DNA of 64,000 nucleotides from Bacteroidales bacterium (GTDB taxonomy: Bacteria; Bacteroidota; Bacteroidia; Bacteroidales; JAADJA01). Below the pieces are notes generated by a model. That model saw only the letters and a program-made list of their open reading frames with translations. It ran no database searches and was not told where the DNA came from. Shown one piece after another: positions 1 through 64,000 of the stretch. The stretch spans positions 62,001 through 126,000 of the forward strand of contig JAGQVE010000002.1 of assembly GCA_020438105.1 (NCBI GenBank). Direction: 5' to 3'. Within the stretch, counting starts at the first letter, position 1. The number at the start of each line of letters is the position of its first letter. Both the position numbers and the translations under genes were made by a program.

Positions 1-149
1 AATTTACCCTCCTTATCCAGGATATAAATAGCATCATCTGCTGAATCGAAAAGGCTGCCGTACATTTCAAGTCTCAGGGATGTGGTGGATTTCGAATTGT
101 TTATTTGAGATTTACCGAAACCACTCAGACCGATTGGATCACTTTCCAT
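1..149 (-). CDS. PAS-domain protein, N-terminal fragment cut by window edge
   Basis: Reading the minus strand from an ATG at 149 gives 49 open codons that run off the left edge. After a polar stretch of about 30 residues the sequence reads LFDSADDAIYILDKEGK, which is the opening strand and helix of a PAS sensor domain. The parent protein is probably a sensor kinase or another PAS signalling protein, but everything downstream of the first PAS strand is missing, so the output domain is unknown. It lies downstream of pruA on the same strand, separated from it by a strong hairpin terminator, so it is probably transcribed separately. The start codon is inferred. Confidence 0.6.
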   Translation of the reverse strand, partial: MESDPIGLSGFGKSQINNSKSTTSLRLEMYGSLFDSADDAIYILDKEGK

Positions 150-249
150 AAAATGTCTTTTGGTACTTCAATATTTAAAAAACAAATATACTTTTTTTTA
201 AAGTTTGATAACTAAATCTTATTAACAAGATATTCAGCATAATAAACAG

Positions 250-280
250 AAAAAGCCGGAAATTAAATGCCCGGCTTTTT
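250..280. terminator. Bidirectional-looking intrinsic terminator after pruA
   Basis: A 10-bp inverted repeat (aaaaagccgg at 250-259, ccggcttttt at 271-280) encloses an 11-nt loop and has U-runs in both orientations. It lies about 20 nt beyond the stop of the minus-strand pruA gene and should end its transcript before the PAS gene. Confidence 0.8.
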
Positions 281-302
281 CACTTAAATTATTAAGGTTT
301 AA

Positions 303-1934
303 CTATGCCTCATCCATAAACCGGTAACGATAATCGATGGGTGGAATAAAATTTTCCTTGATCGTTCGGGGTGATACCCACCGCAATAAATTAAGATATG
401 ACCCTGATTTGTCATTGGTTCCGGAAGCCCTTGCACCCCCAAACGGTTGCTGGCCTACAACAGCTCCAGTTGGTTTATCATTGATGTAAAAGTTTCCGGC
501 TGAATTAACAAGCTTGCTAAAAGCAGTTTCGATAGCCCAACGATCCTGTGCGAAAATAGCCCCGGTAAGAGCATAAGGAGAAGTTTTATCGAGCATCTCC
601 AGCGTTTCTTCATATTGATCGGCAGGGTAAACATAGATGGTTAAAACCGGACCAAAAATTTCCTCTTGCATGGAGCGATATTGTGGATCGGTAGTAACAA
701 TAACCGTGGGTTCAATAAAATAGCCAACCGATTTATCATAATCTCCACCGGCAATAATTTCGCAGGTAGCATCATTTTTTGCATGATCAATATAAGAGGT
801 GATCTTTTCAAAAGCAGCCTCATCGATCACCGCATTGATGAAATTCCTGAAATCTTCAGGACCACCCATTTTAAATGAATTCACATCTGTTACCAGCTTT
901 GCTTTAACTTGCGGCCAGATATTATCCGGGATGTAAGCCCTTGAAGCAGCAGAGCATTTTTGCCCCTGATATTCAAATGCCCCTCTTGCAAGGGCCGTGG
1001 CTACCTGTTCAGGTTTAGCAGATTTATGAACCATCACAAAATCTTTTCCTCCTGTTTCACCAACGATCTTTGGATAGGTATTATGCAGTGAAACGTTGTC
1101 GCCAATGGCTTTCCAGATTCGTTTAAATACTTCGGTGGAACCGGTAAAATGTACACCCACAAAATCAGGGTGCATGGCCATAACCTTTCCTCCAACAGGA
1201 CCATTAACAAATACCATGTTAATTACACCGTCAGGAAGGCCAGCCTCTCTGAAAATCTCCATTAAAACAGCAGCCGAATAAATTTGTGTTTCGGCAGGCT
1301 TCCATACAACAACATTGCCCATGAGTGCAGGGGCAGCAGGCAGGTTACCAGCTATGGATGTAAAATTAAAAGGAGTAATAGCATATACAAACCCTTCGAG
1401 TGGACGCTGTTCCACCCTGTTCCAAACGCCTTTGGATGAATTGGGTTGCTGATTATAAATATCAGACATAAACTCCACATTAAACCTGAAAAAATCTGCC
1501 ATTTCACATGCAGCATCAATCTCCGCCTGGAAGGCGTTTTTCGATTGGCCAAGCATTGTTGCAGCATTGATCTTTGCCCGATAAGGACCCGAAACCAGAT
1601 CAGCAGCTTTTAAAAATACAGCTGCCCGCTGATCCCATGGCAAATCCTGCCAACCCTTGCGGGCTTTGAGTGCAGCCTTAATGGCATCATGCACATGGTC
1701 GGCCGTTCCGTAATGATAGTGCCCCAGCAAATGCTGGTGATCATGTGGAGGATGAATGCTCCTGATATCGTTGGTACGAACCTCTTTGCCGCCAATAAAC
1801 ATAGGGATATCCACAACTTCCGAGCGCATTTTACTGATCATTGCTTTTAACTCTTTTCGTTCAGCAGACCCTGGTGCATATTCTTTAACAGCTTCATTAT
1901 AAGCTTTTGGTACGTGATAAAGTCCTCTTGACAT
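303..1934 (-). CDS. pruA: L-glutamate gamma-semialdehyde (delta-1-pyrroline-5-carboxylate) dehydrogenase
   Basis: Aldehyde dehydrogenase superfamily protein of 543 aa, the usual length of stand-alone P5C dehydrogenases. It oxidises glutamate semialdehyde to glutamate with NAD+, the second step of proline degradation, in the cytoplasm. Visible landmarks are the HFTGSTEVFK nucleotide-binding turn (about 262-271), the catalytic glutamate in VGETGGKDF (E293), the catalytic cysteine in EYQGQKCSAASRAY (C327) and the EEIFGPVLT motif. The C-terminal PFGGARASGTNDKSGS stretch is typical of the PruA/RocA branch. No proline dehydrogenase gene is adjacent. It is monocistronic here, with a strong terminator just downstream. 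Confidence 0.95.
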   Translation of the reverse strand: MSRGLYHVPKAYNEAVKEYAPGSAERKELKAMISKMRSEVVDIPMFIGGKEVRTNDIRSIHPPHDHQHLLGHYHYGTADHVHDAIKAALKARKGWQDLPWDQRAAVFLKAADLVSGPYRAKINAATMLGQSKNAFQAEIDAACEMADFFRFNVEFMSDIYNQQPNSSKGVWNRVEQRPLEGFVYAITPFNFTSIAGNLPAAPALMGNVVVWKPAETQIYSAAVLMEIFREAGLPDGVINMVFVNGPVGGKVMAMHPDFVGVHFTGSTEVFKRIWKAIGDNVSLHNTYPKIVGETGGKDFVMVHKSAKPEQVATALARGAFEYQGQKCSAASRAYIPDNIWPQVKAKLVTDVNSFKMGGPEDFRNFINAVIDEAAFEKITSYIDHAKNDATCEIIAGGDYDKSVGYFIEPTVIVTTDPQYRSMQEEIFGPVLTIYVYPADQYEETLEMLDKTSPYALTGAIFAQDRWAIETAFSKLVNSAGNFYINDKPTGAVVGQQPFGGARASGTNDKSGSYLNLLRWVSPRTIKENFIPPIDYRYRFMDEA

Positions 1935-2089
1935 TTTTATATTCGTTTAATTTATTAATTTTCAAAGATCAACACCATAGTTGTGTTTTAGTTCAAAGTG
2001 ACGATAATTTCAGCCGTTTTGAATTTTATTTTAGTAACTGTGGTAACCAAAGATGATCATTATCTGAAGAGGAATTGCACATTTTGGGC

Positions 2090-2097
2090 TATTTTTG
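2090..2097 (+). promoter_or_regulatory. -7 element of a Bacteroidota promoter
   Basis: TATTTTTG matches the Bacteroidota -7 consensus TAnnTTTG. It sits 19 nt before the ATG at 2117 and inside the longer open frame that begins at 2075. It therefore argues for the downstream start of the serine hydrolase gene. No good -33 TTTG is visible at standard spacing. Confidence 0.45.
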
Positions 2098-2116
2098 TGA
2101 AAGCAATCCTTACATT

Positions 2117-3253
2117 ATGAAATCGAAAAGAAAACTATTTTACAAAGTACTTTTCATTCTTTTGGTGCTTTTTATTCTGGGCTTGTTTTTACCAAAATAT
2201 GTACAGCGCTATTTTTACTGGAATTTTGCTGATATCTACGATTCTGAAAAGTTCCCTAAAGTTGAAATTAAAAACGACCCGAATAATGTCAGCCTTTTGG
2301 CAAAACGACCTGCAAATTTTGAGTTTGTTGTGCCTGAAAAATTTTATGACCGCAATGAAAATTTAACTTTTGAAACTTTTATTGAAGATCATGATGCCGT
2401 TGCATTGCTGGTGCTGAAAAGGGATACCATTATTTACGAAAACTACTTTGATGAATTTAACGAAACATACAACCTTCCTTCATTCAGTGTTTCAAAATCC
2501 TTTGTATCAGCGCTCACGGGAATTGCAATTGATGAGGGGTATATTTACAGTACGAAACAATCTATCACTTTTTTCCTGAAGGAACTGGGATCTGAATTTA
2601 ATGCTGTTTCGATAGAGGACTTGCTCAACATGCGCTCAGGAATCGAATTTAATGAGGGATATACAAATCCTTTTGCCGATATGCCAAAGTATTATTATGG
2701 TACAGATCTGTTGAAATACGTCAAAGACCTCAAAGTGGAAGATGCGCCGGATTTACATTATAATTATATCAGTGTAAACACGCTTTTACTGGGCCAAATT
2801 ATTGAAAGAGCCACCAATACCAAATTAAATAATTATCTCGAAAAAAAAATATGGATACCAGCCGGAATGGAATCAGAAGCTTCCTGGAATGTGGATTCGG
2901 AGGAACATGAAACCATCAAAGCCTTTTGCTGCATCAATGCTGTTGCCCGTGATTTCGCCCGCTTTGGATTGATTTATCTGCACGACGGCTATTGGAATAA
3001 CAGGCAGATAGTCCCTGCCGAATGGGTGAAACGTTCCACCAGCATCATCAATGATTCGAGGGACTCGCAAAATTACCCGTATACCTACCAATGGCGTGTA
3101 CTTGAAAACGGGGCATTTTTTGCCAAGGGAATACTTGGCCAATACATCCTTGTTTATCCTGAAAAAGAGTTGGTATTTGTCAGGTTGGGTAAATCCGTCG
3201 GAGATCTCGATTGGGCAGATCTCTTTATTTCCTTATCGGATCAGATCAATTAA
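2117..3253 (+). CDS. Membrane-anchored serine hydrolase, class C beta-lactamase fold (NylB-like)
   Basis: PF00144-type serine hydrolase of 378 aa. The start at 2117 begins MKSKRK and an N-terminal hydrophobic helix (about 8-25), suggesting an inner-membrane anchor or uncleaved signal with the enzyme outside. The catalytic SxxK is in FSVSKSFVSA. DLLNMRSGIEFNEGY and YNYISVNTLLLG resemble the Tyr-containing segments of 6-aminohexanoate-dimer hydrolase (NylB), and GILGQYILVYPE matches the C-terminal strand. The family includes penicillin-binding-like esterases, amidases and D-peptidases, so the substrate cannot be read from sequence. Its stop codon overlaps that of the convergent thioesterase: the palindrome TTAA at 3250-3253 serves both genes. 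Confidence 0.8.
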   Translation: MKSKRKLFYKVLFILLVLFILGLFLPKYVQRYFYWNFADIYDSEKFPKVEIKNDPNNVSLLAKRPANFEFVVPEKFYDRNENLTFETFIEDHDAVALLVLKRDTIIYENYFDEFNETYNLPSFSVSKSFVSALTGIAIDEGYIYSTKQSITFFLKELGSEFNAVSIEDLLNMRSGIEFNEGYTNPFADMPKYYYGTDLLKYVKDLKVEDAPDLHYNYISVNTLLLGQIIERATNTKLNNYLEKKIWIPAGMESEASWNVDSEEHETIKAFCCINAVARDFARFGLIYLHDGYWNNRQIVPAEWVKRSTSIINDSRDSQNYPYTYQWRVLENGAFFAKGILGQYILVYPEKELVFVRLGKSVGDLDWADLFISLSDQIN

Positions 3254-3747
3254 TCTTTGATAAAAAACTTTTCAAATTCGGGGTAATATAACTTTTCACG
3301 AGCTATTTGCTCCGGGTAAACAAAATATTTCACAATCCCGTCGCAGCAAATATTTCCGTCAGCATTAATCAGGGCCACCTGAACATTGGCAATGCGTTTA
3401 CTGAACTCTTCAATTTTGGCTTGCAGCGTAATTTCTCCTTTGTCCACAAAAACAGGTTTACGATATCTCAGGTCGAGGTTTGCTGTTACACCGGCGGTCT
3501 TTAATTTTAATTGCACAGCCCAGCTTGCAATTTCATCCAACAAAGTAGCCTGAATACCCCCATGAAGGATATTTTTATATCCAGCGAAATGAGGTTTTGG
3601 TTTCCAAACGGATTTAACAAATTCGCCTTCTTCATAAAAATGAAGTTGCAATCCAAGATCATTACCCGGCGAACATCCGAAACAATTATAACCTTCAAGT
3701 TTTGTGTATGGATTATTTATCAAACGTTTTCCCGATGCCCCTGACAT
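3250..3747 (-). CDS. PaaI-family hotdog thioesterase
   Basis: Small acyl-CoA thioesterase of about 165 aa with a single hotdog domain. The sequence NCFGCSPGNDLGLQL followed by ILHGGIQATLLDEIASWA carries the HGG loop and the acidic residue of the long helix that form the active site of 4HBT/PaaI enzymes. Such proteins hydrolyse acyl- or aryl-CoA thioesters; the chain specificity is unknown. I prefer the ATG at 3747 over a TTG at 3759, because the ATG starts one base after the stop of the upstream ywqK-like gene on the same strand. The two genes are probably cotranscribed. Confidence 0.85.
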   Translation of the reverse strand: MSGASGKRLINNPYTKLEGYNCFGCSPGNDLGLQLHFYEEGEFVKSVWKPKPHFAGYKNILHGGIQATLLDEIASWAVQLKLKTAGVTANLDLRYRKPVFVDKGEITLQAKIEEFSKRIANVQVALINADGNICCDGIVKYFVYPEQIAREKLYYPEFEKFFIKD

Positions 3748-3748
3748 A

Positions 3749-4474
3749 TTATTCTTCAATTTTACCTGCAGTGTACTTTGTGGTTTTAATCACCTTGCCG
3801 GTTGGATCAAATTCAATCCACTCCCCATCCTTTTCCCCGGCCTTATAGTTACCGGTTATTTTCTTTTTGCCTGTTGGATAAAATTCCACATAGGCACCTT
3901 CAAGAATATTATTACTGTAGTTTTTTTCTGCTTCAATGTTTCCGCTTGGGTAAAAAGTTCTGTTTATCCCATCAAATAGTCCATCCTTATAATTATACTG
4001 AGCCACCATTTTAGCATTTTCATCAAACCATTTGCTGGTACCCGACTTAACACCATTCTTATAATTTGACTCCTCCATCATCCGGCCGTTTTCATAATAC
4101 ATGGTGTATTTGCCCCAAAGTAACCCATCCTTATAGGAAGCTTTAGTTTTCGGTTTATTGGCACTGTAATATTCTATCACCCAGCCATCAAGCTTCCCAT
4201 GAATATAAAACTCCTGTTTGGTGAGTGTGCCCACCCGGTCGAAGGTAAGGCAAACACCCTCCTTGAAACCCTCATTATATGTTTCAACCTCAGAGATGAT
4301 CCCTTCGCGGCTCACTTTGATCCATGATCCGTTTTTCTGACCATTTTTATAAAACCCCTTTTCTGTATAGCTTCCAAGTTTTCTTTCGAAAAAACCATTT
4401 TCAGGTGGTTGCTGGGCATAAAGTGTAAAAGAAACCGAAACCAGCGCCAATACTAATATTCTTGATAAATTCAT
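3749..4474 (-). CDS. Secreted YwqK/MORN-like repeat protein
   Basis: Protein of 241 aa with a clear signal peptide (MNLSRILVLALVSVSFTLYA) followed by about eight imperfect repeats of roughly 22-24 residues. They have the form Y.nGk..G.w..y...G.......Y..G, as in YKNGQKNGSWIKV and YKDGLLWGKYTMYYENG. This is the pattern annotated as a toxin-antitoxin YwqK-family antitoxin or MORN variant. In Bacteroidota such secreted proteins are common and rarely sit next to a toxin, and none is seen here. The function is unknown, perhaps a periplasmic or surface beta-repeat scaffold. It starts the two-gene unit with the thioesterase. Confidence 0.75.
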   Translation of the reverse strand: MNLSRILVLALVSVSFTLYAQQPPENGFFERKLGSYTEKGFYKNGQKNGSWIKVSREGIISEVETYNEGFKEGVCLTFDRVGTLTKQEFYIHGKLDGWVIEYYSANKPKTKASYKDGLLWGKYTMYYENGRMMEESNYKNGVKSGTSKWFDENAKMVAQYNYKDGLFDGINRTFYPSGNIEAEKNYSNNILEGAYVEFYPTGKKKITGNYKAGEKDGEWIEFDPTGKVIKTTKYTAGKIEE

Positions 4475-4551
4475 AATACAGTGTAATTAGGGCAGACAAA
4501 GTTAGATAAAGAAAAAACCGTATCAAAACTTTAAACCTTTCAAAAATTATT

Positions 4552-4559
4552 TATTTTTG
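4552..4559 (+). promoter_or_regulatory. -7 element upstream of tRNA-Leu
   Basis: TATTTTTG ends 10 nt before the first base of the mature tRNA. This agrees with the Bacteroidota -7 consensus and with a very short 5' leader. The -33 region is A/T-rich without a clear TTTG. Confidence 0.5.
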
Positions 4560-4569
4560 CGGCCTTGAT

Positions 4570-4651
4570 GCGGGTGTGGCGGAATTGGTAGACGCGCCAG
4601 ACTTAGGATCTGGTGCCGCAAGGCGTGGGGGTTCGAGTCCCTTCACCCGCA
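4570..4651 (+). tRNA. tRNA-Leu (anticodon UAG)
   Basis: An 82-nt cloverleaf. The acceptor stem is gcgggtg with cacccgc, the D-arm contains ggcggaattggtagacgcgcc, and the anticodon stem ccaga/tctgg encloses the loop cttagga, giving anticodon TAG (reads CUA and related leucine codons). A long variable arm (tgccgcaaggcgt) marks it as class II, and the T-arm is gggggttcgagtccctt. The discriminator base is A, and CCA is not encoded (the genomic sequence continues acg). An antisense open frame over this gene is an artefact of the conserved tRNA sequence. Confidence 0.97.
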
Positions 4652-4723
4652 CGAAGTAAGGGAAAGGGACGAAAAGTTTATCCCGAAGATCGAAGATCCT
4701 TCGGGGAGTCCCTTCACCCGCAC
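4635..4723 (+). repeat. Direct repeat of the tRNA-Leu 3' end
   Basis: The last 18 bases around the tRNA 3' end, gagtcccttcacccgcac (4635-4652), recur exactly at 4706-4723, 71 bp away. The DNA between them contains a hairpin (cccgaag 4682-4688 with cttcggg 4699-4705) nested in an outer pairing of aagggac 4664-4670 with gtccctt 4708-4714. Exact duplications of tRNA 3' ends are the classic scar of site-specific integration or excision at attB. With no integrase nearby, this may be an empty site, a deletion scar or a local slippage duplication. Confidence 0.7.
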
Positions 4724-4955
4724 TTTTTAGGACTTCCATCCAATTTGTAACTCGCTTGACTTTTAAAGAATTCAAAGATATTGACATCCGCAGGATCGTT
4801 TAAGTATAGCCAAATAGATCTAATGCTGTAAAATTCCATTCTGTTTAAATCATACAACTTTTTAGTTCATCAAATTGTTTTTAATGAATTGAACTACCGG
4901 ATAATTGGTAATATTTATCTATTTTTGCACCCCGAAAAATTAATATGTTTTTAGC
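4652..4955. other. Intergenic stretch between tRNA-Leu and tig
   Basis: About 300 bp without a credible gene. The first 70 bp carry the tRNA 3'-end duplication and its nested hairpins. The copy at 4706-4723 is followed by ctttttag, so the structure could act as the tRNA transcript terminator. The remainder is A/T-rich and ends in the tig promoter region. A short minus-strand open frame covering the tRNA and this segment is rejected as antisense tRNA sequence. Confidence 0.6.
4920..4927 (+). promoter_or_regulatory. -7 element upstream of tig
   Basis: TATTTTTG lies 28 nt before the tig ATG. A TTG at 4889-4891 could be a -33 element, although the spacing is longer than usual. It would drive tig and probably clpP. 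Confidence 0.4.
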
Positions 4956-6335
4956 ATGAATATTACAAAGGAAAGTACTGGAGATTTAACAGCAACAATT
5001 CAAATTGACCTTACTGCTGAAGATTATGGCGAAAAGGTAAATGCAGCTTTAAAAGAGCTTCAGCGTAAAGCAGCCCTCAAAGGGTTCAGGCCGGGCAAAG
5101 TGCCTTTTGGCCTTGTTAAGAAAATGTATGGAAATTCAGCCATGGCTGAAGAGGTAAATAAAATATTATCCGAATCATTAAACAATTACATCAAAGATAA
5201 TGAGCTGGATATTTTAGGATATCCGATAGCAAATGAAGAAAAAAACCAGAAAGTTGATTTCGAAAATCAAACCGAATTCAGTTTCTTTTTTGATATTGGA
5301 ACGGCCCCTGAAGTTAACCTTGAAATTAATGATAAAACAGCGGTTACTTTTTATAACATAACTGTTGAAGATGAAAAAGTGGATGATTATCTGAAAAACA
5401 TCCGTAACCAGTTTGGCGCAAATATTAATCCTGAAACCGCTGAAAAAGGTGACTTGATCAAAGGTGATTTTGTTCAGGTAAATGGAGATGGAAATCCGAT
5501 TGAAGGCGCAGTAACTCACAATTCATCATTATCCATTGAATTTGTCAAGGACGAAGATGTGCAGAAGAAATTCGTTGGGGCCAAGGTGGGCGATAAAATT
5601 GTTTTCAATCCACTCAAAGCAACCGGCAACGAAAGTGAAACTTCGTCGATGTTGAATATTGCCAAAGACGACCGTGAAAAAATGGAGTCGGATTACCAGT
5701 TTACCTTAACTGAAATCAGCAGAATTGCACCCGCAGAAGTAAATAAAGAATTATTTGATAAGGTTTATCCAACCGATAACATTGAAACGGAAGAGCAATT
5801 CCGCGAACGCTTGCGGCAGGAGGCTTCCAAATATTTCCAGAAAGAATCCGACAACTTCTTTGTGCATGAAACACTGGAAAAATTGGTTAATGAAACTGAT
5901 ATTCCATTACCCGAGGAGTTTGTAAAACGCTGGATGCTCGAAACCGATGATAAACTTACCAAAGAGTCGATCGATCATGATTTTGAACATTACGCTAAAT
6001 CGCTCAAACAGCAGCTTATCGTTAATAAAATTGCAAAGGATCATGATATCAAAGTAGATGAACAGGATGTAAGAAATCACATCAAAGGCTATTTTGGGAA
6101 ACAATATATGATCGATATCACGGATGAGGAAAAGAGCAAACAACTTGATGCACTTGTAAACTCAGTAATGCAAAACCAGGAAGAAGTCAGAAAAATCTAT
6201 GACGAATTATTCGACGAAAAAGTGCGTGAGATTTTTAAAAACAACCTTAAATTAAACAAGGTTGACGTTACTTATGATAAATTTATTGAAACTGTAAACG
6301 AACATCACAAACATCATCATAACCATGAACATTAA
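4956..6335 (+). CDS. tig: Trigger factor, ribosome-associated peptidyl-prolyl isomerase/chaperone
   Basis: Protein of 459 aa. The N-terminal ribosome-binding domain contains [17 protein letters not shown] (about 43-59), the trigger-factor signature whose FRK-type loop docks near the ribosomal exit tunnel. A central FKBP-like region (about 150-250) shows [12 protein letters not shown] and weak conservation, as is usual in Bacteroidota, and a long helical C-terminal chaperone domain follows. The protein ends in a histidine-rich tail ([10 protein letters not shown]), which could bind metal. It assists folding of nascent chains in the cytoplasm. Its last 11 nt overlap the clpP start, so the two genes are translationally coupled. 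Confidence 0.93.
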
Positions 6336-7005
6336 AAAAGAATTTGATAATTACGCAGTAAAACACCGGGGCATCAGCAGTACTACGCTCCGTAAATACG
6401 AATCTGTAGCACAAAACTATATTTCTCCTACCATTATTGAAGAACGGCAGTTGAACATCGCAACCATGGATGTATTCAGCCGCCTGATGATGGACCGTAT
6501 CATTTTTCTGGGTGTACCCATTGATGACTATGTTGCCAATATCATTCAGGCCCAGTTGCTGTTCCTTGAGTCGGTGGATGCTACCAAGGATATTCAGATT
6601 TACCTGAACACACCTGGTGGTGGCGTTTATGCAGGTTTGGGAATATACGACACCATGCAGTACATTCGTCCGGATGTAGCAACCATATGCACCGGAGTAG
6701 CTGCTTCAATGGGAGCCGTATTGCTTTGTGCCGGCGAAAAAGGGAAAAGAACTGCCCTACCCCATTCCAGGATATTGATCCACCAGCCAATGGGTGGTGC
6801 TCAGGGTCAGGCCTCCGACATTGAAATTACCGCAAGGGAGATCCAAAAACTAAAACAGGAACTTTACGAAATCATTGCCAGTCACAGCGGACAAACCTAC
6901 AAGAAGATATGGAAAGACGGAGATCGGGATTATTGGATGACTGCTGCTGAAGCCAAAGACTACGGCATGATCGACGAGGTACTTGTACAATCTAAATCAA
7001 AGTAA
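6325..7005 (+). CDS. clpP: ATP-dependent Clp protease proteolytic subunit
   Basis: Serine peptidase (family S14) of 226 aa, slightly longer at the N-terminus than E. coli ClpP. The catalytic triad is visible as Ser128 in [10 protein letters not shown], His153 in [10 protein letters not shown] and Asp202 in [11 protein letters not shown]. It forms the double heptameric chamber that degrades substrates unfolded by ClpX, which is encoded next. The ATG at 6325 lies inside the last codons of tig, an 11-nt overlap in another frame, which supports one transcript. A strong inverted repeat begins in its stop codon and may modulate readthrough into clpX. Confidence 0.95.
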
Positions 7006-7046
7006 ACGTTCGAAACCTGTTTCCTTAAAACCCGTTTCGAATGTTT
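7004..7046 (+). promoter_or_regulatory. Stem-loop between clpP and clpX
   Basis: aaacgttcgaaac (7004-7016) pairs over 13 positions, one a G-U, with gtttcgaatgttt (7034-7046). Inner pairing of gttt 7019-7022 with aaac 7028-7031 is possible. The structure begins in the clpP stop codon and ends 11 nt before the clpX ATG. Only a few U residues follow, so it looks like a partial terminator, an mRNA-stability element or a processing site rather than a full stop. Confidence 0.6.
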
Positions 7047-7057
7047 TAACATAAAGT

Positions 7058-8290
7058 ATGGTAAAAAAACTAGAAAGATGCTCATTTTGCGGCCGCGAGA
7101 AGGCGCAAACCAATGTGTTGATAGCAGGGCTTGATGCGCATATTTGCGATTCTTGTGTTGTGCAGGCTCAAACCATTATTGACGAGGAGATCACTTCGAA
7201 GCAATCACGGTACCTGAATAAAATTGAATTGCAAACACCTAAGGAAATTAAAAATTACCTGGATAAGTTTGTGATTGGTCAGGATGAAGCTAAAATTGTG
7301 ATGGCCGTAGCCGTTTATAATCATTATAAGCGCATTAAGCAATCAGCCAAAGAGGGTGATGATGTAGAGATCGAAAAATCAAATATCATCATGGTGGGTG
7401 AAACCGGAACTGGTAAAACCCTGTTGGCGCGGACCATTGCTAAAATGCTGAAGGTGCCGTTTTGTATTGCTGATGCCACAGTTTTAACGGAAGCGGGTTA
7501 TGTGGGTGAAGATGTGGAGAGCATATTAAGCAGGTTGCTCCAGGTAGCTGATTATAATGTGGCAGCCGCTGAAAAGGGAATTATTTTCATTGATGAGATT
7601 GATAAAATTTCACGGAAAAGCGACAATCCTTCAATCACTCGTGATGTTTCAGGCGAAGGGGTTCAGCAGGCTTTGCTAAAATTACTGGAGGGCTCCACGG
7701 TAAATGTACCGCCACAAGGCGGCCGTAAGCACCCGGAGCAAAAGATGATCCAGATTGATACTAAAAACATTTTGTTTATAGCAGGTGGTGCATTTGATGG
7801 CATTGATAAGGTTATTGCCTCACGACTGCGCACCAACGTGATAGGATACAGCACTGATAAGGAAAAGCATGAGATTGACAAGGAGAATATACTTCAGTAT
7901 ATTTCGCCCCCGGATATTAAAAAATTTGGGCTTATCCCCGAAATTGTAGGCAGGATGCCGGTGGTTACTTTCCTTCATCCACTGCACAAGGAAACTTTAA
8001 AACGAATTTTGGTGGAACCTCAAAATGCACTGATTAAACAATACACAAAATTGTTTAAAATGGACAATATTGAGTTGAAAGTGGATGATGCGGTACTCGA
8101 TTTCGTAGTTGATAGGTCCATTGAATTCAAACTTGGTGCCCGGGGACTGAGGTCGATCATAGAAGGAATTTTAACAGATGCAATGTTTGAAATGCCAAGC
8201 AATAAGTCGGCAAAGAACTTGCATGTAACGCTATCCTACGCCGAAGAGAAATTCAGAAAAACCAGCATTGCTAAGCTGAGGGTAGCGTAA
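7058..8290 (+). CDS. clpX: ClpX AAA+ unfoldase subunit of the ClpXP protease
   Basis: Protein of 410 aa. It has an N-terminal zinc-binding dimerisation domain with cysteines C8, C11, C30 and C33 ([13 protein letters not shown]), Walker A GETGTGKT (114-121), Walker [11 protein letters not shown] and a sensor region around [11 protein letters not shown]. The C-terminal domain carries the [12 protein letters not shown] motif with sensor-2 arginine. ClpX recognises tagged or damaged proteins and threads them into ClpP using ATP. It is the third gene of the conserved tig-clpP-clpX order, with a hairpin in the 52-nt gap after clpP and a terminator after its stop. Confidence 0.96.
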
Positions 8291-8315
8291 AATATACTTT
8301 TTATCAGGGAAAAAT

Positions 8316-8348
8316 AAATGGGTGTTAATAATTTTATAGCACCCATTT
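8316..8348 (+). terminator. Intrinsic terminator after clpX
   Basis: aaatgggtg (8316-8324) pairs with cacccattt (8340-8348) around a 15-nt A/T-rich loop, followed by a short T-containing tail. It lies 25 nt after the clpX stop and before the independent DUF4294 gene. Confidence 0.6.
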
Positions 8349-8391
8349 TCGTTGGCATAAATATTGTCTGTTATCTTCGTTATACAAATTC

Positions 8392-8994
8392 ATGAACCGG
8401 ACAATCATCTTCATATTATCTTTTTTTATTGCGCAAGCAGCTATTTCGCAGGTTGCAGGCAGTGCACCCGATTCAAGCAACTACAGGATAGTAATTGCCA
8501 AAATCGTTAACGGTGATACCATTATAACAGCTACATTACCCGAATACGCCGTTAATGCAAAACTTCCCCGAAAACTTAGGGCTGCTGCCCAGAGAAATGC
8601 CAAGTTGGTTTACAATGTAAAAAAGGTTTATCCTTATGCGAAGCTCGCAGGGATTAAGCTAAAAGAGTACGAAGAGATACTTAAAAATGCCAGCAGTGAC
8701 GCAGAACGCAAGCGATTGATGAAACAGGCGGAAGACGAATTAAGAGCTGAATTTGAAGATGACCTCAAAAAACTCACATTCAAACAGGGAATTATCCTCA
8801 TTAAACTTGTTGATCGTGAAACCGGTGATTCATCTTATGTTTTGGTTCAGGAATTAAGAGGTAAATTCGTGGCTTTTTTCTGGCAGACCTTTGCCCGTTT
8901 ATTTGGATATAACCTTAAAACGGAATATGACCCGGAAGGAGAAGATAAAGACATTGAAGAGATTGTGGTACTGATTGAAAACGGCCAAATATAA
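8392..8994 (+). CDS. DUF4294 family secreted protein
   Basis: Protein of 200 aa with an N-terminal signal peptide (MNRTIIFILSFFIAQAAIS). The body matches the Bacteroidota-specific DUF4294 pattern: GDTIITATLPEYAVNA, then NAKLVYNVKKVYPYAKLAGIKL, a charged helical stretch, and LVQELRGKFVAFFWQTFARLFGYNL near the C-terminus. The biochemical role is unknown; it is predicted periplasmic. A near-consensus -7 element (tatcttcg) lies just upstream of the ATG. It converges on the 9002-9646 gene with only 7 nt between the stops. Confidence 0.75.
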   Translation: MNRTIIFILSFFIAQAAISQVAGSAPDSSNYRIVIAKIVNGDTIITATLPEYAVNAKLPRKLRAAAQRNAKLVYNVKKVYPYAKLAGIKLKEYEEILKNASSDAERKRLMKQAEDELRAEFEDDLKKLTFKQGIILIKLVDRETGDSSYVLVQELRGKFVAFFWQTFARLFGYNLKTEYDPEGEDKDIEEIVVLIENGQI

Positions 8995-9001
8995 TTCCCA
9001 A

Positions 9002-9646
9002 TTAGTTATGTTTTCCCTTTTGCCCACTTGATGTAGCTTTCCATTGATTGTACTCCCTTACCATTTTATATACATCGGCATAATTGTATTCCCGACTGCG
9101 TAGCTTTTCGGCTATTTCATCATTGTCACTGAAAAATTCGATAAGTTTATTCTGAGGTGTATGTTTTCCCATCAATATTTTTTTCCCATCTGGCATTAAA
9201 ATATAAAAGAAAAATCGTTCATCAAAGTCATTCACCCCATAAACATACTCAGCCAATTCAAAGGCGCTGGAAAGGCTTTTGTCGCTGGAAGGATAATATT
9301 TATATAATTTAAGATACCCCTGATCGCCAATAACCATTAAAAACAGATGTGAGTCTTTATAAAAATTAACTGAAACAAAAGCGGGAGTTTGAAAATCGTA
9401 AAAGAAATAAAAAGAGCTAATGCTGCCCGGAAGATAAATTTTTCTCACCCCATCTTTATTATAAAACACGAGCTTATCCTGCAACTTTGCATGCTCAAGC
9501 CTGCCTTCCTTATCGGTTTTTATCCTGATCTTTCCGTAAATGGTATCTCCCTGGTTGGTAATAATGTAACCCTCCACTTTTTTGGTTCCTGCATAAAGCG
9601 CAAAAGCAAAAAGTATAAATGAACCTAAAAGGAATAGTTTTTTCAT
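9002..9646 (-). CDS. Secreted protein of unknown function
   Basis: Protein of 214 aa with a signal peptide (MKKLFLLGSFILFAFALYA). It is followed by KKVEGYIITNQGDTIYGKIRI, a motif common at the start of small beta-rich secreted proteins in Bacteroidota, where a 'nnGDTiyGkI' strand is recurrent. The rest is rich in aromatic beta strands (SSFYFFYDFQTPAFVSVNFY) and ends in a polar, basic helix. I do not recognise the family beyond this. It is the last gene of the minus-strand run starting with the oxidoreductase at 13088, 38 nt downstream of the sugar transferase. Confidence 0.6.
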   Translation of the reverse strand: MKKLFLLGSFILFAFALYAGTKKVEGYIITNQGDTIYGKIRIKTDKEGRLEHAKLQDKLVFYNKDGVRKIYLPGSISSFYFFYDFQTPAFVSVNFYKDSHLFLMVIGDQGYLKLYKYYPSSDKSLSSAFELAEYVYGVNDFDERFFFYILMPDGKKILMGKHTPQNKLIEFFSDNDEIAEKLRSREYNYADVYKMVREYNQWKATSSGQKGKHN

Positions 9647-9684
9647 TATTTATTGATTGGAAAGATAACTGAATTGGGTATGAT

Positions 9685-11100
9685 TTATTTTCCGCGACCC
9701 TGAATTACAATTAAAACCGTGTAGATCATAATTTTAACATCCATAGCCAGCGACATATTTTCGATATAAAGGATATCGTATTTCAGCCTTTCGATCATTT
9801 CATCCACATTCGAAGCATAACCATACTTTACCTGTCCCCAAGAGGTGATTCCCGGTTTTACCTTGTGAAGTAACCTGTAATGAGGTGCTCGCTGAACGAT
9901 TTGATCAATAAAGAACTGCCTTTCGGGCCTGGGGCCCACCAGCGACATATCACCCTTAAATACCGAATAAAATTGTGGAATCTCATCCAATCTGACTTTT
10001 CGCAAAAATTTACCAAACGGTGTTATGCGGCTGTCATTTTCAGAAGAAAGCATGGGTGTTCCTTTCTCAGCATCATTTCGCATTGAGCGGAACTTATACA
10101 TAAAAAAAGGCTTGCTGTGAATTCCAATGCGTTCCTGTTTGTAAATTACAGGGCCTTTAGATGAGAATTTAACGCCTAAGGCAACACCTATATATACCGG
10201 CAGTAAAATGATCATCCCTATCAGTGATATTACAATATCCAGGATCCGCTTTAACGACATTTGCCATGCAGGCATTAAATCGGGTGAAATTTTAACAAGC
10301 GGAGCATGCCAAATACCTTCGGTTTTGACCGCGCCGGTTATAAAATCCTGCAAACTTGGGATGATTTTAATTACTACTTCTGTGTCCTCAATTTCCGTGA
10401 TGATATTTTCAATTTTCTTTTGTTCCTTGCGCTCAATGGCAATGATCACCTCTTCAATCTTATAGTCATCAATAATTTTACGAAGCGATTTTATATCGCC
10501 AAGGTGCTTACAATGTTCTGCAAGTAAATAGTTATCGTATTTCTCGGCATTAACAAAACCCACAAATTTATTACCCGATGAAAGCCGTTCATTTTCTATT
10601 TCATTGTAGATTTTAACCGCATTGGCATTGCTGCCAACAATTACCGTATTAAAACCGATTGCCCGTTTGTGAATTTTGCGGATAGTTCTTGTCGTAAGAA
10701 ACAAGCGGAAAAAATAAGTAAATGAGAAATGTAACAGAAAAAGAATCAGGAAGGATTGATAATAGGACCTGTATGAAATTATAATATCGTCGAGAATAAT
10801 GGAAAAGAAAATAAAAATTACCCCGATAAATGTTATTCCCAAAGTTTGGCTTAATTCTTTCAGCCTCGATTTACGGTATATTTTACGGTAAGTACCGATG
10901 ATAATGTAAAGTGTAAGCCAAAATAAAGGAATGATTGCCAGCCCAACATATAGTTTTCTGTCAGCAAAAATCAGTTCAGGATTTTGAAATACATCAGGTG
11001 TTACAACATATTTGCGGTAGGTAAAAAACAAGCTCCAGGCAATTGCTGCTGAGAGGACATCGGCGAATACATATTTTGCTACCTGTAAATTTTTATTCAT
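9685..11100 (-). CDS. Polyprenyl glycosylphosphotransferase (initiating sugar transferase)
   Basis: Protein of 471 aa of the WcaJ/WbaP-like family. It has four or five N-terminal membrane segments (to about residue 125), a Rossmann-like cytoplasmic CoA-binding-type region (NTVIVGSNANAVKIYNEIE), and a further membrane helix (KRILDIVISLIGMIILLPVY). The C-terminal catalytic domain follows, with KQERIGIHSKPFFMYKFRSM, LRKVRLDEIPQFYSVFKGDM and SLVGPRPERQFF. These enzymes transfer a sugar-1-phosphate to undecaprenyl phosphate as the first step of exopolysaccharide or capsule synthesis. No glycosyltransferase cluster surrounds it here, so the polymer is unknown. It is 15 nt downstream of the lipoprotein gene. 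Confidence 0.9.
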   Translation of the reverse strand: MNKNLQVAKYVFADVLSAAIAWSLFFTYRKYVVTPDVFQNPELIFADRKLYVGLAIIPLFWLTLYIIIGTYRKIYRKSRLKELSQTLGITFIGVIFIFFSIILDDIIISYRSYYQSFLILFLLHFSFTYFFRLFLTTRTIRKIHKRAIGFNTVIVGSNANAVKIYNEIENERLSSGNKFVGFVNAEKYDNYLLAEHCKHLGDIKSLRKIIDDYKIEEVIIAIERKEQKKIENIITEIEDTEVVIKIIPSLQDFITGAVKTEGIWHAPLVKISPDLMPAWQMSLKRILDIVISLIGMIILLPVYIGVALGVKFSSKGPVIYKQERIGIHSKPFFMYKFRSMRNDAEKGTPMLSSENDSRITPFGKFLRKVRLDEIPQFYSVFKGDMSLVGPRPERQFFIDQIVQRAPHYRLLHKVKPGITSWGQVKYGYASNVDEMIERLKYDILYIENMSLAMDVKIMIYTVLIVIQGRGK

Positions 11101-11115
11101 TTCAAATTATCGGCT

Positions 11116-12018
11116 CTAATTTCGGTAAATCACTTTTAAGTTGTCCAGGTAAACATACTCCAAATCATCATATGCTTGCTTTTCGGCATGGAAGTATACA
11201 TTATAGTAATCGGCGCTGCTGTATTGATCCACTGCCGGTGTAAGATTTACATATATCTTTTTCCATTTACCATCAGTAGGTTTCAAAATAACAATTGAAT
11301 GCTGGATGATTCCACTGGCAATTTCATAAATGAACAATCCTACGAGTAACTGCGTATTGCTGTTGTATTCCATTTCCATCAGAACATACTCGCCATAACG
11401 CGGCAGGTCAAGCCCTCCTGCTTCCGGGTCATAAGATGCAATTTCAAAGATGGCATGCGAATCATCAAGATAACCCGCACCGGAGGCCAGGCCATAAGGC
11501 GGATTTGAACTTGAATACATAATCCTGTTAATGGTAGTATCACTATTGGAGGTTGGCTGCAAACCCAGTGATGGATCCTCAAAATTCTCCATCCAGGCAA
11601 AAACGGTATTATCCCTGTATGTAACCGTAGGATTTTTAATGATGGTACTGTCAATAATAAAATTGAAGTTTTCATAAACCCGTGGTTCGATAAAAGGGTA
11701 AGGTGATCGGGTACCTGAAAGCCCGTTTAACTTAATTCCGGCATACAGTGTAAGCTTGTGTTCGCCATTGGCAAGTACCGGAATATCTGCCGGCAATTCA
11801 AATGCGCCGAGTAAATCATCATCAATATAAGCCCAAACGTCAGTAAAATTGTGAGTTAAAGCTCCTTCGGCAAGCTCCGGATTGTTGCCCAGAAAAATGG
11901 TATCTACATGAATATATGACGGAATGGTTTGATCCCCTTCGAATTTATCACATGAAACGCCAATTATTCCCAGAATGATGATTGATATAACCCAATAAAA
12001 TCTTCGTACACTGTCCAC
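11116..12018 (-). CDS. Lipoprotein of unknown function
   Basis: Protein of 300 aa with a lipoprotein signal (VISIIILGIIGVSCDKFEGD; lipidated Cys at about residue 23). The mature part is beta-rich. It contains an early segment with PSYIHVDTIFL and NGEHKLTLYAGIKLNGL, resembling small Bacteroidota lipoproteins that carry an immunoglobulin-like strand set, and a C-terminal KKIYVNLTPAV and AYDDLEYVYLDNLKVIYRN that looks like the edge of a jelly-roll or concanavalin-like domain. The function is unknown. It lies between the oxidoreductase and sugar-transferase genes, so a role at the cell surface linked to a polysaccharide is possible but only inferred. Confidence 0.65.
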   Translation of the reverse strand: MDSVRRFYWVISIIILGIIGVSCDKFEGDQTIPSYIHVDTIFLGNNPELAEGALTHNFTDVWAYIDDDLLGAFELPADIPVLANGEHKLTLYAGIKLNGLSGTRSPYPFIEPRVYENFNFIIDSTIIKNPTVTYRDNTVFAWMENFEDPSLGLQPTSNSDTTINRIMYSSSNPPYGLASGAGYLDDSHAIFEIASYDPEAGGLDLPRYGEYVLMEMEYNSNTQLLVGLFIYEIASGIIQHSIVILKPTDGKWKKIYVNLTPAVDQYSSADYYNVYFHAEKQAYDDLEYVYLDNLKVIYRN

Positions 12019-12101
12019 TTATTCAAATTTTCGAGGTGCGAAATTAAAAAAACGATTGATAGAAAGGAATATTATTGCTGAATTATTGACAAATCAACAA
12101 T

Positions 12102-13088
12102 TTATCCTTCGAATGAATAGTTCATTTTTTCCATTATCTTGTGGGCGATATCAAGCGCCTGATAGCCATCATTTATGGATACGAGGGGATTAGTATTGGT
12201 TTGGATGGCATGTGCAAAACTTTCCAGTTCGTCTTTAATGGCATTGCCCGGTACTACCTCCGGTTTGTCGAATATGATTTGTTTGTTTCCTTTGCCTTTT
12301 CCAAGATCAATGATCATGGCAAACGGATCTGCTTTCGACGGATCGTCAACATTCTCCATGCGCAGTATTTCTGCTTTTTTTGTTAAAAAATCAACGGCGA
12401 TATATGCATCTTGCTGGAAGAATCGGGATTTGCGCATGTTTTTCATTGAAATCCGACTGGCTGTTAAATTGGCCACACAGCCATTATCAAATTCAAGTCG
12501 TGCATTGGCTATATCAGGAGTGTCGCTCACCACTGAAACTCCGCTTGCACTGATTTTACGGATATTTGACCTTACCACACTTAAAACAATGTCAATATCA
12601 TGGATCATTAAATCGAGGATAACCGGGACATCAGTTCCACGGGGATTAAATTGCGCCAAACGATGCGTTTCGATAAACATGGGTTTTGTTAAATAAGGGA
12701 ATGCCGCTTTAAAGGCTGGATTGAACCGTTCAACATGCCCAACCTGCACTTTTACTTCTGCTTCTTCGGCAAGTGCTATTAGTTGCTTAGCCTCTTCGGG
12801 AGTGGTAACGATGGGTTTTTCGATAAAAACATGTTTAAATCCTTTTAACGACTGAATAGCGCAATCAAAATGCGAAATGGTAGGAGTAACAATATCTACG
12901 ATGTCCACGGCATCGATCAGGGTGGTGATATCGTCAAAATATTTGACTCCAAAATCCTCTTCAACCTGCTTTGTAATCGAACTATCAGGATCATAAAATC
13001 CAACCATTTCAAGTTTGTCCGATTCAAGGATACATTTAATGTGTATTTTACCTAAATGACCTGCTCCCAAAACACCAATTTTCAACAT
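12102..13088 (-). CDS. Gfo/Idh/MocA-family NAD(P)-dependent oxidoreductase
   Basis: Protein of 328 aa. The N-terminal Rossmann fold opens with KIGVLGAGHLGKIHIKCI (GxGxxG). The family lysine is in HVFIEKPIVTTPEEA (EKP), and MIHDIDIVLSVV carries the conserved HxxD region of the C-terminal alpha/beta domain. Enzymes of this family oxidise or reduce sugars, inositols and nucleotide sugars, and the substrate cannot be assigned here. Its position at the head of a run ending in an initiating sugar transferase suggests sugar-nucleotide metabolism. A TATTTTTG element on the minus strand (13122-13129) probably drives the run. Confidence 0.85.
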   Translation of the reverse strand: MLKIGVLGAGHLGKIHIKCILESDKLEMVGFYDPDSSITKQVEEDFGVKYFDDITTLIDAVDIVDIVTPTISHFDCAIQSLKGFKHVFIEKPIVTTPEEAKQLIALAEEAEVKVQVGHVERFNPAFKAAFPYLTKPMFIETHRLAQFNPRGTDVPVILDLMIHDIDIVLSVVRSNIRKISASGVSVVSDTPDIANARLEFDNGCVANLTASRISMKNMRKSRFFQQDAYIAVDFLTKKAEILRMENVDDPSKADPFAMIIDLGKGKGNKQIIFDKPEVVPGNAIKDELESFAHAIQTNTNPLVSINDGYQALDIAHKIMEKMNYSFEG

Positions 13089-13121
13089 AACGCTCTTGAT
13101 ATTTTATATTTTTGTATATCG

Positions 13122-13129
13122 CAAAAATA
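13122..13129 (-). promoter_or_regulatory. -7 element for the oxidoreductase run
   Basis: The minus strand reads TATTTTTG here, about 33 nt upstream of the ATG at 13088. A plus-strand TACTTTCG at 13143-13150 faces the other way toward pcm, making this a compact divergent promoter region. Confidence 0.45.
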
Positions 13130-13217
13130 GAGGGTGATTGCGTACTTTCGCAAAAAGTTTAAATCAGTTATAAACATAAAAAGGTTAACTGCTTTGGGTT
13201 AAATTGTTTGCTACGGC

Positions 13218-13871
13218 ATGATAAACGACACATACAGACATAAAGGATTACGTAAGAAACTTTCTGAGCTTGTTGCAGAAAAAGGCATCAGGGACCAGCG
13301 AATTTTAGATGCCATTGCCACCGTTCCCAGGCATCTTTTTATGGATTCGTCCTTTCTTGAATTTGCATACGAAGATAAACCCTTCCCTATTGGGAGCGGA
13401 CAAACCATTTCGCAACCTTACACAGTGGCTTTTCAAACCGAATTGCTGGAAGTTAGAAAAGGCGAAAAAATTCTGGAAATCGGGACCGGATCAGGTTATC
13501 AGGCATGTGTACTTATGGAACTGGGCGCCCGCGTTTACACCATCGAGCGACAAAAAGCACTGTATTTAAAATCCAAAGCACTTTTTGAAAATATGGGATA
13601 TAAACCCCGATTGCAAACTTACGGTGATGGATATAAAGGTTTGCCTGCATGGGCACCCTTTGATAAAATCATTGTAACGGCTGGAGCACCTTTTATCCCG
13701 GCTCCACTTATTGAACAACTTAAAATAGGTGGTGTTTTGGTTATTCCTGTCGGTGATGACGTTCAAATAATGAAACGATTGATAAAAATCAATGAAACAG
13801 AAACAAAGGTAGAAGAACATGGATTATTTAAGTTTGTCCCGTTATTAAACGACAAAAATGCCGGCGAGTAA
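13218..13871 (+). CDS. pcm: Protein-L-isoaspartate O-methyltransferase
   Basis: Protein of 217 aa. It uses S-adenosylmethionine to methylate isoaspartyl residues in damaged proteins so that they revert to aspartate. Family marks are IATVPRHLFMD, DKPFPIGSGQTISQPYTVAFQTELL (the PCMT signature before motif I), the SAM-binding loop LEIGTGSGYQACVL, and DKIIVTAGAPFIPAPLIEQLKIGG. Length and domain order are normal for the bacterial enzyme. It is divergent from the oxidoreductase and followed by an independent lipoprotein gene with its own promoter. Confidence 0.93.
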   Translation: MINDTYRHKGLRKKLSELVAEKGIRDQRILDAIATVPRHLFMDSSFLEFAYEDKPFPIGSGQTISQPYTVAFQTELLEVRKGEKILEIGTGSGYQACVLMELGARVYTIERQKALYLKSKALFENMGYKPRLQTYGDGYKGLPAWAPFDKIIVTAGAPFIPAPLIEQLKIGGVLVIPVGDDVQIMKRLIKINETETKVEEHGLFKFVPLLNDKNAGE

Positions 13872-13949
13872 ATAAGGGAATACTTTTTGATAATGATTTG
13901 CGTTCTTAACAAGTTTTTGAATAAAATACCATGAATTGCAAATAATTAA

Positions 13950-13957
13950 TAATTTTG
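13950..13957 (+). promoter_or_regulatory. -7 element upstream of first paralogous lipoprotein
   Basis: TAATTTTG matches TAnnTTTG and lies about 50 nt before the ATG at 14007. No -33 element at standard spacing is obvious. Confidence 0.4.
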
Positions 13958-14006
13958 CACTTTAATCTAACACAGTAGAAATCATAAATTTTAATCTGAG
14001 AATAAA

Positions 14007-14954
14007 ATGAAAAAACTAACGTATTTATTAGGTTTGCTGGTTGTTGCCAGTGCTATTTTCACATCCTGCTCAAAAGATGAAACTGAGCCCGATCCACCAA
14101 GCATTACTTTCCTGGGAGGAACTGAACCGTCAACCGGTTGGGAACGTGTGGATGGCGATGTTAGCCTTACAGTAGGAGAGCCTTTTGTATTTGGATTTAC
14201 AGCATCAAGTAATTCTGACAAAAATTTATCCACGATCAAAGTTACACGGAACTATGAAAATGTTACACAAAGTACACTGCTCGACTCAGCAGTTAGTGTA
14301 AAAAGTTTCACCATTGATATCCAAACCATCGCTTTCCCAAATGTTCCAGGCAGCGAAGTATTTGAAGTAACTGTTACTGATAAAAATGGCAAATCTTCTT
14401 CTTTGAGCTTTACGGTAACTACTACAGCAGTTGATCCAGGTATTACCGAGTATAATAATGTTGAACTCGGGTCTTACGATATTTCTACACCAAGTTCGTT
14501 TGCCAGTATTACAGGTGAAACTTTTGAAATTACTGCAGCTACTGCCGATGAAGCAATTCAGGCAAAAATCGATTGGGTGTATTTTGACGGTGCAACTGGG
14601 GGCCACACAATTATGTCTCCCGCCAATGCAAGTATCGAAGCTATTTACCCTTCAATCGCTGGGTGGACAAATCGGAACTCTACACTGATGGCAAAAACGA
14701 CACTTTCAGTAAATGACTATGAGTCAATTGAAACTAAAACACAAATGATCGCTGTTATTTCTAATCAGGGTTTAACTTTTGATAAAAACTTTTATAGTGA
14801 AAATACATCAAATCCCGGTGGATTTTCTGTTGGAGATATTTTTGCATGTGAAACTTCAACTGGCAAATATGCACTTATTAAAATTATCGAAGTTAATCAG
14901 GGAGCTTCAAATGGTAAAAGCACCATTAAATATAATATTAAAGTTGAGAAATAG
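14007..14954 (+). CDS. Lipoprotein with Ig-like domain and paralogous C-terminal domain (copy A)
   Basis: Protein of 315 aa with a lipoprotein signal (LLVVASAIFTSCSKDE; Cys at about 21). A D/E/P-rich linker is followed by one Ig-like beta domain (about 30-145) that ends in a 'VTDKNGKSSSLSFTVT' strand. A second domain of about 165 residues contains YNNVELGSY, IDWVYFDGATGGHTIMSPAN and WTNRNSTLMAKTTL. This second domain is clearly shared with the next gene. Family function unknown; I expect attachment to the outer membrane. A strong terminator separates it from its paralogue, so the two genes can be controlled separately. Confidence 0.75.
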   Translation: MKKLTYLLGLLVVASAIFTSCSKDETEPDPPSITFLGGTEPSTGWERVDGDVSLTVGEPFVFGFTASSNSDKNLSTIKVTRNYENVTQSTLLDSAVSVKSFTIDIQTIAFPNVPGSEVFEVTVTDKNGKSSSLSFTVTTTAVDPGITEYNNVELGSYDISTPSSFASITGETFEITAATADEAIQAKIDWVYFDGATGGHTIMSPANASIEAIYPSIAGWTNRNSTLMAKTTLSVNDYESIETKTQMIAVISNQGLTFDKNFYSENTSNPGGFSVGDIFACETSTGKYALIKIIEVNQGASNGKSTIKYNIKVEK

Positions 14955-14977
14955 TAATTTATTCTCTTTCTAAATAC

Positions 14978-15009
14978 AGCGGGGTCAGTAACTGATCCCG
15001 CTTTTTTTT
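14978..15009 (+). terminator. Intrinsic terminator after lipoprotein copy A
   Basis: agcggggtcagt (from 14978) pairs with actgatcccgct (to 15002) and is followed by a run of seven Ts. A textbook Rho-independent terminator 24 nt past the stop. Confidence 0.9.
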
Positions 15010-15064
15010 ATACTTTAGGTGCAAAATAAATTCAAACCAAATCAATAATTTAATCTTAAAACGT

Positions 15065-16372
15065 ATGAAGAGATTATCAAGAAAAATGCTGCTGTTGTTG
15101 GTTATTTTGTTCCTTGGATTATCTTTTTCGTGTTCAAAGGACGATGGAAATGATGAACCTGAACCACAACTCCCATCAATTACAATTATTTCGCCATCAT
15201 CAGGATCAGCAACAGTTTATCCTGGTCAGGAAATTGCAATTGCAATTTCAGCAAAATCAAATTCACAAAGTAACTCCACACTAACAGGATTCACCTTAAC
15301 CAGGACCTTTGCAGATGCCGGTCCGGTCATTGAAATGGACTCTACTCTGGATGCGAAAGAATTTGAAATAACCGGGTTAATTATAAAAGCCAGCGAGCTC
15401 AACGGACAGGAAGTTTGGACTTCCAAAGTTACCGACAAAAGTGGTGAATCGGCAGAAGCTTCTTTTACGCTAAGTATTGAAGGTGTTGCCCCTGATTTTA
15501 CACCACAGTTGGATTTAAAAACTGGAACGCATTCATCAGGAAACCCTTACGTTTACGAAGATATAACATTGCAGGTTAACTTACCAATAGTCCTCGGGAT
15601 AATTGCAGAATCCAACCAGGAAAGCAATGCAAAATTAACTCATTTGAGAATTGAAAGAATCTATGAGCAAGTTTCAACCAGTGTAGCTTACAATGAAGAT
15701 ATTGACACTTATGCACTTGATCTGGATGTAACCACCATCACCTACCCTATTACCGGTGATGAACTTTGGCGTATCATTCTTACAGATGAAGACGGAGAGC
15801 AAAGTATCAAAGAATTTACGATCACCAATGTAATTACAGATCCGGGAATATATATTGTTAATAATATTAGCCTCGGCTCCTATGCGAGTACCATTTCAGG
15901 TGTTCTTGATGCAGATTTCGGGGTAAAATATACCCTGACAGAAGCCAATGATGATACCGAAATTCAGGCCAGGATTGATTGTATTTATTATGAGGGAGCT
16001 GTTGCTGGGCATACCCTGATGTCGCCGGCAAATGAGGACCTGGCCATTGTATTTCCATCTATTGATAACTGGACAAACAGGCGGGACACTAAAATTGGAA
16101 AAACTACATTGGGTGTTACCGCCTTTAATCAGATTACAGATTTGAGCCAACTCATTGTGTTAATTCAAGGGCAATTGTTATCCGGTGATCTGGATTTATC
16201 AGAAAATTATTACAGCGAAAACAGCGCTACACCAGGGGGATTTGAAACAGGTGATATTTTTGCGTTTGAAACAGAAGCAGGCAACTACGGATTGATTAGA
16301 ATAACGGAAATCAATGAAAATGCCAGTAACGGAGAAAGTTTTATTAAAATTGACTTGAAGGTTGAGAAATAA
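15065..16372 (+). CDS. Lipoprotein with two Ig-like domains and paralogous C-terminal domain (copy B)
   Basis: Protein of 435 aa with a lipoprotein signal (LFLGLSFSCSKDDG). It has the same architecture as the preceding gene but with two Ig-like repeats (about 35-145 and 150-270; both contain an 'SNsqSNaxLTxxxixRxy' strand and end 'TDxxGExs.xxFT'), then the shared domain with YIVNNISLGSY, IDCIYYEGAVAGHTLMSPAN and WTNRRDTKIGKTTL. Both proteins end in a 'FKIDLKVEK/KYNIKVEK'-type strand. Gene duplication followed by gain or loss of one Ig-like unit is the simplest explanation. Function unknown. A bidirectional terminator follows. Confidence 0.75.
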   Translation: MKRLSRKMLLLLVILFLGLSFSCSKDDGNDEPEPQLPSITIISPSSGSATVYPGQEIAIAISAKSNSQSNSTLTGFTLTRTFADAGPVIEMDSTLDAKEFEITGLIIKASELNGQEVWTSKVTDKSGESAEASFTLSIEGVAPDFTPQLDLKTGTHSSGNPYVYEDITLQVNLPIVLGIIAESNQESNAKLTHLRIERIYEQVSTSVAYNEDIDTYALDLDVTTITYPITGDELWRIILTDEDGEQSIKEFTITNVITDPGIYIVNNISLGSYASTISGVLDADFGVKYTLTEANDDTEIQARIDCIYYEGAVAGHTLMSPANEDLAIVFPSIDNWTNRRDTKIGKTTLGVTAFNQITDLSQLIVLIQGQLLSGDLDLSENYYSENSATPGGFETGDIFAFETEAGNYGLIRITEINENASNGESFIKIDLKVEK

Positions 16373-16390
16373 TTAGGAAAAATATAAAAC

Positions 16391-16426
16391 AAAAAACCCT
16401 GACTTTCGAAGTCAGGGTTTTTTGTT
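16391..16426. terminator. Bidirectional terminator between lipoprotein B and the TonB receptor
   Basis: aaaaaaccctgact and agtcagggtttttt form a long GC-core hairpin with A- and T-runs on both sides. It sits between two convergent genes (stops at 16372 and 16443) and serves both. Confidence 0.9.
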
Positions 16427-16442
16427 TTATTAAATTTAAATC

Positions 16443-19214
16443 TTAAAGATTTACCATAACTCCGAAGTTGAAAGTTCTTGGCAGGCCAAGATATACTTCA
16501 GCTGCATCAGCCATGTGAGGATTAACGATTGCACCATCAACCCGGTAAGCATTAAATGAGCTGTTATCAACTGCATCCTGAACATAAATTTCATCAAACA
16601 AATTGAAAATATGAACAAATACCTGAACTTTAACGTCGTCAGTATTTAATGGAAGATCATAGAATCCATGGAAATCAAATACTGTGTATGAAGGAGTTTT
16701 CCATACTTGCTCACGATCATCTTCTGTTGTTCTTGAGAACGGATCCCAATCAGCATAGTGATTAGCATAATATTTGCCAACTAACTGAGCTTTCAGTCCT
16801 TTAGCAGGATAAACTGTTAAACCAAGAGCAAACTGAGTTTGTGGAGCATCACCAACTTTCAGATCTTTAGTATAGAAGTTATACTCAACATCCGGATTAT
16901 TGGCATCGCTGTAATCTTTATAAACTCCTGATACGTCTTTCGTGTAAGTCCAGTTGTTAACTGATCCGGCAAAAAGGAAACCAAGGGCCTGAATCGGACG
17001 ATACGTTCCTTCCACTTCGAAACCACTGTGTTTTTGCTCCATTCCTGTAATAAACACAATACCATCTGCTTTATTAGCATCCTGGTAGCTCAGGCTTAAA
17101 GCACGGTCTTTCCACAAGGTATAATAATAATTACCTGTAATGGTAAATTTACTATTTAATGAAGTATAATTCGCACCTATTTCAATTGAAGTGAATTTTT
17201 CGTTTTCAGGATTTTCAGCTTTTGTACCTGTTCCATCATCAATAACATAGTCAAAGATTGGCACTTTGGATACATAACCAACATTTGCAAATCCCATCAG
17301 GGTTTCAGTAAAGCGGTAGCTTAATCCACCTTTTACCTGGTATCCTGCAATCCAGTCGGCCTCAGTAACTAATTCACCACTGTTTACATCAGGATCACCG
17401 TTAGCTAATGTATCGGCAGTAGCAAAATGGTTGGTGTATTTGTATTTGATCATTGAATAACCAGCCATACCGTAAGCAGTAACATTACCATAATTATATT
17501 CACCCTGAATAAAGCCACCCAACCAGTCTACATTATTGGTATTGAAATAATTGAATTTATCACCAGGCATTTTTCTGTGGTCAGCATCAGCAGTTTCAAA
17601 ATCATCATCATTCCTGTAATAGTAGTTACCGCCCAGCAAATCACGAACCTCGTAATAGTGTTCAATTTGGGCAGTTCTGCCATCAATACCGAATTGCATT
17701 TTGAATTTTTCATTTACATTCCAGCGTAATTTTGAAATCAAACCAACAGTCCACTGATTGTTAACTGAATTTCTTAAGATACCTGCTGATCCGTCAAGTG
17801 TGTCATTATTGGCAATGGTTTTATCAAAATCAATAAACCTTGATGGTCCGCTATAATCCCATTTTAATGAACCATAAGTACCGGTTCCGCCACCTTTACC
17901 TCCAGAATAATAAGCTGTGGTAAATAATGAAACATCATCGCTGAATTGCGAATACCAGTTAAGGTTAATCAATGGTTTGTGGTAATAATTCTCTCTTTCG
18001 TTCATAAAATGTGGACTGTAACGTTCATGATATTTACCGTTCCAGTTTTGCATTGCATAATTATCCACATTATTAGAGTATGAAGGATTATAATAGGTAG
18101 GATTTAACGGGCCCCATGTTTCATTATAAAGCCTGCCTCTTTGAGCTTCCGGGAATGCATCTAATGCAGCTGGATCATAATCATCCAGGCTTTCAGCATA
18201 ATCTTTACTGTAAGCGCCAATGTTTTGTTTGTAAAGATTTTGTCCGTGACGTTGAGGTGCTCCTACTGCAAAAATCTCAAGCCTGTTTTTGGAATTAATG
18301 TTATAGCTTGCACCAAAATAGTAAGCCCATGCATCAGTCCAGGTTGCATCAATAACGCCTTCTCCGGTTTTTCTTACTCCACCAACGCTGATGGCATATT
18401 TCCCGTTTATCTGACCTGTATGAGCGAAAACAGTTGATTTGATAAAATTTCCTGATCCAAACTCTTGCTTGTAGGTAATTCCGCCTTTTTGTTCGGCAGG
18501 GCTGGTAATTACGTTCATGGTACCACCAATAGATGGAGTAGCCAGGTTAACAGCACTTAATCCACGCTGCATTTGGATAGATGAAGTGGCATCGCCTACA
18601 CCATCCCAGTTCGACCAGTAAACCCATCCGTTTTCCATATCATTAACCGGAACACCATTGATCATAATGGCTACGTTGCGTTGGTTAAATCCACGAACAT
18701 TGATACGAGCATCACCGGCTCCACCACCTTGCATGGTAGCATAAACGTTAGGTGTAACGTCCATGGCCAATGGAATATCACGTGAACCTAATTGCTCTTC
18801 AATTTCTTGTTTATTCAGGTTTGAAAATGCAACAGGAGTTTCACGCTCGCGGGCACGGTCGGCAATAATGGATACACCAGCCAAACCAATTGCACTGGCA
18901 TCCAGTTTGATGTTTCCAAGGTCAGTGTACTGACCTGTTGAAACCTTTACAGGAACTGCAATAGGATCATAACCGGTATAACTGATAGTTACTGTGTAAT
19001 CGCCTGGTTCTTTGTCCATTTTAAACCTACCATTGAGGTCGGTCGCAGTGCCTTCTGTTGTTCCGTCGATCACAACATTTGCACCAATTAGCGTTTCGCC
19101 GGTTTGTGAATCTTTAATCACTCCCTTGAATCCGCTTTGGGCAAATGCTGCCTGACCAAATAAAGCCAGAACAATTAGTAATGAAAAGTTGCGTAAAATC
19201 TTTTTCATAGACAT
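16443..19214 (-). CDS. TonB-dependent outer-membrane receptor with CarboxypepD_reg-like domain
   Basis: Protein of 923 aa. Signal peptide to about residue 25 (FSLLIVLALFGQAAFAQ); carboxypeptidase-regulatory-like beta-sandwich at about 28-110 (GVIKDSQTGETLIGANVVI, GRFKMDKEPGDYTVTISYTGY); plug domain at about 125-240 with INVRGFNQRNVAIMINGVPV and GGTMNVITSPA; then a beta-barrel ending in an aromatic-rich strand (PRTFNFGVMVNL). It imports an unknown ligand across the outer membrane using TonB energy. It has no adjacent SusD, so it is not a Sus-type glycan pair. The start may be ATG 19214 or 19208. The 250-bp upstream region is A/T-rich and without genes. Confidence 0.9.
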   Translation of the reverse strand: MSMKKILRNFSLLIVLALFGQAAFAQSGFKGVIKDSQTGETLIGANVVIDGTTEGTATDLNGRFKMDKEPGDYTVTISYTGYDPIAVPVKVSTGQYTDLGNIKLDASAIGLAGVSIIADRARERETPVAFSNLNKQEIEEQLGSRDIPLAMDVTPNVYATMQGGGAGDARINVRGFNQRNVAIMINGVPVNDMENGWVYWSNWDGVGDATSSIQMQRGLSAVNLATPSIGGTMNVITSPAEQKGGITYKQEFGSGNFIKSTVFAHTGQINGKYAISVGGVRKTGEGVIDATWTDAWAYYFGASYNINSKNRLEIFAVGAPQRHGQNLYKQNIGAYSKDYAESLDDYDPAALDAFPEAQRGRLYNETWGPLNPTYYNPSYSNNVDNYAMQNWNGKYHERYSPHFMNERENYYHKPLINLNWYSQFSDDVSLFTTAYYSGGKGGGTGTYGSLKWDYSGPSRFIDFDKTIANNDTLDGSAGILRNSVNNQWTVGLISKLRWNVNEKFKMQFGIDGRTAQIEHYYEVRDLLGGNYYYRNDDDFETADADHRKMPGDKFNYFNTNNVDWLGGFIQGEYNYGNVTAYGMAGYSMIKYKYTNHFATADTLANGDPDVNSGELVTEADWIAGYQVKGGLSYRFTETLMGFANVGYVSKVPIFDYVIDDGTGTKAENPENEKFTSIEIGANYTSLNSKFTITGNYYYTLWKDRALSLSYQDANKADGIVFITGMEQKHSGFEVEGTYRPIQALGFLFAGSVNNWTYTKDVSGVYKDYSDANNPDVEYNFYTKDLKVGDAPQTQFALGLTVYPAKGLKAQLVGKYYANHYADWDPFSRTTEDDREQVWKTPSYTVFDFHGFYDLPLNTDDVKVQVFVHIFNLFDEIYVQDAVDNSSFNAYRVDGAIVNPHMADAAEVYLGLPRTFNFGVMVNL

Positions 19215-19467
19215 AATAATTTAGGTGAATAATGAAAATTTTAGTTTAGTTGACAATTTTATTAATAAAATACTTCCATTTGATTTTACTTTATAAACAA
19301 ATCATGAAAGTTAATAACAGCATAGTTTTTAATCATATGGCTTCAATTTTCAGGGTTTTTACCCTTCACATAAAACCAATGCAAATCTACGGACAAATAA
19401 AAAGCTAAACTTAATTTTCTTTTAAATAAAGCTTAACTTTATAATTATTCTAAATACTGTTTAAAGC

Positions 19468-19812
19468 CTATTTGGCGAAGTTTTCATCAAGGATGTTGAT
19501 GATCTGATCTTTAGACTGGATACTACTGGTAGCTTTAACCACTTTACCATTTTTATAATATACGGTAAAAGGTAGTCCCATAAATCCCCGGCACTCCGGC
19601 AGGTTGCGGATTACACCTGCATCAGGCAAATCAAATTCCATATCATAGAATTTTACATCATGGTAGGTGGATTCGAGATCTTTCATGGCGGCATAAACCG
19701 GCACACACATGGGGCCCATTCTGCCACAACAAACCATGACATTTTCATTTTCCTGAAGTATCTTTTCCAGCTCTGAAGCTGACTCTACGTGATTTAAGTT
19801 CGTTTGTAACAT
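19468..19812 (-). CDS. Thioredoxin-fold protein with atypical active site
   Basis: Protein of 114 aa with thioredoxin-like secondary structure: VMVCCGRMGPMCVPVYAAM corresponds to the strand, active site and helix of thioredoxin, VKFYDMEFDLPDAGVIRNL to strand 3, and GLPFTVYYKNGKVV contains the cis-proline loop and terminal strands. The usual WCGPC is replaced by GRMGPMC, so the first cysteine of CxxC is absent. Two neighbouring cysteines (C28, C29) precede it and C36 sits where the second cysteine would be. It may be an atypical redox protein using C28 or C29 with C36, or a non-redox adaptor. No partner gene is adjacent. Cytoplasmic (no signal peptide). Confidence 0.75.
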   Translation of the reverse strand: MLQTNLNHVESASELEKILQENENVMVCCGRMGPMCVPVYAAMKDLESTYHDVKFYDMEFDLPDAGVIRNLPECRGFMGLPFTVYYKNGKVVKATSSIQSKDQIINILDENFAK

Positions 19813-19974
19813 ATAATTTTATTTTCTGGAGGGGGCTATCAGAAACTATGCCATGAGCAGTGCGATCAAAGCGCTAATAATTAAAACTATTTTATCTCTT
19901 TGATGATCAATGATAATTGAAATTAATTTAGACGGAATTCTAAATTGCAGTTCTGTCAGTAAAGGATCGTTCTG

Positions 19975-20754
19975 TCATAAAATACGCCTGATCAAGCGTA
20001 ACTGATGTGAGTACTTTTTAAGGTCTTCATTATAAATTCCCTGGTGATCAACCCGATCAATTCTTACACGGCCTGATGCATGTATTATTTTTTGATCCTC
20101 CATTAAAACACCCACGTGTACAATCTTCCCTTCGCTATTATCAAAAAATAAAAGATCGCCCGGTTTTGCCTCGGCGAATAAACTTATTAATTCACCCATG
20201 GTGGCTTGTTGATTTGCATCCCGCAAAAGGTCGGCTCCACACAACCGAAATAATACTTGTGTAAAACCTGAACAATCCATTCCAAATACTGATTTCCCAC
20301 CCCAAAGGTAGGGAGCGTTTAAAAACATCAGGGCATTTTCAAAAAGTGATTCAGGAAATCCTTTGGCAGTGGGAGTTGCCAGATCACCTTCAATATAATA
20401 ACTTTTAGCACCTATCCGGAATTTACCATTTTCATTTCCACGCAAAGTACTGCCAAGTAATACCGGAAATGGCCGTGCACCTTCAATTTCTGTAACAACT
20501 TCAATAAGCTCGGTTACCAACTCAACTTTGGATTGTTGTAACCTGTCAAATTCTGATTTATCAATTATCAATATCTGTTTAAAATCCACCCATCCCTCAT
20601 AATTATCCGAAATCGAACGAATAAACCACCAACTCCCCTGCTCTTTTTCAACAATAATAAGGTCACCAAATAGCAATTGATTACTCATCTCCGACCGGTC
20701 GGACGGCTCCTTTCGCACTGGTATAATACTCAACTCAACAATGCCAAATTTCAT
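19975..20754 (-). CDS. SH3-like plus NlpC/P60 cell-wall peptidase
   Basis: Protein of 259 aa. The N-terminal region (about 1-115) looks like bacterial SH3 units (FGIVELSIIPVRKEPSDRSE, LLFGDLIIVEKEQGSWWFIR). The C-terminal NlpC/P60 domain has the catalytic Cys in VFGMDCSGFTQVLFRL, the catalytic His in GKIVHVGVLME and a following polar residue in IIHASGRVRID. NlpC/P60 enzymes typically cut gamma-D-glutamyl-diaminopimelate bonds in peptidoglycan peptides, and this arrangement resembles the recycling or dipeptidyl-peptidase VI group. No signal peptide is evident, which fits a cytoplasmic muropeptide role. Confidence 0.88.
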   Translation of the reverse strand: MKFGIVELSIIPVRKEPSDRSEMSNQLLFGDLIIVEKEQGSWWFIRSISDNYEGWVDFKQILIIDKSEFDRLQQSKVELVTELIEVVTEIEGARPFPVLLGSTLRGNENGKFRIGAKSYYIEGDLATPTAKGFPESLFENALMFLNAPYLWGGKSVFGMDCSGFTQVLFRLCGADLLRDANQQATMGELISLFAEAKPGDLLFFDNSEGKIVHVGVLMEDQKIIHASGRVRIDRVDHQGIYNEDLKKYSHQLRLIRRIL

Positions 20755-20862
20755 AGTTCACTTTTAATTTTCAAATTTAACAAAAATAAAAGCCTAATGT
20801 TGCCAGCATTTGTATTGCTACAATAAAAACTTCGATTAAACGTATTAAATGGCATGAATATT

Positions 20863-20870
20863 TATCTTTG
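20863..20870 (+). promoter_or_regulatory. -7 element upstream of the 20890 lipoprotein
   Basis: TATCTTTG, a full TAnnTTTG match, lies 19 nt before the ATG at 20890. This gives a leader of roughly 15 nt. Confidence 0.5.
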
Positions 20871-20889
20871 ACGAAATTTTCAAAAAAGC

Positions 20890-22380
20890 ATGTTTTCTCG
20901 TCTTTTTCAAGCCATCGTTCTGATTGCAGGTTTATACCTGTTAGTGTCATCTTGCAGAAAGGAAGATGATATTGCGACATCACCGGATTATAAACTTGCA
21001 TTTTCAAATGATACAATCATTTTTGATACTGTTTTTACAACTGTTGGATCCACCACAAGGACACTGAAAGTTTATAACAGAAATGATAAAAAAGTAAAAA
21101 TATCAAATATCAGACTCGCCCGTGGAACTTCCTCTAATTTTGAAATGAATGTGAATGGGTTTTCAGGTACAGTGATTAAAGATATTGAACTTGACAGCGA
21201 CGACAGCCTGTACATTTTTGTCAGGGTAACCGTTGATCCTACACAAAGTAATAATCCGCTGATTATTTCAGACAGCATCATGTTTGAAACCAACAGCAAC
21301 TTCCAGGATATTGACCTGGTAGCCTGGGGGCAGGATGCACATTTTTACGTTGGTCGAAATAAACTTCAAGGGTTGAGTTATCCGTATGGAATTGTTGCAG
21401 GTGAAGGAGAATCCGTTACTTGGGAAGACGATAAACCCTATGTTATTTATGGATGGGCGGTGGTTGACAGCACTGGAATCTTGAATATTGGCCCCGGTTG
21501 CGATATCCATTTTCACCAAAATTCAGGATTATGGATTTACAGGGGAGGTAGTATTAAGGTAAATGGTTTGGTGGATAGTGTAGTCACCTTTCAGGGTGAC
21601 AGGCTGGAAGCGGAGTATAAGAACTTACCCGGCCAATGGGATCGCATCTGGATTAATGAAGGCGCTGTAGATAATGAATTCAATTATGCTGTTGTCAAAA
21701 ATGGGTTTATTGGGATTCAGGCTGAAATTACACGTCAGTCAATGGGTAATAAACTGGTTTTAAACAATACGATGATTCAGAATATGAGCCGGTGGGGATT
21801 ATTTACCATTGGCTACCGGGTAGAAGGTTATAATTCAATATTTGCAAATTGTGCCGAAAATACAGCATTCTTTTCAGTGGGTGGTTTGTATGACTTCAGG
21901 CAGTGTACTTTTGCCAATTTCTGGAACCAATCTGTGAGGCTCGATCCTTCATTCACCGTAAGTAATAACTTAACAGTATTTGATGCAGATGGCAATCCAA
22001 TAACCTTTCTGGGTGATTTAAACGCAAGTTTCAGGAATTGTATTATTTATGGCAATCTTGATGAAGAACTGGTTTTATCCGAAGATAAAAGTGTAGCTTT
22101 TGAAGTGCTTTTTCAGAATTGCGACATCAGAACAGAAGATCCTCTTGAGGCAAATTATTTTGTTGATTGCATTAAAAATGCAGGACCAAAATTTATAGAT
22201 GTTGCTGCTAATAATTACCGGCTCGACACACTTTCTCCGGTTTCGGATATAGGAAATTTGGAAGTGATCAACGGTTCTACAGTTGATATATCAAAAGATT
22301 TTGATGGAAATAGCCGGATTGCCGATGATGGTCCCGACCTGGGTGCATTCGAATTTGTGCCTGCGGGCAAACGCAAATAA
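20890..22380 (+). CDS. Large lipoprotein, probable surface beta-helix protein
   Basis: Protein of 496 aa with a lipoprotein signal (IAGLYLLVSSCRKEDD). The first mature region (about 35-145) is an Ig-like domain (TVGSTTRTLKVYNRNDKKVKISNIRL, VRVTVDPT). A long stretch (about 200-450) then contains repeated short strands such as NGLVDSVVTFQGD, FNYAVVKNGFIGIQAE and NNTMIQNMSRWGLFTIG, resembling a right-handed parallel beta-helix. It closes with LGAFEF near the C-terminus, a pattern seen in proteins with 'choice of anchor' or pectate-lyase-like folds. No catalytic motif can be identified. It converges on the small secreted-protein gene with 8 nt between stops. Confidence 0.65.
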   Translation: MFSRLFQAIVLIAGLYLLVSSCRKEDDIATSPDYKLAFSNDTIIFDTVFTTVGSTTRTLKVYNRNDKKVKISNIRLARGTSSNFEMNVNGFSGTVIKDIELDSDDSLYIFVRVTVDPTQSNNPLIISDSIMFETNSNFQDIDLVAWGQDAHFYVGRNKLQGLSYPYGIVAGEGESVTWEDDKPYVIYGWAVVDSTGILNIGPGCDIHFHQNSGLWIYRGGSIKVNGLVDSVVTFQGDRLEAEYKNLPGQWDRIWINEGAVDNEFNYAVVKNGFIGIQAEITRQSMGNKLVLNNTMIQNMSRWGLFTIGYRVEGYNSIFANCAENTAFFSVGGLYDFRQCTFANFWNQSVRLDPSFTVSNNLTVFDADGNPITFLGDLNASFRNCIIYGNLDEELVLSEDKSVAFEVLFQNCDIRTEDPLEANYFVDCIKNAGPKFIDVAANNYRLDTLSPVSDIGNLEVINGSTVDISKDFDGNSRIADDGPDLGAFEFVPAGKRK

Positions 22381-22388
22381 AAAAAATA

Positions 22389-22625
22389 TCAGCTTAGAAT
22401 TTTCTCTCTCGATTCGCTCCGTAAAGTGTAGATTTTACGGGATGCATAGCCCATTCCTAACGAAACCAAAATAATTAATCCACCTCCAATAGAGGCTCCC
22501 CCACCTACTGGTGTATTACCTGAATTAGGATCATTTCCTCCATTTGGATGGGGAGGTAATTGGGCTAACAATGTTCCGACTGAGATCAGGAATAAAACAG
22601 TAAAACTTACGATAATCTTTTTCAT
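22389..22625 (-). CDS. Tiny secreted protein with sorting-signal-like tail
   Basis: Protein of 78 aa. Signal peptide (MKKIIVSFTVLFLISVGTLLA), a Pro/Gly/Asn-rich linker (PPHPNGGNDPNSGNTPVGGG), a hydrophobic segment (GGGLIILVSLGMGYAS) and a basic end (RKIYTLRSESREK). Signal peptide, short motif, membrane span and basic tail is the layout of sorting substrates such as LPXTG or PEP/PID-CTERM proteins, here with almost no mature domain. Similar tiny proteins recur in Bacteroidota genomes, and their role is unknown. Despite its short length, the clean signal peptide and the compositional pattern argue that it is real. Confidence 0.65.
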   Translation of the reverse strand: MKKIIVSFTVLFLISVGTLLAQLPPHPNGGNDPNSGNTPVGGGASIGGGLIILVSLGMGYASRKIYTLRSESREKILS

Positions 22626-22795
22626 AATATGTATTAGTAGTTGCTTGAAAAATGATAATTAGGTGGGCATATTACAGAATCATGCCAATTTATGTTGCGG
22701 CTGCAACCACTTAAAAACAAATTAATTACATTCTGGATTAAATAAAAGACGGCTATCCGGAATCGGAAAAATATCCAGTTTCGTAGAATGGAGCT

Positions 22796-24502
22796 TTACC
22801 AGAAAAAGCTATAAAGGAATGCCAGAATGATCATGATCACAAATGCACTGATATTAAACCGGCTCCCGGTTTTGAAAAGTCCTTTGGTTAAAGGAATTCC
22901 TTTTGGATCATCTGCACCTCTTCGTTCAAAATAACTTATTAGGATAATTATCAATGAAACAACCAGAAAGGTATAGCCCATTTGATGCATCCATGGTAAT
23001 TGCGGAAAAATGCTTTCCAGCGAGGAACCGGCAACCCAATCTTTACTCCCTACTTTAAAAAACAGAGCGACCGGAATGGCCAGGATGGCACCCCAAATTG
23101 CACCAATATTGGTTGTTTTTTTCCAGAACAATCCAAGCATAAAAATGGCAAGAATTCCCGGACTTACAATACCTGTATATTCCTGAATAAATTGAAAAGC
23201 CTGCGGAATGCTTCCGAGCAAAGGAGCCATAAAACCCGCCACAACCAGTGCTGCAGCCGCAGTAATCCTTCCTACTGAAACGGTTTGCCTGTCGGTGGCA
23301 TTTTTATTAAAAAAGGGCTTATAAATATCCATGGTAAAAATGGTAGCTGTAGAGTTAAGCATGGATGCAAGCGATGATACAATCGCTGCTGCGAGTGCCG
23401 CTAAAACCAGCCCTTTCAGTCCTGTTGGAATAAACTGACTGATTAGCCATGGGAAAGCCCTGTCATTATCAATGGTACCAGAGGCAGAAACAAAGGTTGG
23501 ATCCACATGCTGTGCAGTAACGGTTCCGTCGGGACCGGCATTCATCACATAGGCAACAATTCCGGGAACAACAACGATAACCGGTATAATTAACTTAAGA
23601 AAAGCGGCAAAGGCAATTCCGCGCTGCGATTCTTTCAGGCTTTTGGCAGCCAGTGTACGCTGAATGATATATTGATTAAAACCCCAGTAATATAAATTGG
23701 CGATCCACATTCCTCCAAGTAAAACAGCCAGTCCCGGTAAATCACCGTAAGCATCTTTTCCGTTGGGTGTAATGATTTCGCCCTTGCTCAAAATCATGCT
23801 GAATTTTTCAGGAACAGCATTATAAAGGTATTTGGCACCTTCAATAACACCCCCGTTTGGAGCCAGATGATCCAATGCAATAACCGTGGTGATCAATCCA
23901 CCCACAACCAGCAAAGCTACCTGTACCACGTCCGTCCATGCCACGGCCGATAAACCACCCCATAGTGAATAGGCAGCAGCAAATAATGCTAATCCAATGA
24001 TTGCCGTATACAATATCGATCCGTCTCCATTTCCTAAAATCGTATCAAGCGCCTTAGCACCCAAAAAGAGCACAGAAGTGAGATTAACAAAGACGAACAG
24101 CGCAATCCAAAATACGGCCAGAATTGATTTTAAATTGGTACTAAACCGTTTTTCCAAAAATTCAGGAATGGTGTATAATTTCTTTTCGATGAAGATCGGG
24201 AGGAAAAATTTACCCACAATGATCAATGTGGCAGCAGCCATCCATTCATAGGAAGCAATGGCTAACCCTATTGCAAACCCTGAACCCGACATGCCGATAA
24301 ACTGCTCAGCAGAAATATTTGCAGCTATTAATGATGCTCCGATGGTCCACCACGGTAACGATTTACCGGCAAGAAAATAATCCTCTGCATTTCGCTGATG
24401 CCCTTTTTTGGTTCGCGAAACCCATAAACCAATACCGACTATGACAATACCATAAGCTATAAAGATCAGGTAATCAAACAGTGAAAAATTGTTTGTATTC
24501 AT
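22796..24502 (-). CDS. SGLT-type sodium:solute symporter
   Basis: Polytopic membrane protein of 568 aa, SSS/SLC5 family. The chosen ATG at 24502 (MNTNNFSLFDYLIF) starts just before the first membrane segment; an extra 11-residue extension is possible but lacks support. Typical features are EDYFLAGKSLPWWTIGASLIAANISAEQFIG, KLYTIPEFLEKRFS and SLWGGLSAVAWTDVVQ (the family's helix 5-6 region), with about 14 segments in all. The closest characterised relatives are bacterial and animal Na+/sugar or myo-inositol symporters, so a sugar or polyol substrate is likely but unproven. It is followed on the same strand by nothing within 170 bp. Confidence 0.9.
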   Translation of the reverse strand: MNTNNFSLFDYLIFIAYGIVIVGIGLWVSRTKKGHQRNAEDYFLAGKSLPWWTIGASLIAANISAEQFIGMSGSGFAIGLAIASYEWMAAATLIIVGKFFLPIFIEKKLYTIPEFLEKRFSTNLKSILAVFWIALFVFVNLTSVLFLGAKALDTILGNGDGSILYTAIIGLALFAAAYSLWGGLSAVAWTDVVQVALLVVGGLITTVIALDHLAPNGGVIEGAKYLYNAVPEKFSMILSKGEIITPNGKDAYGDLPGLAVLLGGMWIANLYYWGFNQYIIQRTLAAKSLKESQRGIAFAAFLKLIIPVIVVVPGIVAYVMNAGPDGTVTAQHVDPTFVSASGTIDNDRAFPWLISQFIPTGLKGLVLAALAAAIVSSLASMLNSTATIFTMDIYKPFFNKNATDRQTVSVGRITAAAALVVAGFMAPLLGSIPQAFQFIQEYTGIVSPGILAIFMLGLFWKKTTNIGAIWGAILAIPVALFFKVGSKDWVAGSSLESIFPQLPWMHQMGYTFLVVSLIIILISYFERRGADDPKGIPLTKGLFKTGSRFNISAFVIMIILAFLYSFFW

Positions 24503-24548
24503 GAATGGATAATTTTGATAGAACCAAATATACAAAGATCAACTATGC

Positions 24549-26834
24549 TCAACCCAAAATTTTAAGTTTTGCATATTTTAAAAGCAGTTGTTTTTGACCA
24601 ACATTTTTAAAAAACACCGAAGCTTTCCTGCTTGCTCCTGCTCCTTCAACACTTATCACCTTTCCTTTACCAAACCGGTCGTGCTCCACTTCAACACCCG
24701 GCTGTACTTTTTCAATCAATTCCGGATCAATGATGCCACCAGGCAAAACCATGGTGTTCATTTTCTTGAGGTTTTTCTTTTGAAAAGCAGGTGGATTATT
24801 GAGTGTTGCAACCGGTTTTGACGGCTGGACCGGAGCTGCACGTCGCGGAAACTCAAGGTATTTTTCATCAATTTCTTCAATAAATCTGCTGGGTTCACAA
24901 ATGGTCAAATTTCCCCACCTGTAGCGCGTTTCGGCGTAGGATAAGTGCAGCTTTTGCTCAGCACGAGTCAGCGCTACATAAAACAAACGACGCTCCTCTT
25001 CAAGGTCAGGTCGTGAACTTAAAGATTGAATAGATGGAAACAGATTCTCTTCCATACCAACAACATAAACATAGGGGAACTCCAGTCCTTTTGCTGCATG
25101 AATGGTCATCATTGAAACCTTATCGCGGTCGTCGTCATCTTTGGTATCGGCATCCGTTATTAAAGCAATTTCCTGCAAAAACATATCCAGGGTTTTTATC
25201 TCCTGCTCTTCAGCATTTAGCTCCTGCCCTGGAATTAACGGTGTTTCCCTTTCAGAATATTCCTTGATCGCATTCAATAACTCTTCAATATTTTCGTATC
25301 GACTGATACCTTCAGGTGTTTTGTCTTCATAAAGTTCTTTCAGGATACCGCTGGATCCAGCAATGAGCTTGGCCAGATCAAATGCATTTTTCTTTTTTAC
25401 CTGGGCAGAAAAACTACGGATCATAGTTACAAAAGCATCAATTTTGTTGAGCACACCACTATTGAACCCGAGCGAAAACTGCTGCGGATTCGAATACACC
25501 TGCCACTGAGTGGTATCACGCTGTTCAGCCACAATGATCACTTTTTCCTGGGTGGTTTTTCCGATTCCCCGTGCCGGATAATTGATGACTCTTCGAAGCG
25601 CCTCTTCATCATTATTATTTACACAAAGACGCATATAGGCCAGCAAGTCTTTGATCTCCTTGCGCTGGTAAAAAGAAAGTCCGCCATAAATCCTATAAGG
25701 AATATTCAATTTCCGAAGAGCTTCTTCCAGTGATCTGGATTGTGCATTGGTTCGATAAAGGATTGCAAAAGCATCATTGCGGGCTTGTTGATTCATCTTG
25801 GTTTCGAAAATGCTGTTGGCAACAAGTGCACCTTCCTCACTATCCGAATTGGCTTTTATCAATCTGATCCGGTCGCCCTCATCATTTTGTGTCCAGATTT
25901 CTTTAAATATCTGATCCTTATTATTTACTATCACCGAATTGGCTGCATTCACGATCATTTTTGTCGACCGGTAATTTTGCTCCAATTTATATTCCTGCGC
26001 GTCGGGATAATCTCTTTTAAAATTGAGGATATTTTGAATATTGGCACCCCGGAATGCATAAATACTTTGTGCATCGTCGCCCACAACACAGATGTTTTCA
26101 TTGTTGGCCGCCAGTTGTTTGATGATCATGTATTGCACCCGGTTGGTGTCCTGGTACTCGTCAACAAGGATGAACTGAAACTTGTGTTGATATTTTAATA
26201 AAACCTCCGGAAAATCTTTTAGAAGGTTGTAGGTGTTCAGAAGCAGGTCATCAAAATCCATGGCGGATGCTTTAAAAAGCCTTTGCTGGTATACCTTGTA
26301 CATTTCGCCGATATGCGGCTTTCCCGCCATTTTATCCTGCAGTAAAAGTTCTTCAGCCTGATTGTAGGCAGCAGCGGTAATCAAGTTGGTTTTGGCAGCC
26401 GAAATCCGGTTTAAAACATAATTTGGAGTATACACCTTATCGTTGGCATTCATCTCCTTAATTATATTTTTTATCAGTCTTTTCGAATCATCGGTATCGT
26501 AAATGGTGAAATTGGTGGGATAACCAATTCGCTGGGCTTCGGAGCGAAGCACGCGGGCAAAGATGGAGTGAAATGTTCCCATCCAGACATTTTTAGCATC
26601 GGCGCTTCCTACCAGTTTGATGATCCTTTCCTTCATTTCACGGGCTGCCTTATTGGTAAAAGTCAGCGCCAGAATATTGAACGGGTCCACACCCTGATTT
26701 AACAAATGTGCAACCCTGTAGGTCAGCACCCGGGTTTTACCTGAACCGGCTCCCGCAATCACCATTACAGGACCTTCAATGGCCTCTACTGCCTGTCGTT
26801 GCTCATTATTCAGATCTGCTAAGATATCTGCCAC
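24549..26834 (-). CDS. UvrD/PcrA-family 3'-5' DNA helicase
   Basis: Superfamily 1A helicase of 761 aa. Motifs in order: Q-motif LNNEQRQAVEA, Walker A AGAGSGKTRVL (about 27-37), motif II ILVDEYQDTNRVQY, motif III GDDAQSIYAFRGANI, motif IV LEQNYRST, motif V MTIHAAKGLEFPYVYVVGME and motif VI RRLFYVALTRAEQKL. The C-terminal tail ends in a KV(I)SVEGAG..K tudor-like segment (VEHDRFGKGKVISVEG) that in PcrA contacts RNA polymerase. It acts in nucleotide excision repair, replication restart and removal of stalled complexes. PcrA versus UvrD cannot be settled, and in this phylum one gene usually serves both roles. Confidence 0.93.
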   Translation of the reverse strand: MADILADLNNEQRQAVEAIEGPVMVIAGAGSGKTRVLTYRVAHLLNQGVDPFNILALTFTNKAAREMKERIIKLVGSADAKNVWMGTFHSIFARVLRSEAQRIGYPTNFTIYDTDDSKRLIKNIIKEMNANDKVYTPNYVLNRISAAKTNLITAAAYNQAEELLLQDKMAGKPHIGEMYKVYQQRLFKASAMDFDDLLLNTYNLLKDFPEVLLKYQHKFQFILVDEYQDTNRVQYMIIKQLAANNENICVVGDDAQSIYAFRGANIQNILNFKRDYPDAQEYKLEQNYRSTKMIVNAANSVIVNNKDQIFKEIWTQNDEGDRIRLIKANSDSEEGALVANSIFETKMNQQARNDAFAILYRTNAQSRSLEEALRKLNIPYRIYGGLSFYQRKEIKDLLAYMRLCVNNNDEEALRRVINYPARGIGKTTQEKVIIVAEQRDTTQWQVYSNPQQFSLGFNSGVLNKIDAFVTMIRSFSAQVKKKNAFDLAKLIAGSSGILKELYEDKTPEGISRYENIEELLNAIKEYSERETPLIPGQELNAEEQEIKTLDMFLQEIALITDADTKDDDDRDKVSMMTIHAAKGLEFPYVYVVGMEENLFPSIQSLSSRPDLEEERRLFYVALTRAEQKLHLSYAETRYRWGNLTICEPSRFIEEIDEKYLEFPRRAAPVQPSKPVATLNNPPAFQKKNLKKMNTMVLPGGIIDPELIEKVQPGVEVEHDRFGKGKVISVEGAGASRKASVFFKNVGQKQLLLKYAKLKILG

Positions 26835-26948
26835 ACTTAATCATTTTAGTGCGCAAAATTAAGGATAAATAGCTTGGAAGAGGGAGATGATGGGAAGGCT
26901 CTTTGTAAAAGTTATTCACAATAAAAAAACCTTGCAGCACCAGTGTAA

Positions 26949-27389
26949 TTAAACATGAAATTCAAACGGATTTGAGTTAAACTTCATACCAACCGTATCT
27001 TTAACAAAAATCTTGACATTGCTTGGATGAAAATTTTTTGATTTAAGGGTTTCACCGTAATGACCGATCTCAATTTCGCAATTAACCTCATCGCCAACCT
27101 TTAAAATCCGCGGAAACTTACAGTGCACTTTTTTGGGATCAACCTGGAAAATTTCGGATCCCGTCAGACTGTAAAAACTCACAAATGGGGCTACTATTTT
27201 AATCCGCTTTTTCCCGGTATTTTTCACATGAACCGAAATAATGTTTTGCTTTAGATCAGTAAGCTCCTTGTGTTCACAATTGATCTCCAGCTTTTTGCCC
27301 GGTTTGTATAACAATGAAACCAGAACCACAATTAGTAAAATAAACAGGCCAATGCCAATGATTATTTGTGTTGAAGAAAAGGTATCCAT
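26949..27389 (-). CDS. Single-pass membrane protein of unknown function
   Basis: Protein of 146 aa. An N-terminal membrane helix (IIIGIGLFILLIVVLVSLLY, about 9-28) is followed by a roughly 110-residue beta-rich domain with KQNIISVHVKNTGKKRIKIVAPFVSFY and PRILKVGDEVNCEIEIG, the look of an Ig-like or arrestin-like sandwich. I do not recognise the family. It sits 50 nt downstream of the NifS-SelD gene on the same strand and could be its cotranscribed neighbour, but no link to selenium is evident from sequence. Confidence 0.6.
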   Translation of the reverse strand: MDTFSSTQIIIGIGLFILLIVVLVSLLYKPGKKLEINCEHKELTDLKQNIISVHVKNTGKKRIKIVAPFVSFYSLTGSEIFQVDPKKVHCKFPRILKVGDEVNCEIEIGHYGETLKSKNFHPSNVKIFVKDTVGMKFNSNPFEFHV

Positions 27390-27438
27390 AGTGAATTAAA
27401 TTAGTTTGTGGCCTAAATTTACTAATTATTCATGGAAT

Positions 27439-29640
27439 TTAAAGGAAAATTTTGCCAACACCTTTTCCTTTTACTTTTCCAATCATTTTACTTTCAGTCA
27501 GCCCGGCGCCAATAAGAGCTTGCAATAAAGGTTTGGATTGATCCTCTTTTATTGCAATCAGCAAGCCACCTGAAGTTTGAGCATCACACAGCATTAACTG
27601 TTGATGATCCGTTTTAATATCGTCCCAATTTACCCAATCCGAAACATACTCACGGTTGTTTAAAGTCCCGCCCGGAATCACGCCGTTAACTGCCAATTGT
27701 TCAACACCGTAAATGAAAGGTATAGCATTAAAATCAATTTGCACATCCATTTTACTTCCTTTGCTCATTTCCATCAAGTGCCCCAGCAAACCAAAACCGG
27801 TAACATCGGTGCAGGCATTTACATTGAAATTATCCATCACTTCGGCGGCAGCTTTATTTAACTGACGCATCACCGATTTGGCCTTATTAGCAAGTTCTTC
27901 GTTAGCAAGACCGCGTTTTAAGGCTGTGGCAATTATGCCGGTACCGATGGGTTTGGTGAGGATCAATACATCTCCCTCCTTTAAGTTATTGTTAGTTAAA
28001 ATCTTTTCAGGATGGATAATGCCGGTTACCGTCATTCCGAATTTGGGTTCGGTATCTTCAACAGTATGTCCCCCCAGGATATAAATTCCTGCTTCATCCG
28101 CTACATCCTGGGCCCCTTTCAAAATTAGCTTTAACACTTCTTCGGGAAGCCGGTTATCCGGAAAACCAACGATATTCAGCGCAAATAAAGGTTTACCGCC
28201 CATGGCGTATATATCGCTCAGTGCGTTGGCAGCAGCAATCGCCCCAAAATCATAAGGATCATCCACAACGGGTGTGAAAAAGTCGACCGTTTGAATAATC
28301 GCCTGCTCCTCATTTATTTTATAAACTGCCGCATCATCCGCCGAGCTTAAGGATACCAGCACGTTTGGATCAATGGGCAAAGGGAAATCTTTTAATACCC
28401 GTTCCAGGTATTGCGGCCTGATCTTGCAGGCGCAACCCAGTCCATGGGTGTATTGTGTTAACCTGATTTCACTCATATCCACCACTGAAACAGGTTTTAA
28501 ATCAGCCGGCGATTTTAACTTATTTACCACCTCAGCAATGCTTTCCACAGCTTTTTTAATCTCATCCGAAGTGTTGTGCCTGCCTGTCGAAAACCGGATA
28601 GTTCCCATGGCAAAATGAACCGGCAATTTCATCGCTTCGAGTACCGGCGAAACATCCACCGAATCGGTATGGCAGGCCGCACCTGCCGAAGCAGCAACAT
28701 CGGTCAATTCGGCCAAAAGCGTGTTGGCTTCAACGCCCGGAAAGGAAATACTGAGGGTATTAGGTAGCCGTTTTTCAGGATGGCCATTAAGTTTAATATC
28801 GGGGAGCTTTTTGATTAACCCATTAAATAATTGATCCCGTATGTTTTGAAAATGCTGTTTATTTTTTTGCAGATCACGATAAGCGATTTCTGCCGCTTTG
28901 CCCAGCCCAACAATTTCCAGAACATTTTCGGTACCAGCCCGGAGGTTCATTTCGTGATCGGCGCCGTGTATCAGTTTTTGTAGTTTCACTCCACGCCGGA
29001 TATACAAGGCTCCAATGCCTTTGGGTGCATACAGTTTATGACCGGCAATCGACAGCAAATCCACACCCATTTTTTCCACATTTACATCAATCTTTCCAAG
29101 CGACTGCGCTGCATCCGAGTGAAACAGGATATTGTGTTTTTTCGCCAGTTTCCCAATTTCTTCAATGGGCTGAATGGTTCCCACTTCATTGTTGGCGTGC
29201 ATCACTGAAATAAGGATGGTTTGTGGAGTAATTGCATTTTCAATATCACTTGCATCCACCAATCCAAATTCATCCACTGGAATATAAGTAATTTTAAAAC
29301 CTTCTTTCTCCAGGTAACGGCAAACCTCTGTTACTGCAGGGTGCTCCACAGATGAAGTGATGATATGATTTCCCTTTTCGCGGTTAGCAAAAGCAGCACC
29401 CTTAATGGCATAATTATTTGATTCTGTTCCTCCGCTTGTAAAAATGATCTCATCAGGATTGGCTCCTATCAAAGCAGCAATTTGTTCCCGCGCCTGAATC
29501 ACCGCCTTTTTGGCCGTTACCCCAAAAGTATGCACCGAAGAAGGATTACCAAAATATTCCTCCAGGTAAGGTCTCATTGCATTTGCTACTTCTTTGTCGA
29601 TGGGCGTGGTGGCGTTATAATCGAGATAGATGGGTGTCAT
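27439..29640 (-). CDS. Fusion of cysteine desulfurase (NifS-like) and selenide, water dikinase (SelD)
   Basis: Protein of 733 aa with two enzymes in one chain. Residues 1-385 are a group I cysteine desulfurase: YLDYNATTP start, PLP lysine K202 in SIAGHKLYAPKG, and catalytic Cys323 in SAGAACHTDSVDV. Residues about 388-733 are SelD: catalytic Cys403 and Lys406 in HGLGCACKIRP, then SADDAAVYKI, ILGGHTVEDTEPKFGM and NACTDVTGFGLLGH. The desulfurase/selenocysteine-lyase half can deliver selenide to SelD, which makes selenophosphate with ATP. The active-site residue is Cys, not selenocysteine. It lies 20 nt after selU in the same operon. NifS-SelD fusions have been reported but are uncommon. Confidence 0.93.
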   Translation of the reverse strand: MTPIYLDYNATTPIDKEVANAMRPYLEEYFGNPSSVHTFGVTAKKAVIQAREQIAALIGANPDEIIFTSGGTESNNYAIKGAAFANREKGNHIITSSVEHPAVTEVCRYLEKEGFKITYIPVDEFGLVDASDIENAITPQTILISVMHANNEVGTIQPIEEIGKLAKKHNILFHSDAAQSLGKIDVNVEKMGVDLLSIAGHKLYAPKGIGALYIRRGVKLQKLIHGADHEMNLRAGTENVLEIVGLGKAAEIAYRDLQKNKQHFQNIRDQLFNGLIKKLPDIKLNGHPEKRLPNTLSISFPGVEANTLLAELTDVAASAGAACHTDSVDVSPVLEAMKLPVHFAMGTIRFSTGRHNTSDEIKKAVESIAEVVNKLKSPADLKPVSVVDMSEIRLTQYTHGLGCACKIRPQYLERVLKDFPLPIDPNVLVSLSSADDAAVYKINEEQAIIQTVDFFTPVVDDPYDFGAIAAANALSDIYAMGGKPLFALNIVGFPDNRLPEEVLKLILKGAQDVADEAGIYILGGHTVEDTEPKFGMTVTGIIHPEKILTNNNLKEGDVLILTKPIGTGIIATALKRGLANEELANKAKSVMRQLNKAAAEVMDNFNVNACTDVTGFGLLGHLMEMSKGSKMDVQIDFNAIPFIYGVEQLAVNGVIPGGTLNNREYVSDWVNWDDIKTDHQQLMLCDAQTSGGLLIAIKEDQSKPLLQALIGAGLTESKMIGKVKGKGVGKIFL

Positions 29641-29660
29641 TATTTATACTTTAATTTTCA

Positions 29661-30689
29661 TCAAAAATTCATTTCGGCGACTGCTTGCTTAAGGGTATTA
29701 ACAATGTTGATATCCTTTTCGGGCGAGCAAGGCAAATGATACACTTTTTCCTGATCGCGCATTCCAAGGCCTTTCAAATAGGCTTTATCGTAATAATAAA
29801 GCAGGATATTGGCGACAGTTTCATAATCTTTTTCAAATAAAGCTTCAATGGATTTTTTTTCATTTAATCCTCCCAAACGTTTGGCGATTCGGTGTATCGC
29901 TGCCTCCAGTCGATTGGGATCAAAATCGGCATAATTTTTCACAAGCCTATTGATGCGCTCTTCTTTGTCAACATCTATGAATAGCACATTCGAACTCCGT
30001 ATTTTAACAAAAAGCGGATCGGGTAAACTCACCCGGCCAATGGCCTTGCTTTCGTCCTCAATCCAAATGGGCTTACTAAAATCAAACATTCGCCATTGTT
30101 CGTAAAGATTGTTTTCAAATTGCTCAGTAGTTGGCTGTTCGGCCTGTCCCAGGTCACCGAAAGCCGAGCCCCGGTGATGGGCAATCTCCTCCAGCTCCAG
30201 CACCTGCTCCCCTGCCATTTTCAGGTTCTGCAATACATCCGATTTGCCACTTCCGGTTTTTCCTCCCAAAATAATCAGTTTAGCATCCTGTTCCCACGTT
30301 TGCCTGATATAATGTCGGTAAGCTTTGTAACCACCCGTCAGTACATTAACCCTATATCCTGCTGTTTCAAATAAAAAGGCCATATTTTTACTGCGCAACC
30401 CTCCTCGCCAGCAATGCAGCAAAACAGAATAACCATTAATTTTTTCCTGTGCCTCAATTACAAATTGTTTCAGCTTTGGGCCAACCAGTTCCATCCCCTT
30501 GAGGATTGCAGCATTTCGACCCGTTTTTTTATAAAGTGTACCCACAATTTTCCGTTCTTCATCGTCAAACAAGGCTATGTTAACTGCTCCCGGAATATGA
30601 CCCTGCCTGAATTCTGATGGAGATCGAACATCAACAATTGTTGTATTTTTTTGATTGGTCAAAAAATCCGCTGCTTCAATGTATTCCAT
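29661..30689 (-). CDS. selU: tRNA 2-selenouridine synthase
   Basis: Protein of 342 aa, also called MnmH or YbbB. The N-terminal rhodanese domain (about 1-130) has catalytic Cys93 in LLHCWRGGLRSKNMA. The C-terminal P-loop domain has Walker A GGKTGSGKS (142-150) and the HHRGSAFGDLG segment typical of SelU. It replaces sulfur by selenium in 2-thiouridine at the wobble position of Lys, Glu and Gln tRNAs, using selenophosphate and a geranyl-thiolated intermediate. It is first in the operon, directly before the NifS-SelD fusion that supplies its donor. No selA, selB or selC is in the window. Confidence 0.95.
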   Translation of the reverse strand: MEYIEAADFLTNQKNTTIVDVRSPSEFRQGHIPGAVNIALFDDEERKIVGTLYKKTGRNAAILKGMELVGPKLKQFVIEAQEKINGYSVLLHCWRGGLRSKNMAFLFETAGYRVNVLTGGYKAYRHYIRQTWEQDAKLIILGGKTGSGKSDVLQNLKMAGEQVLELEEIAHHRGSAFGDLGQAEQPTTEQFENNLYEQWRMFDFSKPIWIEDESKAIGRVSLPDPLFVKIRSSNVLFIDVDKEERINRLVKNYADFDPNRLEAAIHRIAKRLGGLNEKKSIEALFEKDYETVANILLYYYDKAYLKGLGMRDQEKVYHLPCSPEKDINIVNTLKQAVAEMNF

Positions 30690-30784
30690 ATTACATCCGC
30701 TAAGACATCAAAATTACATTAAATCGGCGTGAAAAATACATGAGATTACCATTTGAAAATTGAACATTCTTCTTGTCATTCCCT

Positions 30785-30792
30785 TATATTTG
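30785..30792 (+). promoter_or_regulatory. -7 element upstream of the M1 peptidase
   Basis: TATATTTG matches TAnnTTTG, with a TTG at 30760-30762 about 22 nt before it as a plausible -33 element. It lies inside the longer open frame that begins at 30753 and so supports the ATG at 30831. Confidence 0.5.
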
Positions 30793-30830
30793 TATATCGA
30801 TTTTGCCCGACTCACTCAAAACAAAAAACC

Positions 30831-33206
30831 ATGTTCCGAATATTACCTCTTTTAAGTTTTATCATCTTTATGACATTTACTGGTTTTAGCCAAATTGCTG
30901 ATAATACGGAAATCCCAGACACTTTTGCTTTTGTTTGTAACAAACATCCGCATATTGAAATAATCACTGCCAAAACGGTGATCAATCCCAATCCTTTCGT
31001 GGATGATTACGATGTTAAATTTATTAAACTCAATTTGGAAGCCTACGACACCACTGATCAGTTTTCAGGTTATGCGGAAATTGCTGCCGAGGTGGGTGTT
31101 TCGGAGATGGATACTTTTTCGGTGGAATTGCATGATAAACTTGCGGCGGACTCAGTGTTCATAAACGGAACGAACACCCCATTTTCCCATACAAACAATA
31201 ATCTTTATGTTCCTGTGGATCCTGTTTTTAATGCCGGGCAGATGATAACCTTCAGACTTTATTACCACACACCCGAAACCTATAGCTCAACTTATTACAC
31301 CGTTAGTGAATCGCCCACTTATGGCAATTTCAAATCGGCGCACTCTTTTTCCGAGCCCTATTATGCATATGAATGGATGCCCTGCAAACAGGAGTTGACA
31401 GACAAGGCCGATTCGGTGCATATTTTTATTACAACAGATACCAATTTGCGGGTTGCAGGCCCAGGTGTACTCACCGAAGTTCTTTTACCAAACGGAAAAA
31501 TAAGATATGAATGGCGAACCTATGAAAAAACGGCCTACTACCTGATCGCTTTTGCTGTTTCGGATTACCAGCAATACAGTATTTACGCCAAACCCGATAG
31601 TTTACCAGGTGATTCCATTCATATTTTGAATTATGTTTTTGATTACCCCAACTGCCTTGAATCCAACATTAACAGTATCAACAATACAAAAAATTTCATC
31701 GAGCTGCTTTCCAATATTTATGGGCTTTTTCCTTTCCATGAAGAAAAATATGGTCATTACATGTGGTACCCCACCAACTTTTCGGGGATGGAACATATCA
31801 CCATGAGCGGGGTACGTTCTTTTAGCTACGACCTGGTTTCTCATGAACTTGCACATTCGTGGTTTGGGGATGAGATCACTTGCGCCACCTGGCAGGACAT
31901 TTGGATCAACGAAGGTTTCGCAACCTATACGCAATACATCGTCCGTGAAAATTTAATATCCAAAGCCAATGCCGACGCTCAAATGCTGGCCTACCATAAC
32001 TATGTAATGTTAAGTCCAACCGGATCAGTTTATGTTCCTGCTTCATCCCTCAGCAGTTGGGGAAGGATTTTCAGTACAAGATATACTTATCGCAAAGGAG
32101 GTGCATTGTTACACATGATCCGGTTTGAGATGCAGAGTGATTCTTTATTTTACAAAACATTATGGGAATACCGGCAACAATTTAAGGATTCAGTAGCATC
32201 TGGAATGGATTTTAAAAATGTTTGTGAACAAGTAAGCGGTCTCGATTTCGACGATTTTTTCAACCAGTGGTATTTTGGGGAAGGATACCCGGTTTTTGAT
32301 CTCGATTGGTGGCAGGACGAAGATACGCTTTTTTTGCAGGTTCATCAGGGCACGTCAACTCCCATAACGCCGCTTTACAAACTCCACATGGAATATGGCA
32401 TTCAAATGGGAAGCAATGATACCACCGTGCTGGCTTTCCAGCAAACCAATGATACTCTTTATAAAATTATCATACCTGAAGAAGTTACTGATGTAATTAT
32501 TGACCCCAACAATTGGGTTTTAAACCAAACGGGAACAATACGTCATTTGAAATCCTTACGTTTTAACGCATTTCTGGAAGGGCCATTCAATAATTTAAGC
32601 AGTGAAATGAGTACCCTGTTAAATCCTGAGCTTCTTCCTTTACAACAACCTTATAACCAACCTCCCTGGAATTACAATGGAACAGAAATGGCCGTATTAA
32701 TCCCAACCGATGCGGTGGATTGGGTATTGATCCGTTTATTCGACACCACCGATGTTTCCCTGGCTTCTCCACCCGCTCTTATGAGCAGTAAAGCCGGTTT
32801 TATATTGAAAGATGGCACAATCACCGATAGTGATGGAAAAACTCCTATTCGGTTCACAGAAACAGTGAACCACGATTTATTTGTGAGCATTCACCACAGG
32901 AACCATTTATCAGTAGTGGCCGCTACAGCTTTAAATTATGATAAAGGGAATTATCAATTTGATTTTACAATTGCCGGGGCAAATTATGCAAATACACCTC
33001 AAAAGGAAATTCAGCCTGGGGTTTGGAGTATGATTGCGGGCGATGCCAATGCAGACGGGCAGGTGGATGATTTGGACAAAACTGTTTCATGGGAGAATAA
33101 TGCCGGTAAAAACAGCTATGATCCCGCAGATCTGAATTTGGACGGACAGGTTGATAATAAGGATAAGGATGATTATTGGTATCCAAATTTGGGTTTGGGT
33201 AAATAA
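30831..33206 (+). CDS. Secreted M1-family metallopeptidase with dockerin-like C-terminal module
   Basis: Protein of 791 aa from the ATG at 30831, which gives a proper signal peptide (MFRILPLLSFIIFMTFTGFS); the upstream extension does not. The gluzincin site is HELAHSW (about 338-344) with the downstream glutamate in WINEGFATY, and SGMEHITM replaces the GAMEN exopeptidase motif. An Asn-rich linker leads to a module at about 578-791 (LEGPFNN, VDWVLIRLFDTTD, SIHHRNHLSV) ending in two DxNxDGxxxxxD loops (GDANADGQVDDLD and DLNLDGQVDNKD). Such calcium loops resemble dockerins. The module is shared with the S8 peptidase at 37288. Probably an exported aminopeptidase. Confidence 0.9.
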   Translation: MFRILPLLSFIIFMTFTGFSQIADNTEIPDTFAFVCNKHPHIEIITAKTVINPNPFVDDYDVKFIKLNLEAYDTTDQFSGYAEIAAEVGVSEMDTFSVELHDKLAADSVFINGTNTPFSHTNNNLYVPVDPVFNAGQMITFRLYYHTPETYSSTYYTVSESPTYGNFKSAHSFSEPYYAYEWMPCKQELTDKADSVHIFITTDTNLRVAGPGVLTEVLLPNGKIRYEWRTYEKTAYYLIAFAVSDYQQYSIYAKPDSLPGDSIHILNYVFDYPNCLESNINSINNTKNFIELLSNIYGLFPFHEEKYGHYMWYPTNFSGMEHITMSGVRSFSYDLVSHELAHSWFGDEITCATWQDIWINEGFATYTQYIVRENLISKANADAQMLAYHNYVMLSPTGSVYVPASSLSSWGRIFSTRYTYRKGGALLHMIRFEMQSDSLFYKTLWEYRQQFKDSVASGMDFKNVCEQVSGLDFDDFFNQWYFGEGYPVFDLDWWQDEDTLFLQVHQGTSTPITPLYKLHMEYGIQMGSNDTTVLAFQQTNDTLYKIIIPEEVTDVIIDPNNWVLNQTGTIRHLKSLRFNAFLEGPFNNLSSEMSTLLNPELLPLQQPYNQPPWNYNGTEMAVLIPTDAVDWVLIRLFDTTDVSLASPPALMSSKAGFILKDGTITDSDGKTPIRFTETVNHDLFVSIHHRNHLSVVAATALNYDKGNYQFDFTIAGANYANTPQKEIQPGVWSMIAGDANADGQVDDLDKTVSWENNAGKNSYDPADLNLDGQVDNKDKDDYWYPNLGLGK

Positions 33207-33221
33207 TTGAACATTTTTGTT

Positions 33222-33392
33222 TAGTACCTACGGCACTAATATTTTGTTCACATCAAGCTTTCTAACCAGGTTGCGACCCTACGTGTCGGTCTTAATCTGT
33301 CAATAATTGTGTAATATCATAGCATAACTCCGCAGGAGCTAAATATTTGTAGAAACAATGTTACAAATAAAATAAACATGCCGTTAGGTATG
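33222..33392. repeat. Cluster of four short hairpins in the intergenic region
   Basis: The gap between two convergent genes holds four small inverted repeats: tagtacc-tac-ggcacta (33222-33238), cgaccc-tac-gtgtcg (33274-33288, one mismatch), ctcc-gca-ggag (33328-33338) and catgcc-gtta-ggtatg (33377-33392). Read on one strand or the other they share a CC(G)TAGG-like centre, and the third is followed by aaatatttgtagaaa. The pattern resembles short repetitive intergenic elements seen in several Bacteroidota genomes. It could act as transcript ends, RNA processing sites or non-autonomous mobile repeats. Confidence 0.55.
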
Positions 33393-33441
33393 CAACATCA
33401 AATGCTATTTGAACCAGAGTTAATATTAGCCAAATTGAAAA

Positions 33442-36279
<2,838 letters not shown>

Positions 36280-36283
<4 letters not shown>

Positions 36284-37167
36284 ACCGGCAAAAGCAAAAT
36301 GTGGCTTTGGTATTATCGGGTGGAGGCGCACGGGGTATGGCCCATATAGGAGTCATTGAAAAGATGCTCGAAAAAAATCTTGAGATAACGTCTGTTGCAG
36401 GTACGTCGATTGGCGCACTGGTAGGCGGAGTGTATGCTTCAGGCAACCTTAATGCCTTCAGGGAATGGGTAAAAACCCAAAGCCGCATGGATGTTATCCG
36501 GCTGATGGATGTGGTGATCAGCCGAAATGGATTTATCCGGGGCGAAAAGGTTTTTAAGGAATTAAGCCAGTTTATCAGTGATAAAAATATCGAAGATCTG
36601 CCAATTCCTTATGCGGCGATTGCCGTGGATATCAAAAAACATCAGGAAATTGTTTTCACAAAAGGCAAATTAAAAGATGCAATCAGAGCTTCAGTTTCTG
36701 TTCCAACGGTTTTTAAGCCCAAACTTTTTAACGGAGTTGAACTGGTGGATGGCGGTGTACTTAACCCCCTTCCGCTTGATCGCGTGATGCGCAGTGACGG
36801 TGACCAATTGTGGGCCGTTGACCTGAATGCGGATATTCCCTACAAACAACCCAAACAGAATAAGGAGCAGGAAAATGTAAATGAGAATTACCGGAACGCA
36901 CTCGATTTTATCAATGAAAAATGGTCGAAATATTTCAAAAGCGGAAAACAAAAATCGTCCGGTTTCTTTGATATTATTACCATGTCGGTTTATGCCATGC
37001 AAATGAAACTGACCGAAATTGCTATCGAAAAGCACCAACCCGACCTTTTGGTAAAGATATCTAAAACCGCTTGTGATCTATTTGAATTTCACCGTTCGGA
37101 GGAGCTTATTAATTATGGCAAAAAGCAACTGGAGAAGGCCTTATTGGATAAAATGAAAGAAAGTTAA
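36280..37167 (+). CDS. Patatin-like phospholipase
   Basis: Protein of 295 aa with the full catalytic pattern of bacterial patatins: oxyanion loop LSGGGARGMAHIGVIEKM (about 12-30), nucleophile Ser43 in GTSIGALVGG (GxSxG), and catalytic Asp157 in LVDGGVLNPLP (DGG). The family hydrolyses acyl chains from phospholipids or lipids; this member resembles the RssA/YchK-type cytoplasmic proteins, with no signal peptide. It overlaps the PPTase stop codon by 4 nt, so the two genes are coupled. A functional connection with carrier-protein modification is possible but unproven. Confidence 0.9.
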
Positions 37168-37260
37168 CGAAAGCTCCGGATTCATGTTTTTATAACAAAA
37201 CGCTATTGACAGCCACGCATTATCCCTATTATTTGTATTACGAGCTTAGACACATTTTTA

Positions 37261-37268
37261 TAAATTTG
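37261..37268 (+). promoter_or_regulatory. -7 element upstream of the S8 peptidase
   Basis: TAAATTTG, a TAnnTTTG match, lies 19 nt before the ATG at 37288. A TTTG at 37232-37235 is a possible -33 element, with a longer spacer than usual. Confidence 0.45.
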
Positions 37269-37287
37269 TAACCTAAAATCAGAAATT

Positions 37288-39375
37288 ATGCGCTTTTTTA
37301 TTCTGTCTTTACTATCTCTTATAACCTATTCAACAATTTTTTCACAGGTAGCTCCCGACACTTATTGGATCCGTTTTACCGATAAAAATGGTTCACCTTA
37401 TAGTATCAATAACCCGGAAGCATTTCTGAGCCCGCGCGCGATCGATCGACGCACAGCTCAGGGCATCGCTATTCAGCAAAATGATATTCCGGTAAATCAA
37501 ACTTATATTGACGCGGTGGCTGGTGCTGGCGCAACCGTTCTCAATGTTTCAAAGTGGATGAACTCTGTAACTGTTTACACCACCAACCCATCAGTAATCA
37601 CAACAATTGAAGGCTTTTCGTTTGTATTATCGGCATCGAAAGTTAGCGATGAAACAAAAAAAACCACCAGTATAAAACCGTTTATTGACAATGAAAAAAT
37701 AGATGAAGAAGGGATAAATAAAATACAAACTCCCGGCAAATCGGGACAAAGCTTTAGTTACGGTTCTGCATATAATCAAATCAATATGCTTAATGGAATA
37801 GCGCTTCATGACATGGGATTTGACGGCACCGGCATGGTTATCGCTGTTCTGGATGCAGGATTTACCAACGCGAATATACTATCAGCTTTTGATTCGCTGT
37901 GGATCAACGGGCAAATCCTCGGAACCAAAGATTTTGTAAGTCCGCTAAGTCCCAATATTTTTGGAAGTCATTCACACGGAACCAACGTTTTATCGACCAT
38001 GGGTGCCAACCTGCCTGGCCAAATGGTGGGCACAGCTCCCCATGCTGATTACTGGTTACTTCGTTCAGAAAACGGCAGTACAGAATATTTGGTGGAGGAA
38101 CTCAATTGGGTATCAGCCGCCGAATTTGCCGACAGCGTCGGAGCCGACGTTATCAACTCATCCCTCGGGTACACCACTTTTGATGATCCTTCGCAGGACC
38201 ACACCTATTCCGATATGGATGGCAACACCACACCCATCACCATTGGGGCTGATCTGGCTGCAAGCAAAGGTATCCTGGTGGTGAATAGCGCCGGAAATTC
38301 AGGGAACAGCTCCTGGTTATATATTGGTGCACCTGCCGATGGTGATAGTGTGTTCACCATTGGTGCGGTTAATTCGAGCGGGAATTATGCTTCATTCAGC
38401 TCCCGCGGTCCGACCTTCGATGGCAGAATAAAACCAGATGTGGTGGCGCAGGGTCAAAGCACTGTACTTATTAATGCTTTTACCGGTTCTGTTACCACCG
38501 GAAGCGGAACATCCTTTTCGTCGCCTGTAACAGCAGGTATGGTGGCTTGTTTATGGTCGGCATTCCCCGACAGAAAAAACACAGAGGTAATGGAAGCTAT
38601 CAGGCAAAGTGCCTCACAATATAGCTCACCTGACGGGTTTTTGGGCTATGGTATTCCTGATTATCTGGAGGCCTTTAATATATTGGAAGCAACAGCAGCC
38701 CATACCATCCAACTTGATCTGAAAATGTATCTTGAAGGCGCTTTTGACGGAGCTATGATGAGTACCAGCATCAACGGGCTTTTACCTTTTAATCAGCCTT
38801 TTATTTCGGCTCCGTTCAACTATTCAGGAAATGAGGCGGTAACAGCTATTCCATCTGTTGATATAGTTGACTGGATATTGATTGAACTTCGCGACACCAC
38901 AGAAGCAGCATTTGCAAATGCATCAACGCAGGTTGCAAGACAGGCCTGCTTTCTGAAATCCGACGGAACCATTGTTGATACCAGCGGCACGGAAATGCCA
39001 TCATTTACCCTTACCGTTTCTGATAGTTTGTTCTTGGTAATTCATCATCGAAATCATTTGAAAATAATGAGTAGCATAGCCCTTAAGGATGATGGAAACG
39101 GCATTTACAGTTTTGATTTTTCCAATAACATCAACAAAGCTTTTGGCATTGATCCTATGAAAATACTCGCTCCCGGAATTTATGGTGTGGTCAGCGGCGA
39201 TGTAAATGCTGACGGTTCAATTAATGAAGCTGATCTCGATTCGGGCTGGGATAATTTTTCAGGGAACAGGGGTTATCAGAGTGGTGATTTAAATCTGGAC
39301 GGACAGGTTGACAACAGGGATAAAGATGATTTTTGGTATACAAACCAGTCCTATGGCAGCCAGGTTCCGGAGTAG
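37288..39375 (+). CDS. Secreted subtilisin-like (S8) protease with dockerin-like C-terminal module
   Basis: Protein of 695 aa. Signal peptide to about residue 20. A prodomain-like region (about 25-150) precedes the catalytic domain with Asp189 (MVIAVLDAGFTN), His230 (SHSHGTNVLSTM), the oxyanion Asn in NSAGNSGNSS and Ser409 (GTSFSSPVTAGM). The last 217 residues (479-695) contain LEGAFDG, VDWILIELRDTTE and VIHHRNHLKI, and end in two EF-hand-like loops (GDVNADGSINEAD, DLNLDGQVDNRD). They are homologous to the tail of the M1 peptidase at 30831. There is no type IX (CTD) or LPXTG signal, so this module may itself direct surface attachment. Confidence 0.93.
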   Translation: MRFFILSLLSLITYSTIFSQVAPDTYWIRFTDKNGSPYSINNPEAFLSPRAIDRRTAQGIAIQQNDIPVNQTYIDAVAGAGATVLNVSKWMNSVTVYTTNPSVITTIEGFSFVLSASKVSDETKKTTSIKPFIDNEKIDEEGINKIQTPGKSGQSFSYGSAYNQINMLNGIALHDMGFDGTGMVIAVLDAGFTNANILSAFDSLWINGQILGTKDFVSPLSPNIFGSHSHGTNVLSTMGANLPGQMVGTAPHADYWLLRSENGSTEYLVEELNWVSAAEFADSVGADVINSSLGYTTFDDPSQDHTYSDMDGNTTPITIGADLAASKGILVVNSAGNSGNSSWLYIGAPADGDSVFTIGAVNSSGNYASFSSRGPTFDGRIKPDVVAQGQSTVLINAFTGSVTTGSGTSFSSPVTAGMVACLWSAFPDRKNTEVMEAIRQSASQYSSPDGFLGYGIPDYLEAFNILEATAAHTIQLDLKMYLEGAFDGAMMSTSINGLLPFNQPFISAPFNYSGNEAVTAIPSVDIVDWILIELRDTTEAAFANASTQVARQACFLKSDGTIVDTSGTEMPSFTLTVSDSLFLVIHHRNHLKIMSSIALKDDGNGIYSFDFSNNINKAFGIDPMKILAPGIYGVVSGDVNADGSINEADLDSGWDNFSGNRGYQSGDLNLDGQVDNRDKDDFWYTNQSYGSQVPE

Positions 39376-39378
39376 AAT

Positions 39379-40761
39379 TTAAATACTTTCATTTTCCTGA
39401 ACAACCTCCTGATTTACAGTAAACGGGCGCTGACGTACAACTGCTTTGGTTTTCCATTTTCCGGTTAAATAATAAGCCCAGGAAAAAAGCAATCCTAAAA
39501 ACCAGCCGATTGGAATAGCCCACCAAATTCCGGCTTCACCAATTCTTTGAGAAAGAAACCAGGATAGCGGCACCCTCACAAATAATAAGGCAATTAAAGT
39601 GGTAAACATCGGAATAATGGTATCGCCGGCACCTCGCATAACCCCATTGATCACAAACATCGAAGAGAAAATAATATAAAAGCTGCTGACAATATACAAA
39701 TACTGCTGACCTATTTCAATTACCGCCTGATCATCCGTAAAAATACCGAGCAAAGGTTTTGATAAAACAATGGCGAAAACAGAGGTGGACAACGCGATAA
39801 TGGTGGTCATTTTGAAAGTGGCAATCAGTCCGGATCGTACCCGTTCCGTTTTATAGGCTCCGATGTTTTGTCCGACGAAAGTGGATAAAGCAGCTGCAAA
39901 GTTCATGGCGGGCATGGCTGCTATTGAATCAATTCGCATAACAACGGAAAAGGCTGCAATGACATCGGTACCAAAAAGGTTTACGATCCAAACTACAGCT
40001 ATCAATCCCAATGAAACAAAAGTTTGCTGGAAACCGGTTGGCAACCCGATCCGGAGACTCTGTTTAAAAATTTCCCGGTCGAATTTCAACTTTCTCACCG
40101 ACAACCTGACTACTTCATGGGTTCGGTTTAAATACCATATTGCCGTAAGGAAGGCACCACCCTGTGAAATAACTGTTGCTATTGCTACTCCTGCGATCCC
40201 CCAATCAAATACCACTACAAATAACAAATCCAGGACAATATTGGCAATGGTTGAAATAATCAAAAAATAAAGCGGTGTTTTGGAATCGCCCAAACCCCTT
40301 AAAATGGCAGAAGTTCCGTTAAATCCAAAGAAAAAAACCAGTCCTGAAATATAAACCCGCATATATAAAACAGCCTCCGGAAGCACCTCTTCCGGCAATT
40401 CAATCAAGCGGAATATATCATCGGTAAAAACAATACCAATTACCGACAAAATCACGGAGGCAAAAAACATCACGATGTAAAGCGTATCAATGGTATGCCT
40501 TACTTTGTCCATTTGTTTGGCCCCAAAAAACTGGGCGATCATGATGGTGGCACCCATTGCAAACCCGATCACCATTGAGATTAGGGCAAAAATGATAGGA
40601 AAAGATGCTCCAACTGCTGCCAATGCTTCCTTTCCAATAAAGTTTCCAATAACAATGCTGTCGACAATGTTATACATCTGCTGGAACACATTTCCGAGCA
40701 ACATTGGCGCCGCAAACTGCAGGATTAACTTACTCTCTTTGCCTGTGGTGAGGTCTTTCAC
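39379..40761 (-). CDS. MATE-family multidrug/toxin efflux transporter
   Basis: Polytopic membrane protein of 460 aa with about 12 segments in two homologous halves. The opening LILQFAAPMLLGNVFQQMYNIVDSIVIGNFIG and the second-half GLPTGFQQTFVSLGLI plus NFAAALSTFVGQNIGA are the standard MATE repeats, closest to the NorM/DinF group annotated in Bacteroidota. It exports cationic drugs or metabolites using a Na+ or H+ gradient; the substrate is unknown. It converges on the S8 protease with 3 nt between stops and is divergent from the DUF6580 gene across an intergenic region of about 320 bp. Confidence 0.92.
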   Translation of the reverse strand: MKDLTTGKESKLILQFAAPMLLGNVFQQMYNIVDSIVIGNFIGKEALAAVGASFPIIFALISMVIGFAMGATIMIAQFFGAKQMDKVRHTIDTLYIVMFFASVILSVIGIVFTDDIFRLIELPEEVLPEAVLYMRVYISGLVFFFGFNGTSAILRGLGDSKTPLYFLIISTIANIVLDLLFVVVFDWGIAGVAIATVISQGGAFLTAIWYLNRTHEVVRLSVRKLKFDREIFKQSLRIGLPTGFQQTFVSLGLIAVVWIVNLFGTDVIAAFSVVMRIDSIAAMPAMNFAAALSTFVGQNIGAYKTERVRSGLIATFKMTTIIALSTSVFAIVLSKPLLGIFTDDQAVIEIGQQYLYIVSSFYIIFSSMFVINGVMRGAGDTIIPMFTTLIALLFVRVPLSWFLSQRIGEAGIWWAIPIGWFLGLLFSWAYYLTGKWKTKAVVRQRPFTVNQEVVQENESI

Positions 40762-41081
40762 GAATCGCTTCTGTTTTTAAATTCTTTGATATATGTATTG
40801 GATAATCTTTTAATGCCAGGTTAAGTTATCATACCAAAAATTAAATGGCCCAAATGTATCCAAATTGATCGTTCGCTGAATGCTTTTTCATTTGCACATT
40901 GTCAACAACTGGAAACAGTTTAAGTTTGACTGCCCTGATTTAATTTTGTTTTAATCCGGTTGAAAAATCCATGCAATAAGGATAATGTCAGTGCTTGCGG
41001 CTGTGGAAAACATTTTCGCTGAAAGAATTGTTTAGTTCATGATTTTATAATGATTTTGTTACTTTTGCCTTGCTAAAAACA
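40762..41081. other. Intergenic region between MATE and DUF6580 genes
   Basis: About 320 bp between two divergent starts with no credible open frame. It has a mixed composition and a -7 element for the plus-strand gene (TACTTTTG at 41060-41067). I looked for a cobalamin-type or other riboswitch because transporter genes flank it, but I see no recognisable core box. Confidence 0.5.
41060..41067 (+). promoter_or_regulatory. -7 element upstream of the DUF6580 gene
   Basis: TACTTTTG fits TAnnTTTG and lies 14 nt before the ATG at 41082. A TTG start at 41070 would leave only 2 nt of leader, so the ATG is preferred. Confidence 0.45.
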
Positions 41082-41615
41082 ATGAATAAAATGAACAAGA
41101 TAAAACTCAGCCCGAAAATCGTATTTGTAATCAGTTTAATCGCTTTTGGCGCCCTTATGCGCTTATTGCCTCACTGGCCAAACTTCACTCCCATTGCGGC
41201 AATGGCATTATTTGGCGGTGCTCAACTTGGCAAAAAGCACCTTGCGTTTATCATTCCGTTGGCAGCTTTGTTTTTAAGTGATCTCGTTTTAGGTCTTCAT
41301 CAATGGATGATCGCGGTTTATGTGAGTTTTGCGCTGGTGGTTGTCCTTGGGATATGGTTGAAAAAAAGCATTAAGGTTGGAACCGTTTTAATGGCTACCC
41401 TGGCCTCTTCCACCTTGTTTTTCATTATAACCAACTTTGCCATGTGGATTGGCGCACCCTATTACAGTCAGGATATTTACGGATTACTGGAATGTTATAC
41501 ACTTGCCCTTCCGTTTTTCCTGAATGGCATCATGGGCGACCTGTTTTTTAGCGGGATATTCTTTGGGTCCTTCTATCTTGTGCAACAGCGTTACCCGGCA
41601 CTGGTCAGGGCGTAA
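41082..41615 (+). CDS. DUF6580 family membrane protein
   Basis: Protein of 177 aa with about five membrane segments. Hallmarks are LMRLLPHWPNFTPIAAMALFGGAQL near the N-terminus (the RxxPHxxNFxP(V/I) motif typical of the family), then AALFLSDLVLG and a final PFFLNGIMGDLFFSGIFFG. The family is a putative substrate-binding transport component related to energy-coupling-type S proteins; nothing here identifies the ligand. Start chosen at ATG 41082 rather than TTG 41070. It ends with a strong terminator at 41639. Confidence 0.8.
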   Translation: MNKMNKIKLSPKIVFVISLIAFGALMRLLPHWPNFTPIAAMALFGGAQLGKKHLAFIIPLAALFLSDLVLGLHQWMIAVYVSFALVVVLGIWLKKSIKVGTVLMATLASSTLFFIITNFAMWIGAPYYSQDIYGLLECYTLALPFFLNGIMGDLFFSGIFFGSFYLVQQRYPALVRA

Positions 41616-41638
41616 ATTCAAAAAGAAATTGAAGGAAG

Positions 41639-41667
41639 AAGCGTTGCTTAGGCGGCGCTTTTTTTGT
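41639..41667 (+). terminator. Intrinsic terminator after the DUF6580 gene
   Basis: aagcgttgc (41639-41647) pairs over 9 bp with gcggcgctt (41652-41660), with two G-U pairs, around a ttag loop, followed by a run of T. A convincing Rho-independent terminator. Confidence 0.85.
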
Positions 41668-41689
41668 TTAAGTTACAAAATTGCACTTT

Positions 41690-43390
41690 ATGTCAGTCAA
41701 TGATTCGTTCCAAACCGATCGGCTTACGCTTCGCCCTGTCAGCATTGATGATGCCCATTTCATTTATGACCTTATGAACTCAGCAGGTTGGTTGCAGTTT
41801 ATTGGCGACAGGAACATTGGTTCGGTGATGGCTGCTGAAAAATATATCAGGGAACGGATGTTTCCACAATTCAACCGGCTGGGATTTGGTAATTATACAA
41901 TTATTTCAAAGTCTGATAATAATAAGATTGGCACCGTTGGTTTGTTTGACCGGGATGGTGTTAATGGAATTGACCTGGGTTTTGCACTTCTGCCGGAATT
42001 TGAAGGATTCGGATATGCTTATGAGGCGGCAAAACGACTTCAGCAAGCTGCCTGTGAAGATTTTGGGCTGGATGAATTGAGCGCGATAACAACAAAGGAT
42101 AACAGCCGGTCGCAGCAATTATTGAAAAGATTAGCTTTTGAAACAGAAAGTTCACTAATACTTCCCAATGATACTGAGGAGTTATTATTATTTAAATGGA
42201 AAAACCCCGATAAGGAATTAATAGGAAAGATCTTTAAATATTCTAAAGTACTTCGAATTATCACCTCCATCTTGGGAGCCCTATTGATCTTTGCCGGAAT
42301 GGCATTATTAGGATTTGCCTTCTTTGATTACGAATCATTATCTGCCGTAAAATATGTTTTTATCCCAATGGGAGTAATTCTTTTAGGCCTTGCAATAATG
42401 GGTTTATTAGAAGTTTATAAAACTCGATTTATTATCGGCAGAAATGAACTTACAAGGATAGCACCATTTTACACTCGAGTATTAAAATTTAACGAAATAA
42501 AAGGGACATATGAAAGACAAAGCAATCTCGAAATTTTGCCAAAAAATGCCAGGAAAAAGAAACTTATGATAAGTGAATACATTAAAGGCTATGCTGGCCT
42601 TAGTTTTTATTTGCGCCCAAAATTCCCAAATTATAATGTAATGGGTATTAGCCCGGAATTGGATGAGATTTATAATAATGAATCTTATGGAGCAACAATG
42701 GACGATCGGAAAAACAAATATATTCAGAACAGTAAAATCGTTAAAAGACTCAATTTAGCATCCTGGATAATTTCTATAGTTTCCTTTTTTATCTCTTTTT
42801 ATATTGAGTTTTTCATTTTTATACTCATCCCAATACCACTTTTTGGAATTTTCTTATTCTGGAGATTAAAAGGGATGATACCACTTCTGGAAATTAAAAA
42901 AACTGATCTTCCTTCATTTTCCAGCAACTTATTGGTACCTTCTTTAGGTTTATCATTAAAGCCAATATTTTTAAATGATATACTATCCTTTCAAAATTTT
43001 TGGATGCCTGCACTAATAATAGTCATCGTACTAACAGCATTTACATTAGCTGCATTGATAAATACCATGAAAAATCACCGCGTAATCATATATTTAAGTT
43101 TTGCAATTATTATAAATAGTATGTATGCCTATGGAACCACTTTAATTATCAATCATGTTTTAGACAAATCCGAAGCTAAGGTTTATAAAACAGTAGTCCT
43201 CGATAAACGTATTGAGTATGGAAAATATACCAATTATTATATCAAAATTGATAAATGGGGACCACAATCAAAAATTAAAGATATAGATGTCGATAAAACT
43301 TTTTACAATCAAACCGAAATAGGTGATCGGGTCATTATTATTCTTCATCAAGGATTTTTTAAAATCCCATATTATAATGTTTACCAATGA
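41690..43390 (+). CDS. GNAT acetyltransferase fused to a polytopic membrane domain
   Basis: Protein of 566 aa from the ATG at 41690 (a TTG at 41681 would add three residues). Residues 1-175 are a RimJ/RimL-type GNAT: TDRLTLRPVSIDDAHFIYDLM, IDLGFALLPEFEGFGYAYEA (acetyl-CoA binding) and ITTKDNSRSQQLLKRLAF. Normal family members end about here. The chain instead continues into two membrane helices (about 187-243), a soluble part like a bacterial PH domain (RFIIGRNELTRIAPFY), more helices (about 350-385 and 430-485) and a C-terminal soluble tail. The membrane part is visibly more A/T-rich than the GNAT part. A recent gene fusion is likely; membrane-part function unknown. Confidence 0.7.
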   Translation: MSVNDSFQTDRLTLRPVSIDDAHFIYDLMNSAGWLQFIGDRNIGSVMAAEKYIRERMFPQFNRLGFGNYTIISKSDNNKIGTVGLFDRDGVNGIDLGFALLPEFEGFGYAYEAAKRLQQAACEDFGLDELSAITTKDNSRSQQLLKRLAFETESSLILPNDTEELLLFKWKNPDKELIGKIFKYSKVLRIITSILGALLIFAGMALLGFAFFDYESLSAVKYVFIPMGVILLGLAIMGLLEVYKTRFIIGRNELTRIAPFYTRVLKFNEIKGTYERQSNLEILPKNARKKKLMISEYIKGYAGLSFYLRPKFPNYNVMGISPELDEIYNNESYGATMDDRKNKYIQNSKIVKRLNLASWIISIVSFFISFYIEFFIFILIPIPLFGIFLFWRLKGMIPLLEIKKTDLPSFSSNLLVPSLGLSLKPIFLNDILSFQNFWMPALIIVIVLTAFTLAALINTMKNHRVIIYLSFAIIINSMYAYGTTLIINHVLDKSEAKVYKTVVLDKRIEYGKYTNYYIKIDKWGPQSKIKDIDVDKTFYNQTEIGDRVIIILHQGFFKIPYYNVYQ

Positions 43391-43405
43391 TTTGTTACAA
43401 TTCAT

Positions 43406-43413
43406 TATTTTTG
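43406..43413 (+). promoter_or_regulatory. -7 element upstream of the 43454 gene
   Basis: TATTTTTG lies 40 nt before the ATG at 43454. A TTTG occurs 11 nt upstream of it, closer than the normal -33 spacing. Confidence 0.4.
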
Positions 43414-43453
43414 CGACCTACACCAACAATCAGAACAAAATTTATATTTATCT

Positions 43454-43834
43454 ATGAAAAAATTCAAGCCAGTGTTTGCTGTTATCCTCGCCACAATTTG
43501 GATCAGCATCTCCGAGTTTGTCCGCAATGAGTTTATCCTGAAATCCTATTGGACCGAACATTATCAAAACCTGGGTTTAACCTTTCCTTCCGAACCCATT
43601 AACGGTGCCATTTGGGGAATATGGTCATTGTTCTTCGCAATTGGGATTTTTTTGATTGCAAAAAAATTCAGTCTGTGGCATACCACCTTTATTAGCTGGT
43701 GGATGGGCTTTGTACTTATGTGGGTAGTAACCGGGAATATGGCCGTACTGCCTTTTGACATTCTTCCGTTTGCCATACCACTGAGCTTACTCGAAGCTTT
43801 TTTGGCCAGTTTAATTATTAAGAAATTGAGCTAA
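43454..43834 (+). CDS. Small membrane protein of unknown function
   Basis: Protein of 126 aa with about four membrane helices (KPVFAVILATIWISISEFV; IWSLFFAIGIFLIA; FISWWMGFVLMWVVTG; LPFAIPLSLLEAFLASLII). The segment EFVRNEFILKSYWTEHYQNLGLTFP is reminiscent of short uncharacterised Bacteroidota proteins with a conserved periplasmic loop. No function can be inferred. It has its own promoter and is followed 61 nt later by an unrelated lipoprotein gene. Confidence 0.6.
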   Translation: MKKFKPVFAVILATIWISISEFVRNEFILKSYWTEHYQNLGLTFPSEPINGAIWGIWSLFFAIGIFLIAKKFSLWHTTFISWWMGFVLMWVVTGNMAVLPFDILPFAIPLSLLEAFLASLIIKKLS

Positions 43835-43895
43835 TCTTAAGCGGTTTATACTAATATCATTAAATTAGCCGTTACAAAAAAGCTAAAATCTTGTC

Positions 43896-44402
43896 ATGAA
43901 AAGATTTCTCCCGATCATCGCTTTTCTGATCATTTTATTTTTTGTTTTTACCTGCAATTCAAAAGACAACGAACAAGTTGAGGGTATCCCTATTACAAAT
44001 ACTTCCTGTAACCTTTATAAAAGCAACCCGGACTCACTGTCGGTTCCATCGGATCAATCTTGTATTAATTACAGCTATGATGAGGTTTCCAAAAAATTAA
44101 CGTTCATTCATAAAAATGCAGCATTTAACTGTTGCCCGGGTACAATCTATTATAATCCAACTGCCAATGACAGCCTGATCAGCATCCGGGAATTTGAAAC
44201 AGAGGGTTTGTGTGATTGCAGTTGTTTGTATGATTTAAACATGACTATTTCTAATGTGGAAGCCAGGCATTATCTGGTTAAATTTATCGAGCCTTATCGG
44301 GGTGGACAGGAGGAACTGGTATTTGATGTCGATTTAATCAATTTTCCAACAGGAGTGTATTGTGTAAGCAGATATAATTACCCCTGGGGAATAAACAAAT
44401 AA
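43896..44402 (+). CDS. Cysteine-rich lipoprotein of unknown function
   Basis: Protein of 168 aa. The lipoprotein signal (LIILFFVFTCNSKDN, Cys at about 20) precedes a compact domain with many cysteines: NTSCNLY, DQSCINYSY, AFNCCPGTIYY, EGLCDCSCLYDLN and GVYCVSRYNYPWG. The paired CC and CDCSC spacing suggests several disulfides or a metal site. Proteins with a CDCxCxYD motif occur in other bacteria as hypothetical secreted proteins. Probably surface- or periplasm-exposed. No operon partner is evident beyond loose co-direction with its neighbours. Confidence 0.65.
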   Translation: MKRFLPIIAFLIILFFVFTCNSKDNEQVEGIPITNTSCNLYKSNPDSLSVPSDQSCINYSYDEVSKKLTFIHKNAAFNCCPGTIYYNPTANDSLISIREFETEGLCDCSCLYDLNMTISNVEARHYLVKFIEPYRGGQEELVFDVDLINFPTGVYCVSRYNYPWGINK

Positions 44403-44432
44403 ATACTTTGATAATTAACTTCAATTTTAATT

Positions 44433-45497
44433 ATGAAAAGAATCATATTAGTTTTATCATTCGTTGTTCCTTTTTTTGCGTTTTCGCAAAGTGACTTTGC
44501 CTATTTTCAGGATATCTTTTTCGGCCGGCAACCCACAGCCCATGCCGAGGCGCTGGGAGGCAGTTTAAGTTCCCTTGACGGTGACCTTTCTGCCACCTAT
44601 TACAATCCTGCAGCCTCCTCTTCCATTGAAGGTTTACAAGTTGCAGGGTCTTACTCTTCTCCCGTTTCTGTAATTGATGATGCCTACTACAATTACCTGG
44701 GAGCAGGTTATAAACTTAACCGCTTTTTAACATTCGGGATCACGCGCTACCATTTTAGTTATGGAGAAATTTACCTGACCGATGAAACCGGAACATTGAC
44801 CGGAGGGAAAGTTAAGCCACGAGACTCCTTTTACACCCTTAACCTTTCTTCTGAACCCAGAAAAAATCTCTATGTCGGAATAAACATAAATTACCAGGAC
44901 TGGGAATTTGTGCAATTAAAAGATCAAACACTATTTGCCGATTTCGGAATTATCAAAAAATTTATCATTTCCCGGGAAAAGAATAAAAATCAATCCGTGA
45001 ATGTCGGAGCTGGTATTACGAATTTCACATTTTCAAAGTTAAAACCTAAAATAGATGATGAAGTGTATGAATATAAACTTCCGGCAATTACAAGGTTTGG
45101 CGTTAATTATAGTTACGGTACGGGAATACGGGAGCGGCCCGACAGTCTGGAAATGTTTAAAGTAACCGTACTGGCCGATTATAATACAGTATTAAATTCG
45201 GCATACTTTACATCATTTCGTTCAGGGGCCGAATTGCAGTTTTTTGAATTTGTACTGGTCCGGCTTGGATATTATAATCAGTTTATAAATGATCACGATA
45301 TGCCTGAGTATTATAAGGATCATCTCAGTCAGTTTACCTGGGGACTTGGTATTAATTTCCCACTTCATAAAATTGCAGAAATCCCATTACAGTTTACCTT
45401 TGACTACACCTCCTTACCACAAGAAAGTAATAACAAGGAAGCCGTGGATTACGACAATTTCACTACCTGGTCGGCCCGGTTGAGCATTTTTCTTTAA
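44433..45497 (+). CDS. Outer-membrane beta-barrel protein (PorV/PorQ-like)
   Basis: Protein of 354 aa with a signal peptide (LVLSFVVPFFAFS). The early segment HAEALGGSLSSLDGDLSATYYNPAA matches the 'aaalGgs..sL.gDl.a..yNPA' block of small FadL-like barrels in Bacteroidota, including the PorV/PorQ proteins of type IX secretion. Alternating strands follow to the C-terminal ARLSIFL. I am not sure it is PorQ itself: length and opening fit, but no other type IX gene is in the window. Other possibilities are a plain FadL-type transporter or an uncharacterised barrel. Confidence 0.6.
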   Translation: MKRIILVLSFVVPFFAFSQSDFAYFQDIFFGRQPTAHAEALGGSLSSLDGDLSATYYNPAASSSIEGLQVAGSYSSPVSVIDDAYYNYLGAGYKLNRFLTFGITRYHFSYGEIYLTDETGTLTGGKVKPRDSFYTLNLSSEPRKNLYVGININYQDWEFVQLKDQTLFADFGIIKKFIISREKNKNQSVNVGAGITNFTFSKLKPKIDDEVYEYKLPAITRFGVNYSYGTGIRERPDSLEMFKVTVLADYNTVLNSAYFTSFRSGAELQFFEFVLVRLGYYNQFINDHDMPEYYKDHLSQFTWGLGINFPLHKIAEIPLQFTFDYTSLPQESNNKEAVDYDNFTTWSARLSIFL

Positions 45498-45501
45498 CTG
45501 A

Positions 45502-46083
45502 ATGAGCATGAGTGAAAATTATTTCTTTGGGCAAAACTTCCAAAACAAGGACTTTACAAAAGCACCATTTACAATCAGCGAATTTGAGGCATGCACTTTT
45601 AAAGGTTGTAATTTTACTGACCTCGATCTTTCTGAGTTTAGGTTTATTGATACCAGTTTTATTGACTGCAACCTGAGCAATGCCAAATTACTAAAAGCCG
45701 CCTTTCAGGGTGTTTCTTTTAAGGATTGTAAGTTACTTGGTTTGCATTTCGAAGATTGTAACACATTTAATTTTTCTATACATTTTGAAAATTGCCAGCT
45801 TGATCATGCATCGTTCTACGAAATAAAGTCCGGTGGATTAAATTTTAGGAATTGCCAGTTAAAAGGGGTTGACTTTACTGAGGCCAACCTAAAAAACAGC
45901 ACCTTAATTGAATGCGATCTTTCAGAAGCAATATTTGATCAAACAAACCTGCAAAATGCTGATTTACGAAATTCAGTAAACTATCAAATCGATCCTGATA
46001 AAAATATTATCAAGGGCGCCCGGTTTTCTATGCCGGATGTGGTTGGGTTACTAGTTAAATATGATATTTTAATAGACCCTTGA
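45502..46083 (+). CDS. Pentapeptide-repeat protein
   Basis: Protein of 193 aa, almost wholly built of A(D/N)LxX-type pentapeptides (FKGCNFTDLDLSEFRFID, NCQLKGVDFTEANLKN, CDLSEAIFDQTNLQNADL), which fold as a right-handed quadrilateral beta-helix. The layout with an insertion in mid-protein and a short C-terminal ending (YQIDPDKNIIKGARFSMPDVVGLL) resembles the McbG/Qnr-type DNA-mimic group, which protects gyrase. I cannot prove gyrase binding, and the protein is shorter than Qnr. Co-directional with the beta-barrel gene 5 nt upstream, so probably cotranscribed. Confidence 0.85.
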   Translation: MSMSENYFFGQNFQNKDFTKAPFTISEFEACTFKGCNFTDLDLSEFRFIDTSFIDCNLSNAKLLKAAFQGVSFKDCKLLGLHFEDCNTFNFSIHFENCQLDHASFYEIKSGGLNFRNCQLKGVDFTEANLKNSTLIECDLSEAIFDQTNLQNADLRNSVNYQIDPDKNIIKGARFSMPDVVGLLVKYDILIDP

Positions 46084-46235
46084 ATTGTCCAGGCAAGGTC
46101 CACACTTTAAGAGGTCATAAAAACATGGGGAATTAAAAAAAGCAGAATCCCCGGAAACACCTGAAAAGTAAAAAAAGGTGGATTAAAAGAGCCGTTAGGG
46201 TAATCGAACTCCTTATAATTCTCAGCATTTTTACT

Positions 46236-46688
46236 GTGATTATTCCTATATGCATTCAGGGTGATCGTAGCAGGTCATTTGAAATTAAAACAAACAAGCC
46301 TGCATTTATAAGGGAAGGCGCATTAACCTTCATTAGAGAGTCAAAAAATAAGGATATTAAAATAGATATCGAAATCACTGACAACCGCTTTGAGCAGGTT
46401 CGCGGATTGATGTTCAGGACCAACCTGCCCGAAATGGGTGGCATGCTGTTTATCATGGATCGCGAGGAGCCACAGTCATTCTGGATGAAAAACACTTATA
46501 TTTCGCTGGATATCATTTATGTGGATAGCCGGTTTGAAATAGTTACTATTCAAAAATACACACAACCACTATCCGAAGAGTCAATCCCTTCGGGCAAAAT
46601 GGCTAAATACATGGTGGAGGTTAATGCCGGATTTTGTGACAGATTTGGCATTATGGAAGGTGATAAAATTAAATTCAACCGAATTTAA
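46236..46688 (+). CDS. DUF192 family protein, start uncertain
   Basis: The DUF192 domain (about 35-150) has FEQVRGLMFRTNLPEMGGMLFIM and WMKNTYISLDIIYVDSRFEIV. DUF192 proteins are small periplasmic or membrane-linked proteins of unknown function. The only reasonable start in the track is GTG 46236, which cuts through a predicted helix. The same frame stays open upstream to 46137, encoding a basic segment and a full helix (VIELLIILSIFTVIIPICIQG), but without an ATG. A lone ATG at 46125 in the same frame is followed after three codons by TAA. The true gene therefore starts at an unusual codon or carries a nonsense change. Coordinates are the minimum. Confidence 0.6.
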   Translation: MIIPICIQGDRSRSFEIKTNKPAFIREGALTFIRESKNKDIKIDIEITDNRFEQVRGLMFRTNLPEMGGMLFIMDREEPQSFWMKNTYISLDIIYVDSRFEIVTIQKYTQPLSEESIPSGKMAKYMVEVNAGFCDRFGIMEGDKIKFNRI

Positions 46689-46777
46689 AGCCATTCAATC
46701 TTACTAAACAAACTATTCTAAAATTGGTTTTACAATTACCAATTCATTGAATATTTATATCAAATCAAACAAATCAA

Positions 46778-47170
46778 ATGGATCCAGTAGTACATTTTGA
46801 AATGCCGGCCAAAGACAGGGACCGCATGAGTGATTTTTATGCAAAAGCCTTCGGATGGGTAGCCCACAAGTATGGCGAAGAAATGGGAAATTATGTAGTA
46901 GTGCATACAGCTGATACCGATGAGAACGGTATGATTCAGCAAAAAGGCGCAATTAACGGCGGTTTATTTCCAGTTAAAGAAAGTGATCCGCCTCAATACC
47001 CTTCAGTGGTAATATCGGTGGATGATATTCATGCTTCCGTTAAAAAAATTCAGGAAGCGGGTGGAAAAGTAAATGGGGAGCCTATGAAAATACCTGGTAT
47101 CGGGCTATATGTTCAATTTACGGATACCGAGGGCAATGTGTCGAGCATTTTGCAACCTGTAATGAGATAG
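46778..47170 (+). CDS. VOC-superfamily (glyoxalase-fold) protein
   Basis: Protein of 130 aa with two beta-alpha-beta-beta-beta units of the vicinal-oxygen-chelate fold: VVHFEMPAKDRDRMSDFYAKAFGW opens the first and YPSVVISVDDIHASVKKIQEAGGKV the second, ending in GLYVQFTDTEGNVSSILQ. The FEMPA..D...DFY..AFGW start is typical of the cytoplasmic VOC proteins annotated as lactoylglutathione-lyase-like. Specific activity (glyoxalase, dioxygenase or binding protein) cannot be told. It is independent, between DUF192 and a convergent GroES-like gene, with a terminator between them. Confidence 0.8.
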   Translation: MDPVVHFEMPAKDRDRMSDFYAKAFGWVAHKYGEEMGNYVVVHTADTDENGMIQQKGAINGGLFPVKESDPPQYPSVVISVDDIHASVKKIQEAGGKVNGEPMKIPGIGLYVQFTDTEGNVSSILQPVMR

Positions 47171-47182
47171 CGATATAAAATA

Positions 47183-47209
47183 TAAGGCCGCAACTTTGTT
47201 GCGGCCTTA
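47183..47209. terminator. Bidirectional hairpin between convergent genes
   Basis: taaggccgcaac (47183-47194) and gttgcggcctta (47198-47209) pair perfectly over 12 bp around a ttt loop. It lies between the VOC gene (stop 47170) and the minus-strand GroES-like gene (stop 47229). U-runs are weak on both sides. Confidence 0.7.
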
Positions 47210-47228
47210 GTCTAAAAGCATTTATTTT

Positions 47229-47612
47229 CTATTCAAACAAACTCTCATCCCGCTCAAGCAGCAGGATAGAATGCTGCGGAACAATGAAATACTTCTCATT
47301 GTCGTACATCACTTCCACAGCACCCTTTTGCATGAAAATAGCCAGGTCACCTTCACGGGCCTGTAAAGGGATGTATTTGATCTTATCGTCAGCCTTTTTC
47401 CAGGGCTCGTCGATGTCATCACCGGGCAAGGGAATCGGATAACCCGGTCCCACTTTGATCACATACCCTGAGTGCACATCCTCCTTTTCCTGGTATCCCG
47501 GAGGCAGCAACAAGCCACCTTTACTGGTTTTGTCGTGCTTAACTGGTTTGATCAACACCCGGTCGCCAACTACGATCAAATTGCTTAATTTCCCTTTGCC
47601 GTTTACTTCCAT
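47229..47612 (-). CDS. Divergent GroES-like co-chaperone
   Basis: Protein of 127 aa with the 10-kDa chaperonin fold: VVGDRVLIKPVKHDKTSKGGLLLPPG matches the GroES start and 'mobile loop' strand, and GDLAIFMQKGAVEVMYDNEKYFIVP matches its second half. It is longer than standard GroES (about 97 aa) because of an insertion around GYPIPLPGDDIDEPWKKADDK. No groEL lies beside it. It may be a specialised co-chaperone for a variant chaperonin or an independent binding protein. Start at ATG 47612; a TTG at 47618 is also possible. It is the last gene of the carbamate kinase-argF run. Confidence 0.8.
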   Translation of the reverse strand: MEVNGKGKLSNLIVVGDRVLIKPVKHDKTSKGGLLLPPGYQEKEDVHSGYVIKVGPGYPIPLPGDDIDEPWKKADDKIKYIPLQAREGDLAIFMQKGAVEVMYDNEKYFIVPQHSILLLERDESLFE

Positions 47613-47631
47613 GCTCAACGATTATATAGTC

Positions 47632-48633
47632 TTAGCTTCCCAGGGTAGCCACCATCACAGCTTTAATAGTATGAAGGCGGTTTTCAGCTTCATCAAAAAC
47701 AATGGAAGCTTCCGATTCAAAAACTTCTTCGCTTACTTCCATGGCATCAATACCATATTTTTGATAAATTTCTTCACCAACTTTGGTATCGCGGTTATGG
47801 AATGCTGGCAGACAATGCAGGAATTTTACTTTCGGATTACCTGTCTTTATAAACAACTCTTTATTCACCTGGTAAGGCAACATTTCCTGGATACGTTTTT
47901 CCCATAAAGAAGCATCCTCTCCCATCGACAACCACACGTCAGTATACAGAAAATCAACACCTTTAACGCCCTTACCTACATCATCAGTTACGGTAATTTT
48001 GGCACCGGTTTGTTTAGCAATTTCCTTACACTCCTTCACCAGTTTAGCTTCAGGCTGACCTGATTTTGGTGCAACAGCCCTGAAATCCATTCCCATTTTT
48101 GCGGCTCCAACCATCAATGAATTGCCCATATTGTTTCGAGCATCGCCGAGGTATGCAAATGAAATCTGATGCAAAGGTTTATCAGAATGTTCTTCCATGG
48201 TGAGGAAATCAGCAAGGATTTGTGTGGGATGATATTCATTGGTTAATCCGTTCCATACTGGCACACCGGCATATTTTGCCAGTTCTTCCACGATCTCCTG
48301 TCCAAAGCCCCTGTATTCGATACCATCGTACATACGACCCAAAACACGGGCGGTATCTTTCATGGTTTCTTTATATCCTATTTGTGAACCAGAAGGACCT
48401 AAATAGGTCACCTGGGCACCCTGATCAAAAGCTGCTACTTCGAAAGCACAGCGTGTACGTGTGGATGCTTTTTCAAAAATCAGGGCAATATTTTTGCCTT
48501 TCAGCCGGGGTTGTTCATAACCGCCATATTTAGCCTTTTTGAGGTCAGCTGATAAATTCAATAAAAAACGGATCTCTTCCGGGGTAAAATCGAGCAACTT
48601 CAAAAAGTGCCTGTTTCTTAAGTTGTATGCCAT
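47632..48633 (-). CDS. argF: Ornithine carbamoyltransferase
   Basis: Protein of 333 aa. It joins carbamoyl phosphate and ornithine to citrulline or, run backwards, breaks down citrulline. Marks are STRTR (57-61; carbamoyl-phosphate site) in [25 protein letters not shown] (135-138) and HCLPAFH (273-279; ornithine site). The STRTR and HCLPA motifs favour a true ornithine enzyme over the acetyl- or succinylornithine type found in many Bacteroidota. With carbamate kinase 32 nt upstream it looks catabolic, giving ATP from citrulline, although no arginine deiminase is in the window. A catabolic enzyme would be called arcB. Confidence 0.92.
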
Positions 48634-48665
48634 AATATTTTTATTTTGTAATTATTGTTTGATCT

Positions 48666-49610
48666 CTAAACCATGGTGATCCTGGTTCCGCCATCATCCA
48701 CACCTAAAAGCGTGGTTTTAGTAATGATGGCATCTTTTCCGGTATTTTCAACAAAGTCAACTGCAGCCCTGATCTTTGGTGCCATACTACCTTCGCCAAA
48801 CTGGCCTTCATTTAAATAAGCCCTGGCCTCAGCGATGGTCATCCTGCTGATGGTTTTCTCCTGAGGGGTATTAAAGTTAAGGCAAACCTTTGCTACATCA
48901 GTCAAAATAAAAAGTTTATCTGCGCCGATTTGTTTTGCCAGCAATGCCGAGGCAAGGTCTTTATCGATCACCGCATCAATGCCTTGCAGTTTATTGGGTG
49001 CCACATAAAATGCAGGTATTCCTCCACCGCCCACTGCTATTACAATCTGTCCGCTGCGAGCCAAAGCCTCAATTGATTTCTTATTGCTGATCACCAGTGG
49101 CCTGGGCGATGCAACTACCTTTCGCCACCCTCCTCTCTTTTTATCTTCAACAAACACCGAATTGGTTTCTGCTGCGACCTTGTCTGCCACCTCTTTTGGA
49201 TAATACGGGCCAATAGGTTTGGTAGGTTTGCTAAAAGCAGGATCATCCTTGTTCACCAAAACCTGCGTAATGATGGATATTATGTCACGATCCATATCAT
49301 TGGCAGCTAAAACATTCCGCAATTGTTGCTCGATAATATACCCAATAAAACCCTGGGAATACGCAACACATACATCAAGCGGCATTTGAGGCAAGCCATG
49401 TACCTGCTCTCCTGCCTGCTCCGAAAGCAGGATATTTCCAACTTGCGGGCCATTACCATGGGTGATTACAATGTTATAGTTTTCTTTTAGCAATTTCAGC
49501 AGGTTTTTACTGGCCTGGTAGGCGTTTTCTTCCTGCTCACCGATGGTGCCTTTTTGTCCGGCCTGCAACAATGCATTGCCCCCAAAAGCAACTACTCCAA
49601 GTTTTTTCAT
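48666..49610 (-). CDS. arcC: Carbamate kinase
   Basis: Protein of 314 aa. It makes ATP and carbamate (to ammonia and CO2) from carbamoyl phosphate, the last step of arginine or citrulline fermentation. Signatures are VVAFGGNALLQ (phosphate/substrate loop), ITHGNGPQVGNILL, and VGGGGIPAF plus VIDKDLASALLA of the ATP site. It is the first gene of the run arcC-argF-GroES-like, and is divergent from the DASS transporter gene at 49703. Confidence 0.93.
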   Translation of the reverse strand: MKKLGVVAFGGNALLQAGQKGTIGEQEENAYQASKNLLKLLKENYNIVITHGNGPQVGNILLSEQAGEQVHGLPQMPLDVCVAYSQGFIGYIIEQQLRNVLAANDMDRDIISIITQVLVNKDDPAFSKPTKPIGPYYPKEVADKVAAETNSVFVEDKKRGGWRKVVASPRPLVISNKKSIEALARSGQIVIAVGGGGIPAFYVAPNKLQGIDAVIDKDLASALLAKQIGADKLFILTDVAKVCLNFNTPQEKTISRMTIAEARAYLNEGQFGEGSMAPKIRAAVDFVENTGKDAIITKTTLLGVDDGGTRITMV

Positions 49611-49702
49611 AGGTATTAAATCAAATGCTCCGGCAAAACTATAAATTTTATTAATTTCGGTTCTTTATTCAGATAAAAATCAATCTTTCCGAAAGGAAAA
49701 AT

Positions 49703-51220
49703 ATGAAAAAGAACGCCCGTTTTTTCTTTGGATTGTTTGGTGGCCTGCTGGCTCCCCTATTAATCATATTGTTTGTTGATCTTGATCCATCGAAACCGGC
49801 AGTTACTTACACCCTGGCCATTGCTGTTTTAATGGCTATCTGGTGGATTACCGAGGTGGTACCCCTTGCGGTTACTTCTTTGCTGCCTGTTGTTCTTTTT
49901 CCAGCCTTTGGTATTCTTAACGGCAAAACAGTTTCGTCGGCTTATTTCAATGATGTTATTTTTTTATTCCTGGGGGGGTTTTTACTAGCGCTTGCCATGC
50001 AAAAATGGAATCTACACAAACGCATTGCACTCAAAATCCTTCATTTTACAGGTGTAAGCCGGGGCAGGATATTACTGGGATTCATGCTGGCCACTGCATT
50101 TTTATCCATGTGGATATCGAATACGGCCACTGCCATGATGATGATTCCAATAGTAATTTCGGTTATTAGTCAAATGGAAGAACAATTTGGCAAAGAAAAT
50201 ACACGCAAATACGCTATTGGATTGTTGCTGGCCATTGCTTACAGTGCCTCCACCGGAGGAATTGCAACGCTTGTTGGAACGCCACCCAACCTTGCTTTTG
50301 CTCGAATATTTTCAATTTCATTTCCGCATGCACCTGAAATCAGCTTTGGGCAATGGATGATTTTTGCTCTTCCGGTTAGTATCGCCATTCTTATGGTAAT
50401 TTTTATATACCTCTACTTTGTTTTTTGCAAATCGAAATCAGAAGATGAAAATGAAATTAATCCTCCCGATTTCAGTTCGCATTACCGGGCGCTTGGACCG
50501 TTTAAGACCGAAGAAAAAGTAATTCTGGCAGCCTTCCTGTTTTTTGCGCTTTTACTTCTTTTCAGAAGCGAGATCCAGCTTGGTTCGATCAAAATACCCG
50601 GTTGGTCGATGCTGTTTGCTGAACCGGCATTTCTGAATGACGGAACAATTGCCATTTTTATTGGAGTTATTTTATTTATGATCCCATCAAAAACAGGAAA
50701 GGAAATGCTCCTCGACTGGGAAACAGCCCGCCAGCTTCCGTGGCATATTGTAATACTATTTGGTGGAGGTTTCGCCCTTGCCGAGGGATTTATCGCCAGT
50801 GGACTTTCGGAATGGATTGGGAACAGCATGCAATCCGTTTCGGGGTTCCATCCTTTACTGGTTATCATTATCCTGACAACTATCATGATATTCCTTACGG
50901 AAGTAACCAGCAATACAGCAACAGCTCAAATGATGCTTCCCATTGTCGGGGCATTATCGGTTTCGGCGGGCGTGCATCCCCTCCTGTTTATGCTGCCAGT
51001 AACACTTGCTGGATCTATGGCTTTTATGCTTCCTGTTGCCACCCCGCCTAACGCCATTATATTTGGCACCGATCGCATCCGTATTGCGGATATGGCAAAA
51101 GCCGGATTATTCCTGAATTTGATTGGGATTGTTCTGGTAAGCCTGTCGGTTTGGTTTTATGGCCGTTTTATATTTGATATCGATCTTCAAAACCTTCCCG
51201 ATTGGGTAAACTTCCATTAA
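49703..51220 (+). CDS. DASS (SLC13) family sodium/dicarboxylate-type symporter
   Basis: Polytopic protein of 505 aa with the two Na+-binding repeats SNTATAMMMIPIV and SNTATAQMMLPIV and the two TPP-containing motifs (GTPPNLAF, ATPPNAIIFGT), which together define the DASS/SLC13 family. It likely imports di- or tricarboxylates or sulfate with sodium. The substrate cannot be chosen from sequence; carboxylates such as succinate are the most common in this group. A Shine-Dalgarno-like stretch (aaaggaaaaat) precedes the ATG. It starts the co-directional run to 55544. Confidence 0.92.
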   Translation: MKKNARFFFGLFGGLLAPLLIILFVDLDPSKPAVTYTLAIAVLMAIWWITEVVPLAVTSLLPVVLFPAFGILNGKTVSSAYFNDVIFLFLGGFLLALAMQKWNLHKRIALKILHFTGVSRGRILLGFMLATAFLSMWISNTATAMMMIPIVISVISQMEEQFGKENTRKYAIGLLLAIAYSASTGGIATLVGTPPNLAFARIFSISFPHAPEISFGQWMIFALPVSIAILMVIFIYLYFVFCKSKSEDENEINPPDFSSHYRALGPFKTEEKVILAAFLFFALLLLFRSEIQLGSIKIPGWSMLFAEPAFLNDGTIAIFIGVILFMIPSKTGKEMLLDWETARQLPWHIVILFGGGFALAEGFIASGLSEWIGNSMQSVSGFHPLLVIIILTTIMIFLTEVTSNTATAQMMLPIVGALSVSAGVHPLLFMLPVTLAGSMAFMLPVATPPNAIIFGTDRIRIADMAKAGLFLNLIGIVLVSLSVWFYGRFIFDIDLQNLPDWVNFH

Positions 51221-51230
51221 CTTTGTATTT

Positions 51231-52580
51231 ATGAAATTAAGCGTAATCGATTTTTCATTACTCATAGGCTATGCCCTGGTTTGCATCCTGATCGGGTTTT
51301 GGAGCTCCCGAAAAAACAAAGACGAGGACTACCTGATTGCAGGTCGAAATATGTCGCTGGTTGGGTTTGTAGCTTCGGTGGTAGCTAGTTATGTGGGAGG
51401 TGCTGCCATTGTTTTATACTCCGCTTATGTTTACAAATTTGGAATATCAGCCATCGCCGTTTTTCTGGGAACTGCTGCCGGGTTTCTTTTTTTTATACCC
51501 TATGCATTAAAACTCCGCAAAATCAGCAGCCAGCAAAAATTCCTCACTTTATCCGACTGGTTTTATTTTAAATACGATAAGCAAACCGGTATTATTTCCG
51601 CAATTATTTTATTTGTTGTTTATTTTGGCATGCTGCTGAATCAGTTCATTGCGGGCAGTTCAATTTTAGCACATATCAGCGGATTGAAATACGAAACTGC
51701 CTTACTAATTTCAGCCTCAATCATAACAATTTACCTTTTGGCCGGAGGGTTCAACAGCGTTATTAAAACCGACATATTCCAATATATTATCCTCTTTGTT
51801 CTTTTTGTTTTACTGGGAGTTATCCTTTTAAAAGGCGATCATCATTTCACAACTGAATTGGCTGACTTTTCAAGGATGGATCCGGCCATGACGGTTGTTT
51901 TTATAATTTTCGGAGTGCTGATAATTTTTCAATCGGCCGAATACTGGCAAAGGGTGTATGCTGCCAAAAGCAGTCTTGTTGTTAAAAGAGGCTTCACTTG
52001 GTCGGCAGTTTTTGTGATCATCACCGGCCTTGCCATTTCCATTGTGGGCCTCTCGGCACATATGCATGTTCCCGGTATTGATCCTAAAAGTGCTTTCGCC
52101 GAAGGATTAACAGTGCTCATCCCGCATAAATTTATCGGAGCCAGTCTGGTGCTGTTATTCGCGGCCATCATGAGTTCGGCTGATACCATCATATTTGTGC
52201 TGGCGTCAAGTGTTTCCAAAGATTATATTGCCAATTTTACCAAAAAAGAAATCAACCAGCACAACCTGAAAAATTATACGCGACTCTTTATCCTCATTTT
52301 TGCCGTTGCTGGTTTTGTTATGGCCTTTTTTTTCAGGGATATCGTTACGGTAATTGTTTTTATTACAGGAATTGGATTTACCATTATCCCAGCCGCCATT
52401 GCTTCTTTTCATTTTAATTTGGACAAAAAAGCAGTGCTGTTCAGTTTTCTTTCAGGGATCGTTTGGATCATCATTTTATTTTTAACCAACAACCTGCAGG
52501 CTGAACTCAGTATTGCCTCGGTGGCGGTGGCAACCATTGTTTTAGTTATTTCACAATTAATTTTGAAATCGAGGGTATGA
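51231..52580 (+). CDS. Sodium:solute symporter (SSS family)
   Basis: Polytopic protein of 449 aa with about 12 segments. It opens FSLLIGYALVCILIGFWSSRKNKDEDYLIAGRNM, the SSS signature, followed by FLTLSDWFYFKYDKQTG and LLAGGFNSVIKTDIFQY, the helix-5/6 region. It is shorter than the SGLT-type symporter at 22796 and closer to the proline/pantothenate-like or uncharacterised branch. Substrate unknown. It lies 11 nt after the DASS gene and its stop overlaps the next gene by ATGA, so the three are cotranscribed. Confidence 0.9.
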   Translation: MKLSVIDFSLLIGYALVCILIGFWSSRKNKDEDYLIAGRNMSLVGFVASVVASYVGGAAIVLYSAYVYKFGISAIAVFLGTAAGFLFFIPYALKLRKISSQQKFLTLSDWFYFKYDKQTGIISAIILFVVYFGMLLNQFIAGSSILAHISGLKYETALLISASIITIYLLAGGFNSVIKTDIFQYIILFVLFVLLGVILLKGDHHFTTELADFSRMDPAMTVVFIIFGVLIIFQSAEYWQRVYAAKSSLVVKRGFTWSAVFVIITGLAISIVGLSAHMHVPGIDPKSAFAEGLTVLIPHKFIGASLVLLFAAIMSSADTIIFVLASSVSKDYIANFTKKEINQHNLKNYTRLFILIFAVAGFVMAFFFRDIVTVIVFITGIGFTIIPAAIASFHFNLDKKAVLFSFLSGIVWIIILFLTNNLQAELSIASVAVATIVLVISQLILKSRV

Positions 52581-53938
52581 AAAGAAAATTGATAGTTTTC
52601 AGTGTATTGATTGCTCTTGCATATTCAATGGTATACGGTCAGGATACTATATCTTCCGGCGAAAAGGAAGAAAAGGAGGTTAAAGGTTTCAATTTCGTTC
52701 CTTTGCCCGTAATCGGGTATAATGTAGATATCGGATTTCAGTACGGATTGATCGTTAATTTTTTCAATTATGGTGATGGAAGCCTTTATCCTGATTACAA
52801 ATATTCCTTGTACACCGAGTTCAGCCGTACCACCAAAGGAAGCGGAGTAAATCAATTATTTTTTGATTCGAAATATCTGATCCCTGGTAATATCAGGATA
52901 ACCGCCGACTTAAGCTACCTCACAGAACTCACCCTCAATTTTTATGGTTTTAACGGATATGATGCGGTTTATCATACCGAATTTATTGACGAAGGATCTG
53001 AAGAATACCAATCCCGTGTTTTTTATAATCAGGAACGAAAATTCCTGCGATTCACTAGCGACCTGCAGGGCAATATTGGGATTAAAAATATGAAGTGGCT
53101 TGGAGGGATTGGTTATTTCAATATTAAAATGGGAGGAGTTGATACCGAACGACTTAATAAGGGGAAGAGCGAAACAAAAAGACTTCCTGATACCACTTTG
53201 TTGATCGACAAATATCAGGAATGGGGAATCATCGGAGAGCAGGAAGCTCAAGGTGGGATCATTCCCAGCATTAAAACCGGATTGATTTACGACAGTCGGG
53301 ATAATGAACCCAATCCAATGAAAGGCATCTGGACTGAAGCTTTGCTTTTTTATGTTCCGAAAATTGCCGGGAATACTGATTTTTCCTATGCTAAGCTGGC
53401 AATTACCCACCGGCAATATTTTACACTAATTCCCCAAAATTTAAATTTGGTTTACCGGTTGGGATATCAGGGCAACATTGCAGGTAAATCACCCTATTTT
53501 ATGCAACCCTATATGATTACCTCATTTGCCAAAGTTACAACTACCGACGGGCTGGGAGGAGCCAAATCGTTGCGCGGGATACTAAGGAACCGGGTGGTTG
53601 GCGATGCCATTGCATTTGCCAATATTGAAGCAAGGTATAAGTTCAGGCATGCTACCTTGTTTAGATCAAACATTTACTGGTCAATTAATCTTTTTGCTGA
53701 TGCCGGCAGGGTTGTAAAGAAAATGGAATTACCTGCCGATCTGGATAGCAAGCTTGGTCCCGATGATGTTTTTAGTGATTTTTTTGATCCGGGAACTGAA
53801 AAAATCCATTTAACAGCAGGTGGTGGATTACAATTGGTTTTTGACCAAAACACAGTGATAAATTTTGAATATGGGCGGGCTTTTGATCAAAGAGATGGAA
53901 ATGGTGGTTTGTATATTGGCATCGGATTTTTATTTTAA
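52577..53938 (+). CDS. Omp85-superfamily outer-membrane beta-barrel
   Basis: Protein of 453 aa with a signal peptide (LIVFSVLIALAYSMVYGQ) and no obvious POTRA repeats. The barrel shows YDSRDNEPNPMKGIWTEALLFYVPK, the 'DnRdnpl.P..G' block, and GGAKSLRGILRNRVVGDAIAFANIEARYKF, the conserved 'lRGy' L6 loop motif of BamA/TamA-like barrels, ending in YIGIGFLF. Stand-alone barrels like this are frequent in Bacteroidota; role in outer-membrane or surface transport unknown. Translationally coupled to the symporter gene by a 4-nt overlap. Confidence 0.85.
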   Translation: MKRKLIVFSVLIALAYSMVYGQDTISSGEKEEKEVKGFNFVPLPVIGYNVDIGFQYGLIVNFFNYGDGSLYPDYKYSLYTEFSRTTKGSGVNQLFFDSKYLIPGNIRITADLSYLTELTLNFYGFNGYDAVYHTEFIDEGSEEYQSRVFYNQERKFLRFTSDLQGNIGIKNMKWLGGIGYFNIKMGGVDTERLNKGKSETKRLPDTTLLIDKYQEWGIIGEQEAQGGIIPSIKTGLIYDSRDNEPNPMKGIWTEALLFYVPKIAGNTDFSYAKLAITHRQYFTLIPQNLNLVYRLGYQGNIAGKSPYFMQPYMITSFAKVTTTDGLGGAKSLRGILRNRVVGDAIAFANIEARYKFRHATLFRSNIYWSINLFADAGRVVKKMELPADLDSKLGPDDVFSDFFDPGTEKIHLTAGGGLQLVFDQNTVINFEYGRAFDQRDGNGGLYIGIGFLF

Positions 53939-53946
53939 AAAGTAAA

Positions 53947-54633
53947 ATGGCAAAACCTATTTCAAACATACGGGCCTTTTTTCTGCTTCTGGCAATATTA
54001 TCTGCCTTGCTGGCGATAGATATCACTGCCGTTTTTTGGTATAACCGGCATGTTAATGATTTTATTTCCGGTCAACCCATGATTAAACATGCCGATGCCG
54101 GTGTGGTATTTTTTGGTGACTATATGGATGATGGAGCTGCTTTGGGACCTGATTCAAAACACAGAGCGCAGGTTGCAGCCGGCCTTTATAAAAACCGGGT
54201 TATCAGAAAAGTGATATGTGTTGGTGGTTATGACAACAGGAAATGGAAAGGAAAGCCGCATCTCATGAAAATGTTTCTTGAAGAACAAAATGTACCTCCC
54301 AATGACATTTATTATGATTCACTGTCATTTAACACCATTACCAATTGGGTGGAAGCTCAAAAGATCATTCAGCATAAAAATTATGATTCAGTTATAGCGA
54401 TCAGTGCCCCATTGCATATTTACCGGATTGCAAAGATGATCAACGACACCGCTGTGTTTTACGACTCCTACACATACCGTTTAAATAGTTTTAAAAGTTA
54501 CTGGCGCCTGTACCTGGATGTTCACCACGAATGGGTAAGCATGTTCTTGTCGATGGCCCTTCGCGATGAAGCGCGTAACCGGCTTGTTTACATTGTAAGA
54601 ACCGCCCTGGAAGAATTAAATGATCTTTTTTAG
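53947..54633 (+). CDS. SanA/YdcF-like DUF218 membrane protein
   Basis: Protein of 228 aa with an N-terminal membrane helix (about 11-31) and a DUF218 domain: ADAGVVFFGDYMDDG with GDSK(HRAQVAAGLY) matches the opening strand, RKVICVGGYDNRKWKG the second, and FNTITNWVEAQKIIQ the 'nT.eNa..a..i' helix. The family includes SanA, linked to vancomycin exclusion, and ElyC-like factors of envelope synthesis; the exact reaction is unresolved. It follows the Omp85-like gene by 8 nt, so a role in envelope maintenance fits. Confidence 0.85.
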   Translation: MAKPISNIRAFFLLLAILSALLAIDITAVFWYNRHVNDFISGQPMIKHADAGVVFFGDYMDDGAALGPDSKHRAQVAAGLYKNRVIRKVICVGGYDNRKWKGKPHLMKMFLEEQNVPPNDIYYDSLSFNTITNWVEAQKIIQHKNYDSVIAISAPLHIYRIAKMINDTAVFYDSYTYRLNSFKSYWRLYLDVHHEWVSMFLSMALRDEARNRLVYIVRTALEELNDLF

Positions 54634-54644
54634 CCACCGCTGCA

Positions 54645-55544
54645 ATGAAATCACAAAACAAAGCATACCTGTTTGCAATTGCAGCTATCCTCTGCTGGTC
54701 GACCATAGCATCGGCTTTTAAACTTACACTACAGCACCTCGATTATTTAAACACCTTGCTTTACAGCTCAGCCGTGGCTACGCTTGTTTTGTTTGTGTTG
54801 CTTTTACTACAGCGAAAAACCAGCCGGATAAAACAATTGTCAAAAAAGGACCTTATCCGGGCAACTGTTCGGGGTGCACTTAATCCGTTTTTATATTACA
54901 TGGTTTTGCTCAAAGCCTACGATTTGCTTAAAGCACAAGAGGCCGGGACCTTAAACTATATTTGGCCCATAACCCTGGTTTTATTATCCATTCCGCTTTT
55001 AAAACAAAAAATCGGATGGCTCAGCTTGCTGGCAATTTTTATATCATTTTCTGGCATCCTGGTTATTTCCACGGAGGGAAGGATAACCAGCCTTGAGTTT
55101 CGTGAACCTCTGGGCGTTTTGCTGGCCGTTGGCAGCAGCATTTTCTGGGCCCTTTACTGGATATTGAACCTGAAGGATAAAAAAGATGAGGTTCTTAAAT
55201 TATTTCTCAATTTCTTTTTTGGTACGTCCATGATTTTGGTGTGGATGCTCATCAGAGGGCAGATTATTTTACCAAGCCTGGCAGGTGTTTTCGGAACTCT
55301 ATACATCGGCATATTTGAAATGGGTCTTACTTTTTTCCTTTGGATGATGGGACTCAAATACTCTGAAAACACGGCAAGGGTCTCCAACCTGGTTTACCTC
55401 TCCCCTTTTATTTCCTTGCTGATCATTCATTTTGCTGTAAATGAAGCGATTTTACCGGCCACTATCGGGGGTTTGATTTTAATCGTATCGGGGATTTTGC
55501 TTCAGCACCTGAGCCGAAAAGCGAAGCATCCGATCAGGAAATAA
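54645..55544 (+). CDS. EamA/DMT-family transporter
   Basis: Protein of 299 aa with ten membrane helices in two EamA halves (AYLFAIAAILCWSTIASAFKLTL; GVLLAVGSSIFWALYWILNL). Drug/metabolite transporters of this type export amino acids, nucleotide derivatives or drugs; the substrate is unknown. Last gene of the co-directional run from 49703. Its final 11 nt overlap the stop end of the convergent kinase gene (55534-55544). Confidence 0.88.
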   Translation: MKSQNKAYLFAIAAILCWSTIASAFKLTLQHLDYLNTLLYSSAVATLVLFVLLLLQRKTSRIKQLSKKDLIRATVRGALNPFLYYMVLLKAYDLLKAQEAGTLNYIWPITLVLLSIPLLKQKIGWLSLLAIFISFSGILVISTEGRITSLEFREPLGVLLAVGSSIFWALYWILNLKDKKDEVLKLFLNFFFGTSMILVWMLIRGQIILPSLAGVFGTLYIGIFEMGLTFFLWMMGLKYSENTARVSNLVYLSPFISLLIIHFAVNEAILPATIGGLILIVSGILLQHLSRKAKHPIRK

Positions 55545-58440
55545 AGTCTTCAAGTATCTGGATAAGCTTAACAGGCCTGATGGGTTTGGAAATATACAAG
55601 TCGCAGCCTGCCTGAAGACTTTTGGCCTCATCCTCCGACATGGCATAGGCTGTAACCGAAATTACCGGGATGTTGGGGTTTATTGACTTAATAATACGGG
55701 TAGCATCGTAACCATTCATTTTTGGCATCCGGATATCCATTAAAACAACATCAACATTTCCGTTGGTTTTTATGTAATTTACCGCTTCCTCCCCGTTTTT
55801 CGTATGAATAATTTTAATCCTTGTTTTCAGCAAGGTAGCTTTGACCAATTCATAATTTGATGATTCATCCTCAGCCACCAAAATGGTTTTATCACTCCAA
55901 TCGATTTCAGGATCAGTTGATGTTATCTTATTGGTTTCCGACTGATCGTCCTTCACATATGGAAGTGTAAAATAAAATACCGATCCCGATCCGGGCACCG
56001 AATCCACCCAAATGGTTCCGCCCATAATTTCAATGAGTCGTTTTGAAATGGAAAGACCCAAGCCGGTGCCACCATAATTGCGTGTTTGGGAGTCGTCGAC
56101 CTGCCTGAATCTTTCGAAAATAATTTCCTGTTTATCTTTTGGAATGCCGATGCCGGTATCTTTCACAAAAAACTCCAGAGAAGGTTTATTATGGCTTTCT
56201 TTTATCGTGTACCCAAATTCAATGAATCCTGATTCGGTAAATTTAATGGCATTGCTCAACAAATTTGAGATCACCTGTTTATACCTGAGCGGGTCGGTAT
56301 GGCATTGAATCGTATCGCTGTTTTCAGGTAGTGATAATTTAAATTCAACATTTTTATCCCTGCTGGTTTCTTTAAAGCTGGCAAAGATCTCCTTCGAAAC
56401 CGTATTTAAATTAAAATAAGTGGAATTGAAGTTAATTTGTCCTGCTTCAATTTTTGAAATATCAATAATGTCTTCAATCAAATTTAAGAGAATATTGCTG
56501 CTTTGCAAAATATGGCCCAGGTACTCCTCCCTTTTTGCTACAGCCAACGACCGGTCGGAAAGCAGGTTTGAAAAGCCAACAATAGAATTCATAGGAGTAC
56601 GAATCTCATGCGACATATTGGCCAAAAAAGCAGTTTTGAGCTTATCCGACTCCTCGGCTTTTATTTTCGACTCCTGCAGACTTCCGATAAATGACAAACG
56701 CTCAGTAATATCAGTAATTACCACAATGTACAAATCGGGCTTGTCGGATTCATAAGAAATCTGCCGGCCTGTGATCTCCGCGGTGAAGCTGTCATTGGGA
56801 TTTGTTCCGATCCTGTATTGTACCTTATTCAAATTACCCGACCTGATTTTGTGGAGCAGATCTTTGTGCGATTTAACATCCTTATCATCCACAAACAATG
56901 AGTTCAACCGGTGGTTCTGCAAATCGCCTTTTTCGCTGATGTGAAATAATTTCAGGCTCGTTTCATTACAATCGCGGATTTTCAGATCATCATCAATGAC
57001 GAGTATCCCATATGGTGAAATATCAAATATACTGCGAAGTTTCCCTTCATTTTCAGTAAGCGCCTGATTGATTTTACTAATGATCCCCTGCGATCGTAAT
57101 ATTTCATCATTTTGTTCCTGCAACAATTCGTTGGCCAGGGTTTTTTGCCTTAACAACCTGAAAATGATCGCAACAAAAATCAGGGCAATTATCAATCCTG
57201 CTATTACACTATAGATGGCCAGGTTTCGCTGTTGAATCTGGGCTTCTTTAGTGGAGAGTTCAAGCTGGGTACGCTCAATTTCTTCTTGTTTTTTTTCAAT
57301 TTCATATTTGATCATCATCTCCTCAATCATGCTGCTGTGCATCATCGATTGGAGTGAGTCATCGTATTGGTTGAAAAGGATATAACTGTCAAGGGCATTT
57401 TTATACCAGCCCATTTTTTCGTAGACTACTGAAAAGTTCTGATAAATATCCCGGATGGTTTTCACCTGGTTATTTTCACGGGCAAATCGTATGGCTTTAT
57501 TAAGGTAGGTGAGCGCTTTATTATAATTTTCCAGAACAATGTAAACCTGCGCAATATTATTAAACGTGTTGCTGTTGCTGATCCCCAGCTTTTCATATAG
57601 CTCAACCGCTTTGTTATAATAATTGAGCGCCTCTGAATAGTTTCCAAGCAGGAAATTGCTTTTGCCGAGATTATGATAACTATCGGCCATTCCTTTGTGA
57701 TTATTAACACTTAAGCCAACCTCAAGCGATTCGTTAAAATAATTGATCGCTTTTTCCTGATCGCCCGCTTCCTGCCCGATCATGCCCAGGTTATTTAAAA
57801 TACTCGCTACATTCGATCTTTGATTTAACATGCGCGATAATTCAAGGGCTTTCTGAAAATAATCATAGGATTTAGAATATTCGCCCAACTCAAGGTAGAT
57901 GCTTCCGATGTTGTTGTATGAATTAGAAATCCCGGCTGAATCATTTAATTTGATTTTAAGATCAAGGCTTTTTAAATGAAAATCAATGGATTTCTGATAA
58001 TCGCCCAGGTTGTGATAAATTATTCCAAGGTTATTCCAAACCTTGGCCTGCCCCATCGAATCGCCCGCCAACTTATACTCCAAAACACTCGAATCATAAA
58101 AGCTGATTACATTGTTTAAGTCGCCTTTGTACATTGAAATATTACCAAGTAACTTGTAAGATTCTGCCGTTTTTAGGGGATCGTTTAAATCCTTTGCGGT
58201 TTTGAGTGCCATCATGGCGTACTCATGCGATGAATCCAGTGAAAATGACAAATAAATGCGCGACAGGTTTTGCAGGATTTCATATTTCTGCTCAGGCGGT
58301 GAGTTAGGCAGGGCCTTCAGAAGGCTATCAATCTCATCTTGCTTATCTTCAATGCCCGGATTGCGGGCAAATGTTCCCAATGCCATACAAGTAAATAGCA
58401 ATAGAAATAAAACATATTTGATATTAATAACCTTTTTCAA
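55534..58440 (-). CDS. TPR-containing membrane hybrid histidine kinase
   Basis: Protein of 968 aa. Signal peptide or helix at about 8-25, then eight to nine TPR units in the periplasm (about 50-360; e.g. AKVWNNLGIIYHNLGDYQKSI), a coiled-coil (about 372-405), one membrane helix (409-430), PAS (about 465-583), HisKA with His611 in FLANMSHEIRTPMNS, HATPase (VKDTGIGIPKDK, GGTGLGLSISKRL) and a C-terminal receiver with Asp902 in VVLMDIRMPKMNG. It senses by its periplasmic TPR part; the ligand is unknown. No Hpt or output gene is nearby. It is 2 nt downstream of the other hybrid kinase and probably cotranscribed. Confidence 0.93.
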   Translation of the reverse strand: MKKVINIKYVLFLLLFTCMALGTFARNPGIEDKQDEIDSLLKALPNSPPEQKYEILQNLSRIYLSFSLDSSHEYAMMALKTAKDLNDPLKTAESYKLLGNISMYKGDLNNVISFYDSSVLEYKLAGDSMGQAKVWNNLGIIYHNLGDYQKSIDFHLKSLDLKIKLNDSAGISNSYNNIGSIYLELGEYSKSYDYFQKALELSRMLNQRSNVASILNNLGMIGQEAGDQEKAINYFNESLEVGLSVNNHKGMADSYHNLGKSNFLLGNYSEALNYYNKAVELYEKLGISNSNTFNNIAQVYIVLENYNKALTYLNKAIRFARENNQVKTIRDIYQNFSVVYEKMGWYKNALDSYILFNQYDDSLQSMMHSSMIEEMMIKYEIEKKQEEIERTQLELSTKEAQIQQRNLAIYSVIAGLIIALIFVAIIFRLLRQKTLANELLQEQNDEILRSQGIISKINQALTENEGKLRSIFDISPYGILVIDDDLKIRDCNETSLKLFHISEKGDLQNHRLNSLFVDDKDVKSHKDLLHKIRSGNLNKVQYRIGTNPNDSFTAEITGRQISYESDKPDLYIVVITDITERLSFIGSLQESKIKAEESDKLKTAFLANMSHEIRTPMNSIVGFSNLLSDRSLAVAKREEYLGHILQSSNILLNLIEDIIDISKIEAGQINFNSTYFNLNTVSKEIFASFKETSRDKNVEFKLSLPENSDTIQCHTDPLRYKQVISNLLSNAIKFTESGFIEFGYTIKESHNKPSLEFFVKDTGIGIPKDKQEIIFERFRQVDDSQTRNYGGTGLGLSISKRLIEIMGGTIWVDSVPGSGSVFYFTLPYVKDDQSETNKITSTDPEIDWSDKTILVAEDESSNYELVKATLLKTRIKIIHTKNGEEAVNYIKTNGNVDVVLMDIRMPKMNGYDATRIIKSINPNIPVISVTAYAMSEDEAKSLQAGCDLYISKPIRPVKLIQILEDFIS

Positions 58441-58442
58441 AT

Positions 58443-61400
58443 CTATTTTTTTATCTGGATATCCTGAACGAATACTTCTAGTTTATTTAATAGTTCACTA
58501 GGTTTAAACGGTTTAGAAATGTGGGCATTGCATCCGGCATCAATACTTCTCTGAATATCATCCGACATGGCATAAGCAGTTAATGAAATAATTGGCAGAT
58601 CAGGGTAAATAAGCCGGATTCGACGGGTAGCCTCATGACCATTCATCACCGGCATACGGATATCCATAAGTATCAAATCCACCGGTTTTCCCGCCTGAAT
58701 AATTTCAACCGCTTCCAAACCATTGTATGCTCTCACAATGTTCGCTTTTGTTTTATTTAATGTGGCACTGATCAGCTCAAAATTTGAAGCTTCATCTTCA
58801 GCCACCAGAATCGACATATTTGACCAATCGTGTGTATCGTATTGTTTGAATAAAGGTTTCGTTGGTTCACTAACATTTGTGGATTGGTAAGGCAGTGAAA
58901 AATAAAAAGTACTGCCTTCATGCAGCACCGACTCCACCCACATACTTCCGCCCATGATCTCCACCAGACGCCTCGAAATGGTGAGTCCAAGCCCTGTTCC
59001 GCCATACTCTTTGGTACTGGATTCTTCGGCCTGCCTGAACCTTTCGAAAATAAGCGACAATTTATCGTCCTTCAAACCGATACCTGTATCTTTCACATAA
59101 AAAATAATTTTTCCTTGTTCGGCCTCGATATTATAACCAATTTCCACATAACCTTTTTCGGTAAATTTAATGGCATTGCCCACCAGGTTTTTCATCACCT
59201 GCTTAAACCGTAATGGATCGGTGGTAATAGCAAATCCAGGGTCATCCACCTCACAATTTAGTTTTACCTTAAGTTGCTTATGCGACTGTTTGCTCAGCAA
59301 TTCAATGGCTTTGTTTTCCAGTTCTTTCAAAACCACATTCACTTCACACACCCCCTGAACAATCCGGATCTGACCGGCTTCAATTTTTGCCACATCAATG
59401 ATATCTTCGATAAGGGAAAGCAGTACACGGCTGTTTTCACCGATCAGTTTTACAAATTCAGCCCGGTTTTGTGAGGTCAAATCAGGGTCGTTCAGCAATT
59501 CTGAAAAACCAATGATCGCATTCATCGGGGTTCTGATCTCATGCGACATGTTGGCCAGGAAAGCCGTTTTTAAACGGTCCACTTCTTCCGCTTTGTTTTT
59601 GGCTTGCGTTAATTCGCTTTCAAAAGCGATTCTTTCGGTAATATCAATGGAAACACTCAATACCGCGATACCCTGATCATAACCCGAACGCATCGGTATT
59701 TTAACGGTTTGTAAAATCCGCGTTTCACCATGATAATTGGTAAAATATTCCTCCTGAATGGATTTTAACCTTCCGGATTGGATAACTTCGAGGTCATCAT
59801 CAATATATTTATCACTCTCAGCAATGGATTTGTGCAAATCAGATTGCAGGTGACCTTCCACTTCATCCACCCTTTTACCATACGCAGAAGCAAAAGCCTT
59901 ATTGGCGAGTAATAATCGTAAATCTTTGTCTTTCGCAAAAATCATTACCGGAACATTATCGATAATTTGCCGGAGAGTGAATTCACTTTCACGCAACGCA
60001 TCGTCTGCTTTTTTCTGGTTGATGGAAATACTGATTTGAATCGAAACAAAATTGAGCAATTCCAAATCACGTTCATTAAAGGCGTTTTCATCGCGGTAAT
60101 TTTGGATTACAATGGCCCCGATAGTATCTTCCTTTACGATAAGCGGGATTCCGAGCCAAACCTTGGCCATGCTGCCCAGCAATTCAATCTCGTCTTTTTT
60201 GGCAAGCGCTAAAATATCCTGTTCACGCAGCAGCAACGGAACATTTTTGCGAATGAGGTAATAGGTTAATGATTTTCCGGCAGGTATCCTTTTAAAACGG
60301 TCGCGTTCATCCACAAAATAAGGCAGGGAAATTTCCCTGGTATTTTTGTCGTACAAAGCGATATACATATTTGTGGTATCAATCACTTCGTTTAATTCCA
60401 AACGGATAACGGTAATCAGCTCGCTAAGATCCTTGGTAGTTGATACAGCATTTCCAATCCGGTAAACAATATTTTTAATTTTTTCTTCCTTCTCGCGCTC
60501 CGCTTCCATGCGTTTGGCAAATGTTACATTTCGGGCACTTCCCACCGTACCGATCATTCGCCCGGTATCATCAAGCAGGGGTGACTTATGTACATCGAGG
60601 TATAAAAACTCGCCTTTCACATTCCCGTATTCATCAAACTGTTGCGGTTGGCGGGTTGCCATTACAATATCGTCAGTATCATCATTTTGATCTCCAAAGG
60701 TGTACCAATCGCTTTTATTGGGATATTTTTCCCGTTCCCTCTCTGCAAAATACTGATCCTTTTTACCAACCGGGTCCTCGGTATCGCCCGAAAGCAGCAA
60801 TGTTTCACAAAGCGCCTTGTTGGCAAATATGTATCTTTTGTTTAAGTCTTTTGCCCAGATCATGTCCTGGGTATTGTCGGCCATCAACCTGAAAAACGAA
60901 TACAGACTCTTGTATTTTTCTTCACTGATCTTAATTTCTTCCAGCACCATCTTACGATCTGTAATATCGTTCCCAACTCCCAACACCACAGCTTCACCTT
61001 TGATGATCAACCTGTTAGCAAAAATCTCCAGCCAGCGTTCTTCCCCTCGTTTTGTTATGATCTTAAACTCATAACTTTTCGGGGCTTTTTTACCCAACAC
61101 CCTGTTGAGTCCGCGCTCCTTCACTATTTCCTGATAATCCTGATGGGCAAGCTGGTAAAACTTCATTTTCAGAAGCTCCTGTTCCGAATAACCGGTAATT
61201 TCTGAAACAGCTGGATTTACGAAAGTAAACAACCCTTCTGAATTGAATATGTAAAGGGTGCTTTTTAAATTTTGAGAAATGGTTTTGATAATTCCGTCAT
61301 TATCCTGAAGCTGAGCAATAACTTCCTTGCGCGTGGAAATATCATAAATATATCCATCAAATATTTTTTCAACACCATCAAAAGCTGTAAAACTCAGGTT

Positions 61401-62132
61401 CACAACACACCAATTATTACCTCCCCCATTTTTTAGCGTAATTTCCATGTTACTCACTTCACCAGCTGTTTCCATCATTTTTTTGAATTGTTTTAGCTGG
61501 TTAGCTTCAGCAAACATTTCAAAAAAGTTAAACCCGGTAATATCTTTTTCCTGGTCAAGTTTTAGCACTTTAAAGGTCCACGGATTTGCAAAAACAAATT
61601 GCCCTCCTGTACTGATACGGAATAATCCGATGGGAATATGCTCACGCAATTGCCTGAGGTTTTCGTGGCTGTTAATGAGGTCAAAAAGTGAGTATTCGTT
61701 TTCGGGGTACCATATGTGGTTTACCATCACATTTCCCGGACCGGTCTGTATCACATTGTAACATCCGGTGCCCAGATGGGTTTTCTCATCGCTGCTATAA
61801 ATACATTCGGAACGAGAGCCTATGAAGTTTTTTTGATGCGTAATAAGGCTGGCTATTGGGGAAGGAAATAATTTATCGAGGGGCAACGATTTTATCTCAT
61901 CCGAAACTTCTGACTCCTCATTATTATGAATGATCCTTTTTACCTGGTATTGTTGCTTACTACCAGTAGCCTCCAAAAAATAATAACTTGATTTGAGTGA
62001 GCTTATCAAATCCTCTACTTTCTTTACCTGTGCCGTTTTATCACCTTTTAGGGTGGGTCCGTTGTCCGGATTTTTAGCCTGGTTAGTTAAGGTTTCACTA
62101 TTTTCAGAATGATGCCGGTATATATCCCCCAT
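58443..62132 (-). CDS. Cytoplasmic multi-PAS/GAF hybrid histidine kinase
   Basis: Protein of 1229 aa without membrane helices. After a roughly 150-residue N-terminal region of unclear type come PAS domains at about 160-270, 283-395, 408-540 and 712-832, with a GAF domain at about 550-705 between the third and fourth (MYIALYDKNTREISLPYF). HisKA with His864 in FLANMSHEIRTPMNA, HATPase (GGTGLGLTISRRL) and a receiver with Asp1157 in LILMDIRMPVMNG follow. It is likely a sensor of internal redox or small molecules, but no cofactor residue can be named. It precedes the TPR kinase by 2 nt. Confidence 0.93.
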   Translation of the reverse strand: MGDIYRHHSENSETLTNQAKNPDNGPTLKGDKTAQVKKVEDLISSLKSSYYFLEATGSKQQYQVKRIIHNNEESEVSDEIKSLPLDKLFPSPIASLITHQKNFIGSRSECIYSSDEKTHLGTGCYNVIQTGPGNVMVNHIWYPENEYSLFDLINSHENLRQLREHIPIGLFRISTGGQFVFANPWTFKVLKLDQEKDITGFNFFEMFAEANQLKQFKKMMETAGEVSNMEITLKNGGGNNWCVVNLSFTAFDGVEKIFDGYIYDISTRKEVIAQLQDNDGIIKTISQNLKSTLYIFNSEGLFTFVNPAVSEITGYSEQELLKMKFYQLAHQDYQEIVKERGLNRVLGKKAPKSYEFKIITKRGEERWLEIFANRLIIKGEAVVLGVGNDITDRKMVLEEIKISEEKYKSLYSFFRLMADNTQDMIWAKDLNKRYIFANKALCETLLLSGDTEDPVGKKDQYFAEREREKYPNKSDWYTFGDQNDDTDDIVMATRQPQQFDEYGNVKGEFLYLDVHKSPLLDDTGRMIGTVGSARNVTFAKRMEAEREKEEKIKNIVYRIGNAVSTTKDLSELITVIRLELNEVIDTTNMYIALYDKNTREISLPYFVDERDRFKRIPAGKSLTYYLIRKNVPLLLREQDILALAKKDEIELLGSMAKVWLGIPLIVKEDTIGAIVIQNYRDENAFNERDLELLNFVSIQISISINQKKADDALRESEFTLRQIIDNVPVMIFAKDKDLRLLLANKAFASAYGKRVDEVEGHLQSDLHKSIAESDKYIDDDLEVIQSGRLKSIQEEYFTNYHGETRILQTVKIPMRSGYDQGIAVLSVSIDITERIAFESELTQAKNKAEEVDRLKTAFLANMSHEIRTPMNAIIGFSELLNDPDLTSQNRAEFVKLIGENSRVLLSLIEDIIDVAKIEAGQIRIVQGVCEVNVVLKELENKAIELLSKQSHKQLKVKLNCEVDDPGFAITTDPLRFKQVMKNLVGNAIKFTEKGYVEIGYNIEAEQGKIIFYVKDTGIGLKDDKLSLIFERFRQAEESSTKEYGGTGLGLTISRRLVEIMGGSMWVESVLHEGSTFYFSLPYQSTNVSEPTKPLFKQYDTHDWSNMSILVAEDEASNFELISATLNKTKANIVRAYNGLEAVEIIQAGKPVDLILMDIRMPVMNGHEATRRIRLIYPDLPIISLTAYAMSDDIQRSIDAGCNAHISKPFKPSELLNKLEVFVQDIQIKK

Positions 62133-62261
62133 ATAAAAAACGATGTTTATACTAATAACAAATTTAGGAATATTTATTAGAATACTTTAGTCAGGGCTTG
62201 GATACGAAAATAAAAAACATAAGTTTTAACATTGACTAATGTTTGTCTAGCCCAAAATCAC

Positions 62262-62269
62262 TATTTTTG
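62262..62269 (+). promoter_or_regulatory. -7 element upstream of the inositol monophosphatase
   Basis: TATTTTTG lies 18 nt before the ATG at 62288, with TTTG at 62242-62245 (spacer 16 nt) as the likely -33 element. This is the best-formed promoter I can see in the window. Confidence 0.55.
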
Positions 62270-62287
62270 ACCTAAATTGATAGCAGG

Positions 62288-63082
62288 ATGTATTTGGAAT
62301 TAATCACCAAGCAAGTTGCAAATTTGAGCAGGGCCATTGGCGCTTATATCAAGGCTGAAAGTAAAAACATTCACAATAAGCGGATTGAAGATAAGGGCGT
62401 AAATGATTTTGTGACCGAAGTGGATAAAAATTCGGAGAAAAAACTTGTTGCCGAACTGCAAAAGATTTTGCCCGAAGCAGGGATAATAGCTGAAGAAGGA
62501 AGCGATTATGAAAGAAAAGACAATTACAACTGGATCATTGACCCGCTGGACGGCACCACCAATTTTATACACGGAGCCCAACCCTATTCCATCAGCATTG
62601 GACTAATGGAAAAAAGCAGGATCGTTTCGGGGGTAGTTTATGAAATAAATTTAAACGAATGTTTTTACGCCTGGCAAAAAGGCGGCGCTTACCTGAACGG
62701 CCATAAAATAAGCACCTCGCAGGCTCCAATGGTAAAAGACGCACTGGTTGCTACGGGATTTCCCTATTCCAACTTCAGCAGGCTGGATAATTACCTGGAC
62801 GCTTTTGTTTACTTCATGAAAAACTCGCATGGATTGCGCCGGCTGGGCTCTGCGGCAGTTGATCTTGCCTATGTTGCCTGTGGCAGGTATGATGCCTTTT
62901 TTGAATACGGACTCAAACCCTGGGATGTAGCCGCAGGTTCCATCATTGTTCAGGAAGCAGGTGGAATAGTGGCTGATTTTTCGGGGGCGGACAATTTTGT
63001 ATTTGGAGGTGAGTTAGCAGCCGGAAATGGCTTGCTGGCTGATGAGTTTATTCGGATTCTGTCAGATAAATTTAATTCATGA
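62288..63082 (+). CDS. Inositol-1-monophosphatase family phosphatase
   Basis: Protein of 264 aa of the SuhB/IMPase family, a Mg2+-dependent, Li+-sensitive sugar phosphatase. Signatures are IIAEEGSDYE (metal-binding Glu), WIIDPLDGTTNFIHG (motif with the two Asp metal ligands) and KPWDVAAGSIIVQEAGG (third Asp). In bacteria it hydrolyses inositol-1-phosphate or related sugar phosphates, and SuhB can also act in transcription antitermination. The next gene (DUF2061) begins 17 nt later. Confidence 0.93.
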   Translation: MYLELITKQVANLSRAIGAYIKAESKNIHNKRIEDKGVNDFVTEVDKNSEKKLVAELQKILPEAGIIAEEGSDYERKDNYNWIIDPLDGTTNFIHGAQPYSISIGLMEKSRIVSGVVYEINLNECFYAWQKGGAYLNGHKISTSQAPMVKDALVATGFPYSNFSRLDNYLDAFVYFMKNSHGLRRLGSAAVDLAYVACGRYDAFFEYGLKPWDVAAGSIIVQEAGGIVADFSGADNFVFGGELAAGNGLLADEFIRILSDKFNS

Positions 63083-63099
63083 TCAAAGTGATATGATTT

Positions 63100-63495
63100 A
63101 TGGCAAGGAAAAAGAATTCTTATAATATTCAGCCCGATGCAGAAACAAGGGTGGTAAAGGATACACCCAGCCGAAGTATTGCCAAGGCCATCACCTGGCG
63201 GATCATTGCTTCTGCTACCACTTTTATTGCCGTTTTTATAGCATTGTCATTTAAAGCCTTAAAAGATCCCGAAGGCCAGCATGAAGATTTGATTAAAAAT
63301 GCCTGGACCGCGCTTTACATCACCCCTTTTGAGGCTGTTGCCAAACTCCTTTTATATTATTTTCACGAACGGGCCTGGACCAATATAACCTGGGGTAAAT
63401 ACATGCAACGTAAATACTGGAAAGGCAGAGCCTGGCGCAAAATGTACCGGCAAATGCATTCCGATGGACGGCAAAATCAAAATAACCAGAAATGA
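63100..63495 (+). CDS. DUF2061 membrane protein
   Basis: Protein of 131 aa. The DUF2061 core is clear: SRSIAKAITWRIIASATTFIAVFIALSF, then A..IT..EAVAKLLLYYFHERAW. Two membrane helices are predicted. Members are small membrane proteins of unknown function, often beside sulfate-assimilation genes in other genomes; here the neighbours give no such clue. Its stop codon (TGA) overlaps the ATG of the next gene, so it is coupled to the membrane protease. Confidence 0.85.
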   Translation: MARKKNSYNIQPDAETRVVKDTPSRSIAKAITWRIIASATTFIAVFIALSFKALKDPEGQHEDLIKNAWTALYITPFEAVAKLLLYYFHERAWTNITWGKYMQRKYWKGRAWRKMYRQMHSDGRQNQNNQK

Positions 63496-64000
63496 TATTA
63501 AAGCTTAAACCGATCCTTTTTTTCATCAGTGTATTCTTACCAATGCTAAGCATTTTGGCAAACGACAGCACCTTTGTTGTTTATAAGTTCAACATCAAGG
63601 AAGAGATTGCAGCGCCTGTTCAACGTAAAACGCATGAGGCGTTTGAGGAAGCCCGCAAAATGCATGCTGATCTTATCCTCATTCACATGAACACTTACGG
63701 CGGGAGGCTCGATGCAGCCGACAGCATTCGTACGATGATACTTCGGTCAAAAATTCCGGTTTATGTTTTTATTGATAACAATGCGGCATCGGCCGGCGCA
63801 TTGATCTCCATTGCCTGCGATAGTATTTACATGACCACTGCCGCCAACATTGGCGCTGCCACCGTGGTGGATCAGTCGGGCAAACCGGTACCCGACAAAT
63901 ATCAGTCGTACATGCGGTCGATGATGCGTTCAACGGCTGAGTCAAAGGGTCGAGATCCGGATATTGCACAGGCGATGGTGGATCCCAGGATTTACATCGA
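63492..64000 (+). CDS. NfeD/ClpP-class membrane serine protease, N-terminal part
   Basis: Incomplete at the right edge; 169 codons are visible, starting ATG 63492 in an ATGA overlap with DUF2061. A signal peptide (ILFFISVFLPMLSILA) is followed by a ClpP-like domain: KMHADLILIHMNTYGGRLDAAD, then the nucleophile Ser in NNAASAGALISIACD (SAGA), and AANIGAATVVDQSG. This is the N-terminal protease part of NfeD-type proteins, which normally continue with membrane helices and an OB-fold. They pair with stomatin-like proteins in membrane quality control. The downstream partner is outside the window. Confidence 0.85.
   Translation, partial: MILKLKPILFFISVFLPMLSILANDSTFVVYKFNIKEEIAAPVQRKTHEAFEEARKMHADLILIHMNTYGGRLDAADSIRTMILRSKIPVYVFIDNNAASAGALISIACDSIYMTTAANIGAATVVDQSGKPVPDKYQSYMRSMMRSTAESKGRDPDIAQAMVDPRIYI

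Follow-up and report, generated by a model that had tools for sequence, protein, structure and literature searches.

The window analysed here is a 64,000-nucleotide stretch of a Bacteroidales genome in which two genes for secreted peptidases lie on the forward strand. The first, at positions 30831 to 33206, encodes an M1-family peptidase with a signal peptide and a distinctive tail; its open reading frame opens at TTG 30753, the ATG at 30831 precedes the signal peptide, and the start was chosen by inspection. The second, an S8 subtilase gene at 37288 to 39375, likewise encodes a signal peptide and the tail. PF01433 was matched in the M1 open reading frame (1.5e-25, residues 359-506 counted from 30753) and PF00082 in the S8 protein (1.7e-37, residues 180-455), which confirms that the catalytic domains are unrelated, as the earlier note had stated. 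The tails of both proteins nevertheless proved homologous, as that note had also proposed from the letters of the sequence, with 44% identity across 215 columns (E 2e-60). They comprise 214 residues in the M1 protein (32562 to 33203, + strand) and 217 residues in the S8 protein (38722 to 39372, + strand). The motifs LEGxF, VDW(V/I)LI(R/E)L and IHHRNHL all occur in both tails. Judged from sequence reading only, the minus strand of the window (27439-30689) also seems to contain a compact selenium cassette, in which a cysteine desulfurase and a SelD-like selenophosphate synthetase appear to form one fusion protein and the adjoining gene encodes a SelU-like tRNA 2-selenouridine synthase.

Each tail contains two calcium-type loops of the 12-residue dockerin pattern D-x-N-x-D-G-x5-D, and the note had already pointed out two loops with DxNxDG spacing. 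In the M1 tail these are DANADGQVDDLD (33042 to 33077, + strand) and, read from the tail sequence, DLNLDGQVDNKD (33129 to 33164, + strand). In the S8 tail they are DVNADGSINEAD (39199 to 39234, + strand) and DLNLDGQVDNRD (39286 to 39321, + strand), and their residues D160 and D171, and D189 and D200 (S8-tail numbering), respectively, were invariant among 39 module copies of the same genome. The S8 tail terminates in a conserved SQVPE (39358 to 39372, + strand), and the M1 tail ends in LGLGK, lacking the terminal SQVP. Neither window protein nor its tail matched PF18962, PF13585 or the NCBIfam models of the type IX secretion system (T9SS), and no lipobox was visible in either protein, in agreement with the earlier reading that both lack a T9SS C-terminal domain (CTD) and a lipobox.

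Searches of Pfam, NCBIfam and PDB sequences with both tails found no family. The nearest Pfam and NCBIfam matches were sub-threshold dockerin and FG-GAP fragments located at the loops. Dockerin_1 (PF00404) scored 15.8 bits in the S8 tail (cut-off 22.9, E 0.016), covering one loop, and 21.0-21.6 bits in two other module carriers, below the same cut-off. When a sequence profile of the module was compared with the PDB, the best matches were mostly dockerins (best E 0.007). The module and type I dockerins (PF00404) share D-x-N-x-D-G-x5-D loops with a helix after each. Unlike those of type I dockerins, the loops of the module sit in a 215-residue dyad, the X domain of which lies outside all Pfam families.

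The S8 tail was modelled with AlphaFold2 from 99 sequences, and the model reached a mean pLDDT of 97.1 and a pTM of 0.92. In this model, a beta domain of about residues 1-157 is followed by two units that each consist of a loop and a helix, the helices spanning residues 169-179 and 198-208. A Foldseek search of the PDB placed five cellulosomal X-dockerin chains at the top, with weak scores (best E 0.05). After structural realignment of Foldseek's best 1000 chains, the top eight were all X-dockerins, with Z scores of 9.8-8.6 over residues 1-216, namely the whole model. The next match was a lone dockerin, 2y3n_B, aligned to residues 154-215 with a Z score of 5.0, and unrelated folds followed from Z 3.4 downward. 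On the basis of the model, the module is predicted to be an X-module-dockerin-like dyad in which an Ig-like X domain and a two-loop calcium dockerin form one compact unit. In the S8 tail, the X-module-like beta domain (residues 1-157) would correspond to 38722 to 39192 on the + strand, judging from the model secondary structure and the structural match. The dockerin-like part, with loop 1 and helix 169-179, loop 2 and helix 198-208, and an ordered C-terminus, would correspond to 39193 to 39372 (+ strand), based on the model and the 2y3n_B match. Because the predicted structure matches X-dockerin dyads over the full length, the earlier suspicion of a dockerin was right, and the model shows the kind of calcium-loop fold for which structure prediction had been recommended. 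On the other hand, the earlier statement that the tails lack a full, repeated dockerin helix signature did not hold for the S8 tail, since a helix stands behind both loops in its model.

The closest structural relatives are the type II X-module-dockerins (XDoc) of CipA from C. thermocellum and ScaA from A. cellulolyticus (PDB 2b59, 4wi0, 4u3s and 3kcp). As in these clostridial proteins, an Ig-like X domain precedes a C-terminal two-loop, two-helix calcium dockerin; the structural match extends over the whole length (Z about 9-10), whereas the identity is only about 15%. The clostridial XDoc is found mainly on scaffoldins, while the carriers of the module, about 40 in number, are enzymes and adhesin-like proteins. 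Furthermore, unlike the clostridial XDoc, the module has an ordered, conserved SQVP terminus and partners with T9SS CTDs.

The genome containing the window (4.34 Mb in 143 contigs, 90.6% complete) encodes about 41 copies of the module, 35-47% identical to the S8 tail. There is one module per secreted protein, and the proteins that carry it have many unrelated activities. The peptidase carriers belong to families M1, S8, M14 and C10. Other enzyme carriers include a GDSL lipase, a metallophosphoesterase and endonuclease/phosphatase-type enzymes, together with a weak GH57 match; CotH, starch-binding, LamG, PKD, CUB, MAM, GEVED and beta-helix proteins were also found. Among the 38 carriers of this genome with a complete open reading frame, 35 had a signal-peptide-like start by a crude hydrophobicity test and none had a lipobox. 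In public genomes, at least 570 related stretches were detected, mostly in metagenome-assembled genomes (MAGs) of Bacteroidales, and no relative of the module was found on viral contigs. The module was carried by 53 of 395 genomes drawn from the phylum and by 50 of 395 drawn from the class, 95 different genomes together. Copies ranged from one to dozens per genome across the phylum, these counts being lower bounds because few candidates were scored per genome in either draw. The loops are degenerate in distant members. In the window, 4 kb separate the M1 gene from the S8 gene, an arrangement from which one could suppose that two neighbouring genes exchanged a tail by chance or by recent duplication. 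This distribution refutes such an exchange, to which we assign practically no probability: the genome contains about 41 copies that are 35-47% identical to the S8 tail, there are at least 570 related public stretches, and the module occurs in 95 of the genomes sampled from the phylum. The module is thus not confined to the two window proteins; such confinement is what the earlier note had named as fatal to a common anchor.

The module was the last element of the protein in 135 of 147 closed cases from this genome and its relatives, and its commonest ending was Q-V-P-x, often S-Q-V-P-x. In about a dozen of the 147 it was internal; internal or N-terminal modules occur, for example, at L073, at L148 and in proteins fused to FISUMP (Fib_succ_major). 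Internal modules often precede a C-terminal FISUMP domain, as at L058, L061, L067 and L117, and by C-terminal sequence also at L090, L130 and L132; a link of FISUMP to surface sorting is possible. A subclass of modules (L032, L035, L036, L065, L068, L072 and similar ones) has the sequence GGGGQVPAK, then a linker of 12-13 residues and a second S-x-(V/I)-P end, which reads as if the terminal motif had been duplicated.

As regards type IX secretion, the genome encodes the T9SS translocon (SprA_N, E 3e-162), and Por_Secre_tail (PF18962) was matched at least 150 times. The type A CTD (PF18962/TIGR04183) resembles the module in forming the C-terminus of many secreted proteins that are otherwise unrelated, in one and the same genome; the type A CTD differs in having about 75 residues and no calcium loops, and shows no sequence match to the module. 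No protein combined a terminal module with a CTD; L117 alone had both, with the module in the middle of the protein and the CTD at the end. Therefore, either the module acts via a CTD-bearing cohesin partner, which we favour, or the T9SS reads the module directly. According to the latter explanation, the main rival, the module would be a new T9SS sorting domain in place of the CTD, read via its SQVP end and bringing the enzymes to the surface with no need of a cohesin. The predominantly terminal position, the conserved end and the absence of a type A CTD behind any terminal module agree with this idea, as does the occurrence of SprA in every module-positive genome found (95/95). However, SprA is near-universal in the sampled Bacteroidia, being present in 57 of 59 module-negative genomes, and most of the genomes without SprA in the phylum sample belong to one family; therefore, its co-occurrence with the module says little. 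The roughly dozen internal modules also disagree with a sorting role. Because the predicted fold is that of an X-dockerin and because cohesin genes are fused and adjacent to the module, as described below, the sorting-domain explanation was demoted to a rival that we regard as unlikely.

A cohesin-like gene had been proposed as the counterpart to look for, and cohesins were indeed found fused to the module or beside it, several of them also bearing a T9SS CTD. In the genome of the window, only two sites reached or closely approached the cut-off of Pfam Cohesin (PF00963), and contig C128, 6 kb long, contains both. Its first gene of interest encodes a 397-residue protein with a cohesin (27.8 bits, cut-off 24.1) and the module. 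The next gene encodes a 696-residue protein with a cohesin (24.0 bits) and a T9SS-CTD-like end, for which PF18962 gave 19.0 bits over the whole protein, under its cut-off of 27. In addition, contig C88 of the same genome encodes a module protein whose N-terminus weakly resembles a cohesin (20.4 bits, E 0.001), and a 751-residue protein with a weak CTD match comes after this gene. Another arrangement was seen at L154, in the related MAG DeMMO3_5. There, gene 1 encodes a beta-helix, a dockerin, a cohesin and Por_Secre_tail, the next gene encodes three cohesins (PF00963, E 1.8e-18) with Ig-like spacers and a module at the end, and a third gene, coming after this scaffoldin gene, encodes another module. 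The first cohesin of the scaffoldin was predicted to adopt the cohesin fold (Z 16.5). Por_Secre_tail exceeded its cut-off on the cohesin proteins of L154 gene 1 and L157, and at L157 and L176 a cohesin-plus-CTD gene adjoins a cohesin-plus-module gene. This layout is that of a scaffoldin system, with plugs on enzymes, scaffoldins bearing both plug and socket, and sockets with an export and anchoring signal. Two marks of a cellulosome-like system are present in the genes: a cohesin scaffoldin encoded with dockerin-bearing enzymes (C128, L154) and a cohesin protein with a surface-anchoring signal (L154 gene 1, L157).

The number of sockets requires comment. About 41 modules stand against 2-4 cohesin-like domains in the genome of the window, and Pfam cohesins were not clearly commoner with the module (17 of 37 module-positive versus 26 of 79 module-negative genomes). 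The excess of plugs may arise because repetitive scaffoldin genes were assembled incompletely or because cohesins have diverged. The same excess would also suit an independent binding domain for a surface glycan or the extracellular matrix, X-dockerin-like but without cohesin binding, as would the ability of the module to stand in internal or N-terminal positions. We consider this quite improbable, given that the X-dockerin match spans the whole length, that a scaffoldin-type fusion carries three cohesins, and that module genes form a conserved pair with genes of T9SS-CTD proteins.

This gene pair was examined in loci from 58 further genomes in the phylum. In 38 of 42 cases, the next gene downstream, on the strand of the module gene, encoded a protein with a T9SS CTD at its end, compared with 9 of 95 other genes (P 1e-20), as scored with three CTD profiles, two of which were built from these partners. 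Because of this origin of the profiles, the count was repeated with an independent profile made solely from CTDs of the window's own genome, and the difference remained (19/42 versus 7/95, P 7.7e-7). The effect was absent from the 79 close relatives' loci, which represent expanded lineages (0/19); this fits unlinked enzymes sharing few scaffolds, although it is no proof of them. Two families of partners can be distinguished. In the type A family, each of the 18 aligned members matched Por_Secre_tail at E<=1 (best 1.6e-14), and the C-terminus of the second family aligned to T9SS CTDs with a probability of 93%. As for the N-terminal domain of the partners in most gene pairs, Pfam makes no cohesin call and a profile of the domain found nothing relevant in the PDB; a CBM-type match, 2xbt (E 0.22), was not meaningful. 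Profile comparison with cohesins was weak at first (P 0.018) and moderate when cohesins of this system were included (probability 47%, P 1.9e-4). Among the genomes sampled from one deep branch of the phylum, every one has a single module gene, encoding a protein of about 700-830 residues related over most of its length, and this gene is always followed by one for a T9SS-CTD protein of 420-470 residues (L165, L167-L172, L174, L175, L178-L180, L183, L184, L186, L188, L189 and L196). The retention of a one-plug, one-socket pair over such a distance suggests a specific function.

Taken together, the X-dockerin shape and the cohesins on T9SS-tagged proteins nearby make cellulosome-like surface assemblies probable. 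We favour an X-dockerin/cohesin surface assembly anchored via type IX secretion, with a probability of roughly 0.7. The genome encodes about 41 Sec-exported proteins with the X-dockerin-like dyad, and such an assembly would unite the M1 and S8 peptidases with other enzymes at the cell surface. We infer calcium-dependent binding of the module to these cohesins; the complex would then stay on the surface. The original suggestion that dockerin-like tails hold the two proteases on a common surface partner is thereby supported by the spread of the module, its predicted fold and the linked cohesins. With regard to the high-affinity, calcium-dependent cohesin binding of XDoc dyads, what was seen is fusion of the module to cohesins and genetic linkage with them. 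How proteins without a CTD might reach the surface can be envisaged more tentatively: the X-dockerin would bind the cohesin of a CTD-bearing partner in the periplasm, and the folded pair would be exported and anchored together via the T9SS. This hitch-hiking is possible but rather doubtful at present; if it occurs, the two-gene unit of a module protein and then a T9SS-CTD protein would be its minimal form, and the genome with 41 copies an expanded, cellulosome-like form.

In open-access papers, we found no X-dockerin/cohesin system of this kind in Bacteroidota. The nearest precedent within that literature is Candidatus Stygibacter of the Cloacimonadota, for which a cellulosome-like complex with ordinary dockerins has been proposed, in which peptidases and glycoside hydrolases have dockerins at the C-terminus and a scaffoldin with cohesins has a C-terminal surface-attachment domain (PMC8542988). 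That complex differs in belonging to another phylum, in having ordinary dockerins by InterPro and in relying on one large scaffoldin with CBMs (PMC8542988). In addition, the X-dockerin module is part of the Bacteroidota system described here, and none was described for the Ca. Stygibacter complex (PMC8542988). Few C-terminal modules are commoner among the secreted proteins that its own genome encodes, yet the module has no Pfam or NCBIfam family; recognition as an X-dockerin would give a function to many tails now called hypothetical. It also points to cellulosome-like assemblies for proteins and other substrates, beyond cellulose, and raises the question of whether a partner can carry a CTD-less protein across the outer membrane through the T9SS. 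Cohesin-dockerin plugs fit for a Gram-negative surface would be useful tools.

Several individual loci deserve mention. At L056:113-2551, on contig C110 of the same genome, a module protein contains five CxxCH haem motifs and has sub-threshold matches to MtrC and cytochrome c7; it is possibly a multihaem cytochrome that works outside the cell and bears the same plug. Several module genes lie on L093 (JAFGML010000039.1), a contig titled Candidatus Thermoplasmatota archaeon; the study that produced it also yielded module-rich Bacteroidales MAGs, and the contig is probably mis-binned. Finally, the module gene at L160:5342-7001 (genome G294) is broken by a frameshift and an in-frame TGA and lies beside an intact copy and a T9SS-CTD partner, and it is likely to be a decaying duplicate or the product of a sequencing error.

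Follow-up and report, generated by a model that had tools for sequence, protein, structure and literature searches.

Acetyltransferases of the RimJ/RimL type (PF13302), such as SpeG and PA3944, are free-standing GNAT enzymes. A few eukaryotic GNATs are membrane-bound. In bacteria, the joining of GNAT folds to a membrane domain is known from MprF, the aminoacyl-phospholipid synthase/flippase, in which the flippase membrane part comes first, two tandem GNAT folds follow via TM14 and aminoacyl-tRNA is used (PMC8131360). Here we describe a different arrangement in a Bacteroidales draft genome, within a 64,000-nucleotide stretch of DNA that was analysed as a whole and is called the window below. 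An uninterrupted plus-strand frame of 566 residues begins at ATG 41690 and ends with the stop codon at 43388-43390 (an alternative start, TTG 41681, would add three residues); it encodes a RimJ/RimL-type GNAT at the N-terminus followed by a multi-pass membrane protein (Table 1). We consider, with a probability of about 75%, that this is a real lineage-specific gene fusion yielding a membrane-tethered acetyltransferase. A chance reading frame was rejected because full-length relatives are known for both halves. Among the genomes sampled, the fusion is found in one draft genome, that of the window.

Table 1. Predicted features of the fused GNAT-membrane protein in window coordinates
Feature	Residues	Positions	Strand	Basis
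GNAT N-acetyltransferase domain (Acetyltransf_3, RimJ/RimL type)	1-171	41690..42202	+	PF13302 match, free-standing relatives
Short joint, usual GNAT end to usual membrane-protein start	172-177	42203..42220	+	standalone ends and starts
Membrane module	178-566	42221..43387	+	alignments to relatives, starts of 19 full-length relatives
Transmembrane helices 1-2	194-212 and 222-240	42269..42409	+	hydropathy, AlphaFold2 helices
PH-like soluble domain	~246-311	42425..42622	+	AlphaFold2, PH-domain chains with Z up to 9.3
Second membrane-helix group	350-487	42737..43150	+	hydropathy (four; a fifth possible at ~412-430 by eye), AlphaFold2 at low confidence
Five-strand beta domain at the C-terminus, with a fold possibly like DUF2500	494-566	43169..43387	+	Foldseek top row 3q6c, E 0.055; 3rd4_C, Z 7.2

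An earlier note on this DNA had proposed a complete RimJ/RimL GNAT at the N-terminus, and the Acetyltransf_3 profile confirms it, since PF13302 matches residues 11-150 over profile positions 1-137 of 138 with 80.9 bits against a curated cut-off of 25.4 (E 1.9e-22). The acetyl-CoA loop, of the GxGxA type, reads GFGYAYEA at residues 106-113, and G108, A110 and E112 are invariant in an alignment of the GNAT half with four free-standing relatives. SpeG and PA3944 are among its nearest solved structures, and the SpeG and RimJ equivalogs (NF011709 and NF008072) score far under their NCBIfam cut-offs (23.2 vs 218 and 15.2 vs 190 bits). Free-standing relatives share from 24 to about 54-55% identity with the GNAT half, L110 being 54% identical. 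At the order level, 6 of 291 genomes have a GNAT match at E <= 1e-10, and at E <= 1e-20 the full-length query has matches in 36 of the 295 genomes of the class; both counts include the window's own genome. Apart from the window's own, each match in the class search covers one half or the other, the two widest (10-202 and 169-564) both reading across a stop codon, and no match in those 295 genomes spans both halves. Three records of the phage collection match the GNAT part alone at 28-36% identity, and a search of viral_contigs found no relative of it. By sequence, the GNAT half is of a free-standing enzyme type common in the class.

The C-terminal ends of the relatives are also informative. 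They were read at 28 loci, of which 26 are GNATs, L005 and L107 being one place. By eye, 24 of the 26 GNATs end within 12 residues of fused-protein residue 171, with tails such as ...LYVWRANRDV (55% identity), ...YYLWEAKK, ...FEWELNKVNGMLA, ...LMLYSN and ...LLFST, and the membrane module is absent from all 26 tails. The exceptions are L007, with 19 additional residues, and L123 on the reverse strand, which continues for about 140 residues past residue 171 in a soluble-looking extension unlike the membrane module, possibly another fused form by eye.

For the membrane half, hydropathy places the two helices of Table 1 first and further helices around residues 350-390 and 439-487. AlphaFold2, run on the half with six sequences (mean pLDDT 63.7), predicts two long helices, six strands with a helix (pLDDT about 80), low-confidence helices and a five-strand domain, which bears out the order of two helices, PH-like stretch, more helices and soluble tail given in the earlier note. 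The PH-like label is probably a fair one as well. A PH domain is a seven-strand barrel with a C-terminal helix as its cap, and PH domains come first in VIA-align over membrane-half residues 1-143 (5ums, Z 9.3, 85 residues, rmsd 3.0), with 3dcx, a DUF1696 structure, at Z 7.6; no PH-family sequence match lies above cut-off, and Foldseek gives no match to the membrane-half model at E <= 0.001. Over membrane-half residues 320-392 the match is 3rd4_C (Z 7.2, 67 residues, rmsd 2.7), which presumably belongs to the same family as 3q6c, named DUF2500. VIA-align ranks among the Foldseek candidates, most of its rows covering membrane-half residues 1-143 and few the low-confidence middle helices, and its middling Z values would indicate at most a common arrangement. 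At the sequence level, no curated Pfam family matches the membrane half above cut-off, and the half alone finds nothing in NCBIfam at E <= 1.

Basic residues lie after helix 2, before helix 3, after helix 4 and between the last two helices. By the positive-inside rule, this distribution would put the GNAT and the PH-like domain on the cytoplasmic side, and which side the C-terminal beta domain is on hinges on one weak helix. A model of the full-length protein has low confidence over the GNAT, its alignment containing no GNAT rows, and this counts against the fusion reading. An anti-phage role was set aside because the PADLOC models match the fused protein with no family at E <= 0.1.

As the earlier note had advised, the two halves were searched separately, and each was found as a gene alone; of the genomes sampled, only this one has a joined copy. 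Six relatives align with the whole of residues 178-566 at 24-32% identity, and a seven-member family profile, of which the window protein is itself one row, is matched over positions 2-391 of 391 (E 5.5e-155). The window copy is the only match among 60 near relatives (17 of the genus, this genome included). A search of 295 genomes of the order, with a limit of E <= 1, gave 27 genomes, of which we count five: the window's own, three with strong relatives (E 1.5e-51 to 1.5e-56) and one with a weaker relative (6.7e-22, internal stop), the other 22 at E 0.008-0.5 being left out. The seven-member profile finds matches at E <= 0.001 in 14 of 395 phylum genomes and 20 of 395 class genomes, the window's own in both, some of the weakest rows probably being false relatives, such as L097, a different membrane protein by sequence, and L099 and L103, which have no BLAST match. 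Five members occur in named Bacteroidota assemblies, three of these being, to judge by their identical lengths, contigs already counted in the order search, and one member lies on a Persicobacter megaplasmid. No relative was found in viral_contigs, nor in a single-sequence search of genome_contigs with P0003. Nineteen loci qualify as full-length relatives, with a match from query position <=20 to >=375, and in all of them an in-frame stop lies 0-66 codons 5' of the start, which leaves no room for an N-terminal GNAT of about 170 residues. Partial matches cover the C-terminal part only (for example L076, L077, L082, L088-L092 and L101) or the N-terminal part only (L078-L080 and L094). Weak sequence matches to DUF2500 (PF10694) occur in three of the seven family members (best E 0.0087) and to DUF4131 (PF13567) in four (best E 4.7e-5), and with the limits applied, the window protein has no match to either. 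These alignments identify the membrane half as a member of an uncurated Bacteroidota family of standalone membrane proteins.

The joint lies where a GNAT usually ends and a membrane protein of this family usually starts. When the 19 full-length relatives are aligned to the fused protein, their starts, which were picked mechanically, fall at residue 178 in three, 179 in five, 180 in five, 174-176 in three and further upstream in three. Codons 177-180 of the fused gene read TTA ATA GGA AAG, and there is no in-frame ATG, GTG or TTG between residues 145 and 195 (codons 146-194). The genes are thus joined stop-to-start, and both signals are missing. The former stop and start are not readable from the sequence and the relatives' starts vary, which counts against the fusion reading; however, the odds of a fusion are unchanged by the variable starts, since it stands whichever codon served as the start before. 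An altered TAA-ATG at TTA-ATA (177-178) was suggested by alignments of five and seven rows, but with starts varying across the 19 relatives it was dropped and is just one option. Elsewhere in the family, of the 22 relatives with a covered N-terminus, 5 have a stop codon immediately 5' of the ATG (L086 having no ATG there). In two of these 5, both on the reverse strand, the ATG (2664 in L083, 1830 in L094) abuts the in-frame stop of an upstream open reading frame of 244 and 499 residues, respectively, and these membrane genes are one substitution away from a fusion, the L094 frame being only 114 residues long.

The same two relatives, with membrane genes one stop codon from an in-frame upstream frame, speak for the fusion reading and also lend something to the alternative that the window gene is an error, two adjacent genes having been merged by wrong base calls or a misjoin, as do the draft state of the genome (143 contigs, 90.64% complete) and the restriction of the fusion to it among those sampled. 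We nevertheless judge such an error distinctly unlikely. Both the GNAT stop and the usual membrane start are gone, which is beyond one wrong base and makes a single sequencing error unlikely, and syntenic genes stand on both sides of the fusion in a contig of 234,520 bases, so that a chimera would need two misjoins within about 2 kb. L083 and L094 also call to mind a bolder speculation, namely that the membrane family is mobile and inserts as a plug-in directly behind the stops of unrelated genes and that the loss of a stop here gave a working membrane-anchored acetyltransferase of a kind undescribed before, which we find very doubtful.

The base composition of the frame adds to this picture in part. 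The counts behind the A/T-rich shift that the earlier note reported, 29 G/C of 60 at 42001-42060 and 15 of 60 at 42781-42840, are exact, and the break across the open reading frame is beyond chance (log-likelihood ratio 14.5 vs a maximum of 7.6 in 300 shuffles). Its best position, 42117 (support 42109-42136), lies about 85-105 bases 5' of the joint at ~42203-42223, which counts against the fusion reading; third codon positions alone place the break loosely (best 41882, support 41828-42371). Third-position G+C is 0.382 in the GNAT half vs 0.262 in the membrane half, against a mean of 0.403 (sd 0.060) over 49 window ORFs that include the fused one. The low value is not unique, a further point against the fusion reading: 2 of the 49 ORFs have a lower fourfold-site G+C, and the ORF at 14007-14951, the lowest of the 49 listed in third-position G+C (0.263), is level with the membrane half. 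Hydrophobicity was rejected as the cause, since seven other hydrophobic window ORFs (mean hydropathy >=0.74) have third-position G+C of 0.39-0.51. At each of the six standalone loci that were measured, the membrane gene has less G+C than the DNA around it, and low G+C alone therefore does not date the fusion. Thus, of the suggestion of a recent joining or a lost stop codon, the lost stop fits the joint, whereas the composition break lies off it and gives no date.

The DNA may also be correct while the membrane protein is additionally or exclusively made as a separate chain from a rare start, for example ATA 42221, or while the fusion is a non-functional step of decay. The ATA is within the range of the relatives' starts and both genes are patchily distributed, but ATA is a rare start codon, both halves are full length with no internal stops, and the conserved GNAT positions G97, G108, A110, E112, N138 and S141 are retained. 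Separate production or decay is thus unlikely in our estimation.

The place of the fusion in the genus was compared at four loci, in G012, G005, G014 and G008. In G012, the closest sibling, the neighbour upstream of the fusion is 84-85% identical and both flanking genes are kept (L064:6540-7067 and 9612-9989), with a glycosyltransferase-like gene and another gene (names by eye) between them in place of the fusion. In G005 and G014 the window block starting at 47229 directly follows the upstream gene (41070) with nothing between, and in G008 different genes follow the upstream gene. Since content differs at the same place in these genomes, the fusion locus is a site of gene gain and loss, and window 41615-47229 is a variable block in the genus.

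Possible cassette-like elements were seen at other loci. At the syntenic place in G012, a palindromic element of about 145 bases (L064:8652-8796) lies beside the glycosyltransferase-like gene, with 87-89% identical copies in the window's own genome (G000:C77:44033-44166) and in G014 (C40 and C57), and matches to it occur in 4 of the 17 genomes of the genus. As single-stranded DNA it has a strong fold (z -3.84), and in its likeness to integron attC sites it is a candidate for one. Elements sharing a GTAGCCCGC...TTTGAAGYCCGCAA-like core lie beside two standalone genes of the family (L042 ~3755-3810 and ~5107-5150; L047 ~2934-2980), as if these were cassette-borne. The two of this type that were folded do not exceed their shuffles in strength (z -0.56 and 2.17), and the short left motif also matches six other sources, the window minus strand included. 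An integron-like cassette around the window gene was not adopted: its flanks show no such element, and only one of the three folded elements is stronger than its shuffles.

Our preferred reading, a lineage-specific fusion, would start from a free-standing GNAT gene of the class-common type lying in frame directly 5' of an accessory gene, rich in A/T, for a membrane protein. The first would have had its end near residue 171-177 and the second its start a few codons further on. Substitutions may then have removed the GNAT stop and the membrane start, or a short spacer may have dropped out in frame; either course leaves an identical trace in the sequence. The product is most likely a tethered, cytoplasmic acetyltransferase: a single protein with its GNAT in the cytoplasm together with acetyl-CoA, held at the inner membrane face by the C-terminal module of two helices, PH-like domain, membrane helices and beta domain. 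The GNAT would go on acetylating an amine, be it of a protein or of a small molecule, but would do so at the membrane, with whatever benefit tethering may bring. It is extremely improbable that the fusion represents an old, functionally selected and wider-spread architecture. A GNAT-like gene (L043:5277-5936, named by eye) does lie 52 bases upstream of a standalone membrane gene, possibly by coincidence, but it is barely similar to the window GNAT (best blastp E 0.015, 21 residues); the nearest upstream same-strand ORF is GNAT-like in 0 of 16 of the other 18 full-length relatives (by eye; L072 and L075 left out), and none of the other genomes sampled has a fused copy.

If made as one chain, the protein would be a clear example from nature of how a soluble enzyme can acquire a membrane anchor when its gene fuses with the one next to it, and the unfused forms of both genes are at hand to compare. 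It makes no long-standing question testable, and it points to a scattered, uncurated membrane family of the Bacteroidota. This family has all the domains of residues 178-566 (two transmembrane helices, PH-like domain, further helices and beta domain), but its members stand alone with their own start (ATG in 18 of 19, TTG in L086), whereas the window module has none. The last ~70 residues of the window protein may resemble DUF2500 in fold (Foldseek E 0.055; Z 7.2), with no Pfam match in the window protein. With RimJ/RimL-type GNATs the window GNAT has the domain model, length and acetyl-CoA loop in common and, unlike them, is joined to a membrane module. The open-access literature searched yielded no paper on a GNAT linked to a membrane domain in bacteria with the terms used. 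The likeness to MprF lies in the covalent link between a GNAT fold and a multi-pass membrane domain, with the GNAT in the cytoplasm, as PMC8131360 describes for MprF and as we infer for the window protein. However, the layout of an N-terminal flippase and then tandem GNAT folds is not that of the fused protein, which differs from MprF in having a single acetyl-CoA-type GNAT, in placing it first and in its membrane partner. Because of these differences, what is new here is one domain combination, in one genome, while the joining of a GNAT to a membrane domain itself has a precedent in MprF.
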